From: Patulibacter minatonensis DSM 18081
GTDB lineage: Bacteria; Actinomycetota; Thermoleophilia; Solirubrobacterales; Solirubrobacteraceae
Direction of reading: 5' to 3'
DNA length: 64,000 nucleotides
NCBI RefSeq assembly: GCF_000519325.1
Contig: NZ_KI912613.1
Location: 1,223,369 to 1,287,368, forward strand
The position numbers and the translations under genes were made by a program. Below the pieces are notes generated by a model, which did not search any database, had not been told where the DNA came from, and saw only the letters and a list, made by a program, of their open reading frames with translations. Shown here piece after piece: positions 1 through 64,000 of the stretch. The stretch's first letter is position 1, and each line of letters begins with the position of its first letter.

Positions 1-692
1 CACGGGTGATGGCCGCGGCGACGGTGCCCGCCGGCGCGTCCCGCTACACCGCGGAGGAGTTCGGGGCCGACACCGTCATCCCGATCCTCTTCGAGCCCGA
101 GCGCTACGGCGCCCCCGGCCCGCCGCGCGAGACGCCGGCGGACGGCGGCGAGATCCTCTTCGTCGGGCGCCTGTGCCCGCACAAGCGCCACGACGCGCTG
201 GTCCGCGCGGTCGCCCTGCTGCGCGCGCGGCACCGCCCGAACGCGACCCTGCGGATCATCGGGGAGCCCGTCAACGACCACTACGGCGCGCAGGTCCGGG
301 AGCTCGGCGAGCGCCTGCTGGGCAAGGACGCGTTCGTCTGGGAGCGCGGCATCACCCAGGAGGACCTCGCGGACCGCTACCGGTCCGCCGACGCGCTCTG
401 CTGCATGTCGGAGCACGAGGGCTTCTGCGTCCCGATCCTCGAGGCGTTCCACTTCGGCCTGCCCGTCGTGGGCCGCCCCTCGGGCGGCGTGGCGGAGGTC
501 GCGGGCGACGCGGCGCTGCTGACCGACGACGAGGACCTCGGCGTCGTCGCCGCCCTCCTGGACGCCGTCCTCGGCGACGCCGAGCTCCGCGGCGAGCTCC
601 TGGAGCGCGGCCGCCGGCGCCTGGTCGCCTACGACGAGACGACGACGGCCCAGGCGCTCCGCGACGCGATCGAGCGCGTCGTCGCGACGTAG
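1..692 (+). CDS. Glycosyltransferase family 4 (GT-B), 5' end outside the window
   Basis: The reading frame is open to the left edge, so the N-terminal acceptor-binding half is missing; the GTG at 6 is only the first in-window start-like codon. The visible ~228 residues form the C-terminal GT-B Rossmann domain. They contain a VGRLCPHKRHDALVRA segment, typical of the GT4 hinge, and the motif SEHEGFCVPILEAFHFGLPV, where the E-x7-E nucleotide-sugar site lies. The family transfers a sugar from an NDP-sugar to a glycan or lipid at the cytoplasmic side of the membrane. The acceptor cannot be deduced. It ends 17 bases before the SRAP gene, which has its own promoter box. Confidence 0.85.
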   Translation, partial: RVMAAATVPAGASRYTAEEFGADTVIPILFEPERYGAPGPPRETPADGGEILFVGRLCPHKRHDALVRAVALLRARHRPNATLRIIGEPVNDHYGAQVRELGERLLGKDAFVWERGITQEDLADRYRSADALCCMSEHEGFCVPILEAFHFGLPVVGRPSGGVAEVAGDAALLTDDEDLGVVAALLDAVLGDAELRGELLERGRRRLVAYDETTTAQALRDAIERVVAT

Positions 693-697
693 GGCGG

Positions 698-703
698 TAC
701 GCT
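698..703 (+). promoter_or_regulatory. -10 box TACGCT of a leaderless gene
   Basis: TACGCT ends 6 bases before the ATG at 710, so transcription is predicted to start on the start codon itself. There is no Shine-Dalgarno sequence. No clear -35 is visible. Confidence 0.5.
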
Positions 704-709
704 CGCGGC

Positions 710-1411
710 ATGTGCGGCCGCTACACCACCGCCGGGCAGCCGGCCGAGTTCGACGCCCGCTTCGACGCCTCCGCGGCGGAGCTCGGGTCGTCGCTCGGCC
801 GCTACAACGTCGCCCCGCGGCAGCAGGTCGGCGTCGTCGAGCGCGCCGAGGACGGCAAGCTCAGCGGCCTGACGGCGCGGTGGGGCCTGCTGCCGCGCTG
901 GGCGAAGACGAGCAAGGACCGCCTGCAGCCGATCAACGCGCGCAACGACAAGCTGCTCGAGTCGAAGATGTGGCGCCCGCTGCTGAACTCGCCGAAGCAC
1001 CGCGTCCTGATCCCCGCCGACGGCTGGTACGAGTGGATCAAGGCCGAGTCGAAGTCCGAGAAGCCCGCGCCGTTCCACCACACCGTCGACGGCGGCGGCT
1101 GGTTCGCGTTCGCGGGCCTGATGAACACCACGAAGGTCGACGATCTGGACGAGCCGATCACCACGGTCACGATCGTCACGACGACCGCGAACGGCCCGGC
1201 GTCGCGCGTCCACGACCGCATGCCGGCGGTCCTCGGCACCCGCGAGGAGGAGCTCGCGTGGCTGAACCCCGAGCTCGGCGCGGAGGACGCCATCGAGCTG
1301 ATCCAGCCGCTCGCGGACGAGCGCGTGAGCCTGGCCCCGGCGTCCAAGAAGGTCAACGCCGTCAAGAACCATGGCGCCGAGCTGCTCGACCCGACGGTCG
1401 AGATCGACTGA
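710..1411 (+). CDS. SRAP domain protein (YedK/HMCES-type abasic-site shield)
   Basis: The 233-residue protein begins MCGRY, so removal of Met exposes the Cys2 that crosslinks to abasic sites in single-stranded DNA. The other catalytic residues of the family are present: Asn76 in INARND, Glu108 in GWYEW and His168 in VHDRMP. The length matches YedK (about 220 residues). The family protects AP sites during replication and later releases itself by hydrolysis. The ATG at 710 is chosen because Cys must be residue 2. It stands alone, with its own leaderless-type promoter and no visible LexA box. Confidence 0.95.
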   Translation: MCGRYTTAGQPAEFDARFDASAAELGSSLGRYNVAPRQQVGVVERAEDGKLSGLTARWGLLPRWAKTSKDRLQPINARNDKLLESKMWRPLLNSPKHRVLIPADGWYEWIKAESKSEKPAPFHHTVDGGGWFAFAGLMNTTKVDDLDEPITTVTIVTTTANGPASRVHDRMPAVLGTREEELAWLNPELGAEDAIELIQPLADERVSLAPASKKVNAVKNHGAELLDPTVEID

Positions 1412-1478
1412 CGCGGCGGAGGACCGCGGAACGGCGTTCGGCGGCGGGCCCGTCCCGCTCCGGCCGCCGGCGGACTCC

Positions 1479-2450
1479 TCAGGCGCCCGGCTTCGGCAGC
1501 GCGCCGGTGTCGACGACCTCGAAGTCGCTGCCCTTCAGCCGGTCGAGCGTGTGGAGGTCGTCGTCGTCCCAGCGGCGGTCCGGGGCGCCCGAGAAGTACC
1601 ACGCCGACCCGTTGTCGGCGAGCATCCCGCCGTAGCGCTGCAGCGCCGTCGCGATCACCCGGGCCTGCGGCCCGAGGCCCGAGAGGCTCGTCCCGGCCTT
1701 CAGCCGCACGCGGAGCCCCATCGGCGGCAGAGACGCGTCGTCGGACGACCCGGCCTGGTGCCGCGCCGAGTAGACGTAGGCCTTGCGGGTCCGGGGCATC
1801 GTGAACCGCAGCGCGTGGTCGATCGCGCCGCGGCGGACCTCCTCGTAGCGCGCGAGGCCCGGCAGGATCGGCAGGCCCGCGGCGTCCGCCGACGTCCAGC
1901 CCGCCGGCCGCAGGCGGTTGGAGCGCAGGTCGAAGATCGCCCCGGACCCGGCCTTCCACGACCGCCAGCCGGCGACGGGGTGGGCGTCGTAGAGCTCGTA
2001 GAGCCGGCAGCGGTCGCGGTCGAGCACGAGGACGTGGCGATCGCCGTCGGCCTTGGCGCCGCCCTCGACCTTCGCGGTCCGCGGGATCGGGTAGCGCCGG
2101 CGGTCGGACTCGTCGGCGTGGTCGAAGCGCACCGGCACCCGCTCCTGCCCCTTGCCGACGACGGTCAGCGGGATGCCGATCGGCCCGCCGTCGTACGTGC
2201 CGGACCCGAAGTCGGCGTGGAAGCCGCTCCCGGGCTGCATCGCGCCGATCAGCCTGCCGGAGTCCGATGCGACCGGCGCGGCGTCGACGCGCTGGTTCCA
2301 GGGATTGCCCGCCGGCAGCACGCGGCAGCGTGGCGCCTCCGCGGGTGGGGTCGCGACCGCGGCGCCCCCGGGCAGTCCGACCACGAGGGCCGCCGTCGCG
2401 GCGGCCGCGGTCACGATGCCGGTCACCGTCGATGTGGTCCCGCGTCGCAT
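1479..2450 (-). CDS. Conserved secreted protein of unknown function
   Basis: The 323-residue product starts MRRGTTSTVTG, followed by a hydrophobic stretch to about residue 35, a Sec-type signal peptide. The frame stays open upstream, but this ATG has a signal peptide behind it and a TAGCGT box in front. The mature part is rich in Gly, Asp and aromatic residues, with stretches such as HADFGSG, GIPLTVV, RHVLVLDRDRC, GSGAIFDL and LADNGSAWYFSGAPD. From memory, similar proteins are common and unnamed in soil actinobacteria. No catalytic motif is recognised. It converges on the SRAP gene across a 67-base gap. Confidence 0.75.
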   Translation of the reverse strand: MRRGTTSTVTGIVTAAAATAALVVGLPGGAAVATPPAEAPRCRVLPAGNPWNQRVDAAPVASDSGRLIGAMQPGSGFHADFGSGTYDGGPIGIPLTVVGKGQERVPVRFDHADESDRRRYPIPRTAKVEGGAKADGDRHVLVLDRDRCRLYELYDAHPVAGWRSWKAGSGAIFDLRSNRLRPAGWTSADAAGLPILPGLARYEEVRRGAIDHALRFTMPRTRKAYVYSARHQAGSSDDASLPPMGLRVRLKAGTSLSGLGPQARVIATALQRYGGMLADNGSAWYFSGAPDRRWDDDDLHTLDRLKGSDFEVVDTGALPKPGA

Positions 2451-2457
2451 GCGGCGG

Positions 2458-2463
2458 ACGCTA
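2458..2463 (-). promoter_or_regulatory. -10 box TAGCGT of a leaderless gene
   Basis: On the minus strand TAGCGT is followed by 7 bases and then the ATG at 2450. No Shine-Dalgarno sequence lies between. Confidence 0.45.
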
Positions 2464-2614
2464 GACGACGCCCCGCGCGTCGTCGCGCCGCGTGGACGGA
2501 GGTGCTGCGGGGCACCCCCGACGCGCACGAGGGGCGGCGACGGACCGTTGTCGGACCGGCCACCCCGCCGGGAACGGGCCGGACAGCGGGCACCGGTTCG
2601 GGTAGAAGTCCCGG

Positions 2615-2809
2615 ATGAGCACCGCCGACGACCTCCGGGCGCGCGCCCGCGCACTCCACGACGAGGGGATCCTCAGCGCCGACGGCCTGGACCGCTTCGT
2701 GAAGGCGCTCGAGAACGACGAGGCCACGCCGTCGGAGTACATGGCGTTCCTCGATCACATCGAGACCCGGCGCACCCAGGCGCCACCGGCCGACGCTCCA
2801 GCGGGCTGA
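2615..2809 (+). CDS. Small hypothetical protein (64 aa)
   Basis: The product is a short, charged, helical and soluble protein starting MSTADDLRARARALHDEGIL. It has no membrane segment and no recognised domain. A TAGAAG box ends 6 bases before the ATG, which fits the leaderless pattern seen elsewhere in this window. Codon use favours G/C at third positions, as in neighbouring genes, supporting real coding. It lies between a divergent secreted-protein gene and the convergent tRNA-Lys. Function unknown. Confidence 0.55.
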   Translation: MSTADDLRARARALHDEGILSADGLDRFVKALENDEATPSEYMAFLDHIETRRTQAPPADAPAG

Positions 2810-2832
2810 GCACCGCCCCCCGGAACGACGAA

Positions 2833-2853
2833 ACCCCCGTCGAGGACGGGGGT
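2833..2853 (-). terminator. Terminator of tRNA-Lys
   Basis: A 9-bp perfect stem (2833-2841 with 2845-2853) with a 3-base loop is followed on the minus strand by a short T run. It lies 10 bases beyond the tRNA 3' end. Confidence 0.75.
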
Positions 2854-2863
2854 CTCTGCACAG

Positions 2864-2937
2864 TGCCTCGGGAGGGACTCGAACCCTCAACCTTCGGATT
2901 AAGAGTCCACTGCTCTAACCAGTTGAGCTACCGAGGC
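2864..2937 (-). tRNA. tRNA-Lys (anticodon CTT)
   Basis: The 74-nt minus-strand sequence folds as a cloverleaf: acceptor GCCTCGG/CCGAGGC, D arm GCTC/GAGC, anticodon loop CTCTTAA, and T arm GAGGG-TTCGAGT-CCCTC. The discriminator base is A. CCA is not encoded. The outermost anticodon-stem pair (27-43) is G-A, with a G-T wobble next to it; the rest is regular. Confidence 0.95.
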
Positions 2938-2992
2938 CCGAACATCGTACAAGATGCTCTCCGCCCGGCGTCGTCCGGTCGGTGCTCCCGGG

Positions 2993-3820
2993 CTACTTCC
3001 CGCTCGACGGGGCCGGCGCCGTCGAGGTGGTCTTCGTCGGCTCGTCCGGGAGGGTCACCGTGCCGCCCGGGGCCGTGCCACCGCCCGCCGCCTGCTGCGC
3101 GTCGGTGAGGACCTTCGCGGCCTTCGCGTCGTTCGGATCCTTCGCCAGCGCGATCGTGGCGTCCAGTTCCTTCGTCTGCGACTTGGGCGTCAGCGCGCGC
3201 ATCTTGTCGATCGTGATCTTCGTCAGGCGCTCGGGGCGCTTGGCCGCGTACTGGGCTTGGAGCAGCGGCACGTAGACGTCGACCGTGACCTTGCGCTTCT
3301 CCTTGGTCGCCTTGTCCTCCTGCGCCTGCACGAACAGCGCCTGGGCCTCGGCGTACGGACCGGCCTGGTTCAGCCCGGTCGGGGCGAACACGCCCGACAT
3401 CGCCCGCGCGACCTGGATGTCGATCGGGTCCGGGTTCAGCGCGACGTACGACCTCCAGGCCTCCGCGGCCTTCACGTACTCTTTGCGCGCCTTGTCCGGC
3501 AGCGGCGGCGCCGCCTGGGTGGTCGCGTCGGTCTCCGGGATCTGGTTGTTGCCGGACGAGTAGCGGAGCAGGGCGATCTGCCCCCACGCGGCGGCGTCCT
3601 TCGGGTTCGCGCGCACCTTCTTCGTGAGCGCGTCGAGGCGGTCCTTGTTCTGGTCCGACAGCGAGGTGCTGTTCTGCTGGCCGTTGTCGTTGCTGAACAG
3701 GCCCGGCCCGTTCGTCCCGACGCCGAAGAGGATCGTCCCGCCGACGAGGACGAGGGCCAGCACCACGTAGACGGCCTGGACGGCGCGCTTGCGGCCCGGG
3801 GCCCGCAGGTCGAAGAGCAT
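2993..3820 (-). CDS. Membrane-anchored TPR-like protein
   Basis: The 275-residue protein has a short basic N-terminus (MLFDLRAPGRKRAVQ), one membrane segment at about residues 15-35, and an extracytoplasmic helical region. In that region repeats such as NPKDAAAWGQIALLRY and NPNDAKAAKVL resemble tetratricopeptide repeats. The C-terminal tail is rich in Thr, Pro and Ser. It lies 96 bases downstream of tatC but has its own -10 box (TATCCT) directly before the ATG. The position beside tat suggests an envelope role, but no specific function can be assigned. Confidence 0.7.
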   Translation of the reverse strand: MLFDLRAPGRKRAVQAVYVVLALVLVGGTILFGVGTNGPGLFSNDNGQQNSTSLSDQNKDRLDALTKKVRANPKDAAAWGQIALLRYSSGNNQIPETDATTQAAPPLPDKARKEYVKAAEAWRSYVALNPDPIDIQVARAMSGVFAPTGLNQAGPYAEAQALFVQAQEDKATKEKRKVTVDVYVPLLQAQYAAKRPERLTKITIDKMRALTPKSQTKELDATIALAKDPNDAKAAKVLTDAQQAAGGGTAPGGTVTLPDEPTKTTSTAPAPSSGK

Positions 3821-3826
3821 GGGGCC

Positions 3827-3832
3827 AGGATA
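3827..3832 (-). promoter_or_regulatory. -10 box TATCCT of a leaderless gene
   Basis: On the minus strand TATCCT is followed by 6 bases and then the ATG at 3820. This predicts initiation at the start codon and separates the TPR gene from the upstream tat operon. Confidence 0.5.
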
Positions 3833-3916
3833 GAGGGCGGGGAGCGTTCACCCGCCACCGGTCCCCGGAGCGACCCCGTGGTCGCGTCGCCGCGGGGCGC
3901 GCGGACGGTCCGGCGG

Positions 3917-5197
3917 TCAGCGGGCGGGCGGGTCCGCGTCGTCGTCCGCGTACGGGTCCTCGGCGTCCAGCGCGTCGGCGCGGGCCTGCCAGTCGTCGTC
4001 CTCGGGCGGCGCGGACGCCGGCGGCGGCAGGTCGGCGGGACCGGCGACGCGCGGGCCCGACGGGTCGCCGAGGAGCTCCGGGTCGGGTTCCTCCCCGTCG
4101 TCCTCGTCGTCGAACGCCGAGAGGTCGAACTCGTGCTCGGGCTCCTCGTCGTCCTCGAGCTCGTCGTCGTCCTCGTCGTCGTCGCGATAGCCGCTGGTGC
4201 CGACCTCGCGCCACTCCGCCAGGCGCCCGCTGACGCCGCCGACGGGGGCGCGCTTCTCCAGGACCATCGCCAGCAGCGTGCTGAGCTCGAAGAGCACCAC
4301 CAGCGGCGCCATCATCAGGAGCATCGTCACGGCGTCCGGCGTCGGGGTGATGACCGCCGCCACGACCGCCGAGATGATCGCCACGATCCCGCGCTGCTTG
4401 CGCATCTGCCGGGCGCTCAGGATCCCCATCCGCGACAGGGCGATGACGAGCACGGGGACCTGGAAGATCAGCCCCGACCCGGCCAGGAACATCGCGACGA
4501 ACTTGTAGTAGTCCTTGGCCTGGACCAGGATGTCGAAGTTGTCGCTGTTGAAGTTCTGGAGGAAGTCGACGGCCCGTGGCAGCGCCAGGAAGTAGCCGAA
4601 CGCCAGCCCGCCGTAGAACAGGAACGGCACCCCCAGGAGCAGCGGCACGATCGTGCGTCGCTCCCGTTGGGTGAACGCCGGGATCAGGAACGCGTACAAC
4701 TGGTAGAGCAACAGGGGCAGCGACACCAGGAGCGCCCCGTACATCGCCACGTTGATCGTCTGGAAGAACGGCTCCGCGACGCCGAGGGTGACCGGCTTGC
4801 GCGTCGTGCTGGTCGGCGCGAGCTGCCGCACCTCCGCGAGCGCCTTCGCGGCCGTCGTCTTCGCGAGCGCCTGCGCCGGGGTGTCGCCGTCGCCGGCCGT
4901 CGTGCTCAGCTCCGGGAGCGCCGACAACGCCGTCAGTGCCTTCGCGACCGACCGCTCGAAGCAGACCGACTGCTGGCTGTCGTTGTTCGTCGTCCCGGTG
5001 CACTGCTTCGCGGTGACCTTCTGCGAGTCCTTGAGCGGGGTGTTCAGGAAGTCGAGGATCGGGCCGTTCTGCCAGAACGCGAACCCGAACGCGACGAGGA
5101 AGATCCCCAGCGAGACGAAGATGCGCGAACGCAGCTCGGTCAGGTGCTCGACCAGCGTGAAGCGGTCCTCCGAGGAGACCGGGCCGAGCTTCGCCAT
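3917..5197 (-). CDS. tatC: Sec-independent protein translocase TatC
   Basis: TatC is the receptor subunit for folded twin-arginine substrates in the inner membrane. The N-terminus carries the signature VEHLTELRSRI, and six membrane segments can be traced up to about residue 320. Two parts are unusual. The first external loop (about residues 55-140) is some 80 residues longer than in typical TatC and rich in Thr, Ala and Ser. A C-terminal cytoplasmic tail of about 95 residues is dominated by Asp and Glu. At 426 residues it is much longer than the usual ~250-320. It follows tatA by 6 bases. Confidence 0.97.
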   Translation of the reverse strand: MAKLGPVSSEDRFTLVEHLTELRSRIFVSLGIFLVAFGFAFWQNGPILDFLNTPLKDSQKVTAKQCTGTTNNDSQQSVCFERSVAKALTALSALPELSTTAGDGDTPAQALAKTTAAKALAEVRQLAPTSTTRKPVTLGVAEPFFQTINVAMYGALLVSLPLLLYQLYAFLIPAFTQRERRTIVPLLLGVPFLFYGGLAFGYFLALPRAVDFLQNFNSDNFDILVQAKDYYKFVAMFLAGSGLIFQVPVLVIALSRMGILSARQMRKQRGIVAIISAVVAAVITPTPDAVTMLLMMAPLVVLFELSTLLAMVLEKRAPVGGVSGRLAEWREVGTSGYRDDDEDDDELEDDEEPEHEFDLSAFDDEDDGEEPDPELLGDPSGPRVAGPADLPPPASAPPEDDDWQARADALDAEDPYADDDADPPAR

Positions 5198-5203
5198 CGA
5201 GGG

Positions 5204-5446
5204 CTAGGCGCGCGGCGCGCGGCGCTGCTCGTCGACCGGCTCGCCGGTGACGGTCTCCTCGTCCGTGCCCTTGGGCGCGGCCGGGAGGTCCTTCTTCTCG
5301 TCCTCGCCCGTCACGGACTCCTTGAAGTCCTTCATGTTCGAGCCGAGGGCCTTGCCGACGCCCGTGAGGCGCTTCGGGCCGAGGACCAGCAGCACGACCA
5401 CGAGGACGATGACCGCCGTCACGGGGGTCAGGAAGGCGAGGGGCAT
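5204..5446 (-). CDS. tatA: Sec-independent protein translocase TatA
   Basis: The 80-residue protein has one N-terminal membrane segment (VTAVIVLVVVLLVLGPKRL) ending in the conserved G-P-K-R hinge. An amphipathic helix (VGKALGSNMKDFKESV) and a charged tail follow, the classic TatA layout. An in-frame start exists 21 bases upstream, but the ATG at 5446 has GGGAGGA 8 bases away and matches the usual family length. TatA oligomers form the translocation path for substrates bound by TatC, the next gene. The nearby Rieske protein carries a twin-arginine signal and is a likely client. Confidence 0.95.
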   Translation of the reverse strand: MPLAFLTPVTAVIVLVVVLLVLGPKRLTGVGKALGSNMKDFKESVTGEDEKKDLPAAPKGTDEETVTGEPVDEQRRAPRA

Positions 5447-5581
5447 GGTGGGATCCTCCCAGGTCATCTCACGAAAGGGAACGTCGGGGTGGGGTCCTGC
5501 GGATGCCCCGCAGGCCGCGATCGCACGCGTACGGGCTAGACCGTCGTCCCCCGGGCCGCCGCACGACCGGCGCCCGCACGG

Positions 5582-6598
5582 CTACAGCCGGCGGTCGACG
5601 ACGCCGCGCGCCACGAGCCGGAGCGCAGTGGCCCGGGCCTCGTCCAGGCCGGCCGGGAGCGCCTCCACCCCGTCGGCGACCAGCGCCTCGGCACGGGCCT
5701 CGGTCTCCGCCGTCGCACCGGTCGCCGCGATCCGGTCGCAGACCTCGGCGGCGTGCTCCGGCGTCGTGATGGACCGCAGGTCGAGCGCCGCGAGCGACGC
5801 GTCCCGCTCCCGGGCGATCAGCATCGGGAGCGTCACCGTGCCGTCGAGGAGGTCGGTGCCGCGGGGCTTGCCCGTCTGCTCCGGCGGCGCGACGACGTCG
5901 AGGACGTCGTCGAAGAGCTGGAACGCGACGCCGATCGCGGACGCGAACCGGGCGAACGCGTCGTCGTCCTCCCCGGCCGCGAGGGCACCCAGGCGCGCGG
6001 CGGCCTCGAACAGCGCCCCCGTCTTCAGGTGGCAGCGGTGCAAGTAGCGGTCCTCGCCGACGTCGGCGTCCCATGCGTCCGCCCGCTGGAGCAGCTCGCC
6101 CTGCGCGAGCTCCCGCGACGCACGGGCCAGGACCTGCAGCGCCGCGGCCTGACCGCCGGACGCGAGCGTCGCGAACGCCCCCGCGAACAGGACGTCGCCG
6201 AGGCACGTCGCCGCCGCGCGGCCGCTCTTCGCGAAGGCCGTGGGGCGCCCGCGACGCAGGAGCCCGGCGTCCAGCACGTCGTCGTGCAGGAGCGTCGCGG
6301 TGTGGGTCAGCTCGACGGCGACGCCGGCGCGGACCACCGCCGCGCGGGCGGCGCTGCCCGGCTCGGCGACCTGCGGCCCGCCCACGACGATCGCCAGCAG
6401 CGGACGCAGCCGCTTCCCGCCGGCCGCCACGGTGTCGAAGGCCGCACCGTCGAGGACCGAGTCGCCGGGGGACGCCGCGGAGCGGAGCGCGCGCTCGACC
6501 TCGCCGAGCACGACCGGCACGTGGGCCCCGGCGGCCGCGAGGATGGGCACGACGGCGGCCGGTACGCGTTCCTCGGGGGCGCCGTCGACCGTGGTCAC
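5582..6598 (-). CDS. Trans-polyprenyl diphosphate synthase (menaquinone side chain type)
   Basis: This 338-residue all-alpha isoprenoid synthase condenses IPP units onto an allylic diphosphate. Visible are GGKRLRP (about residue 60), the first Asp-rich motif DDVLD at 106-110, KTG at 193-195 and the second Asp motif FDDVLD at 229-234. Chain length cannot be read reliably. Location beside the menaquinol-using qcr genes suggests a long-chain menaquinone precursor. The start is GTG with a TAGGCT box 6 bases upstream. It converges with nothing and stands as a single gene between tatA and qcrC. Confidence 0.92.
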   Translation of the reverse strand: MTTVDGAPEERVPAAVVPILAAAGAHVPVVLGEVERALRSAASPGDSVLDGAAFDTVAAGGKRLRPLLAIVVGGPQVAEPGSAARAAVVRAGVAVELTHTATLLHDDVLDAGLLRRGRPTAFAKSGRAAATCLGDVLFAGAFATLASGGQAAALQVLARASRELAQGELLQRADAWDADVGEDRYLHRCHLKTGALFEAAARLGALAAGEDDDAFARFASAIGVAFQLFDDVLDVVAPPEQTGKPRGTDLLDGTVTLPMLIARERDASLAALDLRSITTPEHAAEVCDRIAATGATAETEARAEALVADGVEALPAGLDEARATALRLVARGVVDRRL

Positions 6599-6604
6599 CG
6601 GACG

Positions 6605-6610
6605 AGCCTA
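6605..6610 (-). promoter_or_regulatory. -10 box TAGGCT of a leaderless gene
   Basis: On the minus strand TAGGCT is followed by 6 bases and then the GTG at 6598. There is no Shine-Dalgarno sequence. Confidence 0.5.
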
Positions 6611-6697
6611 GTGCCCGCGGGCCGGGCGGTGCCGCACGAGCCGCCCCGGAACGCCGACGGCCGGGCTCCCGCCCGGCCGTCGCCTGCACGTCGTGGT

Positions 6698-6720
6698 CCC
6701 GGCGGCGCCTCGCCGCCGGG
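6698..6720 (-). terminator. Hairpin after the qcr operon
   Basis: A 10-bp perfect stem (6698-6707 with 6711-6720) with a 3-base loop lies 8 bases past the qcrC stop. A second 11-bp stem (6655-6665 with 6672-6682) lies further on. Neither has a T tract, which is common in GC-rich actinobacteria. Confidence 0.6.
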
Positions 6721-6728
6721 GGTCGCCG

Positions 6729-7562
6729 CTACGGCTGCGACTCCGTCTTCGGGGTCTCGGTGCCCGACGACGAGTCACCGGACTCCTTCGTCAGCTCCTC
6801 GACCGTCTCGTGGCTCTCCTCGGCGTCGCTCTTCAGCGAGGCGAGGAAGAACGCCATCTTGTCGATCTGGTCCGCGCCGAGATCGGCGAACGACGGCATC
6901 GGCTTGGTCGGGTTGATCAGCGTCTCGCGGATCGCGCCGGCCTTCAGGCGGTCACCGATCTCCGTGAGGGGCGGCCCCGGGCCGTCGTTGCCGTTCTCAC
7001 CGATCTTGTGACACCCACCGCAGGAGCTCTGGGCCACGAGCTTCCGGCCCTGGTCCCACTTGGTGAGCGTCGCGCCGCCGGCGTCGCGGATCGCCTTGGG
7101 CGGCCCGAGCTCGATCTGCGACGGGGCACCCGCCTCCGCACCGAGGTACGAGAGGAAGAACATCGCGCCGATGATGAAGATGCCGGCCGTCGTCGCGACC
7201 GGGCGACGCAGCGGGTGGCGCTCCGGGTTGCGGTCGTAGAACGGCAGCAGGATCAGGAGCAGGATCGCGATCGTCGGGATGCCGACGGTCGCGAGACCCA
7301 CGAGGTACGGCGGCTTGACGACGCGCAGCAGCTCGAAGGCCCAGAAGTAGTACCACTCCGGACGCGGCGCGTACGTGGTGGTCGTCGCGTCGGCCTTGGC
7401 GGTCAGCTCGCCGCCCAGGAGCAGCGACAGCAGCATGATCGTCCCGATGACGACGATCATCATCACGCCGTCCTTGACGATGATGTAGGGGAAGAACGGC
7501 TTCCCCTGCGCCTTCAGGACGGCGTATTCGCGGAGGTACTCCTCCTTCTCGCGCTGGTTCAT
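6729..7562 (-). CDS. qcrC: Menaquinol:cytochrome c reductase, cytochrome b subunit IV fused to cytochrome c
   Basis: The N-terminal ~145 residues have three membrane segments and the quinol-site motif PEWY (68-71), as in subunit IV of b6f complexes. The C-terminal part is a c-type cytochrome with the heme site CGGCH at 181-185 and a likely Met ligand in NPTKPMPSF. This fusion is the arrangement known for Bacillus QcrC, not the mycobacterial diheme QcrC with full-length QcrB. It overlaps qcrB by 4 bases (ATGA). Electrons pass from menaquinol through the b hemes and Rieske centre to this heme. Confidence 0.93.
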   Translation of the reverse strand: MNQREKEEYLREYAVLKAQGKPFFPYIIVKDGVMMIVVIGTIMLLSLLLGGELTAKADATTTTYAPRPEWYYFWAFELLRVVKPPYLVGLATVGIPTIAILLLILLPFYDRNPERHPLRRPVATTAGIFIIGAMFFLSYLGAEAGAPSQIELGPPKAIRDAGGATLTKWDQGRKLVAQSSCGGCHKIGENGNDGPGPPLTEIGDRLKAGAIRETLINPTKPMPSFADLGADQIDKMAFFLASLKSDAEESHETVEELTKESGDSSSGTETPKTESQP

Positions 7563-8365
7563 TCCTCGTGCTCCTTCAGGCCGGGGCTGACTTTGTCAGC
7601 ACGGACCCACGGGGGGGCGGTGGTTCCCAGCTTGATGACCAGGTACAGGTGCGCGCCGATCAGCGCTATCAGCGCCCCCGGGATGATCATCATGTGGATC
7701 AGGTAGAAGCGCGACAACGTCAACGTCGTCACGTCCGGTCCGCCCAGGGCGAGGTCCGGCGTGAACGGCCCGACGAGCGGGGCGTTGCCGGCGATGTTCA
7801 TGGCCACGACCGACGCCCAGTAGGCGCGCTGGTCGAACGGCAGCAGGTAGCCGGTGACCGACATCAGGAGCGTCAGCACCAGCAGCACGACGCCGATGAC
7901 CCAGTTCAGCTCGCGCGGGTACTTGTACGCGCCGAAGAAGAACGTCCTGGCCATGTGCAGGAAGATCAGCACCACCATCACGGTGGAGCCCCAGCGGTGC
8001 ATGCCGTGCACGAACTCGCCGAGGAAGACCTCGTTGTTGATGTACTTCATCGACTCGTACGCGCGGGTGGCGGACGGCTCGTAGTACATCCCGAGCACGA
8101 CGCCCGTGATGACCTGGTTGATGAAGGCGACCATCGTCGCGGTGCCCAGGGTGTAGAACCAGTTCGTCCCCTTGGGGATCGGCCGGAACATCACCCAGCG
8201 CATCGTGCCCGAGAGCGACGTGCGCTCGTCGACCCAGTCGACGGCGTGGATGCCGCCGTCCTTGACCGCGCCGAGCGGGCCCTGCTTCTTGACCGCGAGG
8301 TCCTCGGGACGCGTCGCAGGCTTCAGGCCGGATGGCAGAGAGGGGAGGAGCTTCAACTTCGCCAT
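7559..8365 (-). CDS. qcrB: Menaquinol:cytochrome c reductase, cytochrome b N-terminal (b6-like) subunit
   Basis: The 268-residue protein has four membrane segments and the paired His ligands for two b hemes, seen in FVHGMHRWGS, FLHMARTFFFG and YLIHMMIIPG/GAHLY. It corresponds to cytochrome b6, the N-terminal half of cytochrome b. The second half is the next gene, so the b subunit is split as in Firmicutes and cyanobacteria. A basic ~55-residue cytoplasmic N-terminus precedes the first membrane region. It lies 5 bases after qcrA in one operon. Confidence 0.95.
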   Translation of the reverse strand: MAKLKLLPSLPSGLKPATRPEDLAVKKQGPLGAVKDGGIHAVDWVDERTSLSGTMRWVMFRPIPKGTNWFYTLGTATMVAFINQVITGVVLGMYYEPSATRAYESMKYINNEVFLGEFVHGMHRWGSTVMVVLIFLHMARTFFFGAYKYPRELNWVIGVVLLVLTLLMSVTGYLLPFDQRAYWASVVAMNIAGNAPLVGPFTPDLALGGPDVTTLTLSRFYLIHMMIIPGALIALIGAHLYLVIKLGTTAPPWVRADKVSPGLKEHEE

Positions 8366-8370
8366 GAGGA

Positions 8371-9045
8371 TCAGGTGCCCGGGAGCTTGCGCTGGGTCGG
8401 GCGCGACGGGAACAGGTACTGCCCGATGCCGTCGAGCGGCTGGCCGGGCGGACGCGGGGAGAAGCGCTTGATCTGCGAGTTCACGGAGAAGCGCTTGCCG
8501 ACCTGGACGCGCCCGTCGGTGCCGATGCGCGTGTAGAAGCGGTCGAGCGGGCGCACCGGCGGGCCGGCGGCGACCTCACCGCGGAAGTCGTAGACGCCGC
8601 CGTGGCACGGGCAGACGAAGTTCTTGGCGGCCTGCACGTAGCGGGCGGGGCAGCCCATGTGCATGCAGCGGGACGAGATCGCGATGACCTTGTTCCACTG
8701 GTCCGCGGGCTCCTTGTCCACGGCGGGGTTGCGCTGACGGAGGTAGACCGTCGACTTGCCGACCTGGCCGGTCTTGGGGTCGAGGGTGATCACCCGCGGC
8801 ACGTACGTGTCCTTGGGGATCTCGTCCAGCGGGCCCATGTCGTGCCAGCCGGTGTCCACCTCCACGAACGGTTGCCCGAGCGCGAAGCCGGCTGCTGAGA
8901 GGGCGACGCCACCGATGGCGACACCGGCAGTGGCGTTCGCCGCGAACACCATGAGGCGGCGACGCGTGACGGTCTCCCCCTCGAAGGCGCCGGGGATTCC
9001 GCGGTCGAGGGTGTACTTGCTCTGCGCTGGGCGTCGATCGGACAC
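8371..9045 (-). CDS. qcrA: Rieske iron-sulfur subunit, Tat-exported
   Basis: The 224-residue protein starts with GTG at 9045, with AGGAG 8 bases upstream. A twin-arginine motif (TRRRLM, Arg 28-30) precedes a hydrophobic anchor at about 34-58. The 2Fe-2S ligands are in CMHMGC (Cys127, His129, Cys132) and CPCHGG (Cys145, Cys147, His148). It carries electrons from menaquinol to the cytochrome c domain of QcrC. It is first in the qcrABC operon. A TACGAT box at 9094-9099 is a plausible -10, giving a leader of about 40 bases. Confidence 0.95.
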   Translation of the reverse strand: MSDRRPAQSKYTLDRGIPGAFEGETVTRRRLMVFAANATAGVAIGGVALSAAGFALGQPFVEVDTGWHDMGPLDEIPKDTYVPRVITLDPKTGQVGKSTVYLRQRNPAVDKEPADQWNKVIAISSRCMHMGCPARYVQAAKNFVCPCHGGVYDFRGEVAAGPPVRPLDRFYTRIGTDGRVQVGKRFSVNSQIKRFSPRPPGQPLDGIGQYLFPSRPTQRKLPGT

Positions 9046-9146
9046 GTGTGAGGCTCCTGCGTCGTCCCACGAGGGAAGCGTGAGGACCGCAGGATCGTAC
9101 CTTCCCGGGGCCTCGCGCGATCCGCGCTTGGAGTCCGCTCGGCGTG

Positions 9147-9761
9147 CTAGGGGTTTTGCGCCACGTCCTCGGAGGGCGTCGCGGCCGCGCGGAGCGCGGC
9201 GGAATCGGGGATCGCGCCCTCGCGGGCGCCACGGAGGAGGACGGCGGCGGAGCTGTCCGCGCCCCGTCCCAGAGCGGCCGCGGCGGCCGCCCAGAGCTCG
9301 TCGGTGCGGGAGGCGGCGTCGTCCGGGGTGCCCGTGCCGGACGCCGGGACCCCCTCGCGCGCCGGGCCGACGGCCCACGCCGGGGCGGCGTGCAAGCGGG
9401 CGACCAGCGCCACCACGTCGGCGAGCGTCGCGACGTCGTCCGTCCACCCGCCGACCGCGAGCCGCTCCAGCCCGAGGGCGTAGAGGCGGTCGCCGGCGAG
9501 CAGCGCGAGGTCGCGGTCGTCCGTCCGGACCACCCGCGCGCGCTCGGGCGCGTGGTGCAGCAGCTCGGCCTCGCGGGTCGCCTCGGCGGCCAGCGCGAGC
9601 GCCGGACCGACGACCGCGGACCGGGGACCGGACGCGACCGCGAGGCCGACGGCGTCGTCGGCGTCCGGTCCGGGGTCGTGGACCACGCCGTCCGGCAGCC
9701 CGCCCTCGTCGCGCAGGGCGCCGGCGAGCTCCGCCAGCGTCCCGGACGGCGACGCGGTCAC
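9147..9761 (-). CDS. Unknown protein in the heme operon
   Basis: The 204-residue, Ala-rich protein starts GTG inside the hemL stop (GTGA overlap), so it is translationally coupled to hemL. The middle contains ELLHHAPERARVV and LLAGDRLYALGLERLA, a helical pattern that faintly recalls polyprenyl synthase helices, but no Asp-rich catalytic motif is present. The C-terminal third is low in complexity. No membrane segment or signal is seen. Coupling to hemL suggests a role linked to tetrapyrrole or quinone metabolism, but nothing more definite can be said. Confidence 0.6.
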   Translation of the reverse strand: MTASPSGTLAELAGALRDEGGLPDGVVHDPGPDADDAVGLAVASGPRSAVVGPALALAAEATREAELLHHAPERARVVRTDDRDLALLAGDRLYALGLERLAVGGWTDDVATLADVVALVARLHAAPAWAVGPAREGVPASGTGTPDDAASRTDELWAAAAAALGRGADSSAAVLLRGAREGAIPDSAALRAAATPSEDVAQNP

Positions 9762-11041
9762 CAGGCGGCCTCGAACGCCGCGGCGGCGGCCTCGAGGGTC
9801 CGCGTCACGTGCTCGGGCTCGTGCGCCAGCGACACGAACATCGCCTCGAACTGCGACGGCGGCGCGTAGACGCCGCGGGCCAGCAGGCCGCGACACCACC
9901 GCGAGTACGCCTCGGTGTCGCAGGCCTTCGCCTCGTCGTAGTCCGTCACCGGGGTCGCGCTGAAGAACACCGTCACGAGGCCCGTGACGCTCACGACCTG
10001 GACGGGGCGGTCGCCGGCGGCCTCGCGCAGGCCGGTGGCGAGCGTCTCCGTCGTCGCGTGGAGCCGGTGGTACGCGTCGTCGTCGAGCATGCGCAGGCTC
10101 GCGAGCCCGGCGGCGACGGCCAGGGGGTTCCCCGACAGCGTGCCCGCCTGGTAGACGTCGCCGAGCGGGGCGAGCCGCTCCATGAGCTCGCGGGAGCCGC
10201 CGAACGCCGCGGCGGGGAGCCCGCCGCCGAGGATCTTCCCCATGACCGTGAGGTCCGGGGTGACGCCCTCGCGCTCCTGGGCGCCGCCGGGTCCGACGCG
10301 GAACCCGCTGATGACCTCGTCGAAGACGAGCAGGGCGCCGGCGGCCTCGGTCGCCTCGCGCAGGAAGGCGAGGAAGCCGTCGGCCGGCGGGACGAGGCCC
10401 ATGTTCCCCGGGTACGGCTCGCAGACGAGTGCGGCGACCTCGTGCTCGGCGAACGCGCGCTCCACGGCCTCGCGGTCGTTCCACGGGACGACGACCGTCG
10501 CGGCGGTGGCCGACGCGAGGACCCCGGCCGACGCGGGGATGCCCTGCGTGGCGAGACCGGAGCCGGCGTCGGCGAGCAGCCCGTCGACGTGGCCGTGGTA
10601 GTGGCCGGCGAACTTGACGATCACGTCGCGGCCGGTCGCGGCACGCGCCAGACGGATCGCGCTCATCGACGCCTCGGTGCCCGACGACGTCATCCGCAGC
10701 ATCTCGACGGACGGGACCCGGGAGGCGATCTCCTCCGCGATCTCGACCTCGGCCGTCGTCGGCGCGCCGAACGTCGTGCCCGCCGCGGCGGCGTGGTGGA
10801 CGGCGGCCAGGATGTCCGGGTGCGCGTGGCCGTGGATCAGCGGACCCCACGAGCAGACCCAGTCGACGAACCGGTTGCCGTCGACGTCGATCAGGTCGAC
10901 GCCCCGTGCCCGCTCGACGAACAGCGGGTCGCGGCCGATCGCGCGCATCGCCCGCACCGGCGAGTTGACCCCGCCCGGCAGCACGCGCCGCGCACGAGCG
11001 AAGAGCTCTGCCGACTTGGCGTCGGTGAGGGAGATCGGCAC
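9758..11041 (-). CDS. hemL: Glutamate-1-semialdehyde 2,1-aminomutase
   Basis: This PLP enzyme converts glutamate-1-semialdehyde to 5-aminolevulinate in the C5 heme pathway. The 427 residues match the family. Visible are LPGGVNSPVRA near the N-terminus, SSGTEA (119-124) for the phosphate, FDEVISGFR with Asp241, and the Schiff-base Lys269 in MGKILGGG. It sits 4 bases after the AhbA/AhbB-like gene and overlaps the next gene by 4 bases, so the three form an operon downstream of hemB. Confidence 0.97.
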   Translation of the reverse strand: MPISLTDAKSAELFARARRVLPGGVNSPVRAMRAIGRDPLFVERARGVDLIDVDGNRFVDWVCSWGPLIHGHAHPDILAAVHHAAAAGTTFGAPTTAEVEIAEEIASRVPSVEMLRMTSSGTEASMSAIRLARAATGRDVIVKFAGHYHGHVDGLLADAGSGLATQGIPASAGVLASATAATVVVPWNDREAVERAFAEHEVAALVCEPYPGNMGLVPPADGFLAFLREATEAAGALLVFDEVISGFRVGPGGAQEREGVTPDLTVMGKILGGGLPAAAFGGSRELMERLAPLGDVYQAGTLSGNPLAVAAGLASLRMLDDDAYHRLHATTETLATGLREAAGDRPVQVVSVTGLVTVFFSATPVTDYDEAKACDTEAYSRWCRGLLARGVYAPPSQFEAMFVSLAHEPEHVTRTLEAAAAAFEAAW

Positions 11042-11045
11042 GGGC

Positions 11046-12137
11046 TCAGACCCCGGCGTTCTTCCGCTCCCAGTCCTTGAACTGCTCCGTGAAGTAGAGG
11101 AGCCGGATCTTCTTGAACTCGGTGGAGCTGTAGAGCGTCGAGCGGTCCTCGATGCCCGGGACCTCGTTCGCGATCGCGTCGAGGATGGCGTCGCACTCCT
11201 CCTTGGAGCGCCCGTGGGCCATCGTGAAGACCTGGTACTTCCAGTCCGCGTACGTCGGGCGCTGGTAGCAGTGCGAGATGCCGCGGTAGGCGGCCATCCG
11301 GATCCCGATCTCCTCGATGCGGTCCGGGTCGACCTGCCACACGCCCATGCCGTTGGCGGAGAAGCCCGCGCGGCGGTGGAAGAGGATCGCGGCGACGCGG
11401 CGCAGGAGCTTGCGGTCCGTCATGCCCTGCAGGTGCTCGAGCAGGCTCTCCACGGAGATCCCGAGCTCCTTCGCGGCGGGTGCGAACGGCTCGGCGACGA
11501 TCGGCAGCGAGCCCTGGGTCGCGCGGACGACCTTCTTGTCGAACTCGTCGTACTGCTGGCGCTCGGTCTCCGCCGGCGCGACGGCGACGCCCGCCGTGGC
11601 GAGGTCCTTGGTGTCGCCCGCCATGTCGAGGTCCATGCGGATCTTGAACAGCTGCAGCGTCGGGAGCTGCCGGATCGACTCCGCACCGGTGAGCTCCTGC
11701 AGCACGTCGAGCGTGCCCTGCAGGCCGAGCTTGGAGTCCTCCTCGACCGCCAGCGTGAACCACATGTTGAAGTCGTGGTTGCGCAGGTAGTTGTGCGACA
11801 CGCCCGGGTGGTCGTTGATGACCTTCGCCGGACGCCACGGGTTCTCGGGGTCGACCTTCGCCGCCACGAGCATCGAGCCGTACCCGAACGCGCGGGTGTC
11901 GTAGATCGGGGTGACCTGGCGGATGATCCGCTCGGTCTCCAGGCGCTGGGTGCGCTTGAGGACCTCGTCCTCGGAGATGCCCACCGTCGTCGCGATCTCG
12001 GCGTACGGGCGCGGGACCAGCGGGAAGGAGCCCTGCAGGGTGTTCATCAGCGACTTGTCCGTCGCGTCCAGGGGGACGGCGGACCCGTCCTTGCGGCTGC
12101 GGACTTTCGGGACAGCCGTCTTGTCACTGGTGGCCAT
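11046..12137 (-). CDS. Fused AhbA-AhbB-like (siroheme decarboxylase / Lrp-type) protein
   Basis: The 363-residue protein is a tandem duplication. Each half has an AsnC/Lrp-like winged helix (residues ~25-75 and ~198-248) followed by an alpha-beta ligand domain. The first half has NYLRNHDFNMWF with His121, as in AhbA. The second has LFHRRAGF (His254) and SHCYQRPTYADW (His289), as in AhbB. In known systems AhbA/AhbB decarboxylate siroheme to didecarboxysiroheme for heme or heme d1 synthesis. A transcriptional role is possible because of the Lrp fold. Its place between hemB and hemL supports tetrapyrrole metabolism. GAGGAG precedes the ATG, and a TAGCAT box lies at 12163-12168. Confidence 0.82.
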   Translation of the reverse strand: MATSDKTAVPKVRSRKDGSAVPLDATDKSLMNTLQGSFPLVPRPYAEIATTVGISEDEVLKRTQRLETERIIRQVTPIYDTRAFGYGSMLVAAKVDPENPWRPAKVINDHPGVSHNYLRNHDFNMWFTLAVEEDSKLGLQGTLDVLQELTGAESIRQLPTLQLFKIRMDLDMAGDTKDLATAGVAVAPAETERQQYDEFDKKVVRATQGSLPIVAEPFAPAAKELGISVESLLEHLQGMTDRKLLRRVAAILFHRRAGFSANGMGVWQVDPDRIEEIGIRMAAYRGISHCYQRPTYADWKYQVFTMAHGRSKEECDAILDAIANEVPGIEDRSTLYSSTEFKKIRLLYFTEQFKDWERKNAGV

Positions 12138-12240
12138 GGGGGCTCCTCAGGTCGATGCACCCATGCTACGGACAGCGGCGGGGTGCGTGGCTCGCGCCGG
12201 TCGCGGCGCCGGAGCGGGCCCCTGCCCCCCGAGGTCCGGC

Positions 12241-13218
12241 TCAGCCCTGCAGCGCGCGGGCGACCTCGACCGCGAAGTACGTGGCGATCACGCTCGCGCC
12301 GGCCCGGCGGATCGCAAGCAGCGACTCCATCGAGACGAGCGCCTCGTCGACGTAGCCGGCCGCGGCGCCGGCCTTGATCATCGAGTACTCACCGCTCACC
12401 TGGTAGGCGGCGACCGGGACGTCGACGGCCTCCGCCGTCCGCCGGACGAGGTCGAGCGCGGGGCCGGCGGGCTTGACCATGATGAGGTCCGCGCCCTCCT
12501 CGACGTCCTGCACCGCCTCGCGGATCGCCTCGTCGCCGTTGGCGGGATCCATCTGGTAGCTGCGGCGGTCACCGAACGCCGGGGTCGATCCGGCGGCCTC
12601 GCGGAACGGCCCGTAGTACGAGGAGGCGAGCTTGCCGGAGTGGGCGACGATCACGGTGTCCTGGTGGCCGGCCGCGTCGAGGGCGTCGCGGACCGCGCCG
12701 ATCCGGCCGTCCATCATGTCCGACGGGTAGACGACCTCCGCCCCGGCCGCGGCCTGCGACACCGCCGCCCGGGCCAGGAGCTCGAGGCTCGGGTCGTTCT
12801 GCACGTTCCCGTCGGCGTCGAGCAGCCCGCAGTGCCCGTGGTCCGTGTACTCGCAGAGGCAGAGGTCGGCGCCGACGACGAGTCCGTCGACCTGCGCGCG
12901 GATCTCGCGGCTCGCGCGCTGGACGACCTGGTCGTCGTCCCATGCCCCGCTGCCCTCGGCGTCCTTGTGGAGCGGGATCCCGAACAGCATCACGCCGCCG
13001 ACCCCGGCCGCCGCGGCCTCGCGGGCCGCCTCGACGGCGCCGTCGACGGTGTGCCGCACGACCCCGGGCATCGCCCCGATCGGGACCGGGCCGTCCTGGC
13101 CCTCCCCGATGAACATCGGCAGGACGAGCTGCTCGGGCCGGAGGCTCGTCTCGCGGACCATCGCGCGCAGGGCGGGCGTGCGGCGCAGGCGACGCGGACG
13201 GGAGCGCGGGAAGGCCAT
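12241..13218 (-). CDS. hemB: Porphobilinogen synthase (delta-aminolevulinate dehydratase)
   Basis: HemB condenses two 5-aminolevulinates into porphobilinogen. The 325-residue protein has the metal site Cys120, Cys122 and Cys130 (LCLCEYTDHGHC), which indicates the zinc-dependent form. The two active-site lysines are Lys196 in HSGKLAS and the Schiff-base Lys249 in MVKP. The start ATG has a TACGAT box 6 bases upstream, so the transcript is probably leaderless. It is followed after 103 bases by the AhbA/AhbB-like gene and hemL. Confidence 0.97.
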   Translation of the reverse strand: MAFPRSRPRRLRRTPALRAMVRETSLRPEQLVLPMFIGEGQDGPVPIGAMPGVVRHTVDGAVEAAREAAAAGVGGVMLFGIPLHKDAEGSGAWDDDQVVQRASREIRAQVDGLVVGADLCLCEYTDHGHCGLLDADGNVQNDPSLELLARAAVSQAAAGAEVVYPSDMMDGRIGAVRDALDAAGHQDTVIVAHSGKLASSYYGPFREAAGSTPAFGDRRSYQMDPANGDEAIREAVQDVEEGADLIMVKPAGPALDLVRRTAEAVDVPVAAYQVSGEYSMIKAGAAAGYVDEALVSMESLLAIRRAGASVIATYFAVEVARALQG

Positions 13219-13224
13219 GTCCCC

Positions 13225-13230
13225 ATCGTA
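13225..13230 (-). promoter_or_regulatory. -10 box TACGAT of leaderless hemB
   Basis: On the minus strand TACGAT is followed by 6 bases and then the hemB ATG at 13218, predicting initiation on the A of ATG. Confidence 0.5.
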
Positions 13231-13330
13231 GGACGACGACGGCCGACCACCCGTGGTCCCCGGTCGGTGCGGGCCCGTCCGCCCGGGGCCCTACCGTCCG
13301 CCTGGTGCGGCGGACGACCCGGCGGGAGCG

Positions 13331-13879
13331 ATGAACGAGGACCCGGTCATGCGGCGGGCGTTCGAGGGCCAGCGGCGGCTGCTCCAGGGCGACGCCGCCG
13401 GCGCGCGGGACGTCTACGCCGCGCTCTGGGCCGACCTCGACGCGGCCGGCGACGACGACCCGATGCACCGCGTGTGGGTCGCGCACGTCACGGCGGACGC
13501 CCAGTCCGACCCGGCCGAGCAGGTCCGCTGGGACCTCGTCGCCCTGGCGGCCGCGGATGCCGCGGCCGAGCGCGGCGGCGTCGACGGGGTCAGCATCCGG
13601 ACGTTCTACCCGTCGCTGCACCTGAACCTCGGCGAGGGCTTCCGGCGGCTCGGCGACGTCCGGCGGGCCCGCGATCATCTGGCCGAGGCCGAGCGCCACC
13701 TGCGGGGGCACCCCGCCGACGACGAGCGCGACGGGATCGCCGCCGCCGTGCTCGCGCTCCGCGACCGCATCGAGCACCCGCCCGAGGACGCAGGTGCGGA
13801 CGGGGATCGCGACGCGGACCTCGACCTCGACCTCGGGCTCGACGTGGACCTCGACCTCCGCTCGGGGCCCTCCGACTGA
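13331..13879 (+). CDS. TPR-like cytoplasmic protein with acidic repeat tail
   Basis: The 182-residue protein has alpha-helical repeats (residues ~10-130) including YPSLHLNLGEGFRRLGDVRRA, typical of tetratricopeptide proteins. The last ~25 residues are a run of Asp-Leu pairs encoded by tandem copies of the hexamer GACCTC at about 13818-13859. The start is supported by GGGAG directly upstream of the ATG at 13331. A possible nine-codon Arg-rich ORF (13305-13334) ends within this start codon. Function unknown. Confidence 0.7.
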   Translation: MNEDPVMRRAFEGQRRLLQGDAAGARDVYAALWADLDAAGDDDPMHRVWVAHVTADAQSDPAEQVRWDLVALAAADAAAERGGVDGVSIRTFYPSLHLNLGEGFRRLGDVRRARDHLAEAERHLRGHPADDERDGIAAAVLALRDRIEHPPEDAGADGDRDADLDLDLGLDVDLDLRSGPSD

Positions 13880-13970
13880 CGTCCCCCCGGGCGCCGTCGG
13901 CCGTCCCGGCGAGGACGACGTCCCCGGCGCCGAACGTCGTTGTCGGGCCCGCCGCTGCCACAGTGGGTGC

Positions 13971-14768
13971 ATGCCCGAGCCGTCATCCATCCTGTTCGTC
14001 GGCGACGTGATCGGTTCGATCGGCCGCCGGGCGCTCCGGGCGGCCCTGCCCGCCCTGCGCGAGGAGCACGCCCCGACGTTCGTCGTCGTCAACGGCGAGA
14101 ACGCGGCCGGCGGGGTCGGGATCACCTCGAAGATCGCCGAGGAGATGTTCTCGATCGGCGTCGACGTCATCACGCTCGGCAACCACGCCTTCCGCCAGCG
14201 CGAGGTGTGGCCCTACCTCGACGAGGTCGACGAGATCGTCCGGCCCGCGAACTACCTGGCGTCGATGCCCGGCCACGGGTCGTGCGTCGTCGAGACCGGC
14301 GGCGTGAAGCTCGGGGTCCTGAACATCATGGGCAACCTCCACCTCGACCCGGGCCGGCACATGTTCACGCTCGCGGAGGCCGAGGTCGAGAAGCTGCTGC
14401 GCCGCGGCTGCGACCACGTGCTGATCGACGTCCACGCCGAGGCGACCAGCGAGAAGGTCGCGATGGGCTGGGAGTTCGACGGGCGCGTCACCGCCGTCGT
14501 CGGGACCCACACGCACGTGCCGACCGCCGACGCCCGGGTGCTGCCGAAGGGCACCGCCTACATCACGGACGTCGGGATGTGCGGACCCCGCGACTCGGTC
14601 ATCGGCGTGAAGAAGGAGCTCGCGATCGAGGCGATGCGGACGAAGCTGCCCGTGCGGTTCGAGCCGTCGGAGCGCGACCCGTGGCTCTGCGGCGTCCTGA
14701 TCCGCGGCGGCGAGCGCCCCCGCACCGCGGCGTCGATCACGCCGATCCAGGTCTCGCCGCAGGTCTGA
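13971..14768 (+). CDS. ymdB: YmdB-type metallophosphoesterase (TIGR00282 family)
   Basis: The 265-residue protein has the metal-binding motifs of the YmdB family: GDVIGSIGR at the N-terminus, NGENAAGG, TLGNHAF, DVHAEATSEK and GTHTHVPTAD. Characterised members hydrolyse 2',3'-cyclic AMP and influence RNA turnover and development. The usual Trp-Asp after the GNH motif is replaced by Ala-Phe-Arg-Gln. It starts with ATG at 13971 without a clear Shine-Dalgarno. It converges on the membrane protein gene downstream. Confidence 0.92.
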   Translation: MPEPSSILFVGDVIGSIGRRALRAALPALREEHAPTFVVVNGENAAGGVGITSKIAEEMFSIGVDVITLGNHAFRQREVWPYLDEVDEIVRPANYLASMPGHGSCVVETGGVKLGVLNIMGNLHLDPGRHMFTLAEAEVEKLLRRGCDHVLIDVHAEATSEKVAMGWEFDGRVTAVVGTHTHVPTADARVLPKGTAYITDVGMCGPRDSVIGVKKELAIEAMRTKLPVRFEPSERDPWLCGVLIRGGERPRTAASITPIQVSPQV

Positions 14769-14820
14769 CGACGGCGTGCGGGCCCCGCCGGCCCGTCGTC
14801 GCAGGGGCGGGCGTCGGTTC

Positions 14821-16770
14821 CTAGACCGCGTCCCGCCGTCGCACGTCCGCCGCCCAGGGCGCGTCCTCCTCGGGCACCGGCCCGTGCATCCGCGGGACGA
14901 CCGCGGGCCGGTCCCTCGGCGCACCTCCGGGCCACGCGATCGGTCGATCGGAGAGCCCCGCCGAGACGAGCAGCGGGACCAGCCAGACGAGGTACATGTA
15001 GAACCAGTACTCGGTCGACATCTGGAGGCCGACGATGACGGCGACGGCGATCGCGGCGGTTCCGGTCACGTCGTGGCGGCGCGGGACGAGGGCGATCACG
15101 AGGGCGAACCCGATGGCGAGGTACCGCACCGGGTCCCGCAGCCACTCGAGGTCGTAGTCCTCGAAGCCCCACGGCATGAACGGCGCCGGGCGGCCCGCCT
15201 GGTAGGCGATGGTCCTGTCGAAGAGGTTCTTGAAGTCGAAGCCGTGCAGGGCGACGACCGAGGCCACGAGCACGAGGGCCGCACCGCCGGCGAGCACCAC
15301 CACGCCGAGCAGCACCCCGCGGAGGACGGTGGCCGGGCGGGGCTCCCCCTGCAGCGGCCAGAACGCCGGGGGCGCGTGGGCCACCCGGACGGTCGGCGCG
15401 ACGCGACGGCCCGTCATCAGCACGGGGAAGAGCCCGAAGGGCCCGATCTTCGTGGCCCCGGCGGCGGCCGCCCCGAGACCACGGAGCACCGGCCGGGCGC
15501 CGACCAGCAGCACCAGCCCGAGCATGAGGGCCGGCAGCGCGTCGTTCGAGTTGGAGTTCAGGCAGTACGCGGTCCAGGGGCACGCCAGCCACAGGTACGA
15601 GTAGAGGAGCCCGCGCCGCACGCCGAGCCGGCGGTCCGTCTCCTGCGACCGGCCCACGAGGAAGAGGACGCCGGCCGCGAGCGTGTCGAACGCGATGGAT
15701 GCGGCGTGCGCGCTCGGCTCGGCGAACGAGGTGTCGGCCCGGAACGGGAAGACCTGCTCGAACGGCACGTACGCGAGGTAGGTCAGTGGCCCGTAGGTGT
15801 TGCCGGTGCCGACGTTCGACGGGAACGCCCCGTACGCCGAGAGGCCGTTCCCGATCTTGTCCGCCCCGACGACGCCCGCGTAGCCGACGTCGATGACGTT
15901 GCCGTCGGTGACGTTCAGGACGATCCGGAACACGAGCAGCCCGACCCCGAGGACGATGAGGACGCCGGTCGGGACCAGGATCCGCGCAGGGACGGGTTCG
16001 CGTCGCGGACGGTGCAAGGACCGCCACAGGCCCCAGACGAACAGGGACAGCAGCAGGCCGAAGCTGAGCGGCACCGCCCAGTCCAGCCGCGCGTTGTTGA
16101 AGAACGCCAGCGGCGCCGTGAACCCCGCGAGCAGCAGCAGCGGGACGGGCGGGCCGCGGAGGGGACGGAACCCGACGAACGGGGCCAGGAAGAGCACGAG
16201 CAGCCCGCCCCACAGCCACGGGTTCGTGATCGAGCGGCCGAACGCGCCGTCGATCCCGCGCGCCATCGTCCACTGGACGTACGGGACGTCCCAGGACTCG
16301 CGGATCTTCTGCGTCGCGTCGTCGATGACGAGCTGCCCGACCTCCTTGAGGTCCTTCTGCGCCGCGGGCCGCTCGTAGATCGAGAGCTGCCAGAGGTACT
16401 TGCCCTTGAGGTAGATCCGGTAGTACCGCTTCGGGTACTTCTTCAGGACCCGCTGCATCTTCGGGTCCGACAGCGCCAGCCGCTCGGCCTGCCGGCCCGT
16501 CATCACCCAGCCGCGCGGCGGGCGGTCCATGGTCGTGGGCGACTGGAAGGTCTTGTCGTCGGCCGGGCCCTCGCGGTCGACGGTCGTCCGGAGTCCCGTC
16601 GTGCCGGTGCCCGTCGCCAGCGGTCCGGTGGTGGCGGAGGGTCCGCTCGTCGTGCTCTGCGGGGTGGTCGCGACCCCGGGGGTCGCCGCGGCGGCCGGGC
16701 CGGCGGCCGCCGCGAGCAGGACGACCAGGGCCAGCAGCACCCCGAGGACGGACGGGACGCCCCGCCTCAT
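14821..16770 (-). CDS. Large polytopic membrane protein, GT-C/GT87-like
   Basis: The 649-residue product has an N-terminal signal-like segment, a Thr/Ser/Gly-rich stretch and an extracytoplasmic region (residues ~85-165, with KRYYRIYLKGKYLWQLSIYE). About ten membrane helices follow, ending in a Pro-rich cytoplasmic tail. The layout and the companion GtrA gene suggest a polyprenyl-phosphate-sugar-dependent glycosyltransferase, but a DxD-type motif is not certain. It starts in the stop of the GtrA gene (ATGA overlap), so the two are coupled. Assignment is inference from topology and context. Confidence 0.6.
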   Translation of the reverse strand: MRRGVPSVLGVLLALVVLLAAAAGPAAAATPGVATTPQSTTSGPSATTGPLATGTGTTGLRTTVDREGPADDKTFQSPTTMDRPPRGWVMTGRQAERLALSDPKMQRVLKKYPKRYYRIYLKGKYLWQLSIYERPAAQKDLKEVGQLVIDDATQKIRESWDVPYVQWTMARGIDGAFGRSITNPWLWGGLLVLFLAPFVGFRPLRGPPVPLLLLAGFTAPLAFFNNARLDWAVPLSFGLLLSLFVWGLWRSLHRPRREPVPARILVPTGVLIVLGVGLLVFRIVLNVTDGNVIDVGYAGVVGADKIGNGLSAYGAFPSNVGTGNTYGPLTYLAYVPFEQVFPFRADTSFAEPSAHAASIAFDTLAAGVLFLVGRSQETDRRLGVRRGLLYSYLWLACPWTAYCLNSNSNDALPALMLGLVLLVGARPVLRGLGAAAAGATKIGPFGLFPVLMTGRRVAPTVRVAHAPPAFWPLQGEPRPATVLRGVLLGVVVLAGGAALVLVASVVALHGFDFKNLFDRTIAYQAGRPAPFMPWGFEDYDLEWLRDPVRYLAIGFALVIALVPRRHDVTGTAAIAVAVIVGLQMSTEYWFYMYLVWLVPLLVSAGLSDRPIAWPGGAPRDRPAVVPRMHGPVPEEDAPWAADVRRRDAV

Positions 16771-17225
16771 CGCTCGGCGAAGCTCCAGAGCTTGTTGCCG
16801 ACGAAGCTCATCGGCGTGGCCGCACCGATCGCGATCGCCTGGGCGAGGAGCTTCCCCGTCCCGAAGCCGTCGACCAGCACGTGGAGGACGAGGAGGTTCA
16901 CGGCGAGGCCCGCGAGGCTGACCGCGACGAATCGCGCGGCCTGGAAGCCCGCGTGCCCCGAGGCGTCCTGGAAGGTCCACATGCGGTTCAGGGCGAAGTT
17001 GTTCGTCACCGCGACGACGAAGCCGAGCAGCGCCGCGAGCCGGTAGTCCCAGCCCAGGGGCCCGGCGGCCACCGCGTAGACGAGGAGGTTGACGACCGTG
17101 CCGGTCGCGCCGACCACGGAGAAGCGCAGGAGCTGGACCCACGCGGCGCGGCTGCGCAGCGCCTGGGCGAGACGGACGCGCAGCGACGGCGCGGCGACGG
17201 GGAGCTCGAACTCGGAGGTGCTCAC
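16767..17225 (-). CDS. GtrA family membrane protein
   Basis: The 152-residue protein has four membrane helices and the GtrA signatures LLRFSVVGATGTVVNL and NFALNRMWTF near the N-terminal half, with FVGNKLWSF at the C-terminus. GtrA proteins are thought to flip or carry polyprenyl-phosphate-linked sugars for cell-surface glycosylation. It starts GTG in the stop of the upstream phosphodiesterase (GTGA) and overlaps the downstream membrane protein by 4 bases. The three therefore form a tightly coupled envelope operon. Confidence 0.9.
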   Translation of the reverse strand: MSTSEFELPVAAPSLRVRLAQALRSRAAWVQLLRFSVVGATGTVVNLLVYAVAAGPLGWDYRLAALLGFVVAVTNNFALNRMWTFQDASGHAGFQAARFVAVSLAGLAVNLLVLHVLVDGFGTGKLLAQAIAIGAATPMSFVGNKLWSFAER

Positions 17226-18775
17226 AGGGGGCTCTTCGGCGTGTCGACGCCGAAGTGGCGCCGGATGATGGGGGTCGCGTCCTCGATCGACCAGGCGTCC
17301 GGGGCCAGCTCGGGGCGGCCGCGCGGATCGTCCTGGTCGTGGAGACCGTGCAGGATCAGGATGCCAACCGCGTCGTCCGCGCGTAGCGATCCATGGCTCC
17401 CGCCGCCGACGTGGTCGATGCCGCCCCAGTCCGGGAACTCCGCCCCGGCGGCCGCGGAGAGCAGCACGTCGCCCGAGTTCACGCACGTCAGGGCGGACCA
17501 GCAACGGCCCAGCGGATCGGGGTGGCTGGTGCTCCTCAGCACGCCGTCGACGACGGTGCCCCCAACGATCCCCAGCTGTCCGGACACGACCCACGTGCCG
17601 CCGCGCCGGTCCCGGAGGACCTGCTCCTCGGGGACGTCGGCCACGGGCCCATCCGGGATCGGAGCACCGTCGGCGCCGGCGGTCGGGGCCGGGACCCGGC
17701 CGGCGGCCGCCTCGTCGTCCGTCGCGGGGCGGAACCGGACCTCGCCGCCCTCCGCGGAGTCCTCCCCGGCCGAGATGACGCCGGTGCCGTCCTCGTCGCG
17801 CCAGACGACGAGCTCGACGCCCGGGGCGCCGCGTCCCGCGGCGACCAGCTGCGGCAGGAGCGTCGGGCGCTCCGCGGGGTCCAGGACGTAGACCATCGCC
17901 GCGCGGTTGGCCGGGCAGTACGCGATCCGGTCGCGCTTCTTCCGGGCCCCGGGTCCCGTGATCCCGAACGGCTCGAACGCCGCGCGGGCGTCGGTCCGGC
18001 GCTCCACGAGCGTGTGCGAGTGGTCGGAGGCGACGACGAGCGCCCACTCGGCGAAGAAGCGGTCCAAGCCGCCCGCGGCCTCGGCGACGCGCGCGATCTC
18101 CCGATCGGCGGCCTCGATCGACTCGAGCTGGGCCGCCGGCCCGTGCGCGTGGCTGTGGGTGTCGTTGTCCGGCAGGGACAGCAGGAGGAAGTCGACGAGG
18201 TCGTGCTCGACGAGGTGCGCGGAGACGCAGCCGGCGTGCTGGTCCCGCATCCCGGGGTGCCCGAACCGCGAGCGGCAGGGCGTCTCCCGGGTCGCGACGA
18301 GGTCCGCGAAGAACAGCTCCTTCGGCCCCATCAGCGGCGCGCGCAGCAGCGCGGCGGAGAGCTTCGTCGCGACGCGGTCCCGGGCCAGGCGGTGGCGGTG
18401 GCGGCCCCGGGTGATGAGGAAGGTCGTGCCCCCGGTGCGGATCCCCGCGTCGTCGAGCGACTCGTAGATCGTCTCGACCTCCGGCGCCAGGTGCCGGCCG
18501 TTGAGGTGGTAGGTGACGTCCGCGAGCTGGCGGGCGATCCCGAGGCGCCGCGACGCCTGGAAGCTCGACCCGTACTCGACGTAGCGCTCGCGGGAGCGGT
18601 CCCACCAGTTGATCGACGGGATCCGGTGGCGGTCCTGCCGCACCCCGGTGGCCAGCGCGGTGGCGCAGACCGGGGTGACCGACGGGAACGCCGCCACCGA
18701 CTCGTGGAGCTCGCCCTCGGCGACGGCGCGCGCGAGGACCGGCGCGCGGCCCTCGGCGATCGCCTGCCGGAGCAT
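17222..18775 (-). CDS. Alkaline phosphatase-superfamily (nucleotide pyrophosphatase-like) protein
   Basis: The product resembles type I phosphodiesterases: SVTPVCATALATGV around the nucleophile Thr, LPDNDTHSHAHG with metal-binding Asp and His, and VVASDHSHT. The coordinates give the first ordinary start, but the conserved N-terminal segment LIFAVVDGCDPAM, holding a metal-ligand Asp, is encoded just upstream in the same frame. No ATG, GTG or TTG occurs in that upstream stretch as far as 18940. CTG codons at 18857-18859 or 18809-18811 could serve, giving about 545 or 529 residues. It is coupled to GtrA by a GTGA overlap. Confidence 0.8.
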   Translation of the reverse strand: MLRQAIAEGRAPVLARAVAEGELHESVAAFPSVTPVCATALATGVRQDRHRIPSINWWDRSRERYVEYGSSFQASRRLGIARQLADVTYHLNGRHLAPEVETIYESLDDAGIRTGGTTFLITRGRHRHRLARDRVATKLSAALLRAPLMGPKELFFADLVATRETPCRSRFGHPGMRDQHAGCVSAHLVEHDLVDFLLLSLPDNDTHSHAHGPAAQLESIEAADREIARVAEAAGGLDRFFAEWALVVASDHSHTLVERRTDARAAFEPFGITGPGARKKRDRIAYCPANRAAMVYVLDPAERPTLLPQLVAAGRGAPGVELVVWRDEDGTGVISAGEDSAEGGEVRFRPATDDEAAAGRVPAPTAGADGAPIPDGPVADVPEEQVLRDRRGGTWVVSGQLGIVGGTVVDGVLRSTSHPDPLGRCWSALTCVNSGDVLLSAAAGAEFPDWGGIDHVGGGSHGSLRADDAVGILILHGLHDQDDPRGRPELAPDAWSIEDATPIIRRHFGVDTPKSPL

Positions 18776-18896
18776 CGCGGGGTCGCAGCCGTCGACGACG
18801 GCGAAGATCAGGCGCCGCCGGGGGCGCTGGTCGTGCTCCGCGATGCGCGGATCCTTCAGCGCCCGGCGCCGCTCGACGGGCGGGCGGTCCCGCGCA

Positions 18897-19472
18897 CTAG
18901 CGGAGGATCCGCAGACCGGCGTGCTTGGTCGACTCCTGCCGGCGTCCGCCGACGAAGAGCCAGATCCCGGCGATCACGGCGACGATGCCGACCGGCGGGA
19001 GCGCGACCGACAGCAGGGCCACGACGGCCGCGCCGAGGGCCCCGCCGACCGACAGGAGCGTCCGCTGCTCGTCCTCGAGCCGCGCGCGGGTCCGTCGCAG
19101 CAGGGCCTGCACGGCCACGCCCACGACGAGGGCCGCGAGCCCGCCGGCGATCAGGCCCGGCCACCAGGTGTCGCTGCGGTCGGCGACCGTCGCCGCGGTG
19201 ACCACCGCGCCGAACACCACCCCGAGGCCTATCAGCACGCGTTCCGCGAGCGGGGACTCCAGCTTCTTGCGGGCCACGAGGGCGAGGATCGCGAGCACGA
19301 CGGCGAGACCGAGCAGCACCGGCGACTCGACGAACGAGAACGACGTGCCGTCGTAGTTCGCGCCGAGATCGAGCAGCCCGGCTCCCGCGGCGACCGCCAG
19401 CGGGAGGAAGGGGCTGACGCCGGCCGCGGCCGCGACGCCGATGCCTTGGAGGAGATCGAGGAGATAGTTCAT
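18897..19472 (-). CDS. DUF4126 family membrane protein
   Basis: The 191-residue protein has four to five hydrophobic segments and begins MNYLLDLLQGIGVAAAAGVS, like DUF4126 proteins, which have no established function. The ATG at 19472 is preferred over upstream in-frame starts because those would run into the divergent aminotransferase gene. Only 22 bases separate it from that gene. It probably heads the operon that continues into the phosphodiesterase, GtrA and the GT-C-like protein. Confidence 0.75.
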   Translation of the reverse strand: MNYLLDLLQGIGVAAAAGVSPFLPLAVAAGAGLLDLGANYDGTSFSFVESPVLLGLAVVLAILALVARKKLESPLAERVLIGLGVVFGAVVTAATVADRSDTWWPGLIAGGLAALVVGVAVQALLRRTRARLEDEQRTLLSVGGALGAAVVALLSVALPPVGIVAVIAGIWLFVGGRRQESTKHAGLRILR

Positions 19473-19481
19473 GGAGGGCGG

Positions 19482-19487
19482 TACCGT
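19482..19487. promoter_or_regulatory. Overlapping divergent -10 boxes around a GGTACC palindrome
   Basis: On the plus strand TACCGT ends 7 bases before the ATG at 19495. On the minus strand TACCGC ends 5 bases before the ATG at 19472. Both boxes share the palindrome at 19481-19486. The whole intergenic space is 22 bases. Confidence 0.5.
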
Positions 19488-19494
19488 TTCCCGC

Positions 19495-21018
19495 ATGACT
19501 GTAGAGGACCAGGAGCCGACTCCCCCGCAGGGCACGCGCAACGCCGCAGCCGCTGCGGCGGGCGGCGCCGGGTCCGGTGAACACGGTGTGACGATCGGCG
19601 GCGCGGGCGCCCCCGCCAGGCCGGTCCCGGCGTTCGACGGCCACACGCCGGCGGTCCGCCAGACGGGCGACCTCGAGCGCTACGCCCGCCTCTTCTCCCA
19701 GCGGACGCGCGTCATGAAGCAGTCGGCGATGCGCGACCTCATGGCGCTCACCGAGCGCCCCGAGGTCATCTCGCTGGCCGGCGGCCTCGCCGACACGAAG
19801 CTCTTCCCCGCGGAGGACCTCGCGAAGGTCCTGTCGCACATGGCGGCCGGCGACTCGGCCCGGGCGCTGCAGTACGGCCCCACCGAGGGCCTGAACGAGA
19901 TCCGCCCCTGCCTGGCCGAGGTCATGGCGGCGGAGGGCACGATCGTCGACCCGGACGAGATCCTCGTGACCTCCGGCGGCCAGCAGGTGATCGACCTCGT
20001 CTGCAAGACGCTGGTCGACCCCGGCGACGTCGTCATCACCGAGGGTCCGACCTATCCGGGTGCCGTCCCGACCTTCTCGGCGTACGAGGCGAACCTCGTG
20101 CAGATCGAGATGGACGAGGACGGCATGCGGATCGACCTGCTCGAGGAGGCCCTGGACCGCCTCGCCGAGGAGGGCCGCCGTCCGAAGTTCATCTACACGA
20201 TCCCGACGTTCCAGAACCCGGGCGGCGTGACGATGTCGCTCGAGCGTCGGCACCAGCTCGTGAAGATCGCGCAGGAGCAGCAGATCCTCGTGCTCGAGGA
20301 CAACCCGTACGGGCTGCTGCGCTACGAGGGCGACCCGCTCCCGACCCTGCTGTCGCTCGACGGCGGCCGGTTCGTGATCTACGCCGGCACGCTCTCGAAG
20401 ATCCTCTCCCCCGGCATCCGCGTCGGGTGGGCCGTCGCGCCCGCGCCCGTCCGCCAGAAGATGGTGATCGGCAAGGCCGGCAGCGACCTGAACTCGTCGT
20501 CGCTGTCGCAGTTGTTCGTGGCGTACTACTTCCGCGAGCGCGACTGGCGCGACTACGTCCGGCAGCAGGCGGAGGTCTACGAGGCCCGCCGCGACGTGAT
20601 GCTCGAGGCCCTGACCCGCCACATGCCCGAGGGCACGACGTGGACCCGGCCGCAGGGCGGGCTCTTCGTGTGGCTGACGCTGCCGTCCCAGATCGACACG
20701 ACCGACCTGCTCGCCCGCGCGCTGCAGCACGACGTGGCGTTCGTCCCGGGCCGCGGCGCGTTCCTGGACGGTCGTGGCGGCAACTCGATGCGGATCAACT
20801 TCTCCGGCGTCACGGAGGACGAGATCCGCGAGGGCATCAGCCGCGTCGGCTCCGTCATCGCCGAGCAGCTCGAGCTCTACGCCTCGATCGCCGGCACGCC
20901 CCGCCCGCGCGGCGGCTCGACCCGCGGCGGCTCGACCGGCACGCCTGCGGCCCCGGGTCCGACCGGCCCGTCGATCGTGCCGCTCCGGACCGCCGGCCGC
21001 CGCCGGGGGACCGCCTGA
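19495..21018 (+). CDS. PLP-dependent aminotransferase, class I/II (aminoadipate-transaminase-like)
   Basis: The 507-residue protein has a disordered Ala/Gly/Pro N-terminus of about 60 residues and then a fold type I aminotransferase. Motifs include SLAGGLADTKLFP, YGPTEGLNEIR, TSGGQQVIDL, the PLP-binding region EDNPYG, and the Schiff-base Lys in YAGTLSKILSPGIRVGW. Similar enzymes (LysN/MocR-catalytic type) act on 2-aminoadipate or aromatic amino acids. There is no DNA-binding domain. It overlaps the ligase downstream by one base (TGATG), so it may supply or modify that enzyme's amino-acid substrate. Confidence 0.88.
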   Translation: MTVEDQEPTPPQGTRNAAAAAAGGAGSGEHGVTIGGAGAPARPVPAFDGHTPAVRQTGDLERYARLFSQRTRVMKQSAMRDLMALTERPEVISLAGGLADTKLFPAEDLAKVLSHMAAGDSARALQYGPTEGLNEIRPCLAEVMAAEGTIVDPDEILVTSGGQQVIDLVCKTLVDPGDVVITEGPTYPGAVPTFSAYEANLVQIEMDEDGMRIDLLEEALDRLAEEGRRPKFIYTIPTFQNPGGVTMSLERRHQLVKIAQEQQILVLEDNPYGLLRYEGDPLPTLLSLDGGRFVIYAGTLSKILSPGIRVGWAVAPAPVRQKMVIGKAGSDLNSSSLSQLFVAYYFRERDWRDYVRQQAEVYEARRDVMLEALTRHMPEGTTWTRPQGGLFVWLTLPSQIDTTDLLARALQHDVAFVPGRGAFLDGRGGNSMRINFSGVTEDEIREGISRVGSVIAEQLELYASIAGTPRPRGGSTRGGSTGTPAAPGPTGPSIVPLRTAGRRRGTA

Positions 21019-21956
21019 TGCGCGTCGCCGTCCTCCAGGGCGGCCGGTCGCTCGAGCGCCAGGTCTCGCTGCAGTCGGGGCAGCGCGTCGAGGAGTCGCT
21101 GCGCCGGCTCGGCCACGAGGTCCACGGGGTCGACATCGACCACGCGTTCGTCCGCAGCCTCGGCGAGCTGCGGCCCGACGTCGCGTTCGTCGCCCTGCAC
21201 GGCGAGGACGGCGAGGACGGGACGGTCCAGGAGCTCCTCGAGGTCCTCGGCATCCCCTACACCGGGTCGGCCCCCGCCGCCTGCGAGCGGTGCTGGGACA
21301 AGGTCGTCGCCAAGCGCACCCTCGCCGACGCCGGCATCGCGACGCCCGACGCCGTCTCGGTGTCGGAGTCGGCGTTCAAGCAGCTCGGCGCGGCCGACGC
21401 CCTCGGCCTCGTCGGCGAGCGCATCGGCTTCCCACTCGTCGTCAAGCCGTCGCGCCAAGGGTCGGCGCTCGGCCTCCGGATGGTCCAGAGCGCCGGGGAG
21501 GCCCCGGCGGCGCTCGTCGCCGCGCTCTCCTACGACGACCGGGTCCTGCTCGAGCGCTTCGTCGACGGCCGCGACCTGTCCGTGTCGGTCCTCGGGGGCG
21601 AGACGCTGCCGATCGTCGAGGTGCAGCCCGGGGACCTCGACCCCTACTCGGCCCGGTACACGATCGGGCAGAGCACGTTCACGTGCCCGGCGGACCTCGA
21701 CGCCGCGACCCTCGCCGCCGCAGAGTCGCTGGCGCTCCGGGCGTTCGAGGCGCTGGGCTGCCGCGGGTTCGCCCGCGTCGACCTCCTGGTCGACCGGACC
21801 ACCGGCGACCTCACGGTGCTCGAGGTCGACGCGGTGCCCGGGCTCACGCACACGAGCTACCTGCCTGTCGCCGCGGAGGCAGCGGGCATCGGCTTCGACG
21901 CGCTCGTGGAGCGCCTCGTCGGCCTGGCGCTGCAGCAGGCGCCGACCGCGGCGTAG
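21018..21956 (+). CDS. D-alanine-D-alanine ligase paralogue 1 (ATP-grasp)
   Basis: The 312-residue protein has the Ddl N-terminal motif GGRSLERQVSLQSG, HGEDGEDGTVQ, the Gly-rich loop KPSRQGSALGL and the C-terminal LEVDAVPGLTHTS. Two positions differ from standard Ddl: the loop serine pair is Ser-Ala, and the Mg-binding Asn of N-x-x-P-G is Asp. The omega-loop Tyr (SARY) is kept. A second, canonical Ddl lies at 51535-52542. This copy may therefore use a different amino acid or serve another pathway. It is coupled to the aminotransferase. Confidence 0.85.
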   Translation: MRVAVLQGGRSLERQVSLQSGQRVEESLRRLGHEVHGVDIDHAFVRSLGELRPDVAFVALHGEDGEDGTVQELLEVLGIPYTGSAPAACERCWDKVVAKRTLADAGIATPDAVSVSESAFKQLGAADALGLVGERIGFPLVVKPSRQGSALGLRMVQSAGEAPAALVAALSYDDRVLLERFVDGRDLSVSVLGGETLPIVEVQPGDLDPYSARYTIGQSTFTCPADLDAATLAAAESLALRAFEALGCRGFARVDLLVDRTTGDLTVLEVDAVPGLTHTSYLPVAAEAAGIGFDALVERLVGLALQQAPTAA

Positions 21957-21964
21957 CGCGCCCT

Positions 21965-22015
21965 GCAGGATCCGTTGCAGGGGAACGCCGGGGCGCCACC
22001 TGCAAGGGATCCTGC
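21965..22015. terminator. Bidirectional terminator between convergent genes
   Basis: A 17-bp stem with one mismatch (21965-21981 with 21999-22015) and a 17-base loop lies between the convergent ligase and DUF151 genes. It can serve both strands. Confidence 0.75.
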
Positions 22016-22024
22016 GCGGCGGTC

Positions 22025-22513
22025 CTACCCCTGCTGGCCGAAGTCGTCCGGCGAGACGTCGTCGAGGAAGCTGCGGAAGCGGTCGACGACGTCGTCGGCC
22101 TCCTCCGAGCCCTTGTCGAACTCGATCGCCGACTCCTCGACGACGTCGTCCGCCGCGTAGATCGGCGCGCCGCAGCGCACGGCGAACGCGAGGGCGTCAG
22201 AGGGCCGCGAATCGACCTCGACCTCCCTCCCGTTGAGGTCGAGGGTGATGGTCGCGTAGAAGGTGTTGTCCCGCAGCTCGGTCACCGCGACCTTCGTGCA
22301 CTTGACCTCGAACTGCTCGAGGACGTCGACCATCAGGTCGTGCGTCATTGGGCGCGGCGTGGAGGCGCCCTGCAGCCGCATCAGGATGGCCGCGGCCTCG
22401 GGGTGCCCGATCCAGATCGGGAGGAAGCGGTTGGACTCGGCGCACTTCAGGAGCACGATCGGCTGCTTGCCGACCATGTCGAAGCTCACGCCGTAGATGG
22501 TCATCTCCTGCAT
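22025..22513 (-). CDS. DUF151 (bifunctional nuclease family) protein
   Basis: The 162-residue protein matches the DUF151 pattern: VLLKCAESNRFLPIWIG, PMTHDLM, FYATI and SRPSDALAFAVRCGAPIYA. Plant and bacterial members have been reported with weak DNase/RNase activity, but the bacterial role is unclear. The ATG at 22513 begins the conserved region; an upstream in-frame start adds no conserved sequence. A TATACT box at 22575-22580 is a good -10, giving a leader of about 55 bases. Confidence 0.88.
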   Translation of the reverse strand: MQEMTIYGVSFDMVGKQPIVLLKCAESNRFLPIWIGHPEAAAILMRLQGASTPRPMTHDLMVDVLEQFEVKCTKVAVTELRDNTFYATITLDLNGREVEVDSRPSDALAFAVRCGAPIYAADDVVEESAIEFDKGSEEADDVVDRFRSFLDDVSPDDFGQQG

Positions 22514-22659
22514 GCTCGTACTCCGCGGGGAGGGTGCGGTGGACCAGAAGGCCGACTCGGCATCCTGCTCCACGAGTATAGGCCGGGGGTCGGGCGAGCC
22601 CCGTGGGCGGGGTCACGGCGGGCGGATCCCGTGGCCGTGCGCGCCCCCGGAACGAGCAA

Positions 22660-22678
22660 CGGCCCGCAAGGCGGGCCG
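22660..22678 (-). terminator. Terminator of tRNA-Ile
   Basis: An 8-bp perfect stem (22660-22667 with 22671-22678) with a 3-base loop is followed on the minus strand by TTGCTCGTT, just past the tRNA 3' end. Confidence 0.7.
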
Positions 22679-22686
22679 CTGGGCAG

Positions 22687-22760
<74 letters not shown>

Positions 22761-22840
22761 CGAGGACGGGGAAGACTACCGCAGAATCTCGCACGATGCC
22801 TCGTGGCCCGCCGGTCGCGATCGCCCGCCCTCACCGGCGA

Positions 22841-23719
22841 TCAGGCGTCCAGGCGCTCCATCAGGCGCCGGGCCGCGCCGGCGTCGCGGAGGGTGATCTC
22901 GATCGCGAAGCCGTCGCCCTTCGGCCTGACCTCCACGTCGTGGCCCATCCGCCGGCCGAGGCGGTCGCTGAGGTCCGTCGCAGCGGCGACCTGGTCCGCC
23001 GGCGCGACCTCCCGGGAGCGCTTCGCCCGGCTGCCCGTCCCCTCGGTGCGGGCCTTCTGCTCGAGGACGCGCACGGACCACCCCTGGTCGGCCGCGGTCT
23101 GGGCGAGCACCTTGCGGGCCTCGTGGCCGTCCGCCAGGAGCACGGCACGCCCGTGGCCCTCCGTCAGCCGCCCCTCACCGATCAGGTCGAGCGTCTCGTC
23201 GGGCAGGTCGAGGATCCGCAGCAGGTTGGAGATCGCCACGCGGGACCGACCGACCATGCGCCCGACGGCCTCACGGGTGAGCCCCATGTCGTCGACCAGG
23301 GCGGAGATCGCCCGGGCCTCCTCCACCGGGTTGAGGTCCGCCCGGGCCATGTTCTCGACGAGCGCCGCTTGGAGCGTCGTCGCGTCGTCGCGCTCCTGGA
23401 CGAGCGCCGGCAGCTCGCCGAGGCCGGCGAGCTGCGTCGCCCGCCACCGGCGCTCCCCCGCCACGAGCTCGTAGCGGCCCCCGGGCATCGGGCGGACGAG
23501 GACGGGCTGGAGCATCCCGCGATCGGCGATCGAGTCCGCCAGCGCCTGCAGGGCGTCCTGGTCGAACGTGCGGCGCGGCTGGTTCGGGTTCGGGACCACG
23601 AGCTCGACCGGGAGGGTCCGGAGCTCCGCGCGGCGCTCCCCGCCGGGCTCGGACTGCTCGTCGGCGGAGAGGATCGCGGCGAGGCCGCGGCCCATCCCGC
23701 GCTGCTTCGGCTTAGCCAC
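22841..23719 (-). CDS. parB: Chromosome-partitioning protein ParB
   Basis: The 292-residue ParB has the N-terminal stretch RGMGRGLAAIL, the CTP-binding/clamp motif GERRWRA, and ENMARADLNPVEEA. The central helix-turn-helix reads LTREAVGRMVGRSRVAISNLLRI. A C-terminal dimerisation domain follows a variable linker. It loads on parS and spreads as a CTP-dependent clamp. It starts 8 bases inside the end of parA, so both are coupled. Two parS sites lie upstream of parA. Confidence 0.97.
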   Translation of the reverse strand: MAKPKQRGMGRGLAAILSADEQSEPGGERRAELRTLPVELVVPNPNQPRRTFDQDALQALADSIADRGMLQPVLVRPMPGGRYELVAGERRWRATQLAGLGELPALVQERDDATTLQAALVENMARADLNPVEEARAISALVDDMGLTREAVGRMVGRSRVAISNLLRILDLPDETLDLIGEGRLTEGHGRAVLLADGHEARKVLAQTAADQGWSVRVLEQKARTEGTGSRAKRSREVAPADQVAAATDLSDRLGRRMGHDVEVRPKGDGFAIEITLRDAGAARRLMERLDA

Positions 23720-24470
23720 GGGCCACCATCTCCTTCGCGAGGTCGAAGTACGCGGTCGCGCCGTTGGAGTGCGGGTCGTGATGGATGACGGGGATCCCGT
23801 AGCTCGGGGCCTCGCTGATCCGCACGTTCCGCGGGATCACGGTCTGGAACACGAGCTCGGGGAAGTGCTCCCGGACCTCGCGTTCGACGTCGTGCGCGAG
23901 CCGCGTGCGCGTGTCGTGCATCGTCAGGAGCATGCCCGCGATCGCGAGCCGCGGGTTCAGTCGCCGCTGGATCAGGCCCAGCGTGTCGAGCAGCCCGGCG
24001 AGTCCCTCGAGCGCGAAGTACTCCGCCTGCACGGGGACGATCACCCGGTCGGCCGCCACGAGGGCGTTGATGGTGAGCGGGCCGAGCGACGGCGGGCAGT
24101 CGAGCAGGATGAAGCGGTAGTCCTCACGGATCGGCTCCAAGGCGTCCCGGAGGCGCCCGTCGCTGCCGGACTCGCGGGCCAGCTCGACGGTGGCCGCTGC
24201 GAGATCCGGGTTGGCCGGCAGCAGCGACAGCCCGTCGATGGAGGTCGGGATCACGGCGTCGGAGGCCGGCGCATCACCCCGGAGCACGTCGTAGACGCTC
24301 GGCTCCGAGTGCTTGTCGATCCCGAGCGCCACCGTGGCGTTCGCCTGGGCGTCGATGTCGATGAGGAGCGTCCGGTACCCGGCCTCCGCGATGCAGGCGG
24401 CGAGGTTGACGGCGGTGGTCGTCTTCCCCACGCCGCCCTTCTGGTTCGCAATGGCGTAGATCGTTCCCAA
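23712..24470 (-). CDS. parA: Chromosome-partitioning ATPase ParA
   Basis: The 252-residue protein has the deviant Walker A motif KGGVGKTT near residue 11, the Walker B region FILLDCPPSLG, and the dimer-interface sequence typical of Soj/ParA. It moves ParB-parS complexes over the nucleoid. The start must be TTG at 24470, since no ATG or GTG precedes the Walker A motif in frame. GGAGG lies only 3 bases upstream, and a TACCCT box at 24480-24485 predicts an almost leaderless transcript. Confidence 0.96.
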   Translation of the reverse strand: MGTIYAIANQKGGVGKTTTAVNLAACIAEAGYRTLLIDIDAQANATVALGIDKHSEPSVYDVLRGDAPASDAVIPTSIDGLSLLPANPDLAAATVELARESGSDGRLRDALEPIREDYRFILLDCPPSLGPLTINALVAADRVIVPVQAEYFALEGLAGLLDTLGLIQRRLNPRLAIAGMLLTMHDTRTRLAHDVEREVREHFPELVFQTVIPRNVRISEAPSYGIPVIHHDPHSNGATAYFDLAKEMVARG

Positions 24471-24530
24471 GGGCCTCCGAGGGTACCGGGCGCACCCCCG
24501 GGACGACCGCTGCGAACCCGCTCCTAGCGC

Positions 24531-24544
24531 GTTTCACGTGAAAC
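24531..24544. other. parS site 1
   Basis: GTTTCACGTGAAAC is a perfect palindrome identical to the 14-bp core of the bacterial parS consensus; the flanking bases C and G extend it to 16. It lies 60 bases upstream of parA. Confidence 0.9.
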
Positions 24545-24784
24545 GTTCGCGCCGTGGTGCGCGGGGTCGCACCCTCGACGCGGGCCGACCTCAGGACCAC
24601 ACCAGGGTCGCGACCGACGATGCCGCCCGCCGCCGGCCCCGCACCTCGACCCGTCGCGCGCGACGTGGCCTGACGGGCCAGGCGGAAGCGGAGGACGCAC
24701 TCCTGCCCAGACGCCGATGAGACCTGCGCCATGCGACGACGGTCGACATCGGCGTCGCCCCGGGGCCTCTCGAAAGGCGCCAGA

Positions 24785-24800
24785 TGTTTCACGTGAAACA
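24785..24800. other. parS site 2
   Basis: TGTTTCACGTGAAACA is an exact match to the 16-bp parS consensus. It is 254 bases from the first site. Apart from the parS pair and parA's promoter box, nothing else is seen in the ~490-base stretch 24471-24956. Confidence 0.95.
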
Positions 24801-24956
24801 CCCGAGGTCCATCGTCCGCGGCGCGGCGCGCATGCCGACACAGCACCCCGAGGCCTCCGTCGACGGTCTCGGGCGAGGGTTCGTCCCTCGCCCCCCGGGG
24901 CCGAGCACCGTCCGTCGGCGTCGTCCACACGGGCCGGAGGCGCGACGAAAATAAGC

Positions 24957-25734
24957 GTGGCACGCACCGACACGGGGTACCGCCTGTGTGCCCGTCCCGG
25001 TCCTCCGAGCCCCGAGCAGCGGCGGACCCGAGCGCGGGTCGTCACCGCGGGTGTCGCGGGCGGGCTCTCCCTCGCGGCGACGGCCGCCGGCGTCGCGGCG
25101 ACCACCGGCGGCCCGGACACGGACCGCGCGGACCGCGTCGCCACCGTCGCGGCGGCGACGTGCCGCACCGTCCGTCCCCCCGGGCGACAGCCCGTTGCAG
25201 TTCGGCGACTACGCGTCCGGAGGGCTCCGGGTCCGGTTCGGCGAGAACGCGTCCGCGGGAGCCATCGCGGAGATCGTCACGCCCTCGGGCGCCCGGGCCC
25301 GCATCCTTCGCCGCGGGGTGACGATCTACGGGCTCGGGGGCTACGTGAACGACCTGGACGGCGACCATCGCCGCGAGAGCGCGATGGAGCTCTCGGTGGG
25401 CGGCGAGAACCTGGTCTCGATCGTCTTCTCCCGCGAGCTCTCGCGCCTGCGGAGGCCGGTCTCGTACCGCGACCTCCACCCGCTCGAGATCCGATGGACG
25501 CGCGAGGCCCGTCCGGTCAACGGCCTCCGGCGCGTGGCCGACTGCGACGGCGACCGGCGACCGGAGCTCGTCGTGCAGACCTCCGAGGACCGCTGCCCCG
25601 GCGGGTGCTCGGAGACCGGTCCCCGGACGAGGCGGCTCCGGGCCTACGTCGTGTCCGGGCGCGACGCCCGGGCAGGGCGCGTCCGCGTCGGTGGACGGCG
25701 CGCCCCCCTGGCCCACACGGTCGACGAGGACTGA
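24957..25734 (+). pseudogene. Secreted FG-GAP/calcium-loop protein, frameshifted
   Basis: A signal-like N-terminus (ARVVTAGVAGGLSLAATAAG) is read in one frame from about 24957. The mature domain is read in another frame and carries two DxDGDxxxE calcium-type loops, DLDGDHRRES and DCDGDRRPEL. The frames join if one C is removed from the C6 run at 25176-25181, giving an uninterrupted protein of about 258 residues. Either the gene is broken or the run has a sequence error. GC-rich codon use in both parts supports a single original gene. The start is uncertain, and no good ribosome site is seen. Confidence 0.6.
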
Positions 25735-25748
25735 CGGACCGGCGCTCC

Positions 25749-26471
25749 TCAGCGCAGCGGCTTGCGCAGCGCAGCGCCGGCCTGGCGCGGGAAGCCCTTG
25801 GGCGTCGGGCCGCTCTTGATCAGGACCACCAGCTGGCGGCGCGTGGCCTCGGGCCACGGGGCGACGGGGAGCTGCTCGGGCGGAGACATCCGGAGCTGCT
25901 TGGCGACCGACCGGGCGACGGTCTCCTCCTCGCCCTCGATCGACCCCTTCCAGGCGACGAGGCGGCCGCCGGGGGTCAGGAGCGGGCACGCGTACTCGAT
26001 GAGCACGCCGAGCTGGGCGACGGCCCGGGCGGTGACCACCTCGGCCCAGCCCTGCCCCTCCCACCAGGCCTCCGCGCGGGCGTGCACGCCCCGGACGTTG
26101 GTCAGGCCCATGCGCTCGGCACACGACACCGTCCAGGCGACCTTCTTGCCGACGGTGTCGAGCGCGACGACCTCCATGTCGGGACGTGCAGCGGCGAGCA
26201 CCAGCGCCGGCACCCCGGCACCGGTGCCGACGTCCACGACCCGGGAGGCGCGGGACAGCGCGGGGACGACGAGGCCGGACAGCCCGTCGGCGACGTGCCG
26301 GTCGACGGCCTCGGCCGGATCGCGCACGGTCGTGGCGGCGTGCTCGTCCGTCGCGTAGACGTCGAGCAGCACGCGCAGCTGGTCGACCGCCCGTCCGGCG
26401 AGGTCGTGCTCGGCGGCCAGCTCGTCGAGGCGCGCCTCGACCGCCGGATCGAACCGGGGGGCGTCCGTCAT
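25749..26471 (-). CDS. rsmG: 16S rRNA (guanine527-N7)-methyltransferase RsmG
   Basis: The 240-residue protein has the SAM-binding motif VVDVGTGAGVPALVLA and the family pattern WNRRINLT-like/DRHVADGLSGL N-terminal to it, with VTARAVAQLGVLIEYA and GRLVAWKG further on. It methylates G527 of 16S rRNA; loss gives low-level streptomycin resistance in known species. It ends the rpmH-rnpA-yidD-yidC-jag-rsmG series, separated from jag by 22 bases, and converges closely on the frameshifted gene (14 bases). Confidence 0.95.
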   Translation of the reverse strand: MTDAPRFDPAVEARLDELAAEHDLAGRAVDQLRVLLDVYATDEHAATTVRDPAEAVDRHVADGLSGLVVPALSRASRVVDVGTGAGVPALVLAAARPDMEVVALDTVGKKVAWTVSCAERMGLTNVRGVHARAEAWWEGQGWAEVVTARAVAQLGVLIEYACPLLTPGGRLVAWKGSIEGEEETVARSVAKQLRMSPPEQLPVAPWPEATRRQLVVLIKSGPTPKGFPRQAGAALRKPLR

Positions 26472-26493
26472 CGGCCGGCCCGCTGCAGGGCGG

Positions 26494-26973
26494 TCACGCG
26501 GTGGGGCGCGTGACGACGAGGTGCCGCTCGGGCTCGTCGCCCTCGCTGTGCGTGCCGACGTCGCCGCGCTCGCGGAGACGCTCGTGGACGAACCGCCGCT
26601 CGCTGGCGGTCATCGGATCGAGGGCGACGGGCTCGCCGGAGCGCAGGGCGCGGTCCGCGGCCTCCTCGGCGACGCGCTCGAGGATCGCCTCGCGGCGGGT
26701 CCGGTAGTCGCCGGCGTCGACCGTGACCACCCAGTCCCCGCCCGGGGCGTGCTTGGCGGCGATGCGGGTCGCGAGGTGCTGGACGGCGTCGATGACGTGG
26801 CCGTGGCGACCGATGAAGGGCGCCACCTGGTCGCCGCGGAGGGTCGCGGTGATCCGCGGGCCCTGACGGGTGACCTCGACCTCGTCGCCGGCGTCGATCG
26901 CCGCGGCGACCCGTCCGACGAGCGTGCCGACCTCGGAGGCGATGCGATCACCGATGACGTCGTCGGACCCCAT
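26494..26973 (-). CDS. jag: Jag/KhpB-type RNA-binding protein (KH and R3H domains)
   Basis: The 159-residue protein has a KH domain with the signature loop IGRHGHVIDAVQHLA and a C-terminal R3H domain with DPMTASERRFVHERL. The N-terminal Jag domain of Firmicutes is absent, as is common in actinobacteria. Jag proteins bind RNA and sit next to yidC in most Gram-positives. The ATG at 26973 overlaps nothing; yidC ends 2 bases upstream. Confidence 0.93.
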   Translation of the reverse strand: MGSDDVIGDRIASEVGTLVGRVAAAIDAGDEVEVTRQGPRITATLRGDQVAPFIGRHGHVIDAVQHLATRIAAKHAPGGDWVVTVDAGDYRTRREAILERVAEEAADRALRSGEPVALDPMTASERRFVHERLRERGDVGTHSEGDEPERHLVVTRPTA

Positions 26974-26975
26974 GC

Positions 26976-27914
26976 CTAGCGCCTCCGGCCGGACTTCTTC
27001 TTCTTGCGCTTGCGCGGGGGAGGCGGCGGCGCGGGGCCTCCGCCGGCGGCCTTCACGGCGACCGCGCCACCCGCGTCGACGTCGTCCTCGGGCACCGGCT
27101 CGTGCTTGACGTGGCCGAAGACCTGGATCAGGCCCCACTGCTGCACCAGGGTGAAGACGTTCGTGGTGATCCAGTAGAGGAACAGGCCGGACGGCGGCTT
27201 GATCGGGATCAGGAAGAAGACGAAGATCAGCGGCAGCGCCAGCATCAGGCGCTTCTGGTTCTTGTCCGCGGTCGGCGGCATGTTCACGATCGACGACGCC
27301 ATCTGCGAGCCGACGTAGAGGACCAGGAGGAGCACCAGGAGGCTGCCCGTCGCGACCGCCGTGATGTCGTGGATGCCGATGAAGCTCTCGCCGAAGCCGC
27401 CGATCGAGCGGCCCATCTCCTTGAACCGCGCGACGTCCGTGTCGAACGTGCTCGAGTCGTAGTGGAAGCCGGTCGAGGGATTCGGGACCTCGCTGCAGCC
27501 CACGTCGTGCGGCAGCCCCAGGCTGCGACCACCACCACAGATCTCGAACTTCAGGTCCGTGCGGAGCATGTAGTAGAACGAGATCAGGAACGGGATCTGC
27601 ACCAGGAGCGGCAGACAGGACCCGAACGGGTTGACCTTGTGCTCCGAGTACAACTTCATCGTCTCCTGCTGGAGACGCGCCTTGTCGTCCTTGTACTTCG
27701 TCTGCAGCGCCTTCATCTGCGGCGTGATCGCCTGCAGGCCGCGCATCGACTTGAAGGACTTGACGCCCAGCGGCAGCACGCAGAGGCGCAGCAGGATCGT
27801 CAGCAGGATGATCGACAGACCCCAGCCGATGCCGATCTGATCGTGGAAGAACTCCAGGATCGGCAGGAACAGGTTGATGAGCCACTGGATCGGGGCGATG
27901 ATGGCTACGGGCAT
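26976..27914 (-). CDS. yidC: Membrane protein insertase YidC/Oxa1
   Basis: The 312-residue protein is of the short Gram-positive type, with five membrane segments. The hydrophilic-groove Arg lies in the first core helix (TILLRLCVLPLG). A cytoplasmic coiled hairpin (MKALQTKYKDDKARLQQE) and an extracytoplasmic loop of about 60 residues follow. The C-terminal tail is very basic (RKRKKKK), suited to ribosome binding. No lipobox is seen. The ATG at 27914 starts the first hydrophobic segment; the in-frame upstream extension runs into yidD. Confidence 0.96.
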   Translation of the reverse strand: MPVAIIAPIQWLINLFLPILEFFHDQIGIGWGLSIILLTILLRLCVLPLGVKSFKSMRGLQAITPQMKALQTKYKDDKARLQQETMKLYSEHKVNPFGSCLPLLVQIPFLISFYYMLRTDLKFEICGGGRSLGLPHDVGCSEVPNPSTGFHYDSSTFDTDVARFKEMGRSIGGFGESFIGIHDITAVATGSLLVLLLVLYVGSQMASSIVNMPPTADKNQKRLMLALPLIFVFFLIPIKPPSGLFLYWITTNVFTLVQQWGLIQVFGHVKHEPVPEDDVDAGGAVAVKAAGGGPAPPPPPRKRKKKKSGRRR

Positions 27915-27931
27915 GGAACTCGTTCGGTCGA

Positions 27932-28192
27932 TCAGGACGAGGGAGAGGAACGGCGGGGGCGGAACAGCCGCTGGGCCGACACGGGATCGTATCCGCCGTG
28001 GCTCCAGGGGTTGCACCTGAGGATCCGCCACGCGCCGAGCACGAGGCCGCGGAGGACGCCCTCGGTACGGATCGCCTCGGCGGCGTAGTGGCTGCAGGTC
28101 GGCTCGTACTTGCAGGACCGCGGCAGCGCCGGCGAGATCACGCGCTGGTAGAGCCGGATCGGTGAGATCACGACGGTGCGCAGGACGGACAT
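27932..28192 (-). CDS. yidD: Membrane protein insertion efficiency factor YidD
   Basis: The 86-residue protein has the family pattern LIRLYQRVISPALPRSCKYEPTCS-like, with CKYEPTCSHYA, RCNPWSHGGYDPV and an N-terminal amphipathic helix. It assists YidC-dependent insertion. Its ATG overlaps the rnpA stop by one base. Confidence 0.95.
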   Translation of the reverse strand: MSVLRTVVISPIRLYQRVISPALPRSCKYEPTCSHYAAEAIRTEGVLRGLVLGAWRILRCNPWSHGGYDPVSAQRLFRPRRSSPSS

Positions 28193-28593
28193 CAGCCCGG
28201 GGACTCCGCGGCGGCCGCCGGAGCGGCCTTCTCGACCAGCTCGCCGAGGGCGCCGGCCATGCCGGACAGGCCCTCGCGGTCGGCCAGCGCCAGCGCGTCG
28301 GGTCGGGCGACGAGGACGAGGTCGACCGCCGAGAAGCGGTCGGTGTGCTCCCGCATCGCCTCGCGCAGCAGGCGCTTGACGAGGTTGCGCTCGACGGACC
28401 CGCCGACGCGACGGGACACGCTGAGGCCGACCCGCGGATCGCGGGCCTCGTCGGCGTCGTCCCGCGGGAACAGGTGCAGCACCAGGTGGCGGTTGCCGTA
28501 CGAACGCCCCTTGCGGAACACGCGCTCGAAGTCGGCGCTGCGGGTCAGGCGACCCCGCTTCGACCGCGGCGCGGCCGGACGGGGATCAGGCAT
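28192..28593 (-). CDS. rnpA: Ribonuclease P protein component
   Basis: The 133-residue protein contains the RNR signature region RRVGGSVERNLVKRLLREAMREH and an N-terminal RLTRSADFERVFRKGR. It binds RNase P RNA and helps 5' processing of tRNA precursors. It begins 4 bases after the end of rpmH, in the conserved rpmH-rnpA pair. Confidence 0.96.
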   Translation of the reverse strand: MPDPRPAAPRSKRGRLTRSADFERVFRKGRSYGNRHLVLHLFPRDDADEARDPRVGLSVSRRVGGSVERNLVKRLLREAMREHTDRFSAVDLVLVARPDALALADREGLSGMAGALGELVEKAAPAAAAESPG

Positions 28594-28596
28594 GAC

Positions 28597-28731
28597 TCAG
28601 ACGGTGAGCTTGCGACGGCCCTTGGCGCGACGGCGCTTCAGGACCTCGCGGCCGGCCTTGGTGGACATCCGCTCGCGGAAGCCGTGGGTGCGGGCGCGCT
28701 TGCGCTTCTTCGGCTGGTAGGTGCGCTTCAT
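28597..28731 (-). CDS. rpmH: Ribosomal protein bL34
   Basis: The 44-residue sequence starts [18 protein letters not shown] and ends RRKLTV, a standard bL34. An overlapping longer frame on the same strand is a shadow. It is the first gene of the leftward origin-proximal operon and is divergent from dnaA. Confidence 0.98.
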
Positions 28732-28928
28732 GGTGAGAGCTCGGGTCGAGGGACCTGCGCTTCAGAGCAGGCACGACGGCCTGCCCGGCGCGGGCACGGA
28801 ACGAGCAGTCTAGCGACCGGACGGCCGCCGAGCGGAGCGGTCATAGAGCACCCCTCGGACGGACCTCCGGGGGGTCCGAGAGGTCTTTGCCGCTCTTTCC
28901 GGGAACTCCGGCCACGAGGGCCGGAACT

Positions 28929-28989
28929 GGTCCGTCGCGCCGACGGACCGCTGGTATATTCGCGGCTCGCCGTCACCCCGGGTGACGGC
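28929..28989 (+). promoter_or_regulatory. dnaA promoter region with two palindromes
   Basis: TATATT at 28955-28960 is the best -10 in the 334-base rpmH-dnaA gap. A 9-bp perfect inverted repeat (28929-28937 with 28941-28949) occupies the -35 zone. A 10-bp one (28969-28978 with 28980-28989) covers the predicted start. No TTATCCACA-type DnaA box is visible in this gap. Confidence 0.45.
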
Positions 28990-29065
28990 CGCCTCCGGGC
29001 CCGCTCCGCGGTCCCTCCTCCGTCTCTCTCTCCGTCGCTCGTCGAGCGGCCCTGTCGTCCTGCCC

Positions 29066-30499
29066 GTGAACCACTCCGACCTCGAACGCGCCTGGATCGC
29101 CATCGTCGACGATGCGCGGGTCCAGATCGGAGACGGGGCCTGGGACAGCTGGCTCGCGGTCCTGCGCCCGGTGTCGACCGACGGCCACCAGCTGTGGGTC
29201 CAGGCGCCGCCCCACGCGCGCACGTGGATCGAGGCGCGCCTGGTGCCGCTCCTCAGCGACAGCGCGAGCCGCGTGCTGCGCCGGCCGCTGCTCGTGCGGC
29301 TCGCCACGGACGAGCCGAGCCCCGGGTCGTCGACACCGGGCGGTCAGGGCGGAGCCGGAGCGGCCACCGCCGAGGGCCTCCCCGCCGAGCGGCCGTTCAC
29401 CCCGCGGTTCCGGTTCGAGGAGTTCGTGCTCGGACCGTCCAACCGGTTCGCGCACGCCGCGGCGCTGACGGTGGCCGAGAGCCCGGGCGTCGCCTACAAC
29501 CCCCTGTTCCTCTACGGGCCGCCCGGGACGGGCAAGACGCACCTCCTGCACGCGATCGGCCAGTACGCGCGGCAGCACCACGAGGGGCTGCGTGTCCGGT
29601 ACGCCACCGCCGAGACGTTCACGAGCGAGTTCACCGGCGCGCTGCGCAGCAAGGGGATCACGGCGTTCAAGGAGCGGTACCGCGAGCTCGACCTGCTCCT
29701 GATCGACGACGCGCAGTTCCTCATGGGCAAGAAGGCGACGGAGGAGGAGTTCTTCCACACCTTCAACGCCCTCCACGAGGCCGGCGCCCAGATCGTCATC
29801 ACGGCGGACCGCGTCCCCGACGACATGGGGCAGCTCGAGCAGCGGCTGCGCGACCGCTTCGCTTCCGGCCTCGCGGCGGAGGTCGAGCCGCCCGACCTCG
29901 CCACGCGCCTGATGGTCCTGCGCAAGCGCGTCACCGGGCAGGCCATCGAGCTGACCGACCCCGGCGCCCTGGAGGAGATCGCCCGGCACGTCAGCACCAG
30001 CGTCCGCGCCGTCGAGGCCGCGCTCGTCCGCGTCGTGGCCTACGCCTCGCTGACCGACCGGCCCCTGACGTCGGGGCTCGCGCAGGAGGTCCTCGGGTCG
30101 CTGTACCCGGGGCGCACGCGGACGCCGGGCCAGCGCACCGACGACCCGGTCCTCGAGCCCGTCACCACCTCCCACGTCCTCACCGCGATCTCCCGGACGT
30201 TCGGGATCTCCGAGGACGACCTGCTCTCGCGGCGCTCCGACAAGCGCCTGTCGTGGGCCCGGAAGCTCGCCATGTACCTCGCGCGTGAGGAGACGGGTGC
30301 GTCGTACCCGTCGCTCGGGCGCGACTTCGGCGGGCGGAACCACACCACCGTCATGTCCGCCTGGAAGAGCGTCGGCGAGCGGATCGACCGCGATCCGAAC
30401 GCACAGGTCGACCTCGCACGTGTGCGTTCGCTGCTCCAGGTTGTGCGCGAGGGCGAGGGCACCGGCGGCGACGGTCCACAGGACGACCGCCGTGGCTGA
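29066..30499 (+). CDS. dnaA: Chromosomal replication initiator DnaA
   Basis: The 477-residue protein starts with GTG at 29066, giving NHSDLERAWIAIVDD for domain I. The AAA+ domain has Walker A GPPGTGKTHLL and Walker B LLLIDDAQFL. Domain IV has the DNA-binding signature GRNHTTVMSAWK, where the usual Asp after Arg is Asn. An earlier in-frame GTG at 28982 would add a poorly conserved basic extension. Domain II is short and Gly/Pro-rich. It precedes dnaN by 144 bases. Confidence 0.97.
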   Translation: MNHSDLERAWIAIVDDARVQIGDGAWDSWLAVLRPVSTDGHQLWVQAPPHARTWIEARLVPLLSDSASRVLRRPLLVRLATDEPSPGSSTPGGQGGAGAATAEGLPAERPFTPRFRFEEFVLGPSNRFAHAAALTVAESPGVAYNPLFLYGPPGTGKTHLLHAIGQYARQHHEGLRVRYATAETFTSEFTGALRSKGITAFKERYRELDLLLIDDAQFLMGKKATEEEFFHTFNALHEAGAQIVITADRVPDDMGQLEQRLRDRFASGLAAEVEPPDLATRLMVLRKRVTGQAIELTDPGALEEIARHVSTSVRAVEAALVRVVAYASLTDRPLTSGLAQEVLGSLYPGRTRTPGQRTDDPVLEPVTTSHVLTAISRTFGISEDDLLSRRSDKRLSWARKLAMYLAREETGASYPSLGRDFGGRNHTTVMSAWKSVGERIDRDPNAQVDLARVRSLLQVVREGEGTGGDGPQDDRRG

Positions 30500-30668
30500 C
30501 AGACTGCACAGCGCCCTGTGCGTGGTCGCCGCTCCGCGGATCCCGGTCACGACGGGGGATCCGGGTCTCCGGGATGCTCCCCGCACAGGACGCACAGGGC
30601 TTCCTACGACTCCTGATCACTCTTCTCTCCCGAGGACTCCAAGGTGAAACTGCACACCGCCGCACAGG
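30401..30668. other. Candidate replication-origin element: clustered GCACAGG repeats
   Basis: GCACAGG occurs at 30401, 30583, 30592 and 30662 and inverted at 30515-30521. Related TCCACAGG (30475) and TGCACAG (30505) lie between. The cluster spans the end of dnaA, the 144-base dnaA-dnaN gap and the start of dnaN. The CACA core is shared with DnaA boxes. The position is the usual actinobacterial oriC. Confidence 0.45.
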
Positions 30669-31753
30669 ACCTGCTGGGTCACCTCCAGTCGCTGAGCCGC
30701 ATCGCGTCGGGCCGGCTGGCGAACCCGACGCTGTCCGGTGTCCAGATCGCGGCGACCGGCGACGGCATCGAGCTGCGCGCCACCGACCTCCAGGTCGGAC
30801 TGCGCATCAAGCTCGAGGGCGACGTCGAACGTCCCGGCACCGTCGTCCTCCCGGCGCGGCTGCTGCTCGACATCACCCGGCAGGCCCCCGGTCCCCGGGT
30901 GACGCTCGAGCTGCGCACCGAGGAGCAGGACGTCGAGGTCACCGCAGGGTCGGCGGTCTTCCACCTGCGGACGCTCCGCGGCGAGGACTTCCCGCCGCTG
31001 CCCGAGCCCTCGGGAGCGGCGGGCGTCGACGTCTCGGCCGCGGCGTTCGTCGCGACGACGGCGAAGGTCGTCCGCTCGGCGGCCAAGGACGACACCCGGC
31101 CGCTGCTGGCGTGCGTGCTGGTGCGGGCCGAGGGCGAGGTCCTGACGATGGTGGCGACGGATTCGTACCGGCTGTCGGAGAAGAAGACGACGCTCGAGAG
31201 CCCGCTGGAGGGCTCCTTCGAGGCCAACGTGCCGGCGCGGGTGATGCAGGAGCTCGAGCGCCTGGTGCCGGCGAGCGGCGCCGAGAGCCTCACGGTCGCC
31301 CGCGGCGAGAACCAGGTGCTGTTCACCGTCGGCGAGCACGTGCTGAGCTCCCGCCTGGTCGACGGCACCTTCCCGCAGTACCGCTCGCTGATCCCGGAGA
31401 CGTTCGACCACGAGCTCCGGGTCTCCACGAGCGAGCTGCGCGAGGTCGTCTCCCGCGTGTCGCTGCTGGCCCAGAAGGCCGCGGCGCTCAGCCTGGCGTT
31501 CAGCGAGGGCGAGCTCGTCGTCTCCGCCCAGACGCAGGACGTCGGCGAGGCCCGCGAGGCCCTGCCCGTCCCGTTCCACGGAGAGGCGTTCGCGATCGGC
31601 TTCAACCCGGAGTACCTGCGGGACGGCCTCGACACGATCGACGGCGACGAGGTGCTGCTGCGCCTGACGAGCCCGATCCGTCCCGGCCTGCTGCAGACGA
31701 CCGACGATCAGGGCTTCCTCTACCTGATCATGCCCATCCGCCTGAACTCCTAG
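30644..31753 (+). CDS. dnaN: DNA polymerase III beta sliding clamp
   Basis: The 369-residue protein has the three-domain clamp architecture, with TNPTLSGV-like LANPTLSGVQIAA near the N-terminus and the conserved C-terminal ending YLIMPIRL. It starts with GTG at 30644, with GAGG 8 bases upstream. The ring tethers polymerase III to DNA. Confidence 0.97.
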   Translation: MKLHTAAQDLLGHLQSLSRIASGRLANPTLSGVQIAATGDGIELRATDLQVGLRIKLEGDVERPGTVVLPARLLLDITRQAPGPRVTLELRTEEQDVEVTAGSAVFHLRTLRGEDFPPLPEPSGAAGVDVSAAAFVATTAKVVRSAAKDDTRPLLACVLVRAEGEVLTMVATDSYRLSEKKTTLESPLEGSFEANVPARVMQELERLVPASGAESLTVARGENQVLFTVGEHVLSSRLVDGTFPQYRSLIPETFDHELRVSTSELREVVSRVSLLAQKAAALSLAFSEGELVVSAQTQDVGEAREALPVPFHGEAFAIGFNPEYLRDGLDTIDGDEVLLRLTSPIRPGLLQTTDDQGFLYLIMPIRLNS

Positions 31754-31780
31754 GACCGGGGCATCACGGACCCGGGAGTC

Positions 31781-32989
31781 GTGGCGGCCGTGGACCGCGG
31801 GGCCGCCACCCGGCCCGGCGGGCACGGCCTGCACCTGGGCCGGCTCCGGGTCCGGGACGTCCGCACCTACGTGGAGGCGGACGTCGAGCTCGGACCCGGG
31901 CTGACCGTCGTCGCCGGACCGAACGGGGCCGGCAAGACGAACCTCCTCGAGGCCGCCTACCTGGCGTGCACCGGCCGGTCGTTCCGGCAGGCGTCGGACG
32001 CCGACCTCGTCCGCCGCGGTGCGGAGGCCGGGAACGCGTCCGCGACCGTCGTCACCCGGTCGGGTCCGAGCGTGTTCTCCGTCGGCGTCGACCCGCAGGC
32101 CCCGCGCGGGCGGCGGCTCCGCGTCGACGGCACCCCGGTCGAGACGCTCCTCGACCACCCCTCGCGTCCGCGGATGAGCGTCTTCCTCCCCGACCGGATG
32201 GTGCTCGTCAAGGGCGGGCCCGCGCTGCGCCGTGCGCACCTGGACCAGCTGCTGGCGGTCCTGCGGCCATCGTCCTCCCCCGTCCGCCGCGCGTTCCACG
32301 AGGCGCTCCGCCAGCGCAACGCGCTGCTCGGCTCGCTGAAGGCCCGCGGGGTGGGCGTCGAGCGGGCCGGGCAGGAGCTGCAGCCGTGGGACGCGACCCT
32401 GGCGGCGGCCGCGGCGGGTCTGACGACGGCCCGGCGCGAGACCGCCGAGGCGATCCGCCCGGCGGTCAACGTGCGTGCCGCGCAGCTCGGGCTCGCCGGT
32501 GAGCTCGAGATCTCCTACCGGCCGCGGGCGTCCGAGGACCCGGAGGAGGTCGTCGCCGCGCTGGCCGAGCGCCATGCGGGCGACCTCGAGCGCGGCTTCA
32601 CCCACCACGGTCCCCACCGCGACGATCTCGCGGTCCGCCGCGACGGGCGGCTGATCACGCGGTTCGGGTCCCAGGGCGAGCAGCGGCTGTCGCTCCTGGC
32701 GCTGCTGCTCGGCGAGGCCGACGTGATGGAGGAGGCCACCGGCTCGCGCCCGGTCCTCCTGCTCGACGACGTGATGAGCGAGCTCGACGCCGACCGGCGG
32801 GCCCGGCTGGTCGGCCTGATCCGGGAGCGCGGGCAGGCGTTGGTGACCGTGACGGAGGCCGGGCACGTCCCGGGCGCCGGCGACGAAGGCGTCGGGCTGG
32901 TCGACGTCGTCCCGGGGTCCGCGGTGGTGGCCCGTGTCGCCGCCGGGGCTCCCGCGGACGCGCCCCCGGCGGACGAGGACGCCGCGTGA
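31781..32989 (+). CDS. recF: DNA replication/repair protein RecF
   Basis: This SMC-like ATPase of about 402 residues has Walker A GPNGAGKTNLLEA, the RecF signature region and Walker B/D-loop LLLDDVMSELD near the C-terminus, with a QGEQR signature motif. It helps load RecA at gaps. The start may be GTG 31781 or GTG 31790; GGGAG at 31774 is compatible with both. A Pro/Ala tail of about 20 residues follows the conserved end. Its stop overlaps the next gene (GTGA). Confidence 0.95.
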   Translation: MAAVDRGAATRPGGHGLHLGRLRVRDVRTYVEADVELGPGLTVVAGPNGAGKTNLLEAAYLACTGRSFRQASDADLVRRGAEAGNASATVVTRSGPSVFSVGVDPQAPRGRRLRVDGTPVETLLDHPSRPRMSVFLPDRMVLVKGGPALRRAHLDQLLAVLRPSSSPVRRAFHEALRQRNALLGSLKARGVGVERAGQELQPWDATLAAAAAGLTTARRETAEAIRPAVNVRAAQLGLAGELEISYRPRASEDPEEVVAALAERHAGDLERGFTHHGPHRDDLAVRRDGRLITRFGSQGEQRLSLLALLLGEADVMEEATGSRPVLLLDDVMSELDADRRARLVGLIRERGQALVTVTEAGHVPGAGDEGVGLVDVVPGSAVVARVAAGAPADAPPADEDAA

Positions 32990-33351
32990 GCCGCGGACGC
33001 AGGAGGTCCAGCCCCCACTCCGCCGCCGCCGGCCTGGAGTCGCTGCTCGACGACCTCGCACCGGAGGACACCGGGGACGTCGGGCTGGCCCGCGTGCAGC
33101 GGGCGTGGCCGTCGGCCGTCGGTCCCGCGATCGCCGGCGCGGGGCGACCGGTGGCGTTCGCCGACGGGGTCCTGCACGTGGCCTGCGAGGACGCCACCTG
33201 GGCCCACGAGCTCGAGCTCCTCCAGCGCACGATCCTCGACCGGCTCGCCGCCGCCGGGGTCGCCGACGTGACCGCCGTCCGGCCCCGCGCGGGAGGGTCG
33301 TCCGGTCCCGGGCGGGGCCCCGCCGCCGCTCGCCGCCGCAGCCGTCCCTGA
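32986..33351 (+). CDS. DUF721/DciA-like protein
   Basis: The 121-residue protein contains VQRAWPSAVGPAIAGAGRPVAFADGVLHVACEDATWAHELELLQ, the DUF721 core. DciA-type proteins load the DnaB helicase in bacteria lacking DnaC. The core is flanked by basic tails rich in Arg and Pro. It is coupled to recF by a 4-base overlap, a very common arrangement in actinobacteria. Confidence 0.85.
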   Translation: MSRGRRRSSPHSAAAGLESLLDDLAPEDTGDVGLARVQRAWPSAVGPAIAGAGRPVAFADGVLHVACEDATWAHELELLQRTILDRLAAAGVADVTAVRPRAGGSSGPGRGPAAARRRSRP

Positions 33352-33449
33352 CGGCCCCGGTCCTGGGGGGGACCGTCCGATATCCGGCTCGTGGCGTCAG
33401 GCGGAGCGTGAGAGGGTCCTCAGCGGCAGATTCGCCCTCACGCGCGCCC

Positions 33450-33477
33450 GTGAAAACCAGGGGCCCTGTGGTACCCT
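33450..33477 (+). promoter_or_regulatory. gyrB: Probable gyrB promoter
   Basis: GTGAAA (33450-33455), a 16-base spacer and TACCCT (33472-33477) lie in the 203-base gap between the DciA-like gene and gyrB. The leader would be about 70 bases. GGAGG precedes the ATG. Confidence 0.35.
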
Positions 33478-33554
33478 TCAGGCTGATTCGCGTGCTTCGC
33501 CTCGGTCCGCCCTCGTAGGCGCCTGGACCGGGGCGTTTCGCTGCATGGAGGCTC

Positions 33555-36140
33555 ATGACGACTGACGAGAACCCCACCCCCGACGAGCCGGCGAAGGAGA
33601 TCGACGTCGACGCCGGGGCGGGCGAGGCCGGGACCGGGGCGGGCGACGCCGCCTCGATGCTGGAGGCCGCCAAGGAGGCCGCGAGGGCGAAGAACGCCGA
33701 GGCGACGAAGGCGGCGAAGGCCCGCACCGCGACCGACGCGACGTACGACGCCGCGGACATCACGGTCCTCGAGGGCCTCGAGGCCGTCCGGCACCGCCCC
33801 GGCATGTACATCGGGTCCACCGGCGTCCGCGGCCTGCACCACCTGGTGTGGGAGATCGTCGACAACTCCGTCGACGAGGCCCTCGCCGGCCACGCCTCGA
33901 CGGTCACGATCGTCGTCCACCCCGACAACTCGGTCACGGTGTCCGACGACGGCCGCGGCATCCCGGTCGCGATGCACGAGACCGGCAAGTCGACGGTCGA
34001 GGTCGTGCTGACCGTCCTGCACGCCGGCGGCAAGTTCGGCGACGGCGGCGGCTACAAGGTCTCCGGCGGACTCCACGGCGTCGGCTCGTCCGTCGTCAAC
34101 GCGCTGTCGGAGGAGTTCGACGTCACGATCCGCCGCGACGGGTTCGTCTGGACGCAGTCGTACGTGCGCGGTGTGCCGACGGCCGACCTGGCCCAGGGCG
34201 AGGCCCTCCCCGAGGGCGCGCAGACGGGCACGACCATCCGGTTCCTGCCGGACACCGAGATCTTCGACACGACCGAGTACGACTGGTCGACGCTCGAGAG
34301 CCGCCTGCGCGAGACCGCGTTCCTGACCCGCGGCCTGCGCATCGTCATCGAGGACGAGCGCGAGGGCGGCAAGCGGGTCGACTTCCACTACGAGGGCGGC
34401 ATCGCCGACTTCGTCGAGTACCTGAACGAGTCGAAGGACCCGATCGGCAAGAAGGTCATCGCCTTCGACTCCGAGGACGAGAAGGAGGGCGCGGCGGTCG
34501 AGATCGCGATGCAGTGGAACTCGACCTACACCGAGTCCGTCCACTCGTTCGCGAACAACATCAACACGCACGAGGGCGGGTCGCACCTCTCGGGCTTCCG
34601 TTCCGCCCTGACGCGCACGATCAACGCGTGGGCCCGGGCGAACAACGAGCTCAAGGAGAAGGACGTCAACCTCTCCGGCGAGGACGTCCGCGAGGGCCTG
34701 ACCGCCGTCATCTCGGCCAAGCTCACGAACCCGCAGTTCGAGGGGCAGACGAAGACGAAGCTCGGCAACCCCGGCATCGAGGGCTTCGTCCAGAAGGTCG
34801 TCAACGAGAAGCTGCAGGAGTTCTTCGAGGAGAACAAGGCCGAGGCCGTCGCGATCGTCCGCAAGGCCGTGCAGGCGTCGCAGGCCCGGTCCGCCGCCCG
34901 CAAGGCGCGCGACCTCACCCGCCGCAAGAGCGCGCTCGAGAACTCCCGCCTGCCGGGCAAGCTCGCCGACTGCTCCGTCAAGGACCCGTCGCTGGCCGAG
35001 CTGTTCATCGTCGAGGGCAACTCCGCCGGCGGCTCGGCGAAGCAGGGCCGCGACCGCCACACCCAGGCGATCCTCCCGCTGCGCGGCAAGATCCTGAACG
35101 TCGAGCGCGCGCGCATCGACAAGGTGCTGCAGAACACCGAGGTCCAGTCGCTGATCACCGCGATCGGGACGGGCATCCGCGAGGAGTTCGACATCTCCGC
35201 CGCGCGGTACCACAAGATCATCCTGATGACGGACGCCGACGTCGACGGCGCGCACATCCGCACGCTCGCGCTGACGCTGATCTTCCGCGAGATGCAGGAG
35301 CTGATCGAGGCCGGCTTCGTCTACATCGCGAAGCCGCCGCTCTACAAGGTCCGCCAGGGCGGCAACGACCGCTACATCGAGAAGGAGGCGGAGCTCGAGG
35401 AGTACCTGCTCTCCGACAAGCTCGAGAAGTTCGAGGTCGTCAACGCCGCCGGCGACAAGGTGCCGCTGAACGACGCGAAGTGGAAGAAGTTCGCCCGGCT
35501 GCGCAAGCAGCACGAGGGCTGGGCCAGCGCGCTGCGCGCCGAGCACGGCATGGACACGGTCCACTTCCTCGCGTCGACGGGGCTCGTCCACGACGGGATC
35601 ACCGGCTCCGACAACGTCCTCGTCCGCCTGCAGTCGGCGGAGGTCTCGGGCATCGACGCCGCGATCGACGTGAAGCTGCTCTCCGAGGAGGGCACGCACC
35701 TGCGGATCCGCACGACGGAGAAGAAGACCGGCCTGGCCCGCACGACGGACCTCGACCGGACGCTCTTCGACTCCCCGGAGTACGTCGGCTTCGTCAAGGT
35801 CCACCAGCAGCTCGTCGGGCTCTTCGGCCAGCCGTCGTTCACGATCAAGCTCGGTGAGCGGACCGAGGACGCCGACACGTTCGAGGAGCTCGGCCGCGGA
35901 GTCCTCTCGGTGGCGCAGAAGGGCGTCGCGCTGTCCCGCTTCAAGGGACTGGGCGAGATGAACGCCGAGCAGCTGCGCGAGACCACGATGGACCCGGCGC
36001 ACCGCACCCTCCAGCAGGTCACGGTCGACGACGCCGCCGGCGCGGACCGGCTGTTCTCCATGCTCATGGGCGAGCACGTCGAGCACCGCCGCAACTTCAT
36101 CGAGGAGCACGGCCGCCAGGTCGCCAACCTCGATGTCTGA
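33555..36140 (+). CDS. gyrB: DNA gyrase subunit B with a long TOPRIM-tail insertion
   Basis: The 861-residue protein has a ~60-residue acidic and Ala/Lys-rich N-terminal extension. The GHKL ATPase follows ([39 protein letters not shown]). The TOPRIM domain has [15 protein letters not shown] and [10 protein letters not shown]. Between [14 protein letters not shown] and [13 protein letters not shown] lie about 170 residues (~624-793), against about 40 in short actinobacterial GyrB. The insertion sits where E. coli GyrB has its own. GGAGG lies 3 bases from the ATG. Confidence 0.97.
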
Positions 36141-36177
36141 GCCTTCCAGCACCACTTCCGGACCAGGAGCCTGATCC

Positions 36178-38817
36178 ATGGCGACCGACGTCATCAGCGG
36201 CGGCAACATCGAGCCCCGCGCCCTCGAAGATGAGATGCGCACCGCGTACCTCGACTACGCGATGTCCGTCATCGTCGGGCGCGCCCTGCCGGACGTCCGC
36301 GACGGCCTGAAGCCGGTCCACCGGCGCGTGCTGTTCGGGATGTCCGAGCTCGGCATCGGCCCGACACGGCCGTACGCCAAGTGCGCCCGCATCGTCGGCG
36401 AGGTGATGGGCAACTACCACCCGCACGGCGACGCGTCGATCTACGACACCCTGGTCCGCCTGGCCCAGGACTTCTCGATGCGCTACGAGCTCGTCGACGG
36501 TCAGGGCAACTTCGGCTCGATCGATGACGACGACGCCGCGGCCATGCGGTACACCGAGGCGCGTCTGACGCGCCTGTCCCTCGAGATGCTGCGCGATCTC
36601 GACATGGACACCGTCGACTTCACGCCGAACTACGACGGCCGGAAGATGGAGCCGACGGTCCTGCCGTCGCGCTACCCGAACCTGCTCGTCAACGGCTCCG
36701 CCGGCATCGCCGTCGGCATGGCGACGAAGATCCCGCCGCACAACCTGCGCGAGACGATCGACGCCACGATCGCGTTCATCGACGACCCGTCGATCTCGGT
36801 CGAGGGGCTCATGCAGCACCTCAAGGGCCCCGACTTCCCCACGGCCGGGATCATCCTCGGCCACCAGGGGATCAAGGACGCCTACGAGACCGGCCGCGGC
36901 AAGATCCGCGTCCAGGCCAAGGCGCACATCGAGCCGCTGGCCCAGGGCAAGGAGGCGATCATCGTCACCGAGCTGCCCTACGAGGTCAAGAAGGGCGGCG
37001 AGAACGGCCTGATCGTGAAGATCGCCGACCTCGTGCGCGACAAGAAGATCCCCGAGATCTCCGACATCCGCGACGAGACCGACCGCCGCGGCATGCGGCT
37101 GGTCATCGAGCTGAAGCGCGACGTCCTCCCGAAGGTCGTGCTGAACAAGCTCTACAAGCACACGAACATGCAGACGACGTTCGGCGTCAACATGGTCGCG
37201 CTGCTCGACGGCGTGCCGCGCACGCTGAACCTCCAGCAGGTGCTGACGGCCTACGTCGGCCACCAGCGCGAGGTCGTCGTCCGCCGGGCGAAGTACGAGC
37301 TGGCCCAGAAGGAGGCGCGTGCGCACGTCCTCGAGGGACTGCTCATCGCGCTCGACAACCTCGACGCCGTGATCGCCGTGATCCGCGGGTCGAAGGACCG
37401 CGAGACCGCCCGCGGCGAGCTGATCGCCCAGTTCGGCCTCACGCTGATCCAGGCGCAGGCCATCCTCGACCTGCGGCTCTCCCAGCTGACCGCGCTGGAG
37501 AGCGACGCCATCCGCGGCGAGCACGCCGACGTGATGGAGCGCATCAAGGAGCTCCGCGAGCTGCTCGGCGACGAGCAGAAGGTCCTGGACCTCATCAAGG
37601 AGGAGATGACCGAGATCCGCGACCGGTTCGGGGACGAGCGCAAGACGCTCATCACCCACGCCGACGGCGACATCGACATCGAGGACCTGATCGCCGACCA
37701 GCAGATGGTCATCACGATCACGCAGTCCGGGTACATCAAGTCCCTGCCGCTCGCGACCTACCGCCAGCAGCAGCGCGGCGGCCGCGGGGTCACCGGGATG
37801 GACATGAAGGACGGCGACTACATCGAGCACCTCTTCGTGTGCTCGAGCCACGACTACCTGCTGTTCTTCAGCAACCGCGGCAAGGTCTACCGCTCGAAGG
37901 TCTACGAGCTGCCGGAGGCCTCGCGCACCGCGAAGGGCCGCTACCTCGGCAACGTGCTGCCGCTGCGCGAGGGCGAGCGGATCCAGTCCGTGCTCTCGAC
38001 CCGCGACTTCACGGAGACCCAGTTCGTGATCTTCGCGACCCGCCAGGGGACGGTGAAGAAGACCGAGCTCGGCCAGTACAACACGCCGATCAAGGCCGAC
38101 GGCATCATCGCCATCAAGATCCGCGACGACGACGAGCTGATCTCGGTCCGCGGCGTCGACCAGGACGACGAGGTCGTGATGATCTCGAAGGCCGGCCTGA
38201 CGGTCCGCTTCTCCGAGGACGACGCGCGCTCGATGGGCCGCGACACCTCGGGCGTCCGCGGCATGGACGTCGGGGGCTCGGAGGTCATCGCGATGGACGT
38301 CGCCCGCGACGACTTCGACCTCCTCGTGATCACGGAGAACGGCTTCGGCAAGCGGACGCTGATCCGCGAGTACCGCAAGACGTCCCGTGGCGCGAAGGGC
38401 GTGAAGACGATCCAGCTGACGGAGACGAAGGGCGGCCTCGCCGGCGCCCTCGTCGTCCGTGAGCACGAGGGCCTCGTCTTCATCAGCGAGGGCGGCATGG
38501 TCCAGCGGACCGCCGTGCGCGGCATCAACCGCTACGGCCGCAACTCGCAGGGCGTGAAGGTCATGAACATGAAGGACGACGACCGCGTCAGCGCCGTCGC
38601 CCGCATCCTCGAGGACGAGACGACCGACGTCGTCGAGGAGCTCGTCGACGCGGAGGGCAACCCGCTGGTCAGCGGCGGTCCGGTCGACCTGTCGGCCGCC
38701 GACGCCCCGGCGCCCGAGGCGAAGCCGGTCGACGCCGGCTCCGACGACGCGCCGGCGGACGCCGCGGACGCGACGCCCGGCACCGTGAACCGGGACGAGG
38801 ACGAGGACGACGCGTAG
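36178..38817 (+). CDS. gyrA: DNA gyrase subunit A
   Basis: The 879-residue GyrA has the catalytic Tyr125 in [10 protein letters not shown] and the GyrA-box QRGGRGVTG at the start of the beta-pinwheel. In the quinolone-resistance region [10 protein letters not shown], residue 86 is Ala and 87 Ser. The Ala is at the Ser83 position of E. coli, as in mycobacteria, which is associated with lower intrinsic quinolone sensitivity. The last ~65 residues are acidic and Ala/Pro-rich. It follows gyrB by 37 bases. Confidence 0.98.
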
Positions 38818-38842
38818 GCCGCGGCGCCCTGCGCCGAGGTCG

Positions 38843-38892
38843 CCGCGGGACTCGAACCCGCGGACGGGTGACCGAGCGGAACGCCCGTCCGC
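38843..38892 (+). terminator. Paired hairpins after gyrA
   Basis: A 7-bp stem (38843-38849 with 38857-38863) and a 9-bp stem (38860-38868 with 38884-38892) share the bases 38860-38863, so only one can form fully. They start 26 bases past the gyrA stop and probably end the gyrBA transcript. No T tract is present. Confidence 0.5.
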
Positions 38893-38921
38893 TCGACCCC
38901 GTCGGAGGGCCCTGCTAGGTT
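38893..38921 (+). promoter_or_regulatory. Promoter of the putative RNA gene
   Basis: TCGACC (38893-38898), a 17-base spacer and TAGGTT (38916-38921) predict a start near 38928. No start codon follows for an ORF with normal codon use. Confidence 0.45.
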
Positions 38922-38927
38922 CGGAAC

Positions 38928-39175
38928 CACTGCACCAGAGAAAGGAGGTGGTCCGAATCTACGACAGTAATTCCGGGACTCAGGAGGTGGCCGTCGTCTG
39001 ACGACGGTCATCCGGGAGGTCGGTGACGCAGACCGCGTCACCAGCCGATCGAGGGTCTGCCCTGGTCCCAGCGGATACGCACCCGTGTTACTGGCACGGT
39101 GGGGAGCGGAACCTCGGTTCGGGATCACCCCCGGCACTCTCAGCGCGGCGTCCTTCGGGGCGCCGCGCGTCGTTG
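38928..39175 (+). ncRNA. Putative structured non-coding RNA (~245 nt), unassigned family
   Basis: The stretch has its own promoter and a strong terminator but no credible gene. Hairpins include 38991-38997/39001-39007 (7 bp), 39021-39028/39034-39041 (8 bp) and 39110-39114/39117-39121 (5 bp). Near the 5' end, AGAAAGGAGGTGGTCC (38939-38954) is complementary with one G-U pair to the conserved 3' end of 16S rRNA. A second GGAGGTGG lies at 38983-38990. The only long frame through it uses TTA, CGA, AGG and CCT codons, which real genes here avoid. It could be a known family that I cannot name from memory. Confidence 0.5.
39143..39168 (+). terminator. UUCG-capped terminator hairpin
   Basis: An 11-bp stem with one T-G wobble (39143-39153 with 39158-39168) closes on the stable tetraloop TTCG with the C-G closing pair. 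GTCGTTGTGG follows. The next promoter begins 20 bases later. Confidence 0.65.
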
Positions 39176-39187
39176 TGGGGCACGTTC

Positions 39188-39217
39188 TTGACCCTGCGCC
39201 GACCGCGCCCGTAGGGT
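39188..39217 (+). promoter_or_regulatory. Promoter of the SRPBCC gene, leaderless
   Basis: TTGACC (39188-39193), an 18-base spacer and TAGGGT (39212-39217) are followed by 6 bases and the GTG at 39224. This is one of the clearest -35/-10 pairs in the window. Confidence 0.65.
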
Positions 39218-39223
39218 CGGCCG

Positions 39224-39694
39224 GTGCCGAAGCCCGTGCCCGTGACCGTGACGGCGACCGCGAAGGTCCCGCCGCAGCGGTGCTTCGACGCGATCATCCC
39301 GATCGACCTCACGGCGATGATGCAGGGCTACGGTCCGCTGCCGGCCGTCAGCGGCGTCCGCGACCAGGTCGGGCCCTGGGACACGCCCGGCTCCACGCGC
39401 GTCGTCGAGCTCGCCGACGGCAACGAGACGCCCGAGCGGATCGTCGCCGTCGCGCAGCCCGAGGCCTTCCACTACCGCGTCGGCCCGTTCACCGGCCCGC
39501 TCGGTCGGCTCGTCGCCCACGTCGACGGGTCGTTCCTCTTCGACGCGACCGCGGACGGCGGCACCGTCGTCAGCTGGACCTACGCGTTCCGCCCGCGCCG
39601 CGGCGGGAGCCTCCCGGTCCGGGGCCTCGCACCGCTGTGGCGCCGGTACGCGACGCAGTCGCTGCAGCGCGCGGTGGCGATCGCCGAGGCCTGA
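39224..39694 (+). CDS. SRPBCC/START-like ligand-binding protein
   Basis: The 156-residue protein has the helix-grip pattern of polyketide cyclase-like proteins: a beta strand with TVTATAKVPPQRCFDAIIPID, a central GPWDTPGSTRVVELADG, and a long C-terminal helix (LAPLWRRYATQSLQRAVAIAEA). Such proteins bind hydrophobic ligands; the ligand here is unknown. It starts with GTG and no ribosome site, in line with its leaderless promoter. Confidence 0.8.
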   Translation: MPKPVPVTVTATAKVPPQRCFDAIIPIDLTAMMQGYGPLPAVSGVRDQVGPWDTPGSTRVVELADGNETPERIVAVAQPEAFHYRVGPFTGPLGRLVAHVDGSFLFDATADGGTVVSWTYAFRPRRGGSLPVRGLAPLWRRYATQSLQRAVAIAEA

Positions 39695-39706
39695 GGACCG
39701 GGCCGG

Positions 39707-40402
39707 CTACGCCGCGTGGCCGAGCCAGGCGTCCCAGCTCGGCGGTATTCGCGGGCACGCGACCTGGATGAAGACGGACGGGTGCGGCGGACGCGGCGTG
39801 TTCTTCGGGAACATGCGCGCCTGGTGCGGGAGGCGGTCGGCCTTGCGGCGGTTGCACGACGAGCAGCAGGCGACGATGTTCTCCCACTCCGAGGAGCCGC
39901 CCTTGGAGCGCGGGATGACGTGGTCGACGGTGAGATCGCGGTGGTCGCCGCAGTACTGGCACGTCCAGTCGTCGCGGGCGAAGACGGCGCGGCGGGTGAG
40001 CCGGCGGCGACTGCGGCGCGGGACCGGGGCGTAGGTGCGCAGGCGGATGATCGCCGGGCGGGCCATCGCGGTGTGCTCGGCGTGGAGCTCGCCCTCGCCG
40101 TTCTCGATGACCTCGGCCTTCTCCTTCAGGAGCAGCACGGCGGCGCGCTTGATGCCGCACACGTGTATCGGCTCGTACGTCGCGTTCAGGACGAGGACGT
40201 GCGAGCTGGGTGCCGGCGCGGCGGTGAGCGACGTCTCGGTCGTCGTCGCCGTCGGGGTGCCCTTCGCGGGGCCGGCCTTCTGCTGCCCGGACCGGCGTTG
40301 GCGCGCAGTGACGTGTCCACCACCCCTGGGCTGGACCGGAGGAGATCCGGCGCCGCGGGGCGGCAGGGTCACGACGGTGGCTGATGGCTCGCCCGCGTAC
40401 AC
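39707..40402 (-). CDS. HNH endonuclease family protein
   Basis: The 231-residue protein has a disordered N-terminus of about 65 residues. A conserved VLVLNATYEPIHVCGIKRA segment and an HNH motif follow: CQYCG, the metal-binding DH of LTVDHVIPRSKGG, ENIV, and CCSSCNRRK. Chromosomal proteins of this type are widespread and rarely studied; a role in DNA repair or maintenance is possible. The GTG at 40402 is supported by GGGAG 5 bases upstream and a TATCCT box at 40421-40426. It converges on the SRPBCC gene. Confidence 0.85.
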   Translation of the reverse strand: MYAGEPSATVVTLPPRGAGSPPVQPRGGGHVTARQRRSGQQKAGPAKGTPTATTTETSLTAAPAPSSHVLVLNATYEPIHVCGIKRAAVLLLKEKAEVIENGEGELHAEHTAMARPAIIRLRTYAPVPRRSRRRLTRRAVFARDDWTCQYCGDHRDLTVDHVIPRSKGGSSEWENIVACCSSCNRRKADRLPHQARMFPKNTPRPPHPSVFIQVACPRIPPSWDAWLGHAA

Positions 40403-40507
40403 GCCTGCTCCCGAGGACCGAGGATACTCGTCGGCCTCCCGTTGTCCACCCGGTTCACGCGCTCGTCACCGGGTTCGTGTCCTCCGGCCCGCTCCGCGGA
40501 TCCTCGA

Positions 40508-40537
40508 CCGGGCGGGCGGCGGCGGGTCACCGCCCGG
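40508..40537 (-). terminator. Hairpin after the DUF4446 gene
   Basis: An 8-bp stem (40508-40515 with 40530-40537) lies 17 bases past the DUF4446 stop. The rest of the 152-base gap holds only the HNH promoter. Confidence 0.45.
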
Positions 40538-40554
40538 AACGGCGTGCTCGCCGC

Positions 40555-41121
40555 TCAGGCGTCGTCGACGTCGCCGCGCGGCTCGGGCCGCACGCCGTCG
40601 ATGACCCCGTCGGAGGCGACGGCGCCGCTGCGCAGGGCGAACGCCAGGGCCTCCTCCTCCTCCGGCGCGAGCCGGTGCTCGGGCTTCCCGCGGTTGATCC
40701 GACGGATGTAGAGCCGGGCCTGGTCGCGGTGGTGGATCGACGTCATCACGAACCCGTCGCCGCGCACGTCGAGGAGCGCGAGGGAGCAGGACTGCTGACC
40801 CGACTGCTCGCCGTAGGCGTCGTACCGGATGAGGCCGTGGCGGGAGAAGACGTTGAGGAGGGCACCCTCGATGCCGCCCATCCGCTCCTGCAGGCGGGCG
40901 GCGGTCGAGCGCCACTCCGCGGTCTCGAGGGTGACGGTGCGGCTCAGGCGCGCGGCGTGCGCGACGAGGTCGTCCGCGCCGTGCTCGCCGAGCACGGCCG
41001 TCTGGGCCCGGCGCATCCGGTGGACGCGGACGGACAGGACGACCAGGAGCACGACCGCGACGACCGCCAGGGCGGCCGCCGCGACCGCGACGAGGTGGAA
41101 GGTCTCGTCGTTGCCGGACAC
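40555..41121 (-). CDS. DUF4446 family membrane-anchored protein
   Basis: The 188-residue protein has one N-terminal membrane helix (about 9-31), a predicted coiled-coil region (residues ~50-85) and the DUF4446 core GLIRYDAYGEQSGQQSCSLALLD with GFVMTSIHHRDQARLYI. The family is common in Gram-positives and has no known function. It begins 4 bases after the preceding gene, so the two are co-transcribed. Confidence 0.88.
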   Translation of the reverse strand: MSGNDETFHLVAVAAAALAVVAVVLLVVLSVRVHRMRRAQTAVLGEHGADDLVAHAARLSRTVTLETAEWRSTAARLQERMGGIEGALLNVFSRHGLIRYDAYGEQSGQQSCSLALLDVRGDGFVMTSIHHRDQARLYIRRINRGKPEHRLAPEEEEALAFALRSGAVASDGVIDGVRPEPRGDVDDA

Positions 41122-41125
41122 GGGC

Positions 41126-42301
41126 TCAGTTGCCGATGGTCACGGTGTAGGTCGCCTCGTTGTTGTCGAGCTTCTCCTCACCGGGAACCCCGCCGATCTT
41201 GATCACGAGCTGCCCGGACTGGCCGGCCCGGACCGACGACGGGAGGGTCAGGTCGACCGTGGTCGACTCGCCCTGCGGGATCGATGCGATCGACTTCTTC
41301 GTCGAGACCGCCTTGCCGCCCGAGGGCGTGAAGACCGCGCCGACCTCGACGTTCGTCTCGTCCGCCTGGCCGCTGTTCGTGACCCCGACCGAGATCGACT
41401 TGCCGATCGCCGCCGGATCGGTGGAGCCGGCCTCCAGCGCCGTGCCGTTCGCGGTGACGTCGCCGAGCGACGTGCCGTGGGTGACGTTCGGGTCCGACGG
41501 GGTCTCGCCCGAGCGGTCCTTGACCTCGCCCGTCGAGCCGGAACCGCTCGTCGCCCCGCCCCCGCCGAGCGCGGCCTGGACCGTGACCGGGTCGAGCACG
41601 GTGACGTCGGAGATCGTTCGCGGCGCCTGGACGTCGGCGCCGCTGACGTCCTTCTCCTTCAGGGCCTCGTCGATCAGCGGCTTCACGCGCTGCAGGACGA
41701 TCACGTCGCTGGCGAGGAACGCACCGAGCTGGCCGGCGATCTGCTTGGACGCGGCCTCCCCGTCGTCCGACTTCGCCGACGCGATCTGCGACGCGATGAC
41801 CTTCACGGCCTCGGCGCGCAGGTTCATCGCGAGCTCGAGGTCGTGCTGCGCGGCCTTGCCCTGGTCGTCGCCCGGCTCGCTGAAGTCCTTCACGCGCGAC
41901 GCCTGGTCGTCCGCGCTCGCGCGGACCTGGTTCAGCGCGGACTGCACCGCGTTGGCGTCGTCCCCGGAGCTGAGCGCCTGGAACATCTTGTCCGCGACGT
42001 CGGACTTCGACTCCTGCAGGACCGACGTGACGTCGCGCGAGTAGTCCTTGAGCGCTGACGTGCGGCCGGACTTGACGCAGCTGTTCACCGCGAAGACCAG
42101 CAGGATGAGCACGAAGATGATGACCCCGAGCGCCACCAGCTGACGCTGCCGGGCCGTCTGGGGATCGATGCCGCCCGGGGTCGAGCGCCCGCCGCCACCG
42201 CCGCCGAACCCGCCGAACCCACCGGCGCGCGACCCACTGCGCCGAGGGGCGTCGGCGACGTGGGTGGGCTCATCGAAGTCGTCGTCGTCGAAGAACGACA
42301 C
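41126..42301 (-). CDS. Membrane protein with extracytoplasmic CARDB-like domain
   Basis: The 391-residue product has an acidic and Gly-rich cytoplasmic N-terminus (~50 residues) and one membrane helix (~55-73). A helical region at ~80-215 may form a coiled coil. The C-terminal beta-rich domain (ISVGVTNSGQADETNVEVGA, LVIKIGGVPGEEKLDNNEATYTVTI) looks like CARDB/DUF11-type adhesion domains. The start is GTG with AGGAG 6 bases upstream. A TAGCGT box at 42354-42359 is a likely -10. Function unknown; it may be an envelope stalk protein. Confidence 0.7.
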   Translation of the reverse strand: MSFFDDDDFDEPTHVADAPRRSGSRAGGFGGFGGGGGGRSTPGGIDPQTARQRQLVALGVIIFVLILLVFAVNSCVKSGRTSALKDYSRDVTSVLQESKSDVADKMFQALSSGDDANAVQSALNQVRASADDQASRVKDFSEPGDDQGKAAQHDLELAMNLRAEAVKVIASQIASAKSDDGEAASKQIAGQLGAFLASDVIVLQRVKPLIDEALKEKDVSGADVQAPRTISDVTVLDPVTVQAALGGGGATSGSGSTGEVKDRSGETPSDPNVTHGTSLGDVTANGTALEAGSTDPAAIGKSISVGVTNSGQADETNVEVGAVFTPSGGKAVSTKKSIASIPQGESTTVDLTLPSSVRAGQSGQLVIKIGGVPGEEKLDNNEATYTVTIGN

Positions 42302-42584
42302 GGGGTGCTCCTGGGATGGTGAGAGAGGTTGCGTGCGGGCTCGTCCGGAAGGACGCTACCGACGGTCCTGCCTGCCGTTCACCCTCCGGACGGCGAGTCC
42401 TTCTTTTTGCAAACACCTGCAAACCGCCTTCGCTGCGCTCCGCGACACCACCGCCGGGGGGACCGTCGCCGGGCACGGGCGATCGTCGCACGTCCCGCGA
42501 AGGGATGGCGCACACGGAGTCGAAGACCACGCCGTGCGACCGGAGACCGCCGCCACCGACGCCCCGCGCGTCGTCCCCCCCGCG

Positions 42585-43994
42585 ATGGAGGACGCGGCGC
42601 CGACCGCGGCGCGCCTCCCCGGGTCCGGGCGGCCTCCGAGACCCGTCGCCGGCTCGGATCGCGAGCCGGGCGACCTCGTCCTCGGGCGCTACGAGCTCGT
42701 GCGGATCCTCGGGCGCGGGGGCGCGGGGACCGTCTGGATGGCGGAGGACCGCAACCTCGGCCGGCCGGTCGCCGTCAAGTGCCTGCCGAGCGAGGGCGGT
42801 GCGCGCGCTCTGGCCGAGGGCCGGGCCGCCGCGCGGCTCAGCCACCCGACCGTCGTCGGCACCTACGGGCTCGGCTCCGCGGACGGCTGCACCTGGCTCG
42901 TCACCGAGTTCGTGGCCGGCGACACGCTCCGCCGCACGATCGCCGACGACACGCACACCGACGACGAGCTGCTGCAGATCGGCGTCTCCATGTGCGTCGC
43001 GCTCCGGCACGCGCACGCGCACGGGATCGTCCACCGCGACGTGACGCCGCGGAACGTCCTCGTGCCCGCCGACGCGTTCGGCCGCGGCGGCGCGGGCGCA
43101 CCCGCGGGGACGGTCGCCCACCCGCACGTGCCGCCGGCGAAGCTCGCGGACTTCGGGATCGCCCGGCCGACGGACGTCCACGAGGAGACCCGCAAGGGCC
43201 GGATCGTGGGCACGCTGTCGTACATGGCCCCGGAGCGCCTGACGGGCGGTCCCGGAGACGAGGCCGGCGACCTGTGGGCGCTGGGCGTCGTCCTCCACGA
43301 GGCGTTCGTCGGCGAGCACCCCGCCGGGAAGCCCGAGCGCGCCGGCGCCCTCGTCCGCGCGCACGCCGACCTGCCGTCGCTTCGTCCGCGGCGCCCCGAC
43401 CTGCCCGGAGTGGTCCTCGACGCGGTCGATCGCGCGGTCGAGGAGGAGCCCGGCGCCCGTGGGAGCGTCGAGGAGCTCGAGCGCGCGCTCCGCACCGGAC
43501 TCGCGGAGCGCGGCGTGCCGATCGCGCCCGTCCTGCGCGAGCAGCACTCGCACGAGGCGGACGCGGTGGCCCGGCCGCGACGGTCGACCTGGTCCGGAGG
43601 ACGCGCCGAGTGGGATCGCGTCCGGGCCGTGCTCGACACGGTGACGGGACCACGGACGCCGCTGCTGCGCGCGGCGCCGGTCGCGGCGGGCATCGCCGCG
43701 CTGGCCGGTGCGGCCGGGGCGCTCGCCCTGACGATCGCGCTCGTGGCGTCGGCGCTCACCGCCGCCCTGTGGGGGACGCCCCGCGGGACGGTGCCCGCCG
43801 GATCACGACGGCTCGCCGCCGGGCTCCTCGTCCTCGCCGGCGGAGCGGCCGCCGGCGGGCTCGTCGTCGGACCGCTGGTCGGCGTGGTGGCGGGCGGCGC
43901 GGCCGTGGTGCTCGGGCCGGTGCTCGCGGGAGCGTCCGTGGTGGCCGCCGGAGGGTGGGCCGGTCGCGTGCGTGCACCCCGTAGCATCCGGTGA
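42585..43994 (+). CDS. Serine/threonine protein kinase with C-terminal membrane helices
   Basis: The kinase domain shows GRGGAGTVW (P-loop), Lys65 in VAVK, DFG at 189-191 and SYMAPERL. The catalytic loop is HRDVTPRN (150-157), where the usual Lys two residues after Asp is Thr154, a variant known in some bacterial kinases. About 120 C-terminal residues form several hydrophobic segments. The start is uncertain: ATG 42585 or GTG 42534; neither has a clear ribosome site. Position before fhaA matches where pknA-like genes lie in actinobacteria. The 280-base upstream gap holds only a T/A-rich patch at 42402-42424. Confidence 0.88.
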   Translation: MEDAAPTAARLPGSGRPPRPVAGSDREPGDLVLGRYELVRILGRGGAGTVWMAEDRNLGRPVAVKCLPSEGGARALAEGRAAARLSHPTVVGTYGLGSADGCTWLVTEFVAGDTLRRTIADDTHTDDELLQIGVSMCVALRHAHAHGIVHRDVTPRNVLVPADAFGRGGAGAPAGTVAHPHVPPAKLADFGIARPTDVHEETRKGRIVGTLSYMAPERLTGGPGDEAGDLWALGVVLHEAFVGEHPAGKPERAGALVRAHADLPSLRPRRPDLPGVVLDAVDRAVEEEPGARGSVEELERALRTGLAERGVPIAPVLREQHSHEADAVARPRRSTWSGGRAEWDRVRAVLDTVTGPRTPLLRAAPVAAGIAALAGAAGALALTIALVASALTAALWGTPRGTVPAGSRRLAAGLLVLAGGAAAGGLVVGPLVGVVAGGAAVVLGPVLAGASVVAAGGWAGRVRAPRSIR

Positions 43995-44010
43995 CCGAGT
44001 AGAGACCCCA

Positions 44011-44820
44011 GTGCTGCGCGACATCGAGAGCAAGCTTGCCGGTCTGGTCGAAGGAACCTTCGGCCGGATGTTCCGAAGCGAGGTCACCCCCGCTGAGCTG
44101 GCCCGTGGGCTGGCTCGGGAGATGGAGGCCACGCGGCGCCAGGGTCTCGACCGCACGTGGGTCGCCCACCACTACGACGTGTTCCTCTCCCCCGCCGACC
44201 ACCAGCGCATCTCCTCCGGTGCGGCGCAGCTCGCCGACGAGCTCGCCGCGAGCCTCGTCGTCCACGCGCGGGAGCAGCGCTTCGCCCTGCCGCACGCGCC
44301 GGAGATCGTCTTCCACCTCGGACCCGAGCTGCCGACGAGCCGGTACGGCATCCGCGCCCAGCACGACGAGGGACCGTCGGCCCGGGCCGCGGAGCCCGAC
44401 CGCGCCCGCGCCCCCGAGCGCCGCCCGTCGAACACCGGGGGCGCGCCGCCGGTGCCGCGCCGGCGGGAGCCGGTCGACGCCCCGGCGCCGCGCCCCCGGC
44501 CGCGGGAGGGTGCCCGCCGGGCCGGGCCGTCCCCGATCGCGCTGGTCCTCGACGGCCGCATCGAGCCGGTCCCGTCCGCGGGCGGGACCGTCGGCCGCAG
44601 CCGCGACTGCGACGTCGTGATCTCGAGCGCCGAGGTCTCACGGCAGCACATGGAGCTCCGCCCCCGCGGCGACGGCTGGGTCGTCTTCGACCTCGGCTCC
44701 ACCAACGGCGTGCGGGTCAACGGCCGGCAGGTCGGGGGCACCGGTGATCCGGGCGAGGTCCGCCCCGGCGACCGGATCGACCTCGGCACCGTGTCGATGA
44801 CCGTGCGGGACGCCCCGTGA
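44011..44820 (+). CDS. fhaA: FhaA-type protein (DUF3662 and FHA domains)
   Basis: The 269-residue protein begins LRDIESKLAGLVEGTFGRMF, the start of the DUF3662 domain found in FhaA (residues 1-115). A Pro/Arg-rich linker and a C-terminal FHA domain follow, with GRSRDCDVV, SRQHMEL and STNGVRVNG for phosphothreonine binding. In mycobacteria FhaA binds phosphorylated PknB and MviN and limits peptidoglycan synthesis. The GTG at 44011 is chosen because it starts the conserved domain. It overlaps the next gene by 4 bases. Confidence 0.93.
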   Translation: MLRDIESKLAGLVEGTFGRMFRSEVTPAELARGLAREMEATRRQGLDRTWVAHHYDVFLSPADHQRISSGAAQLADELAASLVVHAREQRFALPHAPEIVFHLGPELPTSRYGIRAQHDEGPSARAAEPDRARAPERRPSNTGGAPPVPRRREPVDAPAPRPRPREGARRAGPSPIALVLDGRIEPVPSAGGTVGRSRDCDVVISSAEVSRQHMELRPRGDGWVVFDLGSTNGVRVNGRQVGGTGDPGEVRPGDRIDLGTVSMTVRDAP

Positions 44821-45302
44821 TCCAGCCACCGCTGGCCGATCTCGTCGAGCCCGTCTCCGTCGCGCTGAAGTTCGCGATCGTCGGCGTGCTCTACCTGTTC
44901 CTCGCGTGGGTCGCGCGGTCGAGCATCGTCGACCTCGGACGGGGTGCCGTGGGTGCCGTGGCGCCCGGTGTGGCGGCCGGCGAGGGGCTCTCCGGCGGGG
45001 GTGGCGGCGAACCCCGGCTGCGCGTCGAGCGCGCGATCGGGCACCATCCCGGGGACGAGTACGACGTGGGCCCCGGTGCGGTCATCGGCCGCGGGGCCCA
45101 GGTCGAGATCCAGATCGAGGATCCGTACGCGTCCGGCAAGCACGCGCGACTGGTGCGACAGGCAGGGGTGGTGATCGTGGAGGATCTGAATTCGACGAAC
45201 GGGACGTTCCTCAACGAGGAGCCGCTCGTGGGCGCCCAGCCGCTGCAGCTCGGCGACCGGATCCGCATCGGCGACACCGAGTTCACCTACCTGGACGACT
45301 GA
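44817..45302 (+). CDS. fhaB: FhaB-type protein (membrane-anchored FHA domain)
   Basis: The 161-residue protein has an N-terminal membrane helix (about 17-35), a Gly-rich linker and a C-terminal FHA domain with IGRGAQVEIQI, SGKHARL and DLNSTNGTFLN. FhaB proteins recruit phosphorylated partners such as FtsZ or PBPs to the divisome or elongasome in mycobacteria. It starts with GTG overlapping the fhaA stop; the next gene follows directly. Confidence 0.93.
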   Translation: MIQPPLADLVEPVSVALKFAIVGVLYLFLAWVARSSIVDLGRGAVGAVAPGVAAGEGLSGGGGGEPRLRVERAIGHHPGDEYDVGPGAVIGRGAQVEIQIEDPYASGKHARLVRQAGVVIVEDLNSTNGTFLNEEPLVGAQPLQLGDRIRIGDTEFTYLDD

Positions 45303-46601
45303 GTGCTTCGCGTCATCGAATACGCCCAGCGGACCGACACCGGCCGCGTGCGCCCCGCCAACGAGGACTCGTTCCTCGCGCGGACGCCCCTGTTCGCGGT
45401 CGCCGACGGCATGGGCGGAGCGCAGGCCGGCGAGGTCGCGTCCCGCATGGCGGTCGAGGTCCTCCACGAGGGCCTCGGCGAGCGCAGCGGCGGCACGGTC
45501 GCCGAGCGCCTGCGCGACCAGGTGGTCGAGGCGAACCAGCGGATCCACGAGCGCGCGCAGAGCGACAGCCGCAACGCCGGCATGGGCACGACGCTCACGG
45601 CCGCGTACGTCGACGAGCGGCACCTGGTCGTCGTGCACGTCGGCGACAGCCGGCTGTACCGCCTGCGGGGCGGCGAGCTCGAGCGCCTCACCCGCGACCA
45701 CTCGCTCGTCGAGGAGCTCGTCCGCCAGGGCCGGCTGACGCCCGAGGAGGCCGCGGAGCACCCGCAGCGCTCGATCATCACCCGCGCGCTCGGCCCCGAG
45801 TCCGAGGTCGCGGTCGACTCCGAGGTCCTGCGCGTGCAGGACCGCGACGTCTTCATGGTCTGCAGCGACGGCCTCACGGCGATGCTGTCGGACCAGAAGA
45901 TCGGCGACATCATGACCTCGCGGCCCGACGGGTCGCTCGAGGGCGACCTGCCGTTGCAGGTGTACGTCGACGCGCTCGTCGACGCCGCCAACGACGCCGG
46001 CGGCCGCGACAACATCACCGTCCTCCTGTTCCGGGTCGAGGGCGACGACACGCCCGGCACGCTCGGCGGCGCGACCGGCGCGGGCGTGCCGATCGGAGAG
46101 CAGCCGACGGGCTCCCACCCCGGCCCCGACGCCGAGCAGGCGACGGCGGTCATGCCGGTCGTCACCGCGGCGGACCTCGAGCGCGAGGCCGGCGACGACG
46201 CGCCGCGACCGCGGTCCCTCGTCGAGCTGGCCGACGGCCCCGACGCGGCGGGCGGGCCGCGCTCCCCGCGTCCCGGGCAGAAGAAGCGCCGCCGCGGCCT
46301 GCGCGCCGGGCCGTTCATCGTGCTCTTCCTCATCGCCTGCGTCCTGACGGGCGGCTACTTCGCGTCGCAGACCGTCTACTTCGTCGGCAGCTACAAGGGC
46401 CTGGTCACGGTCTACCGCGGGCTCCCGTACGACCTGCCCGCCGGCGTCCGCCTGTACTCCGCGAACTACCCGTCGTCGGTGCCGGTCGACGAGGTCGACC
46501 CGCGGATCCGCAAGCGCCTGTTCGACCACCGGATCAGGTCGCTCGGGGACGCCAACGACCTGGTCTCGCGTCTGGAGCGCGGCGAGGTCGTCAAGCCGTG
46601 A
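45303..46601 (+). CDS. pstP: PP2C-family protein phosphatase (PstP type)
   Basis: The 432-residue protein has the PP2C metal-binding motifs in RVRPANEDSF, VADGMGGAQAG, VVHVGDSRLYR, SDGLT and GGRDNITVLL. The catalytic domain (1-240) is followed by a Gly/Pro-rich linker, one membrane helix (~340-360) and a ~70-residue extracytoplasmic tail. PstP dephosphorylates PknA/PknB and their targets. It starts with GTG one base after fhaB and overlaps the rodA-like gene by 4 bases. Confidence 0.95.
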   Translation: MLRVIEYAQRTDTGRVRPANEDSFLARTPLFAVADGMGGAQAGEVASRMAVEVLHEGLGERSGGTVAERLRDQVVEANQRIHERAQSDSRNAGMGTTLTAAYVDERHLVVVHVGDSRLYRLRGGELERLTRDHSLVEELVRQGRLTPEEAAEHPQRSIITRALGPESEVAVDSEVLRVQDRDVFMVCSDGLTAMLSDQKIGDIMTSRPDGSLEGDLPLQVYVDALVDAANDAGGRDNITVLLFRVEGDDTPGTLGGATGAGVPIGEQPTGSHPGPDAEQATAVMPVVTAADLEREAGDDAPRPRSLVELADGPDAAGGPRSPRPGQKKRRRGLRAGPFIVLFLIACVLTGGYFASQTVYFVGSYKGLVTVYRGLPYDLPAGVRLYSANYPSSVPVDEVDPRIRKRLFDHRIRSLGDANDLVSRLERGEVVKP

Positions 46602-47911
46602 GCGCCCGCAACCGCGAGGCTCTCGCGCTGTTGCCCTCCGCGCTGCTGGTGACCGCCGGCTTCGCGGCGATCTTCCTCAAGCGCGACGCCTTCCTCTCCG
46701 ACGCCTCGCTGACGTACGGCGGGGTGTTCCTGGCGCTGTGCCTCGTCGGGCACCTCGTCGTCCGCTTCACGGCGCCGAACGCCGATCCGTACCTCTTCCC
46801 GCTGGTGGCGGTGCTCGCGTGCTTCGGGCTCGTCGAGCTGTACCGGATCGACGAGAGCTTCGCCCGGCTGCAGGCGCAGTGGTTCGTCGTCGGGCTCGGC
46901 CTGTTCGCCGTGACGATGGTGATGCTGAAGGACCTCCACCTGCTGGAGCGCTACCGGTACACGATCGCGTTCGGGTCGATCCTGCTCCTGATCCTGCCGC
47001 GCCTGCCCGGCATCGGCGGCGCCAGCAACGGCGCGTACCTGTCGATCAACGTCGGGCCCCTCTCGTTCCAGGCCGCCGAGTTCGCGAAGATCGGCATCGT
47101 CATCTTCCTCGCCAGCTACCTGCGGGACACCCGCCAGGTGCTGATCCACGGGGGGCGCAGGTTCCTCGGGATGTCGTTCCCGCCGCTCCGGCACTTCGGG
47201 CCGCTGCTGGCGATCTGGGGCGTCGCGATGATGCTCCTGATCTTCATCCGCGACCTCGGGTCGTCGGTGATGTTCTTCGGGGCGTTCCTGGCCCTGCTCT
47301 ACGTGGCGACGGGCAAGAAGCGGTTCCCCGTGATCGGGCTCGGCGCCTTCGCGCTGGGGGCCTACGTCGTCGGCGGCCGCGTCGGGCACGTGCAGGACCG
47401 CGTCGAGGCGTGGCGTCACCCCTTCGACCCCGAGCTGTTCCAGCAGACCGGCGGCAGCGCCCAGCTCGCCCAGTCGCTCTTCGCGCAGGCCGACGGCGGG
47501 CTGTTCGGGCGCGGCTTCGGGCAGGCCGAGATCGGGCTCACCGACCAGAACGGCGTGATCGGCACGACGCTCCTGCCGGCGGCGAAGAACGACCTCATCT
47601 ACTCGCTGATCACGAACGAGACCGGGCTGCTCGGCGCGACCGCGATCCTGCTCGCCTACCTGCTGATCATCAACCGCGGCTTCCGCGTGGCGACGCTCGC
47701 CCGCGACCCGTTCTCCAAGCTGCTGGCGACCGGGCTGACGTCGGTCTTCGCGCTCCAGGTCTTCGTGATCGTCGGCGGCGTCACGAAGGTGATCCCGCTG
47801 ACCGGCGTGACGCTGCCGTTCATCTCCTACGGCGGGTCGTCGATCATGGCCAACTTCGTGCTGCTGGCGCTCCTGATGCGCCTGTCCGAGGACGCGAGGC
47901 GTCCCACGTGA
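46598..47911 (+). CDS. rodA: SEDS peptidoglycan polymerase (RodA/FtsW family)
   Basis: The 437-residue protein has about ten membrane helices and SEDS signatures: PLSFQAAEFAKIGIVIF, FIRDLGSSVMFFGAFLALLYVA with the catalytic Asp, and VTLPFISYGGSSIMANF. With the PBP encoded next it forms the glycan-polymerising pair. Location in the fha-pstP-pbpA-pknB cluster favours the rodA assignment over ftsW. GTG start, 4-base overlaps on both sides. Confidence 0.93.
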   Translation: MSARNREALALLPSALLVTAGFAAIFLKRDAFLSDASLTYGGVFLALCLVGHLVVRFTAPNADPYLFPLVAVLACFGLVELYRIDESFARLQAQWFVVGLGLFAVTMVMLKDLHLLERYRYTIAFGSILLLILPRLPGIGGASNGAYLSINVGPLSFQAAEFAKIGIVIFLASYLRDTRQVLIHGGRRFLGMSFPPLRHFGPLLAIWGVAMMLLIFIRDLGSSVMFFGAFLALLYVATGKKRFPVIGLGAFALGAYVVGGRVGHVQDRVEAWRHPFDPELFQQTGGSAQLAQSLFAQADGGLFGRGFGQAEIGLTDQNGVIGTTLLPAAKNDLIYSLITNETGLLGATAILLAYLLIINRGFRVATLARDPFSKLLATGLTSVFALQVFVIVGGVTKVIPLTGVTLPFISYGGSSIMANFVLLALLMRLSEDARRPT

Positions 47912-49386
47912 ACAGCTCGATCCGCAACCTGTTCGTCCTGTTCGTCGTCCTCTTCGGCGTGCTCGTCGCGTTCACCTCGCGCTGGACGGTCTTCGAGGAC
48001 AAGGGCCTCCGGACCGACGCCCTGAACAACCGCGACGTGATCCGGGCGTCCCGGGTGCCGCGCGGCAAGATCCTCGCCGCCGACGGGACGGTGCTCGCGC
48101 GCAGCAAGAGCGTGAAGTCCCGCGACACCGGCAACCGCTACTACCAGCGCGTCTACCCGCAGGGCAGCCTCTACGCCGCCACCGTCGGCTTCAGCGACCA
48201 GACCCTCGGGCAGCAGGCGGGGCTGGAGCGCTCGCAGAACGACTTCCTCTCGGGCAAGGCGGTGAAGCTCGCCACCGCGGTGAACAAGCTGATCCAGGGC
48301 GACCAGCGCGGTGACGACGTCCGCACCACGCTCGAGCCGTCCGTGATGAAGGCCGCGGTCCAGGGGCTGAACGGCCGCGCCGGGTCCGTCGTCGCGCTCG
48401 AGCCGAAGACCGGCAAGGTCCTCGCGATGGTCACGGTGCCGAGCTACGACCCCGACGACCTGATCGCCGGTGGTGACGCCGCCAAGAGCGAGGCCTACCG
48501 CAAGACGCTGAAGAACGGGGCACTGCTGAGCCGCGCGACCCAGTTCCCGTACGTGCCGGGCTCGACGTTCAAGGTCGTCACGACCGCCGCGGCGCTGGAC
48601 AGCGGCAAGTACACGCCCGACACGCTCGTCAACGGCGCGAACAATCAGACGTTCTCGAGCGTGCCGCTCGGCAACTTCGGCGGGGAGGACCCGGGCATGG
48701 TCACCGTCCGCCAGGCCCTCGTGCAGTCGGTCAACGGGGCGTTCGGCAACATCGCCGTCGACCTCGGCGGCCGGGCGCTGCAGACGGCGATGGAGAAGTT
48801 CGGCTTCGACTCCCGGCCGCCGCTGGACCTCCCGGAGGACCAGGTCCGCCGGTCGGGCATCCTGCGCAAGGACAAGCTGATCAAGGCGTACAGCAAGTAC
48901 GTCGACCTCGCCCGCACGGGGATCGGTCAGGACAAGCTCGGCGTCACGCCGTTGCAGATGGCGATGGTCGTCTCGGCCGTCGCCAACGACGGGAAGCTCA
49001 TGAAGCCGCACCTCGTGGACCGCGTGACCGACGCCGACGGGCGCGTGCAGGAGCAGGTCGAGCCCGAGACGTACAAGCAGGCGATGAAGGCGTCGACCGC
49101 CGCGTCGCTGCGCAGCATGATGGCCAACGTCGTCGACGAGGGCACCGGCGCGCAGGCGAACCTCGGGACCGGGGTGAAGGTCGGCGGCAAGACCGGCACG
49201 GCCGAGCTCGGCAACGTCACCGCCGGCATCAACAACCTCTGGTTCATCGGCTTCGCACCCGTGGAGGACCCGAAGGTGGCCGTCGCCGTGATCGTCGAGA
49301 AGAGCGCCGGCCAGGGCGGGCAGGTCGCCGCCCCGATCGCCAAGACCGTGATCCAGTCCGCCCTCGACGCGGGGGCCGGACGATGA
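47908..49386 (+). CDS. pbpA: Class B penicillin-binding protein (PbpA type)
   Basis: The 492-residue transpeptidase has a short cytoplasmic start, one membrane anchor (~7-23) and the PBP dimerisation domain. The active-site motifs are Ser219-x-x-Lys222 (STFK), Ser274-Val-Asn276 and Lys428-Thr-Gly430. It crosslinks peptidoglycan together with the SEDS protein. It has no PASTA repeats; those are on the kinase. GTG start within the rodA stop. Confidence 0.95.
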   Translation: MNSSIRNLFVLFVVLFGVLVAFTSRWTVFEDKGLRTDALNNRDVIRASRVPRGKILAADGTVLARSKSVKSRDTGNRYYQRVYPQGSLYAATVGFSDQTLGQQAGLERSQNDFLSGKAVKLATAVNKLIQGDQRGDDVRTTLEPSVMKAAVQGLNGRAGSVVALEPKTGKVLAMVTVPSYDPDDLIAGGDAAKSEAYRKTLKNGALLSRATQFPYVPGSTFKVVTTAAALDSGKYTPDTLVNGANNQTFSSVPLGNFGGEDPGMVTVRQALVQSVNGAFGNIAVDLGGRALQTAMEKFGFDSRPPLDLPEDQVRRSGILRKDKLIKAYSKYVDLARTGIGQDKLGVTPLQMAMVVSAVANDGKLMKPHLVDRVTDADGRVQEQVEPETYKQAMKASTAASLRSMMANVVDEGTGAQANLGTGVKVGGKTGTAELGNVTAGINNLWFIGFAPVEDPKVAVAVIVEKSAGQGGQVAAPIAKTVIQSALDAGAGR

Positions 49387-49456
49387 GCCGGGTGCACGTG
49401 GTCCGGTGCGGCGGGCATCATGGGACGTCGGTACGACCCACGGACGGAGCAGGACG

Positions 49457-51538
49457 ATGAACAGGGTCGGACAGACGATCGACGGGCGCTACCTCGTGGA
49501 GCGCCGCCTGGGCACGGGCGGCATGGCCGAGGTCTACGGGTGCGAGGACCTCCAGCTGGGGCGGCACGTCGCCCTGAAGGTGCTGCACGAGCAGCTCGCC
49601 GAGGATCCCGACGTCGTCGCGCGGTTCCGCCGGGAGAGCCAGTCCGCCGCCGGCCTGCAGCACCCGCACATCGTCTCGGTCTTCGACCGCGGGGACTGGG
49701 ACGGCATCCCGTACATGGCGATGGAGCTCGTCGACGGGGTGACGCTCAAGGACGTCATCCGCGACCAGGCACCGCTGGACCCGATCAAGACGATCGACCA
49801 GATCTCGCAGGTCCTCGATGCGCTGCGCTACGCCCACAAGCGCGGGCTCGTCCACCGCGACATCAAGCCGCAGAACGTCCTCGTCGGACCCGACGGCGAC
49901 CTGAAGGTCGCCGACTTCGGCATCGCCCGCGCCGTCGACGACCTGCAGATGACGCAGACCGGCATGATCGTCGGCACCGCGCACTACCTCTCGCCCGAGC
50001 AGGCCTCCGGGCAGCCGATCACGCCGTCCGCCGACCTCTACGCCGTCGGCGTCGTGCTCTTCGAGATGCTGACGGGGCGGATGCCGTTCGACGGCGACCA
50101 GCCCGTCGCGATCGCGCTGAAGCACGTCAACGAGGACCCGCCGGCGCTCTCGATCGTCAACCCCGAGATCCCCGCGGACCTCGAGTACGTCGTCCTGAAG
50201 GCGATGTCGAAGCAGCCGGAGGACCGGTTCGAGGACGCCGAGGAGTTCGTCGCCGCCCTCCAGGCGGTCCGGCACCGCATCGTCTCCGGCGCGCCCGTCC
50301 CCGCGCAGCCTGCGCTCGCCGCCGCCAACGCGGCCGCGCTCGCCCAGCAGCCGACCGGGGGCTGGCTCCAGCCCGCCGCCGGGATGGCCGTCCCCGCCGG
50401 GGTCTCGCCCGAGGACGCCCGAGAGGCCGCGGAGGCCCGCAAGCGGCGCAACTGGACGATCGCGATCGTCGGTGGCCTCGCGACCGTCGTCGTGCTCGCG
50501 CTGATCGGCTACCTCGCCTTCGGCCGGATGGAGACCGTCCCGAACGTCAAGGACCGCACCTTCGAGGCGGCCCGTCAGACGCTCGAGTCCCGGGGCTTCA
50601 AGGTCGTCCAGGACCAGGCGCAGGCGAGCACCAGCGTCCCGCGGGGTCGGGTGATCGAGCAGTCGCCCGGCGCGCGGAAGAAGGTCCGGCGTGGGACGGA
50701 GGTGCGGCTCGTGGTCTCCAGCGGCCCGCAGGCCGCGACCGTGCCGAACGTCGCGGGCCTCAGTCTGGACGACGCGAAGGCGAAGCTGCGCGAATCGGGG
50801 TTCACGCGGTTCACGGACGCCCGGGCGTCGAACGAGACGATCTCGGCGGGCCGGGTCATCGGCACGTCCCCGTCCGCCAACGCGTCCGCGGACACCCGCG
50901 AGAGCATCGTGATCCAGGTCTCGCAGGGTCCGGCGCGGGAGGGCACGACCACCACGACCCCCGCCACGGCGCAGGTGACCGTTCCGAATCTCGACGGCCT
51001 GACGCGGGCGAAGGCCGAGGACGCGCTGAAGGCGGCAGGGCTGACCGGGACGTTCACCGATCGCGAGAGCGACGAGACCGCCGGCACCGTGATCGAGCAG
51101 AACCCCGGCACCCGCTCGCAGGTCGACAAGGGCTCGAACGTCTCGGTGACGCTCGCCAAGGCGCCGGCGGACGAGGGCGACACCGACGTGACGGTCCCGA
51201 ACCTCGAGGGCCGCAGCCGGTCCGCGGCGTCGTCGGCGCTCCGGAAGCTCGGTCTGAAGCCGACGGTCAAGACGCAGACGACCACCACGCAGTCGGAGGA
51301 CGGCCAGGTGATCGACCAGCAGCCCAACGGTGGGAAGGTCGCGAAGGGCTCGACCGTGACGCTGACCGTCGGCGCGTACGAGGCCCCGACGACGACCGAC
51401 GAGACCCCGTCGACCGGGCAGGACGGCGCGGCCGACCCATCGCCGTCGCCCGGGGCGTCCTCCGGGGCGTCGAGCTCGCGGAGCGCCGACCAGACGCCGA
51501 ACGCCACCGTCCGCGTGCGGTCCGGGAGCGGCGCGTGA
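49457..51538 (+). CDS. pknB: PASTA-domain serine/threonine kinase (PknB type)
   Basis: The 693-residue protein has a cytoplasmic kinase domain with Lys41, HRDIKPQN (133-140), DFG at 153-155 and Thr residues in the activation loop (QMTQTGMIVGTAHY). A juxtamembrane Ala/Pro linker and one membrane helix near 335-355 follow. Four extracellular PASTA repeats start at TVPNV/TVPNL motifs. PASTA domains bind muropeptides or lipid II and couple wall growth to signalling. The ATG at 49457 has GGAG 9 bases upstream; an upstream in-frame start adds no conserved residues. A Ser/Pro-rich tail ends the protein. Confidence 0.96.
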   Translation: MNRVGQTIDGRYLVERRLGTGGMAEVYGCEDLQLGRHVALKVLHEQLAEDPDVVARFRRESQSAAGLQHPHIVSVFDRGDWDGIPYMAMELVDGVTLKDVIRDQAPLDPIKTIDQISQVLDALRYAHKRGLVHRDIKPQNVLVGPDGDLKVADFGIARAVDDLQMTQTGMIVGTAHYLSPEQASGQPITPSADLYAVGVVLFEMLTGRMPFDGDQPVAIALKHVNEDPPALSIVNPEIPADLEYVVLKAMSKQPEDRFEDAEEFVAALQAVRHRIVSGAPVPAQPALAAANAAALAQQPTGGWLQPAAGMAVPAGVSPEDAREAAEARKRRNWTIAIVGGLATVVVLALIGYLAFGRMETVPNVKDRTFEAARQTLESRGFKVVQDQAQASTSVPRGRVIEQSPGARKKVRRGTEVRLVVSSGPQAATVPNVAGLSLDDAKAKLRESGFTRFTDARASNETISAGRVIGTSPSANASADTRESIVIQVSQGPAREGTTTTTPATAQVTVPNLDGLTRAKAEDALKAAGLTGTFTDRESDETAGTVIEQNPGTRSQVDKGSNVSVTLAKAPADEGDTDVTVPNLEGRSRSAASSALRKLGLKPTVKTQTTTTQSEDGQVIDQQPNGGKVAKGSTVTLTVGAYEAPTTTDETPSTGQDGAADPSPSPGASSGASSSRSADQTPNATVRVRSGSGA

Positions 51539-52542
51539 GCCGGGTCGCGGTCCTCGGCGGCGGCCGGTCGTCGGAGCACGACGTCTCGGTCCGCTCGGCG
51601 GCGGCGGTCGCCGCCGGCCTGCGGGCCGCCGGGCACGACGTCGTGGAGATCCACCTCCCACGCGACGGGTCCTGGACGCTGCGCGAGTCCGGCGCGCCGG
51701 TGCCGCTCACGCCCGGCGGCGGCCTGCTGGACTGCGAGGTCGTCTTCCCGGTGCTGCACGGGCCGTTCGGCGAGGACGGCACCGTCCAGGGGCTGCTCGA
51801 CCTGCTCGACGTCCCGTACGTCGGGTCGCCGGTGCTCGGGTCCGCGGTCTGCATGGACAAGCTCCTGTTCAAGGACCTCATGCACACGGCCGGGATCCCC
51901 CAGGTCGCCTACGAGGCCGTCCACGCCCGCGACTGGGTCCGCGACCGGGACGCCGTGCTGGCCCGGGTCGCGGGGCTCGGCCTGCCCGCCTGGGTCAAGC
52001 CGTCCCGAATGGGGTCGTCCGTCGGGATCGCCCCGGCGCGGACCGTCGAGGAGCTGGCCCCCGCGATCGAGGTGGCGCTCCGCCACGACGCGCGCGTGAT
52101 CGTCGAGGCCTCCGCCGTGGGCGTCGAGGCCGAGACCGCCGTCCTGGGCTCCGGCGACGATCCGACGGTGTCCGAGATCGGGCAGATCGTGCTGACCAGC
52201 ACGGATCCGGACGCCTGGTACGACTACGAGGCGAAGTACACGCCCGGCGGGATGGAGCTCCGCGTCCCCGCGCCGATCAGCCCGACGGCGAAGGCCCGGG
52301 TGCAGGAGCTGGCGGCGAAGGCGTTCACGCTCTCGTGCTGCGACGGCCTGGCGCGTGCGGACTTCTTCGTCGACGGCGAGAACGTCCTCCTGAACGAGCT
52401 GAACACCCTCCCCGGCTTCACCGAGACCTCCGCGTACGGGAAGCTCTGGGAGGCCACGGGCGTCGCCTACCCCGACCTGGTGTCGCGGCTGGTGGCCCTG
52501 GCGCTGCAGCGCCACTCGCGGGAGCGCGCGCAGGCGTTCTAG
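51535..52542 (+). CDS. ddl: D-alanine-D-alanine ligase (canonical copy)
   Basis: The 335-residue ATP-grasp enzyme has GGGRSSEHDVSVRSA, HGPFGEDGTVQGLL, the loop KPSRMGSSVGI, WYDYEAKY with the omega-loop Tyr, and NELNTLPGFTETS with Mg-binding Glu and Asn. All expected catalytic positions are standard, so it should make D-Ala-D-Ala for peptidoglycan. It is coupled to pknB by a GTGA overlap, an unusual placement that puts precursor synthesis in the signalling operon. Confidence 0.95.
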   Translation: MSRVAVLGGGRSSEHDVSVRSAAAVAAGLRAAGHDVVEIHLPRDGSWTLRESGAPVPLTPGGGLLDCEVVFPVLHGPFGEDGTVQGLLDLLDVPYVGSPVLGSAVCMDKLLFKDLMHTAGIPQVAYEAVHARDWVRDRDAVLARVAGLGLPAWVKPSRMGSSVGIAPARTVEELAPAIEVALRHDARVIVEASAVGVEAETAVLGSGDDPTVSEIGQIVLTSTDPDAWYDYEAKYTPGGMELRVPAPISPTAKARVQELAAKAFTLSCCDGLARADFFVDGENVLLNELNTLPGFTETSAYGKLWEATGVAYPDLVSRLVALALQRHSRERAQAF

Positions 52543-52566
52543 TCGGCTCGCGGGTCCCGCTCGGGC

Positions 52567-54099
52567 TCAGCGCGGCTTCTGCAGCGTCATCGCGCCGATC
52601 GCGACCTTCGACGGGCCGCTCGTGACCGGCGGGAGCTTCGTGATCCACAGGAGGTAGTAGCGGTAGCGCCTGCCGTTCGTGGACAGCGGGATCGCGTCGT
52701 CCCCCGCCTTCGCATCCGTCAGCTTCCCGACCTCGACCCAGCGCTGGTCGTCGCGGGTCGTGGGGACGTCGCCGTCGGGCGCCGCGAGGACGGTGGCGTC
52801 CCAGCCGGCGGAGGGCGTCGTCAGGTCGAGCTTCGTGGCGGCGACCGTCCTGCCGGCCGCCCCGACGTCGAGGTAGATCCCGACGCCGGACTTCGCGCCG
52901 AACGACCCGTTCGAGTAGCCCTCGGTGTCCCAGACCGTCGACTGGTCGCCGTCGAGGACGCGGGCGGTCTTGTCGGCGTGCTCGTTCCCGTCGCCCGGCG
53001 ACGGGTCGTAGTCGTGCGCGGCGTCGGCGTCGAGCGAGATCGCCTGCGACCCGGTCGCGACCGGCGTGCGCGGCTTCTGGCCGGTGCCCCGGGTGGTGTT
53101 GTCGCCGAGGAAGAGGAACCCGGCGGCCGCGAACGCCGCGACGACCGCGAGGACGGCGACGAGCAGCACCGAGCGGCGGCCCGGGCGCAGGTTCGCGCGG
53201 CTCTGCTGCTCCTGCGGGAGGCTGCGGAAGACGGCCGTGGCCTCGCCCGTCGTCTCGCCGCGGCGGCCGGCCTCGATCGTGAGGACGTCCTCCAGGTCGG
53301 CGACGAGCTCCTCCGTGCCGAGGTAGCGGACGTCGAGGGACTTGGCGGTCGCGCGGTCCACCACGGCGGCGAGGGCGGTGCCGATCGACGGCCGGAGCTG
53401 CTGGACGTCCGGGAGCTCCTCGCGGACGTGCTTCATCGCGACGGCGACCTGGTTCTCGCCGTGGAACGGGATGTCGCCGATCAACATCTCGTAGAGGACG
53501 ATCCCCAGCGAGTAGACGTCGCTCTGGCCGTCGACGTCGTGGCCCATCGCCTGCTCGGGCGACACGTAGTCGGTGGTGCCCAGGACGCGCCCGTCGGCGG
53601 TCAGGCCGTGCTCCTCGAGGGTCCGGGCGATGCCGAAGTCGGTGACCTTGGCGACGCCCTCCTCGTTGATCAGGACGTTCTGCGGCTTGACGTCGCGGTG
53701 GACGATGTTGCGCTCGTGCGCCGCGCCGAGGGCCCGGGCGATCTCGATCGCGTACGCGACGGCCTCCGTCACCGGCAGGCGGCCCGCCCGCTGGACGCGC
53801 TCCTTCAGCGTCTCACCCTTGACGTGCTCGAAGACGATGAACGGGGTGTCCTCGTCCTCGCCGGCGTCGATCACCTGCACGATGTGCGGGTGGTTCAGGC
53901 GGGCGACGGCGCGGGCTTCCCGGCTGAAGCGCTCCAGCTGCTCGGAGTGCTCCGCGAGGTTGCGGTGCATCAGCTTGATCGCGACCGTGCGCTCCAGCAC
54001 GGTGTCGAAGGCGCGGTAGACCGTCGACATCCCTCCAGAGCCGATCTGGGCCTCGAGGCGGTAGCGGTCCGCGAGCAGTGTGCCGACGTCGATGGTCAC
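52567..54099 (-). CDS. Serine/threonine kinase with discoidin-like extracellular domain
   Basis: The 510-residue protein has a PknB-like kinase (GSGGMSTVY, Lys42 in VAIK, HRDVKPQN, DFGIA, SPEQ), one membrane helix near 325-345, and an extracellular beta-sandwich (VWDTEGYSNGSFGAKSGVGIYLDVG ... RYYLLWITKLPP). This resembles the F5/8-type domain found on actinobacterial MviN. No PASTA repeats are present. The GTG at 54099 starts the conserved kinase; an upstream extension is unlikely. It converges on the ddl gene with a 24-base gap. Confidence 0.9.
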   Translation of the reverse strand: MTIDVGTLLADRYRLEAQIGSGGMSTVYRAFDTVLERTVAIKLMHRNLAEHSEQLERFSREARAVARLNHPHIVQVIDAGEDEDTPFIVFEHVKGETLKERVQRAGRLPVTEAVAYAIEIARALGAAHERNIVHRDVKPQNVLINEEGVAKVTDFGIARTLEEHGLTADGRVLGTTDYVSPEQAMGHDVDGQSDVYSLGIVLYEMLIGDIPFHGENQVAVAMKHVREELPDVQQLRPSIGTALAAVVDRATAKSLDVRYLGTEELVADLEDVLTIEAGRRGETTGEATAVFRSLPQEQQSRANLRPGRRSVLLVAVLAVVAAFAAAGFLFLGDNTTRGTGQKPRTPVATGSQAISLDADAAHDYDPSPGDGNEHADKTARVLDGDQSTVWDTEGYSNGSFGAKSGVGIYLDVGAAGRTVAATKLDLTTPSAGWDATVLAAPDGDVPTTRDDQRWVEVGKLTDAKAGDDAIPLSTNGRRYRYYLLWITKLPPVTSGPSKVAIGAMTLQKPR

Positions 54100-54568
54100 C
54101 CGTTGGCACCCATTGTGCGGGTCGGGAGCGGGTTCGTGTCCGGTCGTCGGCGGTCCACGGCCGATCGGGAGCGACCGGGGACCGGGGCGACGGATCCGCG
54201 AAGGCGGGATCGGGCGTCCGGGAGGGGCTCCACAGCAGGGATCTTGCCCGTTTCCGCGCTCCACCGCACCCGTCGGGCGCTCGATCCCGGGACGCACGGG
54301 GGCTTGCAGGGGCGGGGCGGGCCGACAGGCCGACAGTGAACCGGCGTCGGCGGTCCACTGTCGGGTTCTCCGCCGTGGAGACGGGAAACCCGCCTGTGGG
54401 CCTCGAGCCGTTCCTCGTTGTCGGGTTTCAGGGCTCGACCCGGGCCCCGGCGTCCAACGTGGTGTCGGGGCCTGCGCTTAGGCTCGATGTCGTCCCGGCG
54501 GCCGATCCTCCGTCCCGGCGGCCGCGTGCCGTGTCACAGGATCGGCGCGCCCCCGCACTACCCAGGTG

Positions 54569-55141
54569 ATGGCGGAGCCACCCCACAGCGCCTTGGCCCG
54601 CAGCCGGCGCGATCCCGAGGCGTTCTCCGCGTTCTACGCCGAGGAGGCACCGCGCATGGTCGTGTTCTTCGCCCGACGGGTGCTGGACCCCGAGACCGCG
54701 CTCGACCTGACCGCGGAGACGTTCGCCGCGGCGTTCGTGTCCCGCCGGAGCTTCCGCGGCCGGGAGCAGCGCCAGGCCCGCGCGTGGCTCAGGACGATCG
54801 CGGAGCGCCAGCTCGCCGCCTACCTGAAGCGCGGCTACGCGGACCGGGCGATGCGTCGCCGCCTCGGGATCGAGCGCCCCGCCGCCACCAACGAGGAGCT
54901 GCAGCGCGTCGACGAGCTCGCCGCCCTGGAGGGCCTGCGCGAGGCCGTCGCCCGCGAGCTCCTCGACCTGCCTGCGGGCGAGCGCGAGGCCGTGCGCCTC
55001 CGCGTCGTCGACGAGCTCGAGTTCGGGGAGATCGCCGAGCGGCTGACGATCACCGAGGCGGCGGCGCGCCAGCGGGTCTCCCGGGCGCTCAGGCGGCTCG
55101 GGGAGCGGCTGCGGGCGAGCGGCGAGGGGGTGGTGGCGTGA
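54569..55141 (+). CDS. RNA polymerase sigma-70 family (ECF-like) factor
   Basis: The 190-residue protein has region 2 (FSAFYAEEAPRMVVFFARRVLD ... DLTAETFAAAF) and region 4 (LDLPAGEREAVRLRVVDELEFGEIAERL with a helix-turn-helix ending ARQRVSRALRRL), without regions 1 and 3. The ATG at 54569 or GTG at 54566 can start it. A TACCCA box lies directly upstream. The next two genes overlap it in series and encode exported proteins, so it probably controls or is controlled by them. The ~470-base upstream gap holds two copies of GTCGGCGGTCCAC (near 54140 and 54347) and a TAGGCT box at 54479-54484. Confidence 0.88.
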   Translation: MAEPPHSALARSRRDPEAFSAFYAEEAPRMVVFFARRVLDPETALDLTAETFAAAFVSRRSFRGREQRQARAWLRTIAERQLAAYLKRGYADRAMRRRLGIERPAATNEELQRVDELAALEGLREAVARELLDLPAGEREAVRLRVVDELEFGEIAERLTITEAAARQRVSRALRRLGERLRASGEGVVA

Positions 55142-56379
55142 GCCGGGGAGACGAACAGGTGCGGAGGCCGCCGGTGCCGACGCTCGACGACGTGCCCTCC
55201 CTGCGGGAGTTCGGTGCGCGGCTGGTCGCCGCCGACGAGCGCTCCGTGGCACGGCGGCGACGCGGGACCACGACGGTCGCGGCACTGGCCGGCGCGATCG
55301 TCGCGGCCGCGAGCTTCACCGGGGCCGCCGCGGTCGCCCTGACCGCGGCGACGGGGAGCCCGGTCCCGTCGTTCGCCCGGGGCGACGACACCGGGGTCTT
55401 CCCGGCGCCGGGCACGTCCCGGATCTCGACGGTCCGCGCGGCGGACCCCGGCTCCGGGCTCCCGTGGACGGTGCGGGTCGGCCGCTCCCGGGGCGGGCTC
55501 GTGTGCATCGGGGTGGGCCAGCTCGACGGGGCGTCGTTCGGGATCCGCGGGGCGGACGGCCGGTTCCGGACGACGTCGCCGATCGGCAGCGACGACTGCG
55601 GTCCGGCCCCGAGGGCGGCCGCGCCGGTGGTGGCGCTGCGCGGCTTCTCCGGTCCGCGGGCCGACGACCCGGCGGGAGCCGCGACCCTGGTCTTCGGCTC
55701 CGGCGGATCGGGGCTGCGCAGCGTGGTGGTCCGGGCAGGGGACGGTCGGGACCGGACGGCCAGGCCCGCGGCCGACGGCACGTTCGTCGTCGCGCTCCCC
55801 GGGTGGCCCGAGGGTGCGGCGTCGGCCGCGACGCTGCGCTGGGCGGATGGCCGCGAGCGCGTCGTCCGGCTGGGGCTGGCCGACGGCAACGCCCCGGATC
55901 CCTCCGGGATGTTCTCGTGGTCCAACGACGCGCTCTTCCGGGTCCACGTCCACGGTCGCAACAGCCCCCGCGGATGCCTGTCGCTGGTCCCGGTCCGGGT
56001 CTCCGGCCGCCGGCTCGGCACCCTGATCTGCGTCTCGCGCGTCGCCCGGCGGGCGCTCGTCCGCGACGTCCGGACCCCGGTCGACGGCGGTCGCCGCACG
56101 GTGGTCGCGCTCGAGACGCGGAAGGGCGAGCGGGTGACGGTCCGTGTGGGGAGGCGCGACTTCCCGGTCCTCGTCGGCATGACCGCCGACGATCCCCGAC
56201 GGGTCGTCCGGACCAGGGACGGCCGTCGCGAGGTCGTCCGTCGGCCCGAGGCCGTCACGGGGCCGCGCGCCGCCATCGCGATCCTCCCGGCCGGGGTCGC
56301 GCCCGGCGAGATCGACGTCCGGGTCGTCCGGGACGGGCGGAGCACGCAGATCACCGACGTCCGAGGAGCAGGCCGATGA
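55138..56379 (+). CDS. Membrane-anchored exported protein, candidate anti-sigma factor
   Basis: The 413-residue protein has a ~45-residue cytoplasmic N-terminus (VPTLDDVPSLREFGARLVAAD), one membrane helix (~44-66) and a large beta-rich extracytoplasmic part with paired Cys (GGLVCIGVG ... DDCG, and RGCLSLVP ... LICVS). It is coupled to the sigma gene by GTGA, which suits an anti-sigma role, but the zinc-binding HxxxCxxC motif is absent. The exported part shares a CIG-containing pattern with the following protein. Function unknown. Confidence 0.65.
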   Translation: MSRGDEQVRRPPVPTLDDVPSLREFGARLVAADERSVARRRRGTTTVAALAGAIVAAASFTGAAAVALTAATGSPVPSFARGDDTGVFPAPGTSRISTVRAADPGSGLPWTVRVGRSRGGLVCIGVGQLDGASFGIRGADGRFRTTSPIGSDDCGPAPRAAAPVVALRGFSGPRADDPAGAATLVFGSGGSGLRSVVVRAGDGRDRTARPAADGTFVVALPGWPEGAASAATLRWADGRERVVRLGLADGNAPDPSGMFSWSNDALFRVHVHGRNSPRGCLSLVPVRVSGRRLGTLICVSRVARRALVRDVRTPVDGGRRTVVALETRKGERVTVRVGRRDFPVLVGMTADDPRRVVRTRDGRREVVRRPEAVTGPRAAIAILPAGVAPGEIDVRVVRDGRSTQITDVRGAGR

Positions 56380-57710
56380 CGTTCACGCACCAGCTCCGGA
56401 GGATCGTGCCGGCGGCGATCGCCGCCGGCGTGCTCGCAGGAGGCATCGCCGCGGCCCTCGACCAGGACTCGCCCGCGGCCCCGAGGGGCGGAGGCGCCGC
56501 CGGGGAGCTGCCCACGGAGCGGGGGCCCCTGAGGACGGCGCTGCCCGGCGTCGGCCTCCCGACGTCCCGGACGCCGGCGCTCCCGATCGTCTATCCGAAG
56601 ATCCGCGGAACCGCGGCGCGCGTCGTCGCCACCGTCCCGGACCCCTACGGGGGCCCGCGGTGGGCGGTCCGCACCTTCCGCCGCCCCGACATCCGGTTCC
56701 TGCCCGGCCCGCGCCGGGTCCGGAGGGGGACGCTCGACTGCGCGCAGGTCGGGCGGATGCTGGGCGGCCGCTTCGTCTGGATCCTCCCCGGAGCCAGGCG
56801 GGCCGTCGACGTCCCCGTCGGGACGACGGACAACACGGTGTGCACCGACCTCGGCCGGGCCGGGACCGTGGACGTCCTCCGGATCCCGGTCGGTCGGGCC
56901 GGCGCGTCGCGGCCGACCGTGGCCGCGACGATCGTCTGGGGCCTGACCAGGCACGCCGGCGCACGCGCCGAGCTGCGGAACGCCACGTCGGTGACCCCGC
57001 TCCCCGACGTCGGCGGCGGGGCGCGCCTCGTCGTGCGCAGGGGGGACGTGCCGCTCGGCGGGCGCACGCTCCGCGTCGACGGTCGGCGCGTGCGCGGGGG
57101 CATCGGCGCCCTGCCGCTGTTCGAGCCGGTGGGCCGGACGCGCATCGCGAACGCGCCGGTCGCCTCCGGACTCCGGATCGATGCGGTCGTCGCCGACCGT
57201 GCCGGGGACCGGCCGAGGCTCCTCGTGAGCGCCGCCCGTGACGGCTCGAGGTGCATCGGGCTCACGGGCTCGCTGGTCGGCGGTGAGGGCGTTCGCGTGG
57301 CGACCCGTCTCGGGGCGCTCCTGTCGTCGGGGGTCGCGTGCACGGTCCCGCCGCGCATGGCGACCCGCGGCTGGTCCCCCGTCGGCGGGTTCGCCGGGTC
57401 CGGCGGGGACAGCGCGTCGGCGGACCGCCGCCACACCCTCGAGCGTCGGGCGTTGCCCGGGTTCTCGGCGTCGATCGTCGCGGTTCCGCGCGACGTCGTC
57501 GAACTGGACGTCCAGGACGGCACGGGGCTCCGGACGGTCCGGACCGCGTCGCTCGGCGACATCCGGCTGGCGGTGTCCCTCGGCGGCGGCGACCTCCCGT
57601 TGCTGCCGATCTCGGCGGGGTTCCTGACCGGACAGAAGCGGGTCCTCGTCGGCCGGGACGCGACCGGCCGGACCGTCCGGCTGCCGGCCGCGCGGCTCGC
57701 GCAGCCCTGA
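56376..57710 (+). CDS. Exported protein related to its upstream neighbour
   Basis: The 444-residue protein has an N-terminal membrane/signal segment (~10-28) and a long, basic, beta-rich extracytoplasmic part. The C-terminal ~180 residues contain SRCIGLTG ... GVACTVPP and VPRDVVELDVQDGTGL, similar in pattern to the previous product. It starts ATG inside that gene's stop (ATGA). No enzymatic motif is seen. The three-gene coupling suggests a sensory or envelope-stress module. Confidence 0.65.
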   Translation: MTFTHQLRRIVPAAIAAGVLAGGIAAALDQDSPAAPRGGGAAGELPTERGPLRTALPGVGLPTSRTPALPIVYPKIRGTAARVVATVPDPYGGPRWAVRTFRRPDIRFLPGPRRVRRGTLDCAQVGRMLGGRFVWILPGARRAVDVPVGTTDNTVCTDLGRAGTVDVLRIPVGRAGASRPTVAATIVWGLTRHAGARAELRNATSVTPLPDVGGGARLVVRRGDVPLGGRTLRVDGRRVRGGIGALPLFEPVGRTRIANAPVASGLRIDAVVADRAGDRPRLLVSAARDGSRCIGLTGSLVGGEGVRVATRLGALLSSGVACTVPPRMATRGWSPVGGFAGSGGDSASADRRHTLERRALPGFSASIVAVPRDVVELDVQDGTGLRTVRTASLGDIRLAVSLGGGDLPLLPISAGFLTGQKRVLVGRDATGRTVRLPAARLAQP

Positions 57711-57867
57711 CCCGGATCGGCCGGTCCCGTGGGCGTCCCGACCTCGGGCCACCGCCGACCGTCGGCAGATCCCGACCGGGGCCACGGGCGCGGTGCGTGC
57801 CCTCGGCGTCGCCGCGCGCACCGGTGGTCGGTCCCCTCCCACCCCGCCCGTGCGCGAGACTCGCCCC

Positions 57868-58434
57868 ATGCAGCGCCGCGTGCCCGCCGTCCTCACGCTC
57901 CTGGCCCTCTTCTGTGCCCCGGTGCTGGCCGGATGCGGTGACGACGACGCGCCGGAGGCGTCGTTCCCCACCGGCAGCACGACGACGGAGACGCCCGTGA
58001 CCACCGCCCCCGACCCGTCGCCGCCGAAGACGCCCGCCGAGGGACAGGGCGATCCCGCCTCGCCGCGGACGGGTCCGGCCGCGCCGTCGTCGACGACGGC
58101 GCCGTCCGGGCCGACGGGCGAGCTCACGCCGCCCGGTGCGGAGCCCGCCCCGACGACCCCGGCGGAGACCACCGTCGAGCGGCCCGCGAAGCCCGTCTAC
58201 TGCCCCGGCGAGGGTGGCGGCAAGTCGCCGAAGGCCAAGGACCGCTTCGACGCGCGCGACCTCCTCAGCCTGTCGACCGCCGAGGCGAAGGCGGTCGCGA
58301 AGAAGAAGGGGTGCGTCGTCCGGGTCGTGCGCCGCGACGGGGTCGACCTCGTGCGGACGATGGACTACTCGAACGCCCGCGTCAACGTGACGGAGACGAA
58401 GGGCCGGATCGTCCGGATCGGCGGGATCGGCTGA
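57868..58434 (+). CDS. Lipoprotein with I78-type peptidase-inhibitor-like domain
   Basis: The 188-residue protein has a signal peptide ending in the lipobox LAGC (Cys near residue 23), then a Thr/Pro/Ser-rich linker of ~85 residues. The C-terminal domain has DARDLLSLSTAEAKAVAKKKGCVVRVVRRDG ... VNVTETKGRIVRI, which resembles the I78/potato-inhibitor-like fold. Such domains inhibit serine peptidases; the target here is unknown. It lies 157 bases after the sigma module and may be separate. Confidence 0.8.
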   Translation: MQRRVPAVLTLLALFCAPVLAGCGDDDAPEASFPTGSTTTETPVTTAPDPSPPKTPAEGQGDPASPRTGPAAPSSTTAPSGPTGELTPPGAEPAPTTPAETTVERPAKPVYCPGEGGGKSPKAKDRFDARDLLSLSTAEAKAVAKKKGCVVRVVRRDGVDLVRTMDYSNARVNVTETKGRIVRIGGIG

Positions 58435-58476
58435 GCGGTCGGAGCCTCTGCGCCCACGCCGGGCCGGCGTCCGATG

Positions 58477-58509
58477 CTGCGTTCTCGTCGCCAGGCGACG
58501 AGAACGCAG
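58477..58509. terminator. Bidirectional terminator
   Basis: A perfect 15-bp stem (58477-58491 with 58495-58509) with a 3-base loop lies between the convergent lipoprotein and purM genes. Confidence 0.85.
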
Positions 58510-58521
58510 AACCGGACGGAC

Positions 58522-59580
58522 TCAGCCCTGCAGCGTGACGCCCCCCGGCGCCGTGCAGGTGCCCGGGCGGTCGGTGACCGTGCCGATGCGGCGGGTGCCG
58601 TGGTGGTGCTTCTCGAGGATCGCGACGGCCGTGTCGACCTGGTCCTCGGGGACGACGGCGACGAAGCCGCAGCCGTGGTTGAAGACCTCCCACATCTCGG
58701 CGTCGGAGACCTGACCGAGGCGCTGGATGAGGCCGAAGATCGGCGGGACCGGGAGCGGCTCGGTGACGTCGAAGCCCAGGCGGCCCGGCCCGAGGCGGAC
58801 CAGGTTCAGCAGGCCGCCGCCGGTGATGTGGCTGAGGCCGCGGACGGCGACGCCGCTCTGGAGCAGCTCCACGATCGCCCGGACGTAGATGACCGTCGGC
58901 TCGAGGAGGGCATCGGCGATCGAGGCGCCGCCGAGCTCCTCCGGCGTGTCGTCGAGCGACAGGCCGCCGTCCTGCTGGAGCGCCTTGCGGGCCAGCGTGT
59001 AGCCGTTGGAGTGGATGCCGCTCGAGGGCAGGCCGATCATCGCGTCGCCCGGCTGGATCAGCTCGCCGGTGACCAGCTCGTCGAGCGCGACGGTCCCGAT
59101 CGCGGTGCCGCAGAGGTCGAAGCCGTTCGGGTCCGGGTGACCGCGCAGGAGCTCCGGGAGGACGGCCAGCTCGCCGCCGGGGATCTCGATGCCCGCGTCC
59201 TCGGCGCCGGTCTTCAGGCCCCGGGCGATCGCGGCGAGGCGCTCCCCGTCGGGCTCCTGGACGGCGAGGTAGTCGAGCATCGCGATCGGCTCGGCGCCGA
59301 CGCAGATGAGGTCGTTGACGTTCATCGCGATCGCGTCGATGCCGACGGTGTCCAGGCGGCCGGTCTCCTCCGCGACGATGAGCTTCGAGCCGACGCCGTC
59401 GGTGGCGATCGCGATCCCGAGGTTCGGGGCGACCCGCAGCACGCTCGCGTAGTGCCCGGAGGGCAGGACGGAGATCGAGGGCTTCCCGGTGTTGATCGTC
59501 CTCAGCACCGCGACGAGGGCCCCGACGCCCGCGTCGGACTGGTCCGTGTCGACTCCGGAGGCAGCGTAGGCGTCGCTCAT
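58522..59580 (-). CDS. purM: Phosphoribosylformylglycinamidine cyclo-ligase
   Basis: The 352-residue AIR synthase carries out the fifth step of purine synthesis. Visible are the start DAYAASGVDTDQSDAGV, IATDGVGSKL, AMNVNDLICVGAEP, GLPSSGIHSNGYTLAR, and HITGGGLLNL near the C-terminal half. The ATG at 59580 begins the conserved N-terminus; an upstream in-frame start adds 11 weak residues. No other pur genes are in the window. Confidence 0.97.
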   Translation of the reverse strand: MSDAYAASGVDTDQSDAGVGALVAVLRTINTGKPSISVLPSGHYASVLRVAPNLGIAIATDGVGSKLIVAEETGRLDTVGIDAIAMNVNDLICVGAEPIAMLDYLAVQEPDGERLAAIARGLKTGAEDAGIEIPGGELAVLPELLRGHPDPNGFDLCGTAIGTVALDELVTGELIQPGDAMIGLPSSGIHSNGYTLARKALQQDGGLSLDDTPEELGGASIADALLEPTVIYVRAIVELLQSGVAVRGLSHITGGGLLNLVRLGPGRLGFDVTEPLPVPPIFGLIQRLGQVSDAEMWEVFNHGCGFVAVVPEDQVDTAVAILEKHHHGTRRIGTVTDRPGTCTAPGGVTLQG

Positions 59581-59653
59581 CGCGGGGCATCTTCGCACCG
59601 ATGGGATCCCCACCCCGCGCCGAGCCCGCCACTGGAGCGGACCTACGCACCGG

Positions 59654-59659
59654 TAGGGT
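59654..59659 (+). promoter_or_regulatory. -10 box TAGGGT of a leaderless gene
   Basis: TAGGGT ends 7 bases before the ATG at 59667, with no ribosome-binding sequence between. Confidence 0.45.
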
Positions 59660-59666
59660 CGCCCGC

Positions 59667-60416
59667 ATGCCCGCCCCGAGTCCCGTCGAGCGCGTCCTGC
59701 CGCTGCTGGATCCGCCGGCCGCCGCGCCGCGGATCACGGACGGCTACCTCGACCTCTTGGCGCCCGAGGTGCCGGCGCGGGTCTCGATCGCCCAGCGCGC
59801 GATGCGCTCGACGATCGTCCCCCGGATCTACGAGCGGGCGTGGCGGCCGCTCCTGTTCCAGGCGTGGACCCTGCGGACCACGGGGAGCGAGCAGCGCCTG
59901 CAGCGCGAGCTCCTCGCCCCGCAGGACGGCGACGTCGCCCTCGACGTGGCCTGCGGCCCGGGGAACACGACCCGCCGGCTGCGCCGGACCTACGACGGCG
60001 GCCTGGTCGTCGGATTCGACTTCTCGGCGACGATGCTCGCCCGTGCCACCGCCGACACGTACGCCGACGGCATCGCGTACGTCCGCGGCGACGCGCACCG
60101 GCTGCCGTTCGCGGACGGATCGTTGGACCTCGTGTCCTGTTACGGCGCGCTCTACCTCGTCGAGGACCCGTTCCGCGTCGTCGACGAGCTCCTGCGCGTG
60201 CTCGCGCCGGGCGGACGCATCGCGCTGATGACCACGGTCGACCGCGGCCCCGCGCCGGTGCGGACGGTGGCTCGGCTCGGCGAGCCGGTGATCGGGCTCC
60301 GCACCTTCGCGCCGGACGCGTTCACCGCGCGGTTCGAGCAGGACGGGCTCGAGGACGTCCGCCGGGTGACGTCCGGGTGGTCGCAGACGGTGGCGGGGCG
60401 GGCGCCCGCGACGTAG
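59667..60416 (+). CDS. Class I SAM-dependent methyltransferase
   Basis: The 249-residue protein has motif I (VALDVACGPGNTTRRL), an acidic motif II region (VVGFDFSATML), RGDAHRLPFADGSLDLV and the post-motif LRVLAPGGRIALMT, as in UbiE/Methyltransf_11 enzymes. The substrate is unknown. Upstream in-frame codons to 59601 are possible but the ATG at 59667 fits the promoter box. The following 168 bases contain no gene but a GC-rich repeat. Confidence 0.85.
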   Translation: MPAPSPVERVLPLLDPPAAAPRITDGYLDLLAPEVPARVSIAQRAMRSTIVPRIYERAWRPLLFQAWTLRTTGSEQRLQRELLAPQDGDVALDVACGPGNTTRRLRRTYDGGLVVGFDFSATMLARATADTYADGIAYVRGDAHRLPFADGSLDLVSCYGALYLVEDPFRVVDELLRVLAPGGRIALMTTVDRGPAPVRTVARLGEPVIGLRTFAPDAFTARFEQDGLEDVRRVTSGWSQTVAGRAPAT

Positions 60417-60450
60417 GGGTCGGGGGTCGCCGCAGGGCCGACCCGGCGGG

Positions 60451-60512
60451 CGGCCCGCGTTCGCCCGCGGCCCGCATCCGCCCGCTTCCGGCGCGTGGCC
60501 CGCGTCCGCCCG
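60451..60512. repeat. Three near-identical 17-bp repeats
   Basis: CGGCCCGCGTTCGCCCG (60451-60467), CGGCCCGCATCCGCCCG (60468-60484) and TGGCCCGCGTCCGCCCG (60496-60512) differ at two or three positions. The first two are in direct tandem. They lie in the 168-base gap between the methyltransferase and padR-like genes. Confidence 0.7.
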
Positions 60513-60584
60513 CCGCGCGCGGCCGCACCCGGCGCGAGCCCGGCATCCGGCGCGACGCCCACGGCCGGTGCCTCGTCGCCCGCC

Positions 60585-61148
60585 TCAGCCCGCCGCCTCC
60601 TCCAGCATCTCGGTCCAATAGGCGATCCACGCGCGCTCGGACAGGACTCCCGCCCGCAGGGTGAGCCCCGGACCGCGCGCGACGCCCTCGCCCGCGGCCG
60701 CTCCGGCCTCGATCAGGCGCTCGTACTCCTCGAGCTTCGCCCGGTGCTGCGGGAGCTGGGTGCGGGCGACGACCGCCGGGTCGGCGCCGAAGAAGACCGC
60801 GAGGAGTGCCGGGGTGCGGAGCTCGCCCAGGTCGACGGGCGGGTCGGCGACCCAGGCGTCGAGCGCGGCCACGCCGGCGGGTGTCACCGCGTAGGACTTG
60901 CGCCGTCGTCCGCCGGGCTCCTGTTCGACGTCCGCGAGCCCCCGGGCGACGAGCCGGTCCGGCTCGGCGTACAGCTGGGAGTGCGGGACCGACCAGAAGT
61001 TGCCGACGCTGCCCGCCACGCCCTGCTTCAGGTCGTAGGGCGTCGCGCGGCCGGCGAAGCGCAGCAGCCCGAGCACGATGACCTGGGCGGGGCTCAGCGG
61101 CTCCGGCGGGGGCGTGGAGGCGTCTGGCGGGGGCGTTCCGGGCGTCAC
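60585..61148 (-). CDS. PadR family transcriptional regulator
   Basis: The 187-residue protein has the PadR winged helix (LSPAQVIVLGLLRFAGRATPYDLKQ ... SQLYAEPDRLVARGLADVEQEPGGRRRKSYAVTPAG) and a C-terminal helical dimerisation region (VVARTQLPQHRAKLEEYERLI). It begins with GTG at 61148, 138 bases from the divergent carotenoid oxygenase start. PadR proteins usually repress the neighbouring gene and respond to small ligands, here perhaps a carotenoid or apocarotenoid. Confidence 0.88.
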   Translation of the reverse strand: MTPGTPPPDASTPPPEPLSPAQVIVLGLLRFAGRATPYDLKQGVAGSVGNFWSVPHSQLYAEPDRLVARGLADVEQEPGGRRRKSYAVTPAGVAALDAWVADPPVDLGELRTPALLAVFFGADPAVVARTQLPQHRAKLEEYERLIEAGAAAGEGVARGPGLTLRAGVLSERAWIAYWTEMLEEAAG

Positions 61149-61150
61149 GG

Positions 61151-61180
61151 TTGACAACAGTCCAAAATGGAAGGTACGGT
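61151..61180 (+). promoter_or_regulatory. Promoter of the carotenoid oxygenase with operator-like repeats
   Basis: TTGACA (61151-61156), an 18-base spacer and TACGGT (61175-61180) form a near-consensus promoter. The inverted repeat TCCA-AAA-TGGA (61162-61172) lies inside the spacer, a fitting PadR operator. The predicted leader is about 100 bases. Confidence 0.65.
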
Positions 61181-61286
61181 TTGGAGCATCCTGATCGGAC
61201 GGTCCTGGAACCGTACCGGTCGCCCCCGCGGTCCGCCGGTGCGCGGCCCGACCCCCGATCCCCGAACTCCGGATCCAGGAGCCCCC

Positions 61287-62720
61287 GTGCCCCCCGCCCC
61301 GCAGACCGCCCCCTCGCGACCGACCGCCCCGCCCGCACAGGCGCTCGGCTTCTCGGACCTGACCGAGGAGGTCGTCCTCGACCGCCTCGAGACCACCGGA
61401 ACCGTCCCGGACTGGCTGACGGGGACCCTGATCCGGACGGGTCCCGCCCGGTGGGACCTGGCCGACGGCTCCGTCTCGCACTGGTTCGACGGTCAGGCCG
61501 TGCTGCACCGGTTCTCGTTCGCGGACGGCGCGGTCTCGTACGCCGACCGGCTCCTGCGGGGCCGGGCCGGGACGGCGTACGAGCAGACCGGCCGGCTGGC
61601 GTACCGGGAGTTCGCGAGCGACCCATGCCGGACGCGGTTCCAGCGCGTGGCGAGCATGTTCCGTCCCGACCTGTCGGACAACGGCGCCGTCAACGTCGGT
61701 CGCCTGGGCGACCGCTGGCTCGCGATGACGGAGACGCCGATGGCGGTCGAGTTCGACCCGCGGACGCTCGAGACGCTCGGCGTGCACCGGCGCGCCCCCG
61801 ACACGAGCCTCCCGAACGCCCACCCGCACCACGACGACGGGACCGGCGAGATGCTCGACCTCCGGGTCGTCCTCGGGCCCCGCTCCCGGTACGACGTCGT
61901 CGCCCGATCCGCCGACGAAGGCGAGCGGCGGATCGGCTCGATCCCGGCGCCCCGTCCCGGCTACCAGCACTCCTTCGGCCTGACGCCGGGCCACGTCGTC
62001 GTGTCCGAGAGCCCGTTCGTCGTGTCGCCCCTGCGGCTCGCCACGTCCGGCCGGCCCTTCATCGACAACTACCGCTGGGAGCCCGAGCGCGGGACGCGGC
62101 TCTGGGCCGTCGACCGCGCGACGGGCGAGACCCGGGGCCCGTGGACGGCGCCCGCGATGTTCTGCTTCCACCACGTCAACGCCTTCGAGGACGACGGCGC
62201 GATCGTCGTGGACCTCCTCGCCTACGAGGACGCGCAGGCGGTGGAGTCGCTGCGGCTGGACCGCCTGCGGGCCGGCGGGGGCCTCGCGCTGCCGACGCTC
62301 GAGCGCTACGTGCTGCGGGACGAGGCGCGGGACGTCGTCCCGCGGCGGCTCGCGGACCGGCCCTTCGAGCTTCCTCGGATCGACGGTCGGCATCGCGGTC
62401 GGCCCTACGACGTGGTCTTCGGTGCCGGCGACCGCAGCACGCCGGGGTTCTTCGGCGCCGTGACCCGGACCGCGATCTCGGACGGGACGACCGTGGCCTG
62501 GGAGGATCCGGACGGCTTCGCCGGGGAGCCGGTGTTCGTCCGTCGTCCCGACGCGACGGCCGAGGGCGACGGGGTCCTGCTGACCGTCGTCCTCGAGCCG
62601 GAGCACGCGGCCTCGTCGCTGGTCGTCCTCGACGCGACCGACCTGACGGAGATGGCCCGGGCACGGGTCCCCCACCACGTCCCGTTCGGCTTCCACGGGC
62701 AGTTCGCCCGGGACGTCTGA
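61287..62720 (+). CDS. Carotenoid oxygenase (RPE65/CCD family)
   Basis: The 477-residue protein has the beta-propeller family pattern and the four Fe(II)-binding His: HPHHDDG, YQHSFGL, CFHHVNAFED and the C-terminal FHGQF. It cleaves carotenoids or related alkenes with O2. The GTG at 61287 has AGGAG 5 bases upstream and lies after the promoter; an ATG at 61167 in the same frame is inside the promoter spacer and so is rejected. No carotenoid biosynthesis genes are in this window. Confidence 0.92.
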   Translation: MPPAPQTAPSRPTAPPAQALGFSDLTEEVVLDRLETTGTVPDWLTGTLIRTGPARWDLADGSVSHWFDGQAVLHRFSFADGAVSYADRLLRGRAGTAYEQTGRLAYREFASDPCRTRFQRVASMFRPDLSDNGAVNVGRLGDRWLAMTETPMAVEFDPRTLETLGVHRRAPDTSLPNAHPHHDDGTGEMLDLRVVLGPRSRYDVVARSADEGERRIGSIPAPRPGYQHSFGLTPGHVVVSESPFVVSPLRLATSGRPFIDNYRWEPERGTRLWAVDRATGETRGPWTAPAMFCFHHVNAFEDDGAIVVDLLAYEDAQAVESLRLDRLRAGGGLALPTLERYVLRDEARDVVPRRLADRPFELPRIDGRHRGRPYDVVFGAGDRSTPGFFGAVTRTAISDGTTVAWEDPDGFAGEPVFVRRPDATAEGDGVLLTVVLEPEHAASSLVVLDATDLTEMARARVPHHVPFGFHGQFARDV

Positions 62721-62748
62721 CCGCGGTCCCGGAACCGACCGCGGGGCC

Positions 62749-63852
62749 TCAGCGTCGCCAGCGGCAGTCGGCCGCCGCCAGCGCGCCGGCCAGGAGGACC
62801 CGGTAGCCGGCGAACGGCCACAGCGGCAGGCCCTCGAGCGTGCGCCGGGCCATCGGGGCCGCGACGACGCCGGAGAGCGCGCCCGTCGTCGTCACCGCGA
62901 CGAGCGGGGTCAGGTGCTTCGGGTCGATCGTGCCGTCGCGGAGGCGGATCCCCAGGCGGACGACCTTCAGCGCCGTCGCGCCGCCCACGGCCGGCACCGC
63001 GAGCGCCGCGGAGATCTTGCCCGAGGCCTCGCGGGAGAACCCGCGCAGCCGGGCGGCGACCAGCACGGCGCCGCTCCGGGAGATGCCCGGCCAGAGGGCC
63101 GCGGCCTGTGCGGTGCCGATCAGGACCGCGTCGACGACCGTCCCGTCCTCCCACGGGCGGCCGGGGCCGTGGGGGGTGCCTGCTGCCGCGACCCGTCCGG
63201 TGGTGTCCGACGGACCACCCGAGGCGACACCGTCCCGCACCGCGACGCGGGGGTCGCTCGCGTCGCGGGCCGCGGCGGAGGGCGCCTCGCCCGGCGCAGC
63301 GTCGTGGCCCGCCTCGCCCGGGGTGCCCGACCCGCCCACCGACGACGTTCCGCGGGCCACCGGATCGCGCCGCCGACGGTCGATCGCGCCACCCGGCGCC
63401 ACCGCGTCGGCCACGAGCATCGCCGCGGACCCGGCCACGAGCCCCATCGCGATCGTCCGGTCGCCGCCGAGGTGCCGCTCGATCTGGCGCTCGAGGGTCA
63501 GGGCGCCGACGACCGCCGGGACGGAGGCGGCGACGATCCGCAGGCCGGTCAGGGCCGCCAGCCGGGGCTCGCGCAGCACGCCGGCGGTCGCCTTCACGGC
63601 CTCGCCCCGAAGGCCGATCGTCAGGCCCAGCAGGGTCCCGGCGTGGGCGCCGACCTCGACGCTCTTGGCGACCTCCGGGTCGGCCGGCCGGCGGCCACGA
63701 CGCCCCGCGGCGAGGCGCGCGACGAACGCGACGTGCGCCGACGAGGACACGGGGAGTGCCTCGGCCGGCCCGTGGAGCGCGCCGGCGAGGAGCGCGGCCG
63801 CGAGGCTGCGGCGCGGGCTGAGCTGCGGGGTCGGCGTCGGCAGGGCGGTCAC
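62749..63852 (-). CDS. uppP: Undecaprenyl-diphosphatase-like protein (UppP/BacA family) with large insert
   Basis: The family motifs are present: HGPAEALPVSSSAH near residue 27 and GISRSGAVLVAARLRGFSREASGKISAALAVP near residue 255, which form the phosphatase active site recycling the peptidoglycan carrier lipid. Between them is a hydrophilic insert of about 80 residues rich in Gly, Ala, Ser, Pro and Asp. The 367 residues exceed the usual ~270. The GTG at 63852 has a TAGCCT box 8 bases upstream. Confidence 0.88.
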   Translation of the reverse strand: MTALPTPTPQLSPRRSLAAALLAGALHGPAEALPVSSSAHVAFVARLAAGRRGRRPADPEVAKSVEVGAHAGTLLGLTIGLRGEAVKATAGVLREPRLAALTGLRIVAASVPAVVGALTLERQIERHLGGDRTIAMGLVAGSAAMLVADAVAPGGAIDRRRRDPVARGTSSVGGSGTPGEAGHDAAPGEAPSAAARDASDPRVAVRDGVASGGPSDTTGRVAAAGTPHGPGRPWEDGTVVDAVLIGTAQAAALWPGISRSGAVLVAARLRGFSREASGKISAALAVPAVGGATALKVVRLGIRLRDGTIDPKHLTPLVAVTTTGALSGVVAAPMARRTLEGLPLWPFAGYRVLLAGALAAADCRWRR

Positions 63853-63860
63853 GGTCCGGC

Positions 63861-63866
63861 AGGCTA
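63861..63866 (-). promoter_or_regulatory. -10 box TAGCCT for the UppP-like gene
   Basis: On the minus strand TAGCCT is followed by 8 bases and the GTG at 63852, with no ribosome-binding sequence. Confidence 0.4.
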
Positions 63867-63925
63867 CGCCTCCCGCAGGCGGGTGGTCCCGGTGGTCGAC
63901 GGATCGCGCGTGAAGACCCGGCCCG

Positions 63926-63931
63926 TACCCT
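63926..63931 (+). promoter_or_regulatory. -10 box TACCCT of a leaderless gene
   Basis: TACCCT ends 6 bases before the ATG at 63938, divergent from the UppP-like gene 85 bases away. Confidence 0.45.
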
Positions 63932-63937
63932 TGACCG

Positions 63938-64000
63938 ATGGCCGTGCCGCTCTTCGACACCGCGACCGCGCTCGCGCCGCTCCGCCGCGAGCTCGACGAG
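63938..64000 (+). CDS. Start of a DegT/DnrJ/EryC1-like aminotransferase, 3' end outside the window
   Basis: Only 21 residues are visible: MAVPLFDTATALAPLRRELD and one more. This opening matches sugar-nucleotide aminotransferases of the DegT family, which make amino sugars for surface glycans. With so little sequence the call is tentative. Confidence 0.5.
   Translation, partial: MAVPLFDTATALAPLRRELDE

What the first reader, a model, noticed from the sequence alone, without database searches (positions are those of the whole stretch)
38893..39178. Independent transcription unit that looks like a new structured RNA gene
Seen: a promoter (TCGACC-17-TAGGTT), about 245 nt with several hairpins, then an 11-bp UUCG-capped terminator, followed by the separate promoter of the next gene. 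The only long frame through it uses TTA, CGA, AGG and CCT codons, unlike genes here. Inference: a stable non-coding RNA is expressed between gyrA and the SRPBCC gene. It could belong to a described family that I cannot match from memory.
Basis: partly seen in the sequence, partly recalled or inferred. Interest (0 to 1): 0.82.

Follow-up and report, generated by a model that had tools for sequence, protein, structure and literature searches.

The report
Ribosome-reading RNA gene beside gyrA
The stretch after gyrA is a real, free-standing RNA gene related to a catalogued but unexplained bacterial RNA (Ms_IGR-5), and comparing about 180 relatives from three phyla shows that it carries a tiny, always in-frame reading frame woven into its folds, so it looks built to be read by ribosomes rather than to be non-coding.

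Summary
38893-39176 (Patulibacter, Solirubrobacterales) has the stated promoter, a ~245-nt folded transcript and an 11-bp UUCG-capped terminator, conserved across the order, mostly downstream of gyrA.

It is a divergent homologue of Rfam RF02471 (Ms_IGR-5). The window itself scores only 19 bits (cut-off 45), but relatives at the matching locus score 34-38 bits full length, and a model built without its genus finds it at E=8e-15. The family is not purely non-coding. In 160 non-redundant relatives an in-frame start codon follows a very long Shine-Dalgarno sequence in 99%, and a stop lies exactly 15 nt after the GAG of GAGGTG in 159 (TAG/TGA/TAA, never TGG). N-terminal amino acids are not conserved, so translation itself appears to be what is selected. 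The ORF's 3' end covaries with a distal strand, its middle with a hairpin loop. The same design occurs in genomes of the Acidobacteriota and Spirochaetota groups.

Best reading: an autonomous, ribosome-operated RNA switch. Its output is unknown; a translation-capacity sensor or 30S sink is my leading guess. A published Ribo-seq study reports ribosome reads on mycobacterial homologues.

The parts
38893..38921 (+). Promoter: -35 TCGACC (38893-38898), 17-nt spacer, -10 TAGGTT (38916-38921); predicted start of RNA about 38928-38932
   Evidence: Sequence; TANNNT at the same distance from the SD in 134/160 homologues vs 3 in a control window
38929..39176 (+). The RNA gene, about 245 nt
   Evidence: Promoter to terminator; fold z -3.6; conserved in relatives; profiles from outside the genus and outside the order hit only here in the window at E about 1e-14 and 1e-12; R1 E=7.8e-15
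38939..38954 (+). Extended Shine-Dalgarno AGAAAGGAGGTGGTCC, complementary over 16 nt (one G-U) to the genome's own 16S 3' end GGATCACCTCCTTTCT
   Evidence: 16S tail read; duplex -29.9 kcal/mol, the strongest site in the 64 kb on either strand; AAGGAGGTGRTCC conserved in relatives
38957..39001 (+). Micro-ORF, ATC start (non-AUG), 14 codons IYDSNSGTQEVAVV, TGA stop
   Evidence: Frame, start and stop conserved in 160 non-redundant homologues; no amino-acid conservation of N-terminal codons
38975..38979 (+). GGGAC inside the micro-ORF: 5' strand of a predicted pseudoknot
   Evidence: Covaries with the GTCC hairpin loop, z -6.6; weaker version z -4.1
38984..38989 (+). GAGGTG, second anti-SD-complementary hexamer, ending exactly 9 nt before the stop codon
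   Evidence: Same spacing in 159/160 and in 18 of 18 further homologues from the Spirochaetota/Acidobacteriota groups
38986..39012 (+). Proximal hairpin, 12 bp, with the stop codon at its loop; competes with the distal helix
   Evidence: MFE structure; ORF end x proximal strand covary, z -11.8
39064..39069 (+). GGTCCC: 3' strand of the predicted pseudoknot
39120..39129 (+). CGGGATCACC: distal strand, partner of GGTGG(CCG) at 38986-38993 or of the SD; resembles the 16S 3' end
   Evidence: Distal helix covaries, z -15.2 with an anchor chosen without regard to pairing. The exact strand in this genus is assigned by eye
39143..39176 (+). Intrinsic terminator: 11-bp UUCG-capped stem (39143-39168) and T-containing tail
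   Evidence: conserved in the genus; a strong hairpin at the corresponding place in relatives

Best explanation
A free-standing RNA gene, a divergent homologue of Ms_IGR-5 (RF02471), that works as a ribosome-operated switch. SHOWN by sequence comparison: an independent promoter and terminator; an extreme SD; a 12-15 (up to 19) codon ORF kept in frame from start to stop; covariation of the ORF's 3' end with a distal strand and with a proximal strand, and of its middle with a hairpin loop. INFERRED: 30S subunits are captured by the 16-bp SD; a ribosome reads the short ORF, in the window from a weak AUC start; while it sits at the stop codon it covers the GAGGUG-to-stop segment and opens the distal helix and pseudoknot; when ribosomes are scarce or slow the RNA refolds. 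Because no particular gene follows and the RNA has its own terminator, the output must be the RNA itself. My leading guess is a sensor or sink of free 30S subunits; the alternative output is exposure of the CACC/GUCC strands for pairing with other RNAs.
For: Homology: RF02471 hits full length the matching locus in relatives (G015 37.8 bits, G025 36.3 bits; L015 34.1 bits); profiles without the genus, or without most of the order, hit only here in the window at 1e-14 and 1e-12; R1 7.8e-15, and it is the only R1 match in the genome. Translation: start in frame 99% vs 0% and 4% in the other frames although SD-to-GAG distances vary by all remainders of 3; stop TAG 125, TGA 27, TAA 7, TGG 0 vs 21 expected; Spirochaetota/Acidobacteriota group TAG 13, TAA 5; ribosome footprints on MS_IGR-5 homologues in M. 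abscessus and M. smegmatis (PMC4974804). Structure: permutation z -15.2 and -6.6, -11.8 proximal, controls 0 to -1.2. Translation rather than peptide: 6 synonymous vs 48 non-synonymous codon changes in N-terminal codons, random expectation 20% synonymous. Free-standing: neighbours differ between clades (gyrA/HNH, Fur/THAP4-type heme-binding, class IV aminotransferase, MsrA/metallo-beta-lactamase, M24 peptidase, PALP).
Against: No expression, ribosome or phenotype data for this organism. The window scores below the RF02471 cut-off (19 vs 45 bits). Permutation z-scores are not p-values, as relatedness is not modelled, though control segments with the same relatedness gave about 0. Footprints on an RNA complementary to the 16S tail could partly be 30S binding without elongation. 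No direct evidence for a sensor or sink. In the window genus the distal strand is assigned by eye.
Confidence: 0.55

Rival explanations
1. An ordinary trans-acting base-pairing sRNA; the SD-like sequence and ORF are incidental or serve only to protect the RNA.
For: Filed as an sRNA in Rfam; northern-detected in M. smegmatis according to PMC10454040; expressed in S. lividans (PMC8079986) and as an sRNA transcription unit in S. avermitilis (PMC8780764); single copy with its own terminator.
Against: Does not explain the fixed frame, the TAG/TGA/TAA interchange without TGG, or the start codon kept in frame through indels.
Confidence: 0.15
2. A gene for a functional micropeptide of 12-19 residues (xTxEVxxx-stop).
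For: T, E and V are near-invariant across three phyla groups.
Against: Those residues are forced by GGAC/GAC and GAGGTG, which pair in the RNA; GAG and GTG codons almost never change to synonyms; N-terminal codons show no synonymous excess.
Confidence: 0.1
3. A translation attenuator or leader for the next gene, or a processed 3' end of the gyrA message.
For: Close behind gyrA in this order; an SD, short ORF and alternative hairpins are the anatomy of attenuators.
Against: Own promoter and terminator; the next gene often lies on the other strand; neighbours change between clades while the element does not.
Confidence: 0.08
4. A 30S trap that is bound but hardly translated: the long SD titrates subunits and the ORF only limits how long a ribosome stays.
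For: 16-bp duplex of -29.9 kcal/mol, strongest in the window; near-cognate starts in about 22% of homologues.
Against: Covariation inside the ORF and the exact stop position point to elongation and termination mattering. It overlaps with the best explanation and is separated from it only by experiment.
Confidence: 0.12

Closest known systems
Rfam RF02471, Ms_IGR-5 ('Actinobacteria sRNA')
   Same: Full-length match at the matching locus in relatives; same 5' SD block, GGAC..GAGGTG block, distal CACC strand, late hairpin and terminator
   Different: The window is below the curated score (19 vs 45 bits); Rfam lists it as a non-coding sRNA of Actinobacteria, its printed consensus structure shows neither an ORF nor the distal helix or pseudoknot found here, and related RNAs occur in two further phyla
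Rfam RF01867, CC2171 (alphaproteobacterial sRNA)
   Same: Its consensus begins GAAAGGAGGUGAUCC, like this RNA's SD block, and ends in a hairpin
   Different: Only 18.6 bits here (cut-off 75); no CC2171 sequence could be read, so an ORF could not be looked for
Leader-peptide attenuators (trp-type; recalled, not tested)
   Same: SD, very short ORF, alternative helices that a ribosome would switch
   Different: No regulated downstream gene; own terminator; no run of one kind of codon
Long-SD sensing of ribosomes, as at Flavobacterium rpsU (recalled, not tested)
   Same: An unusually long SD as a possible sensor of ribosome state
   Different: There it is the mRNA of a ribosomal protein; here a free-standing RNA
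tmRNA (recalled)
   Same: An RNA with a short reading frame inside pseudoknots
   Different: No tRNA-like part; the ORF starts from an SD and ends in its own stop

Membership tests
RF02471 Ms_IGR-5 | Score at or above the gathering cut-off (45 bits) | tested here: not met
   19.0 bits, E=0.044 over 701 bases; none in the whole window at gathering
RF02471 Ms_IGR-5 | Homology to accepted members through intermediates | tested here: met
   Relatives at the matching locus 34-38 bits over model 1-184; profiles lacking the genus E about 1e-14
RF02471 Ms_IGR-5 | Full-length architecture: SD block, GGAC/GAGGTG block, distal CACC strand, GTCC hairpin, terminator | tested here: met
   distal strand in the window genus assigned by eye
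RF02471 Ms_IGR-5 | Expressed as a separate small RNA | not testable with these tools
   Shown for other members in PMC8079986, PMC8780764 and PMC10454040; no data for this organism
RF01867 CC2171 | Score at or above the gathering cut-off (75 bits) | tested here: not met
   18.6 bits in window and genome
Leader-peptide attenuator | A conserved regulated gene directly downstream | tested here: not met
   Downstream genes differ between clades and are often convergent
Peptide-coding small gene | Amino-acid-level (synonymous-excess) conservation | tested here: not met
   6 synonymous vs 48 non-synonymous N-terminal codon changes

The most novel reading that the evidence does not exclude
Ms_IGR-5 is one lineage of an old, multi-phylum class of autonomous, ribosome-operated RNA switches: a stand-alone transcript with a maximal SD and a micro-ORF whose translation, not its peptide, flips a pseudoknotted RNA that reports on or buffers the free-30S pool. 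CC2171 of alphaproteobacteria may be a further branch.
Probability: 0.35. Interest if true: 0.85.

Novelty: new variant of a known kind. Interest (0 to 1): 0.62.

Why it matters
An RNA family filed as a non-coding actinobacterial sRNA carries a translated micro-ORF with fixed geometry, and the same design occurs in genomes of the Acidobacteriota and Spirochaetota groups. That makes its unknown function directly testable by start/stop mutants and Ribo-seq in laboratory mycobacteria and streptomycetes. If the switch reading is right, it would be an attenuator-like device without a downstream gene, acting on or reporting translation capacity. Rfam's family boundaries and consensus structure would also need revision.

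Tried and rejected
Rfam at gathering score: nothing here. Promoter/terminator scanner: none, E. coli-like rules. First covariation test with an unrestricted downstream region: the pseudoknot did not show (H2 percentile 0.52); it appeared only after the region was narrowed, so it is the weaker helix. In one search the H2 energies carried a default value for one empty region; one search repeats the test without it. The duplex-located distal sites sometimes fell in GC-rich stems, hence the anchored repeat. The peptide as the product: rejected on codon changes. Phage origin: no viral contig matched the pattern. Weak hits in the Acidobacteriota sample (E > 1e-3) may include antisense 16S and are not counted as shown. 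The original IGR-5 paper is not held. Literature searches for the peptide motifs found nothing relevant.

Full report
OBSERVATION. The RNA folds at -125.5 kcal/mol, better than all 200 dinucleotide shuffles (z -3.6). The flanks are gyrA upstream, then a polyketide-cyclase/SRPBCC-type gene (Pfam PF10604) and a convergent HNH gene downstream. The organism is a Patulibacter: the contig of genome G007, which the tool calls same genus, has the length and the element of a Patulibacter MAG contig.

CONSERVATION. The interval matches 54 of 61 relatives. In the genus it aligns over nearly its whole length; further out the best-conserved block is ACCAGAGAAAGGAGGTGGTCC ... GGGACYCWGGAGGTG. In most of the loci examined in the order it lies downstream of gyrA, and in many the next gene is on the opposite strand. 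In the genus, RNAalifold finds 66 pairs, 13 with changes on both sides.

IDENTITY. No Rfam family reaches its cut-off; the best sub-threshold match is RF02471 Ms_IGR-5, 19 bits. The same family hits, over its full model, the matching locus in other members of the window's family: G015 37.8 bits, G025 36.3 bits, L015 34.1 bits. Profile HMMs built without the genus, and without most Solirubrobacterales, hit only this place in the 64 kb, at 1.2e-14 and 1.1e-12. A sequence model R1 from 58 homologues outside the genus gives 7.8e-15 in the window and a single match in the genome. I therefore call it a divergent homologue of Ms_IGR-5, below the curated score.

THE MICRO-ORF. Across 160 non-redundant homologues (Mycobacterium, Streptomyces, Nocardia, Micromonospora, Acidimicrobiia and others), an in-frame start lies 7-13 nt after AGGAGG in 99% (77% ATG/GTG/TTG, 22% CTG/ATC/ATA/ATT), against 0% and 4% in the other frames. 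The distance from SD to GAG takes all three remainders modulo 3, so the start moves with the indels. A stop lies exactly 15 nt after GAG in 159 of 160: TAG 125, TGA 27, TAA 7, and TGG never, although 21 would be expected if the two positions varied independently. In the window the start would be ATC at 38957 and the stop TGA at 38999-39001. The collection pattern contained the SD and GGAC..GAGGTG, so those two blocks are partly ascertained; start, stop and downstream parts were not in it.

TRANSLATION, NOT PEPTIDE. In 48 independent close pairs the N-terminal codons changed 6 times synonymously and 48 times not; random change predicts 20% synonymous. The near-invariant T, E, V follow from GGAC/GAC and GAGGTG, which pair in the RNA.

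THE RNA FOLD. With the distal strand chosen by a neighbouring sequence anchor rather than by pairing, each species' ORF 3' end fits its own distal strand better than foreign ones: permutation z -15.2. The ORF middle (GGAC) fits its own GTCC hairpin region, z -6.6. The ORF end also fits the strand just after the stop, z -11.8, so two exclusive foldings exist. Control segments gave about 0 and -1.2. These are not p-values.

RIBOSOME CONTACT. The genome's own 16S tail is GGATCACCTCCTTTCT; AGAAAGGAGGTGGTCC pairs with all 16 nt at -29.9 kcal/mol, the strongest site on either strand of the window. A second anti-SD hexamer, GAGGTG, ends 9 nt before the stop in almost every homologue. Significant ribosome reads on MS_IGR-5 homologues were reported in M. 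abscessus and M. smegmatis (PMC4974804). Expression of members is reported in PMC8079986, PMC8780764 and PMC10454040.

DISTRIBUTION. R1 finds it in 119 of 296 Actinomycetota genomes, 13 of 247 genomes of the phylum of a Spirochaetia MAG and 63 of 247 of the phylum of an Acidobacteria MAG (the weak tail is unverified). The 18 further loci read from these two groups have the SD, an in-frame start and a stop (TAG 13, TAA 5) at the fixed place, and several reach 38-50 bits with RF02471. The phylum labels rest on record titles of MAGs. No viral contig matched.

MECHANISM. Shown: autonomous gene, extreme SD, selected translation of a micro-ORF, alternative helices inside it. Inferred: a translating or terminating ribosome opens the distal helix and pseudoknot, so the fold reports ribosome supply. 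Since neighbours change between clades, the output must act in trans or be the capture of ribosomes itself. I put about 0.3 on the sensor/sink output specifically.

NOVELTY. The family is known and unexplained; the translated micro-ORF, the revised fold and the multi-phylum range were not found in the papers I could search, which exclude most subscription journals.

Noticed in passing
window 39120-39129: The distal strand CGGGATCACC resembles the 16S rRNA 3' end GGATCACC; it could pair with the RNA's own SD as well as with the ORF end, and in the single-sequence MFE it pairs with the SD.
   Followed up: partly
L225-L228: Acidobacteriota-group homologues have a longer micro-ORF (19 codons) with a second GAGGTG/EV copy upstream of the usual one.
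   Followed up: no
L019: One Solirubrobacterales relative lacks the fixed stop; its frame runs on for seven more codons.
   Followed up: no
window 38934-39010 vs RF01867: CC2171 of alphaproteobacteria starts with the same 16S-complementary block (GAAAGGAGGUGAUCC); it may be a related RNA, but no sequence could be fetched.
   Followed up: partly
RF02471 consensus: Rfam's printed consensus structure omits the distal helix and pseudoknot found here, and the family name limits it to Actinobacteria.
   Followed up: yes
window 39188-39224: The SRPBCC-type gene at 39224 has a promoter (TTGACC-18-TAGGGT) ending only 7 nt before its GTG, so its message is probably leaderless.
   Followed up: no
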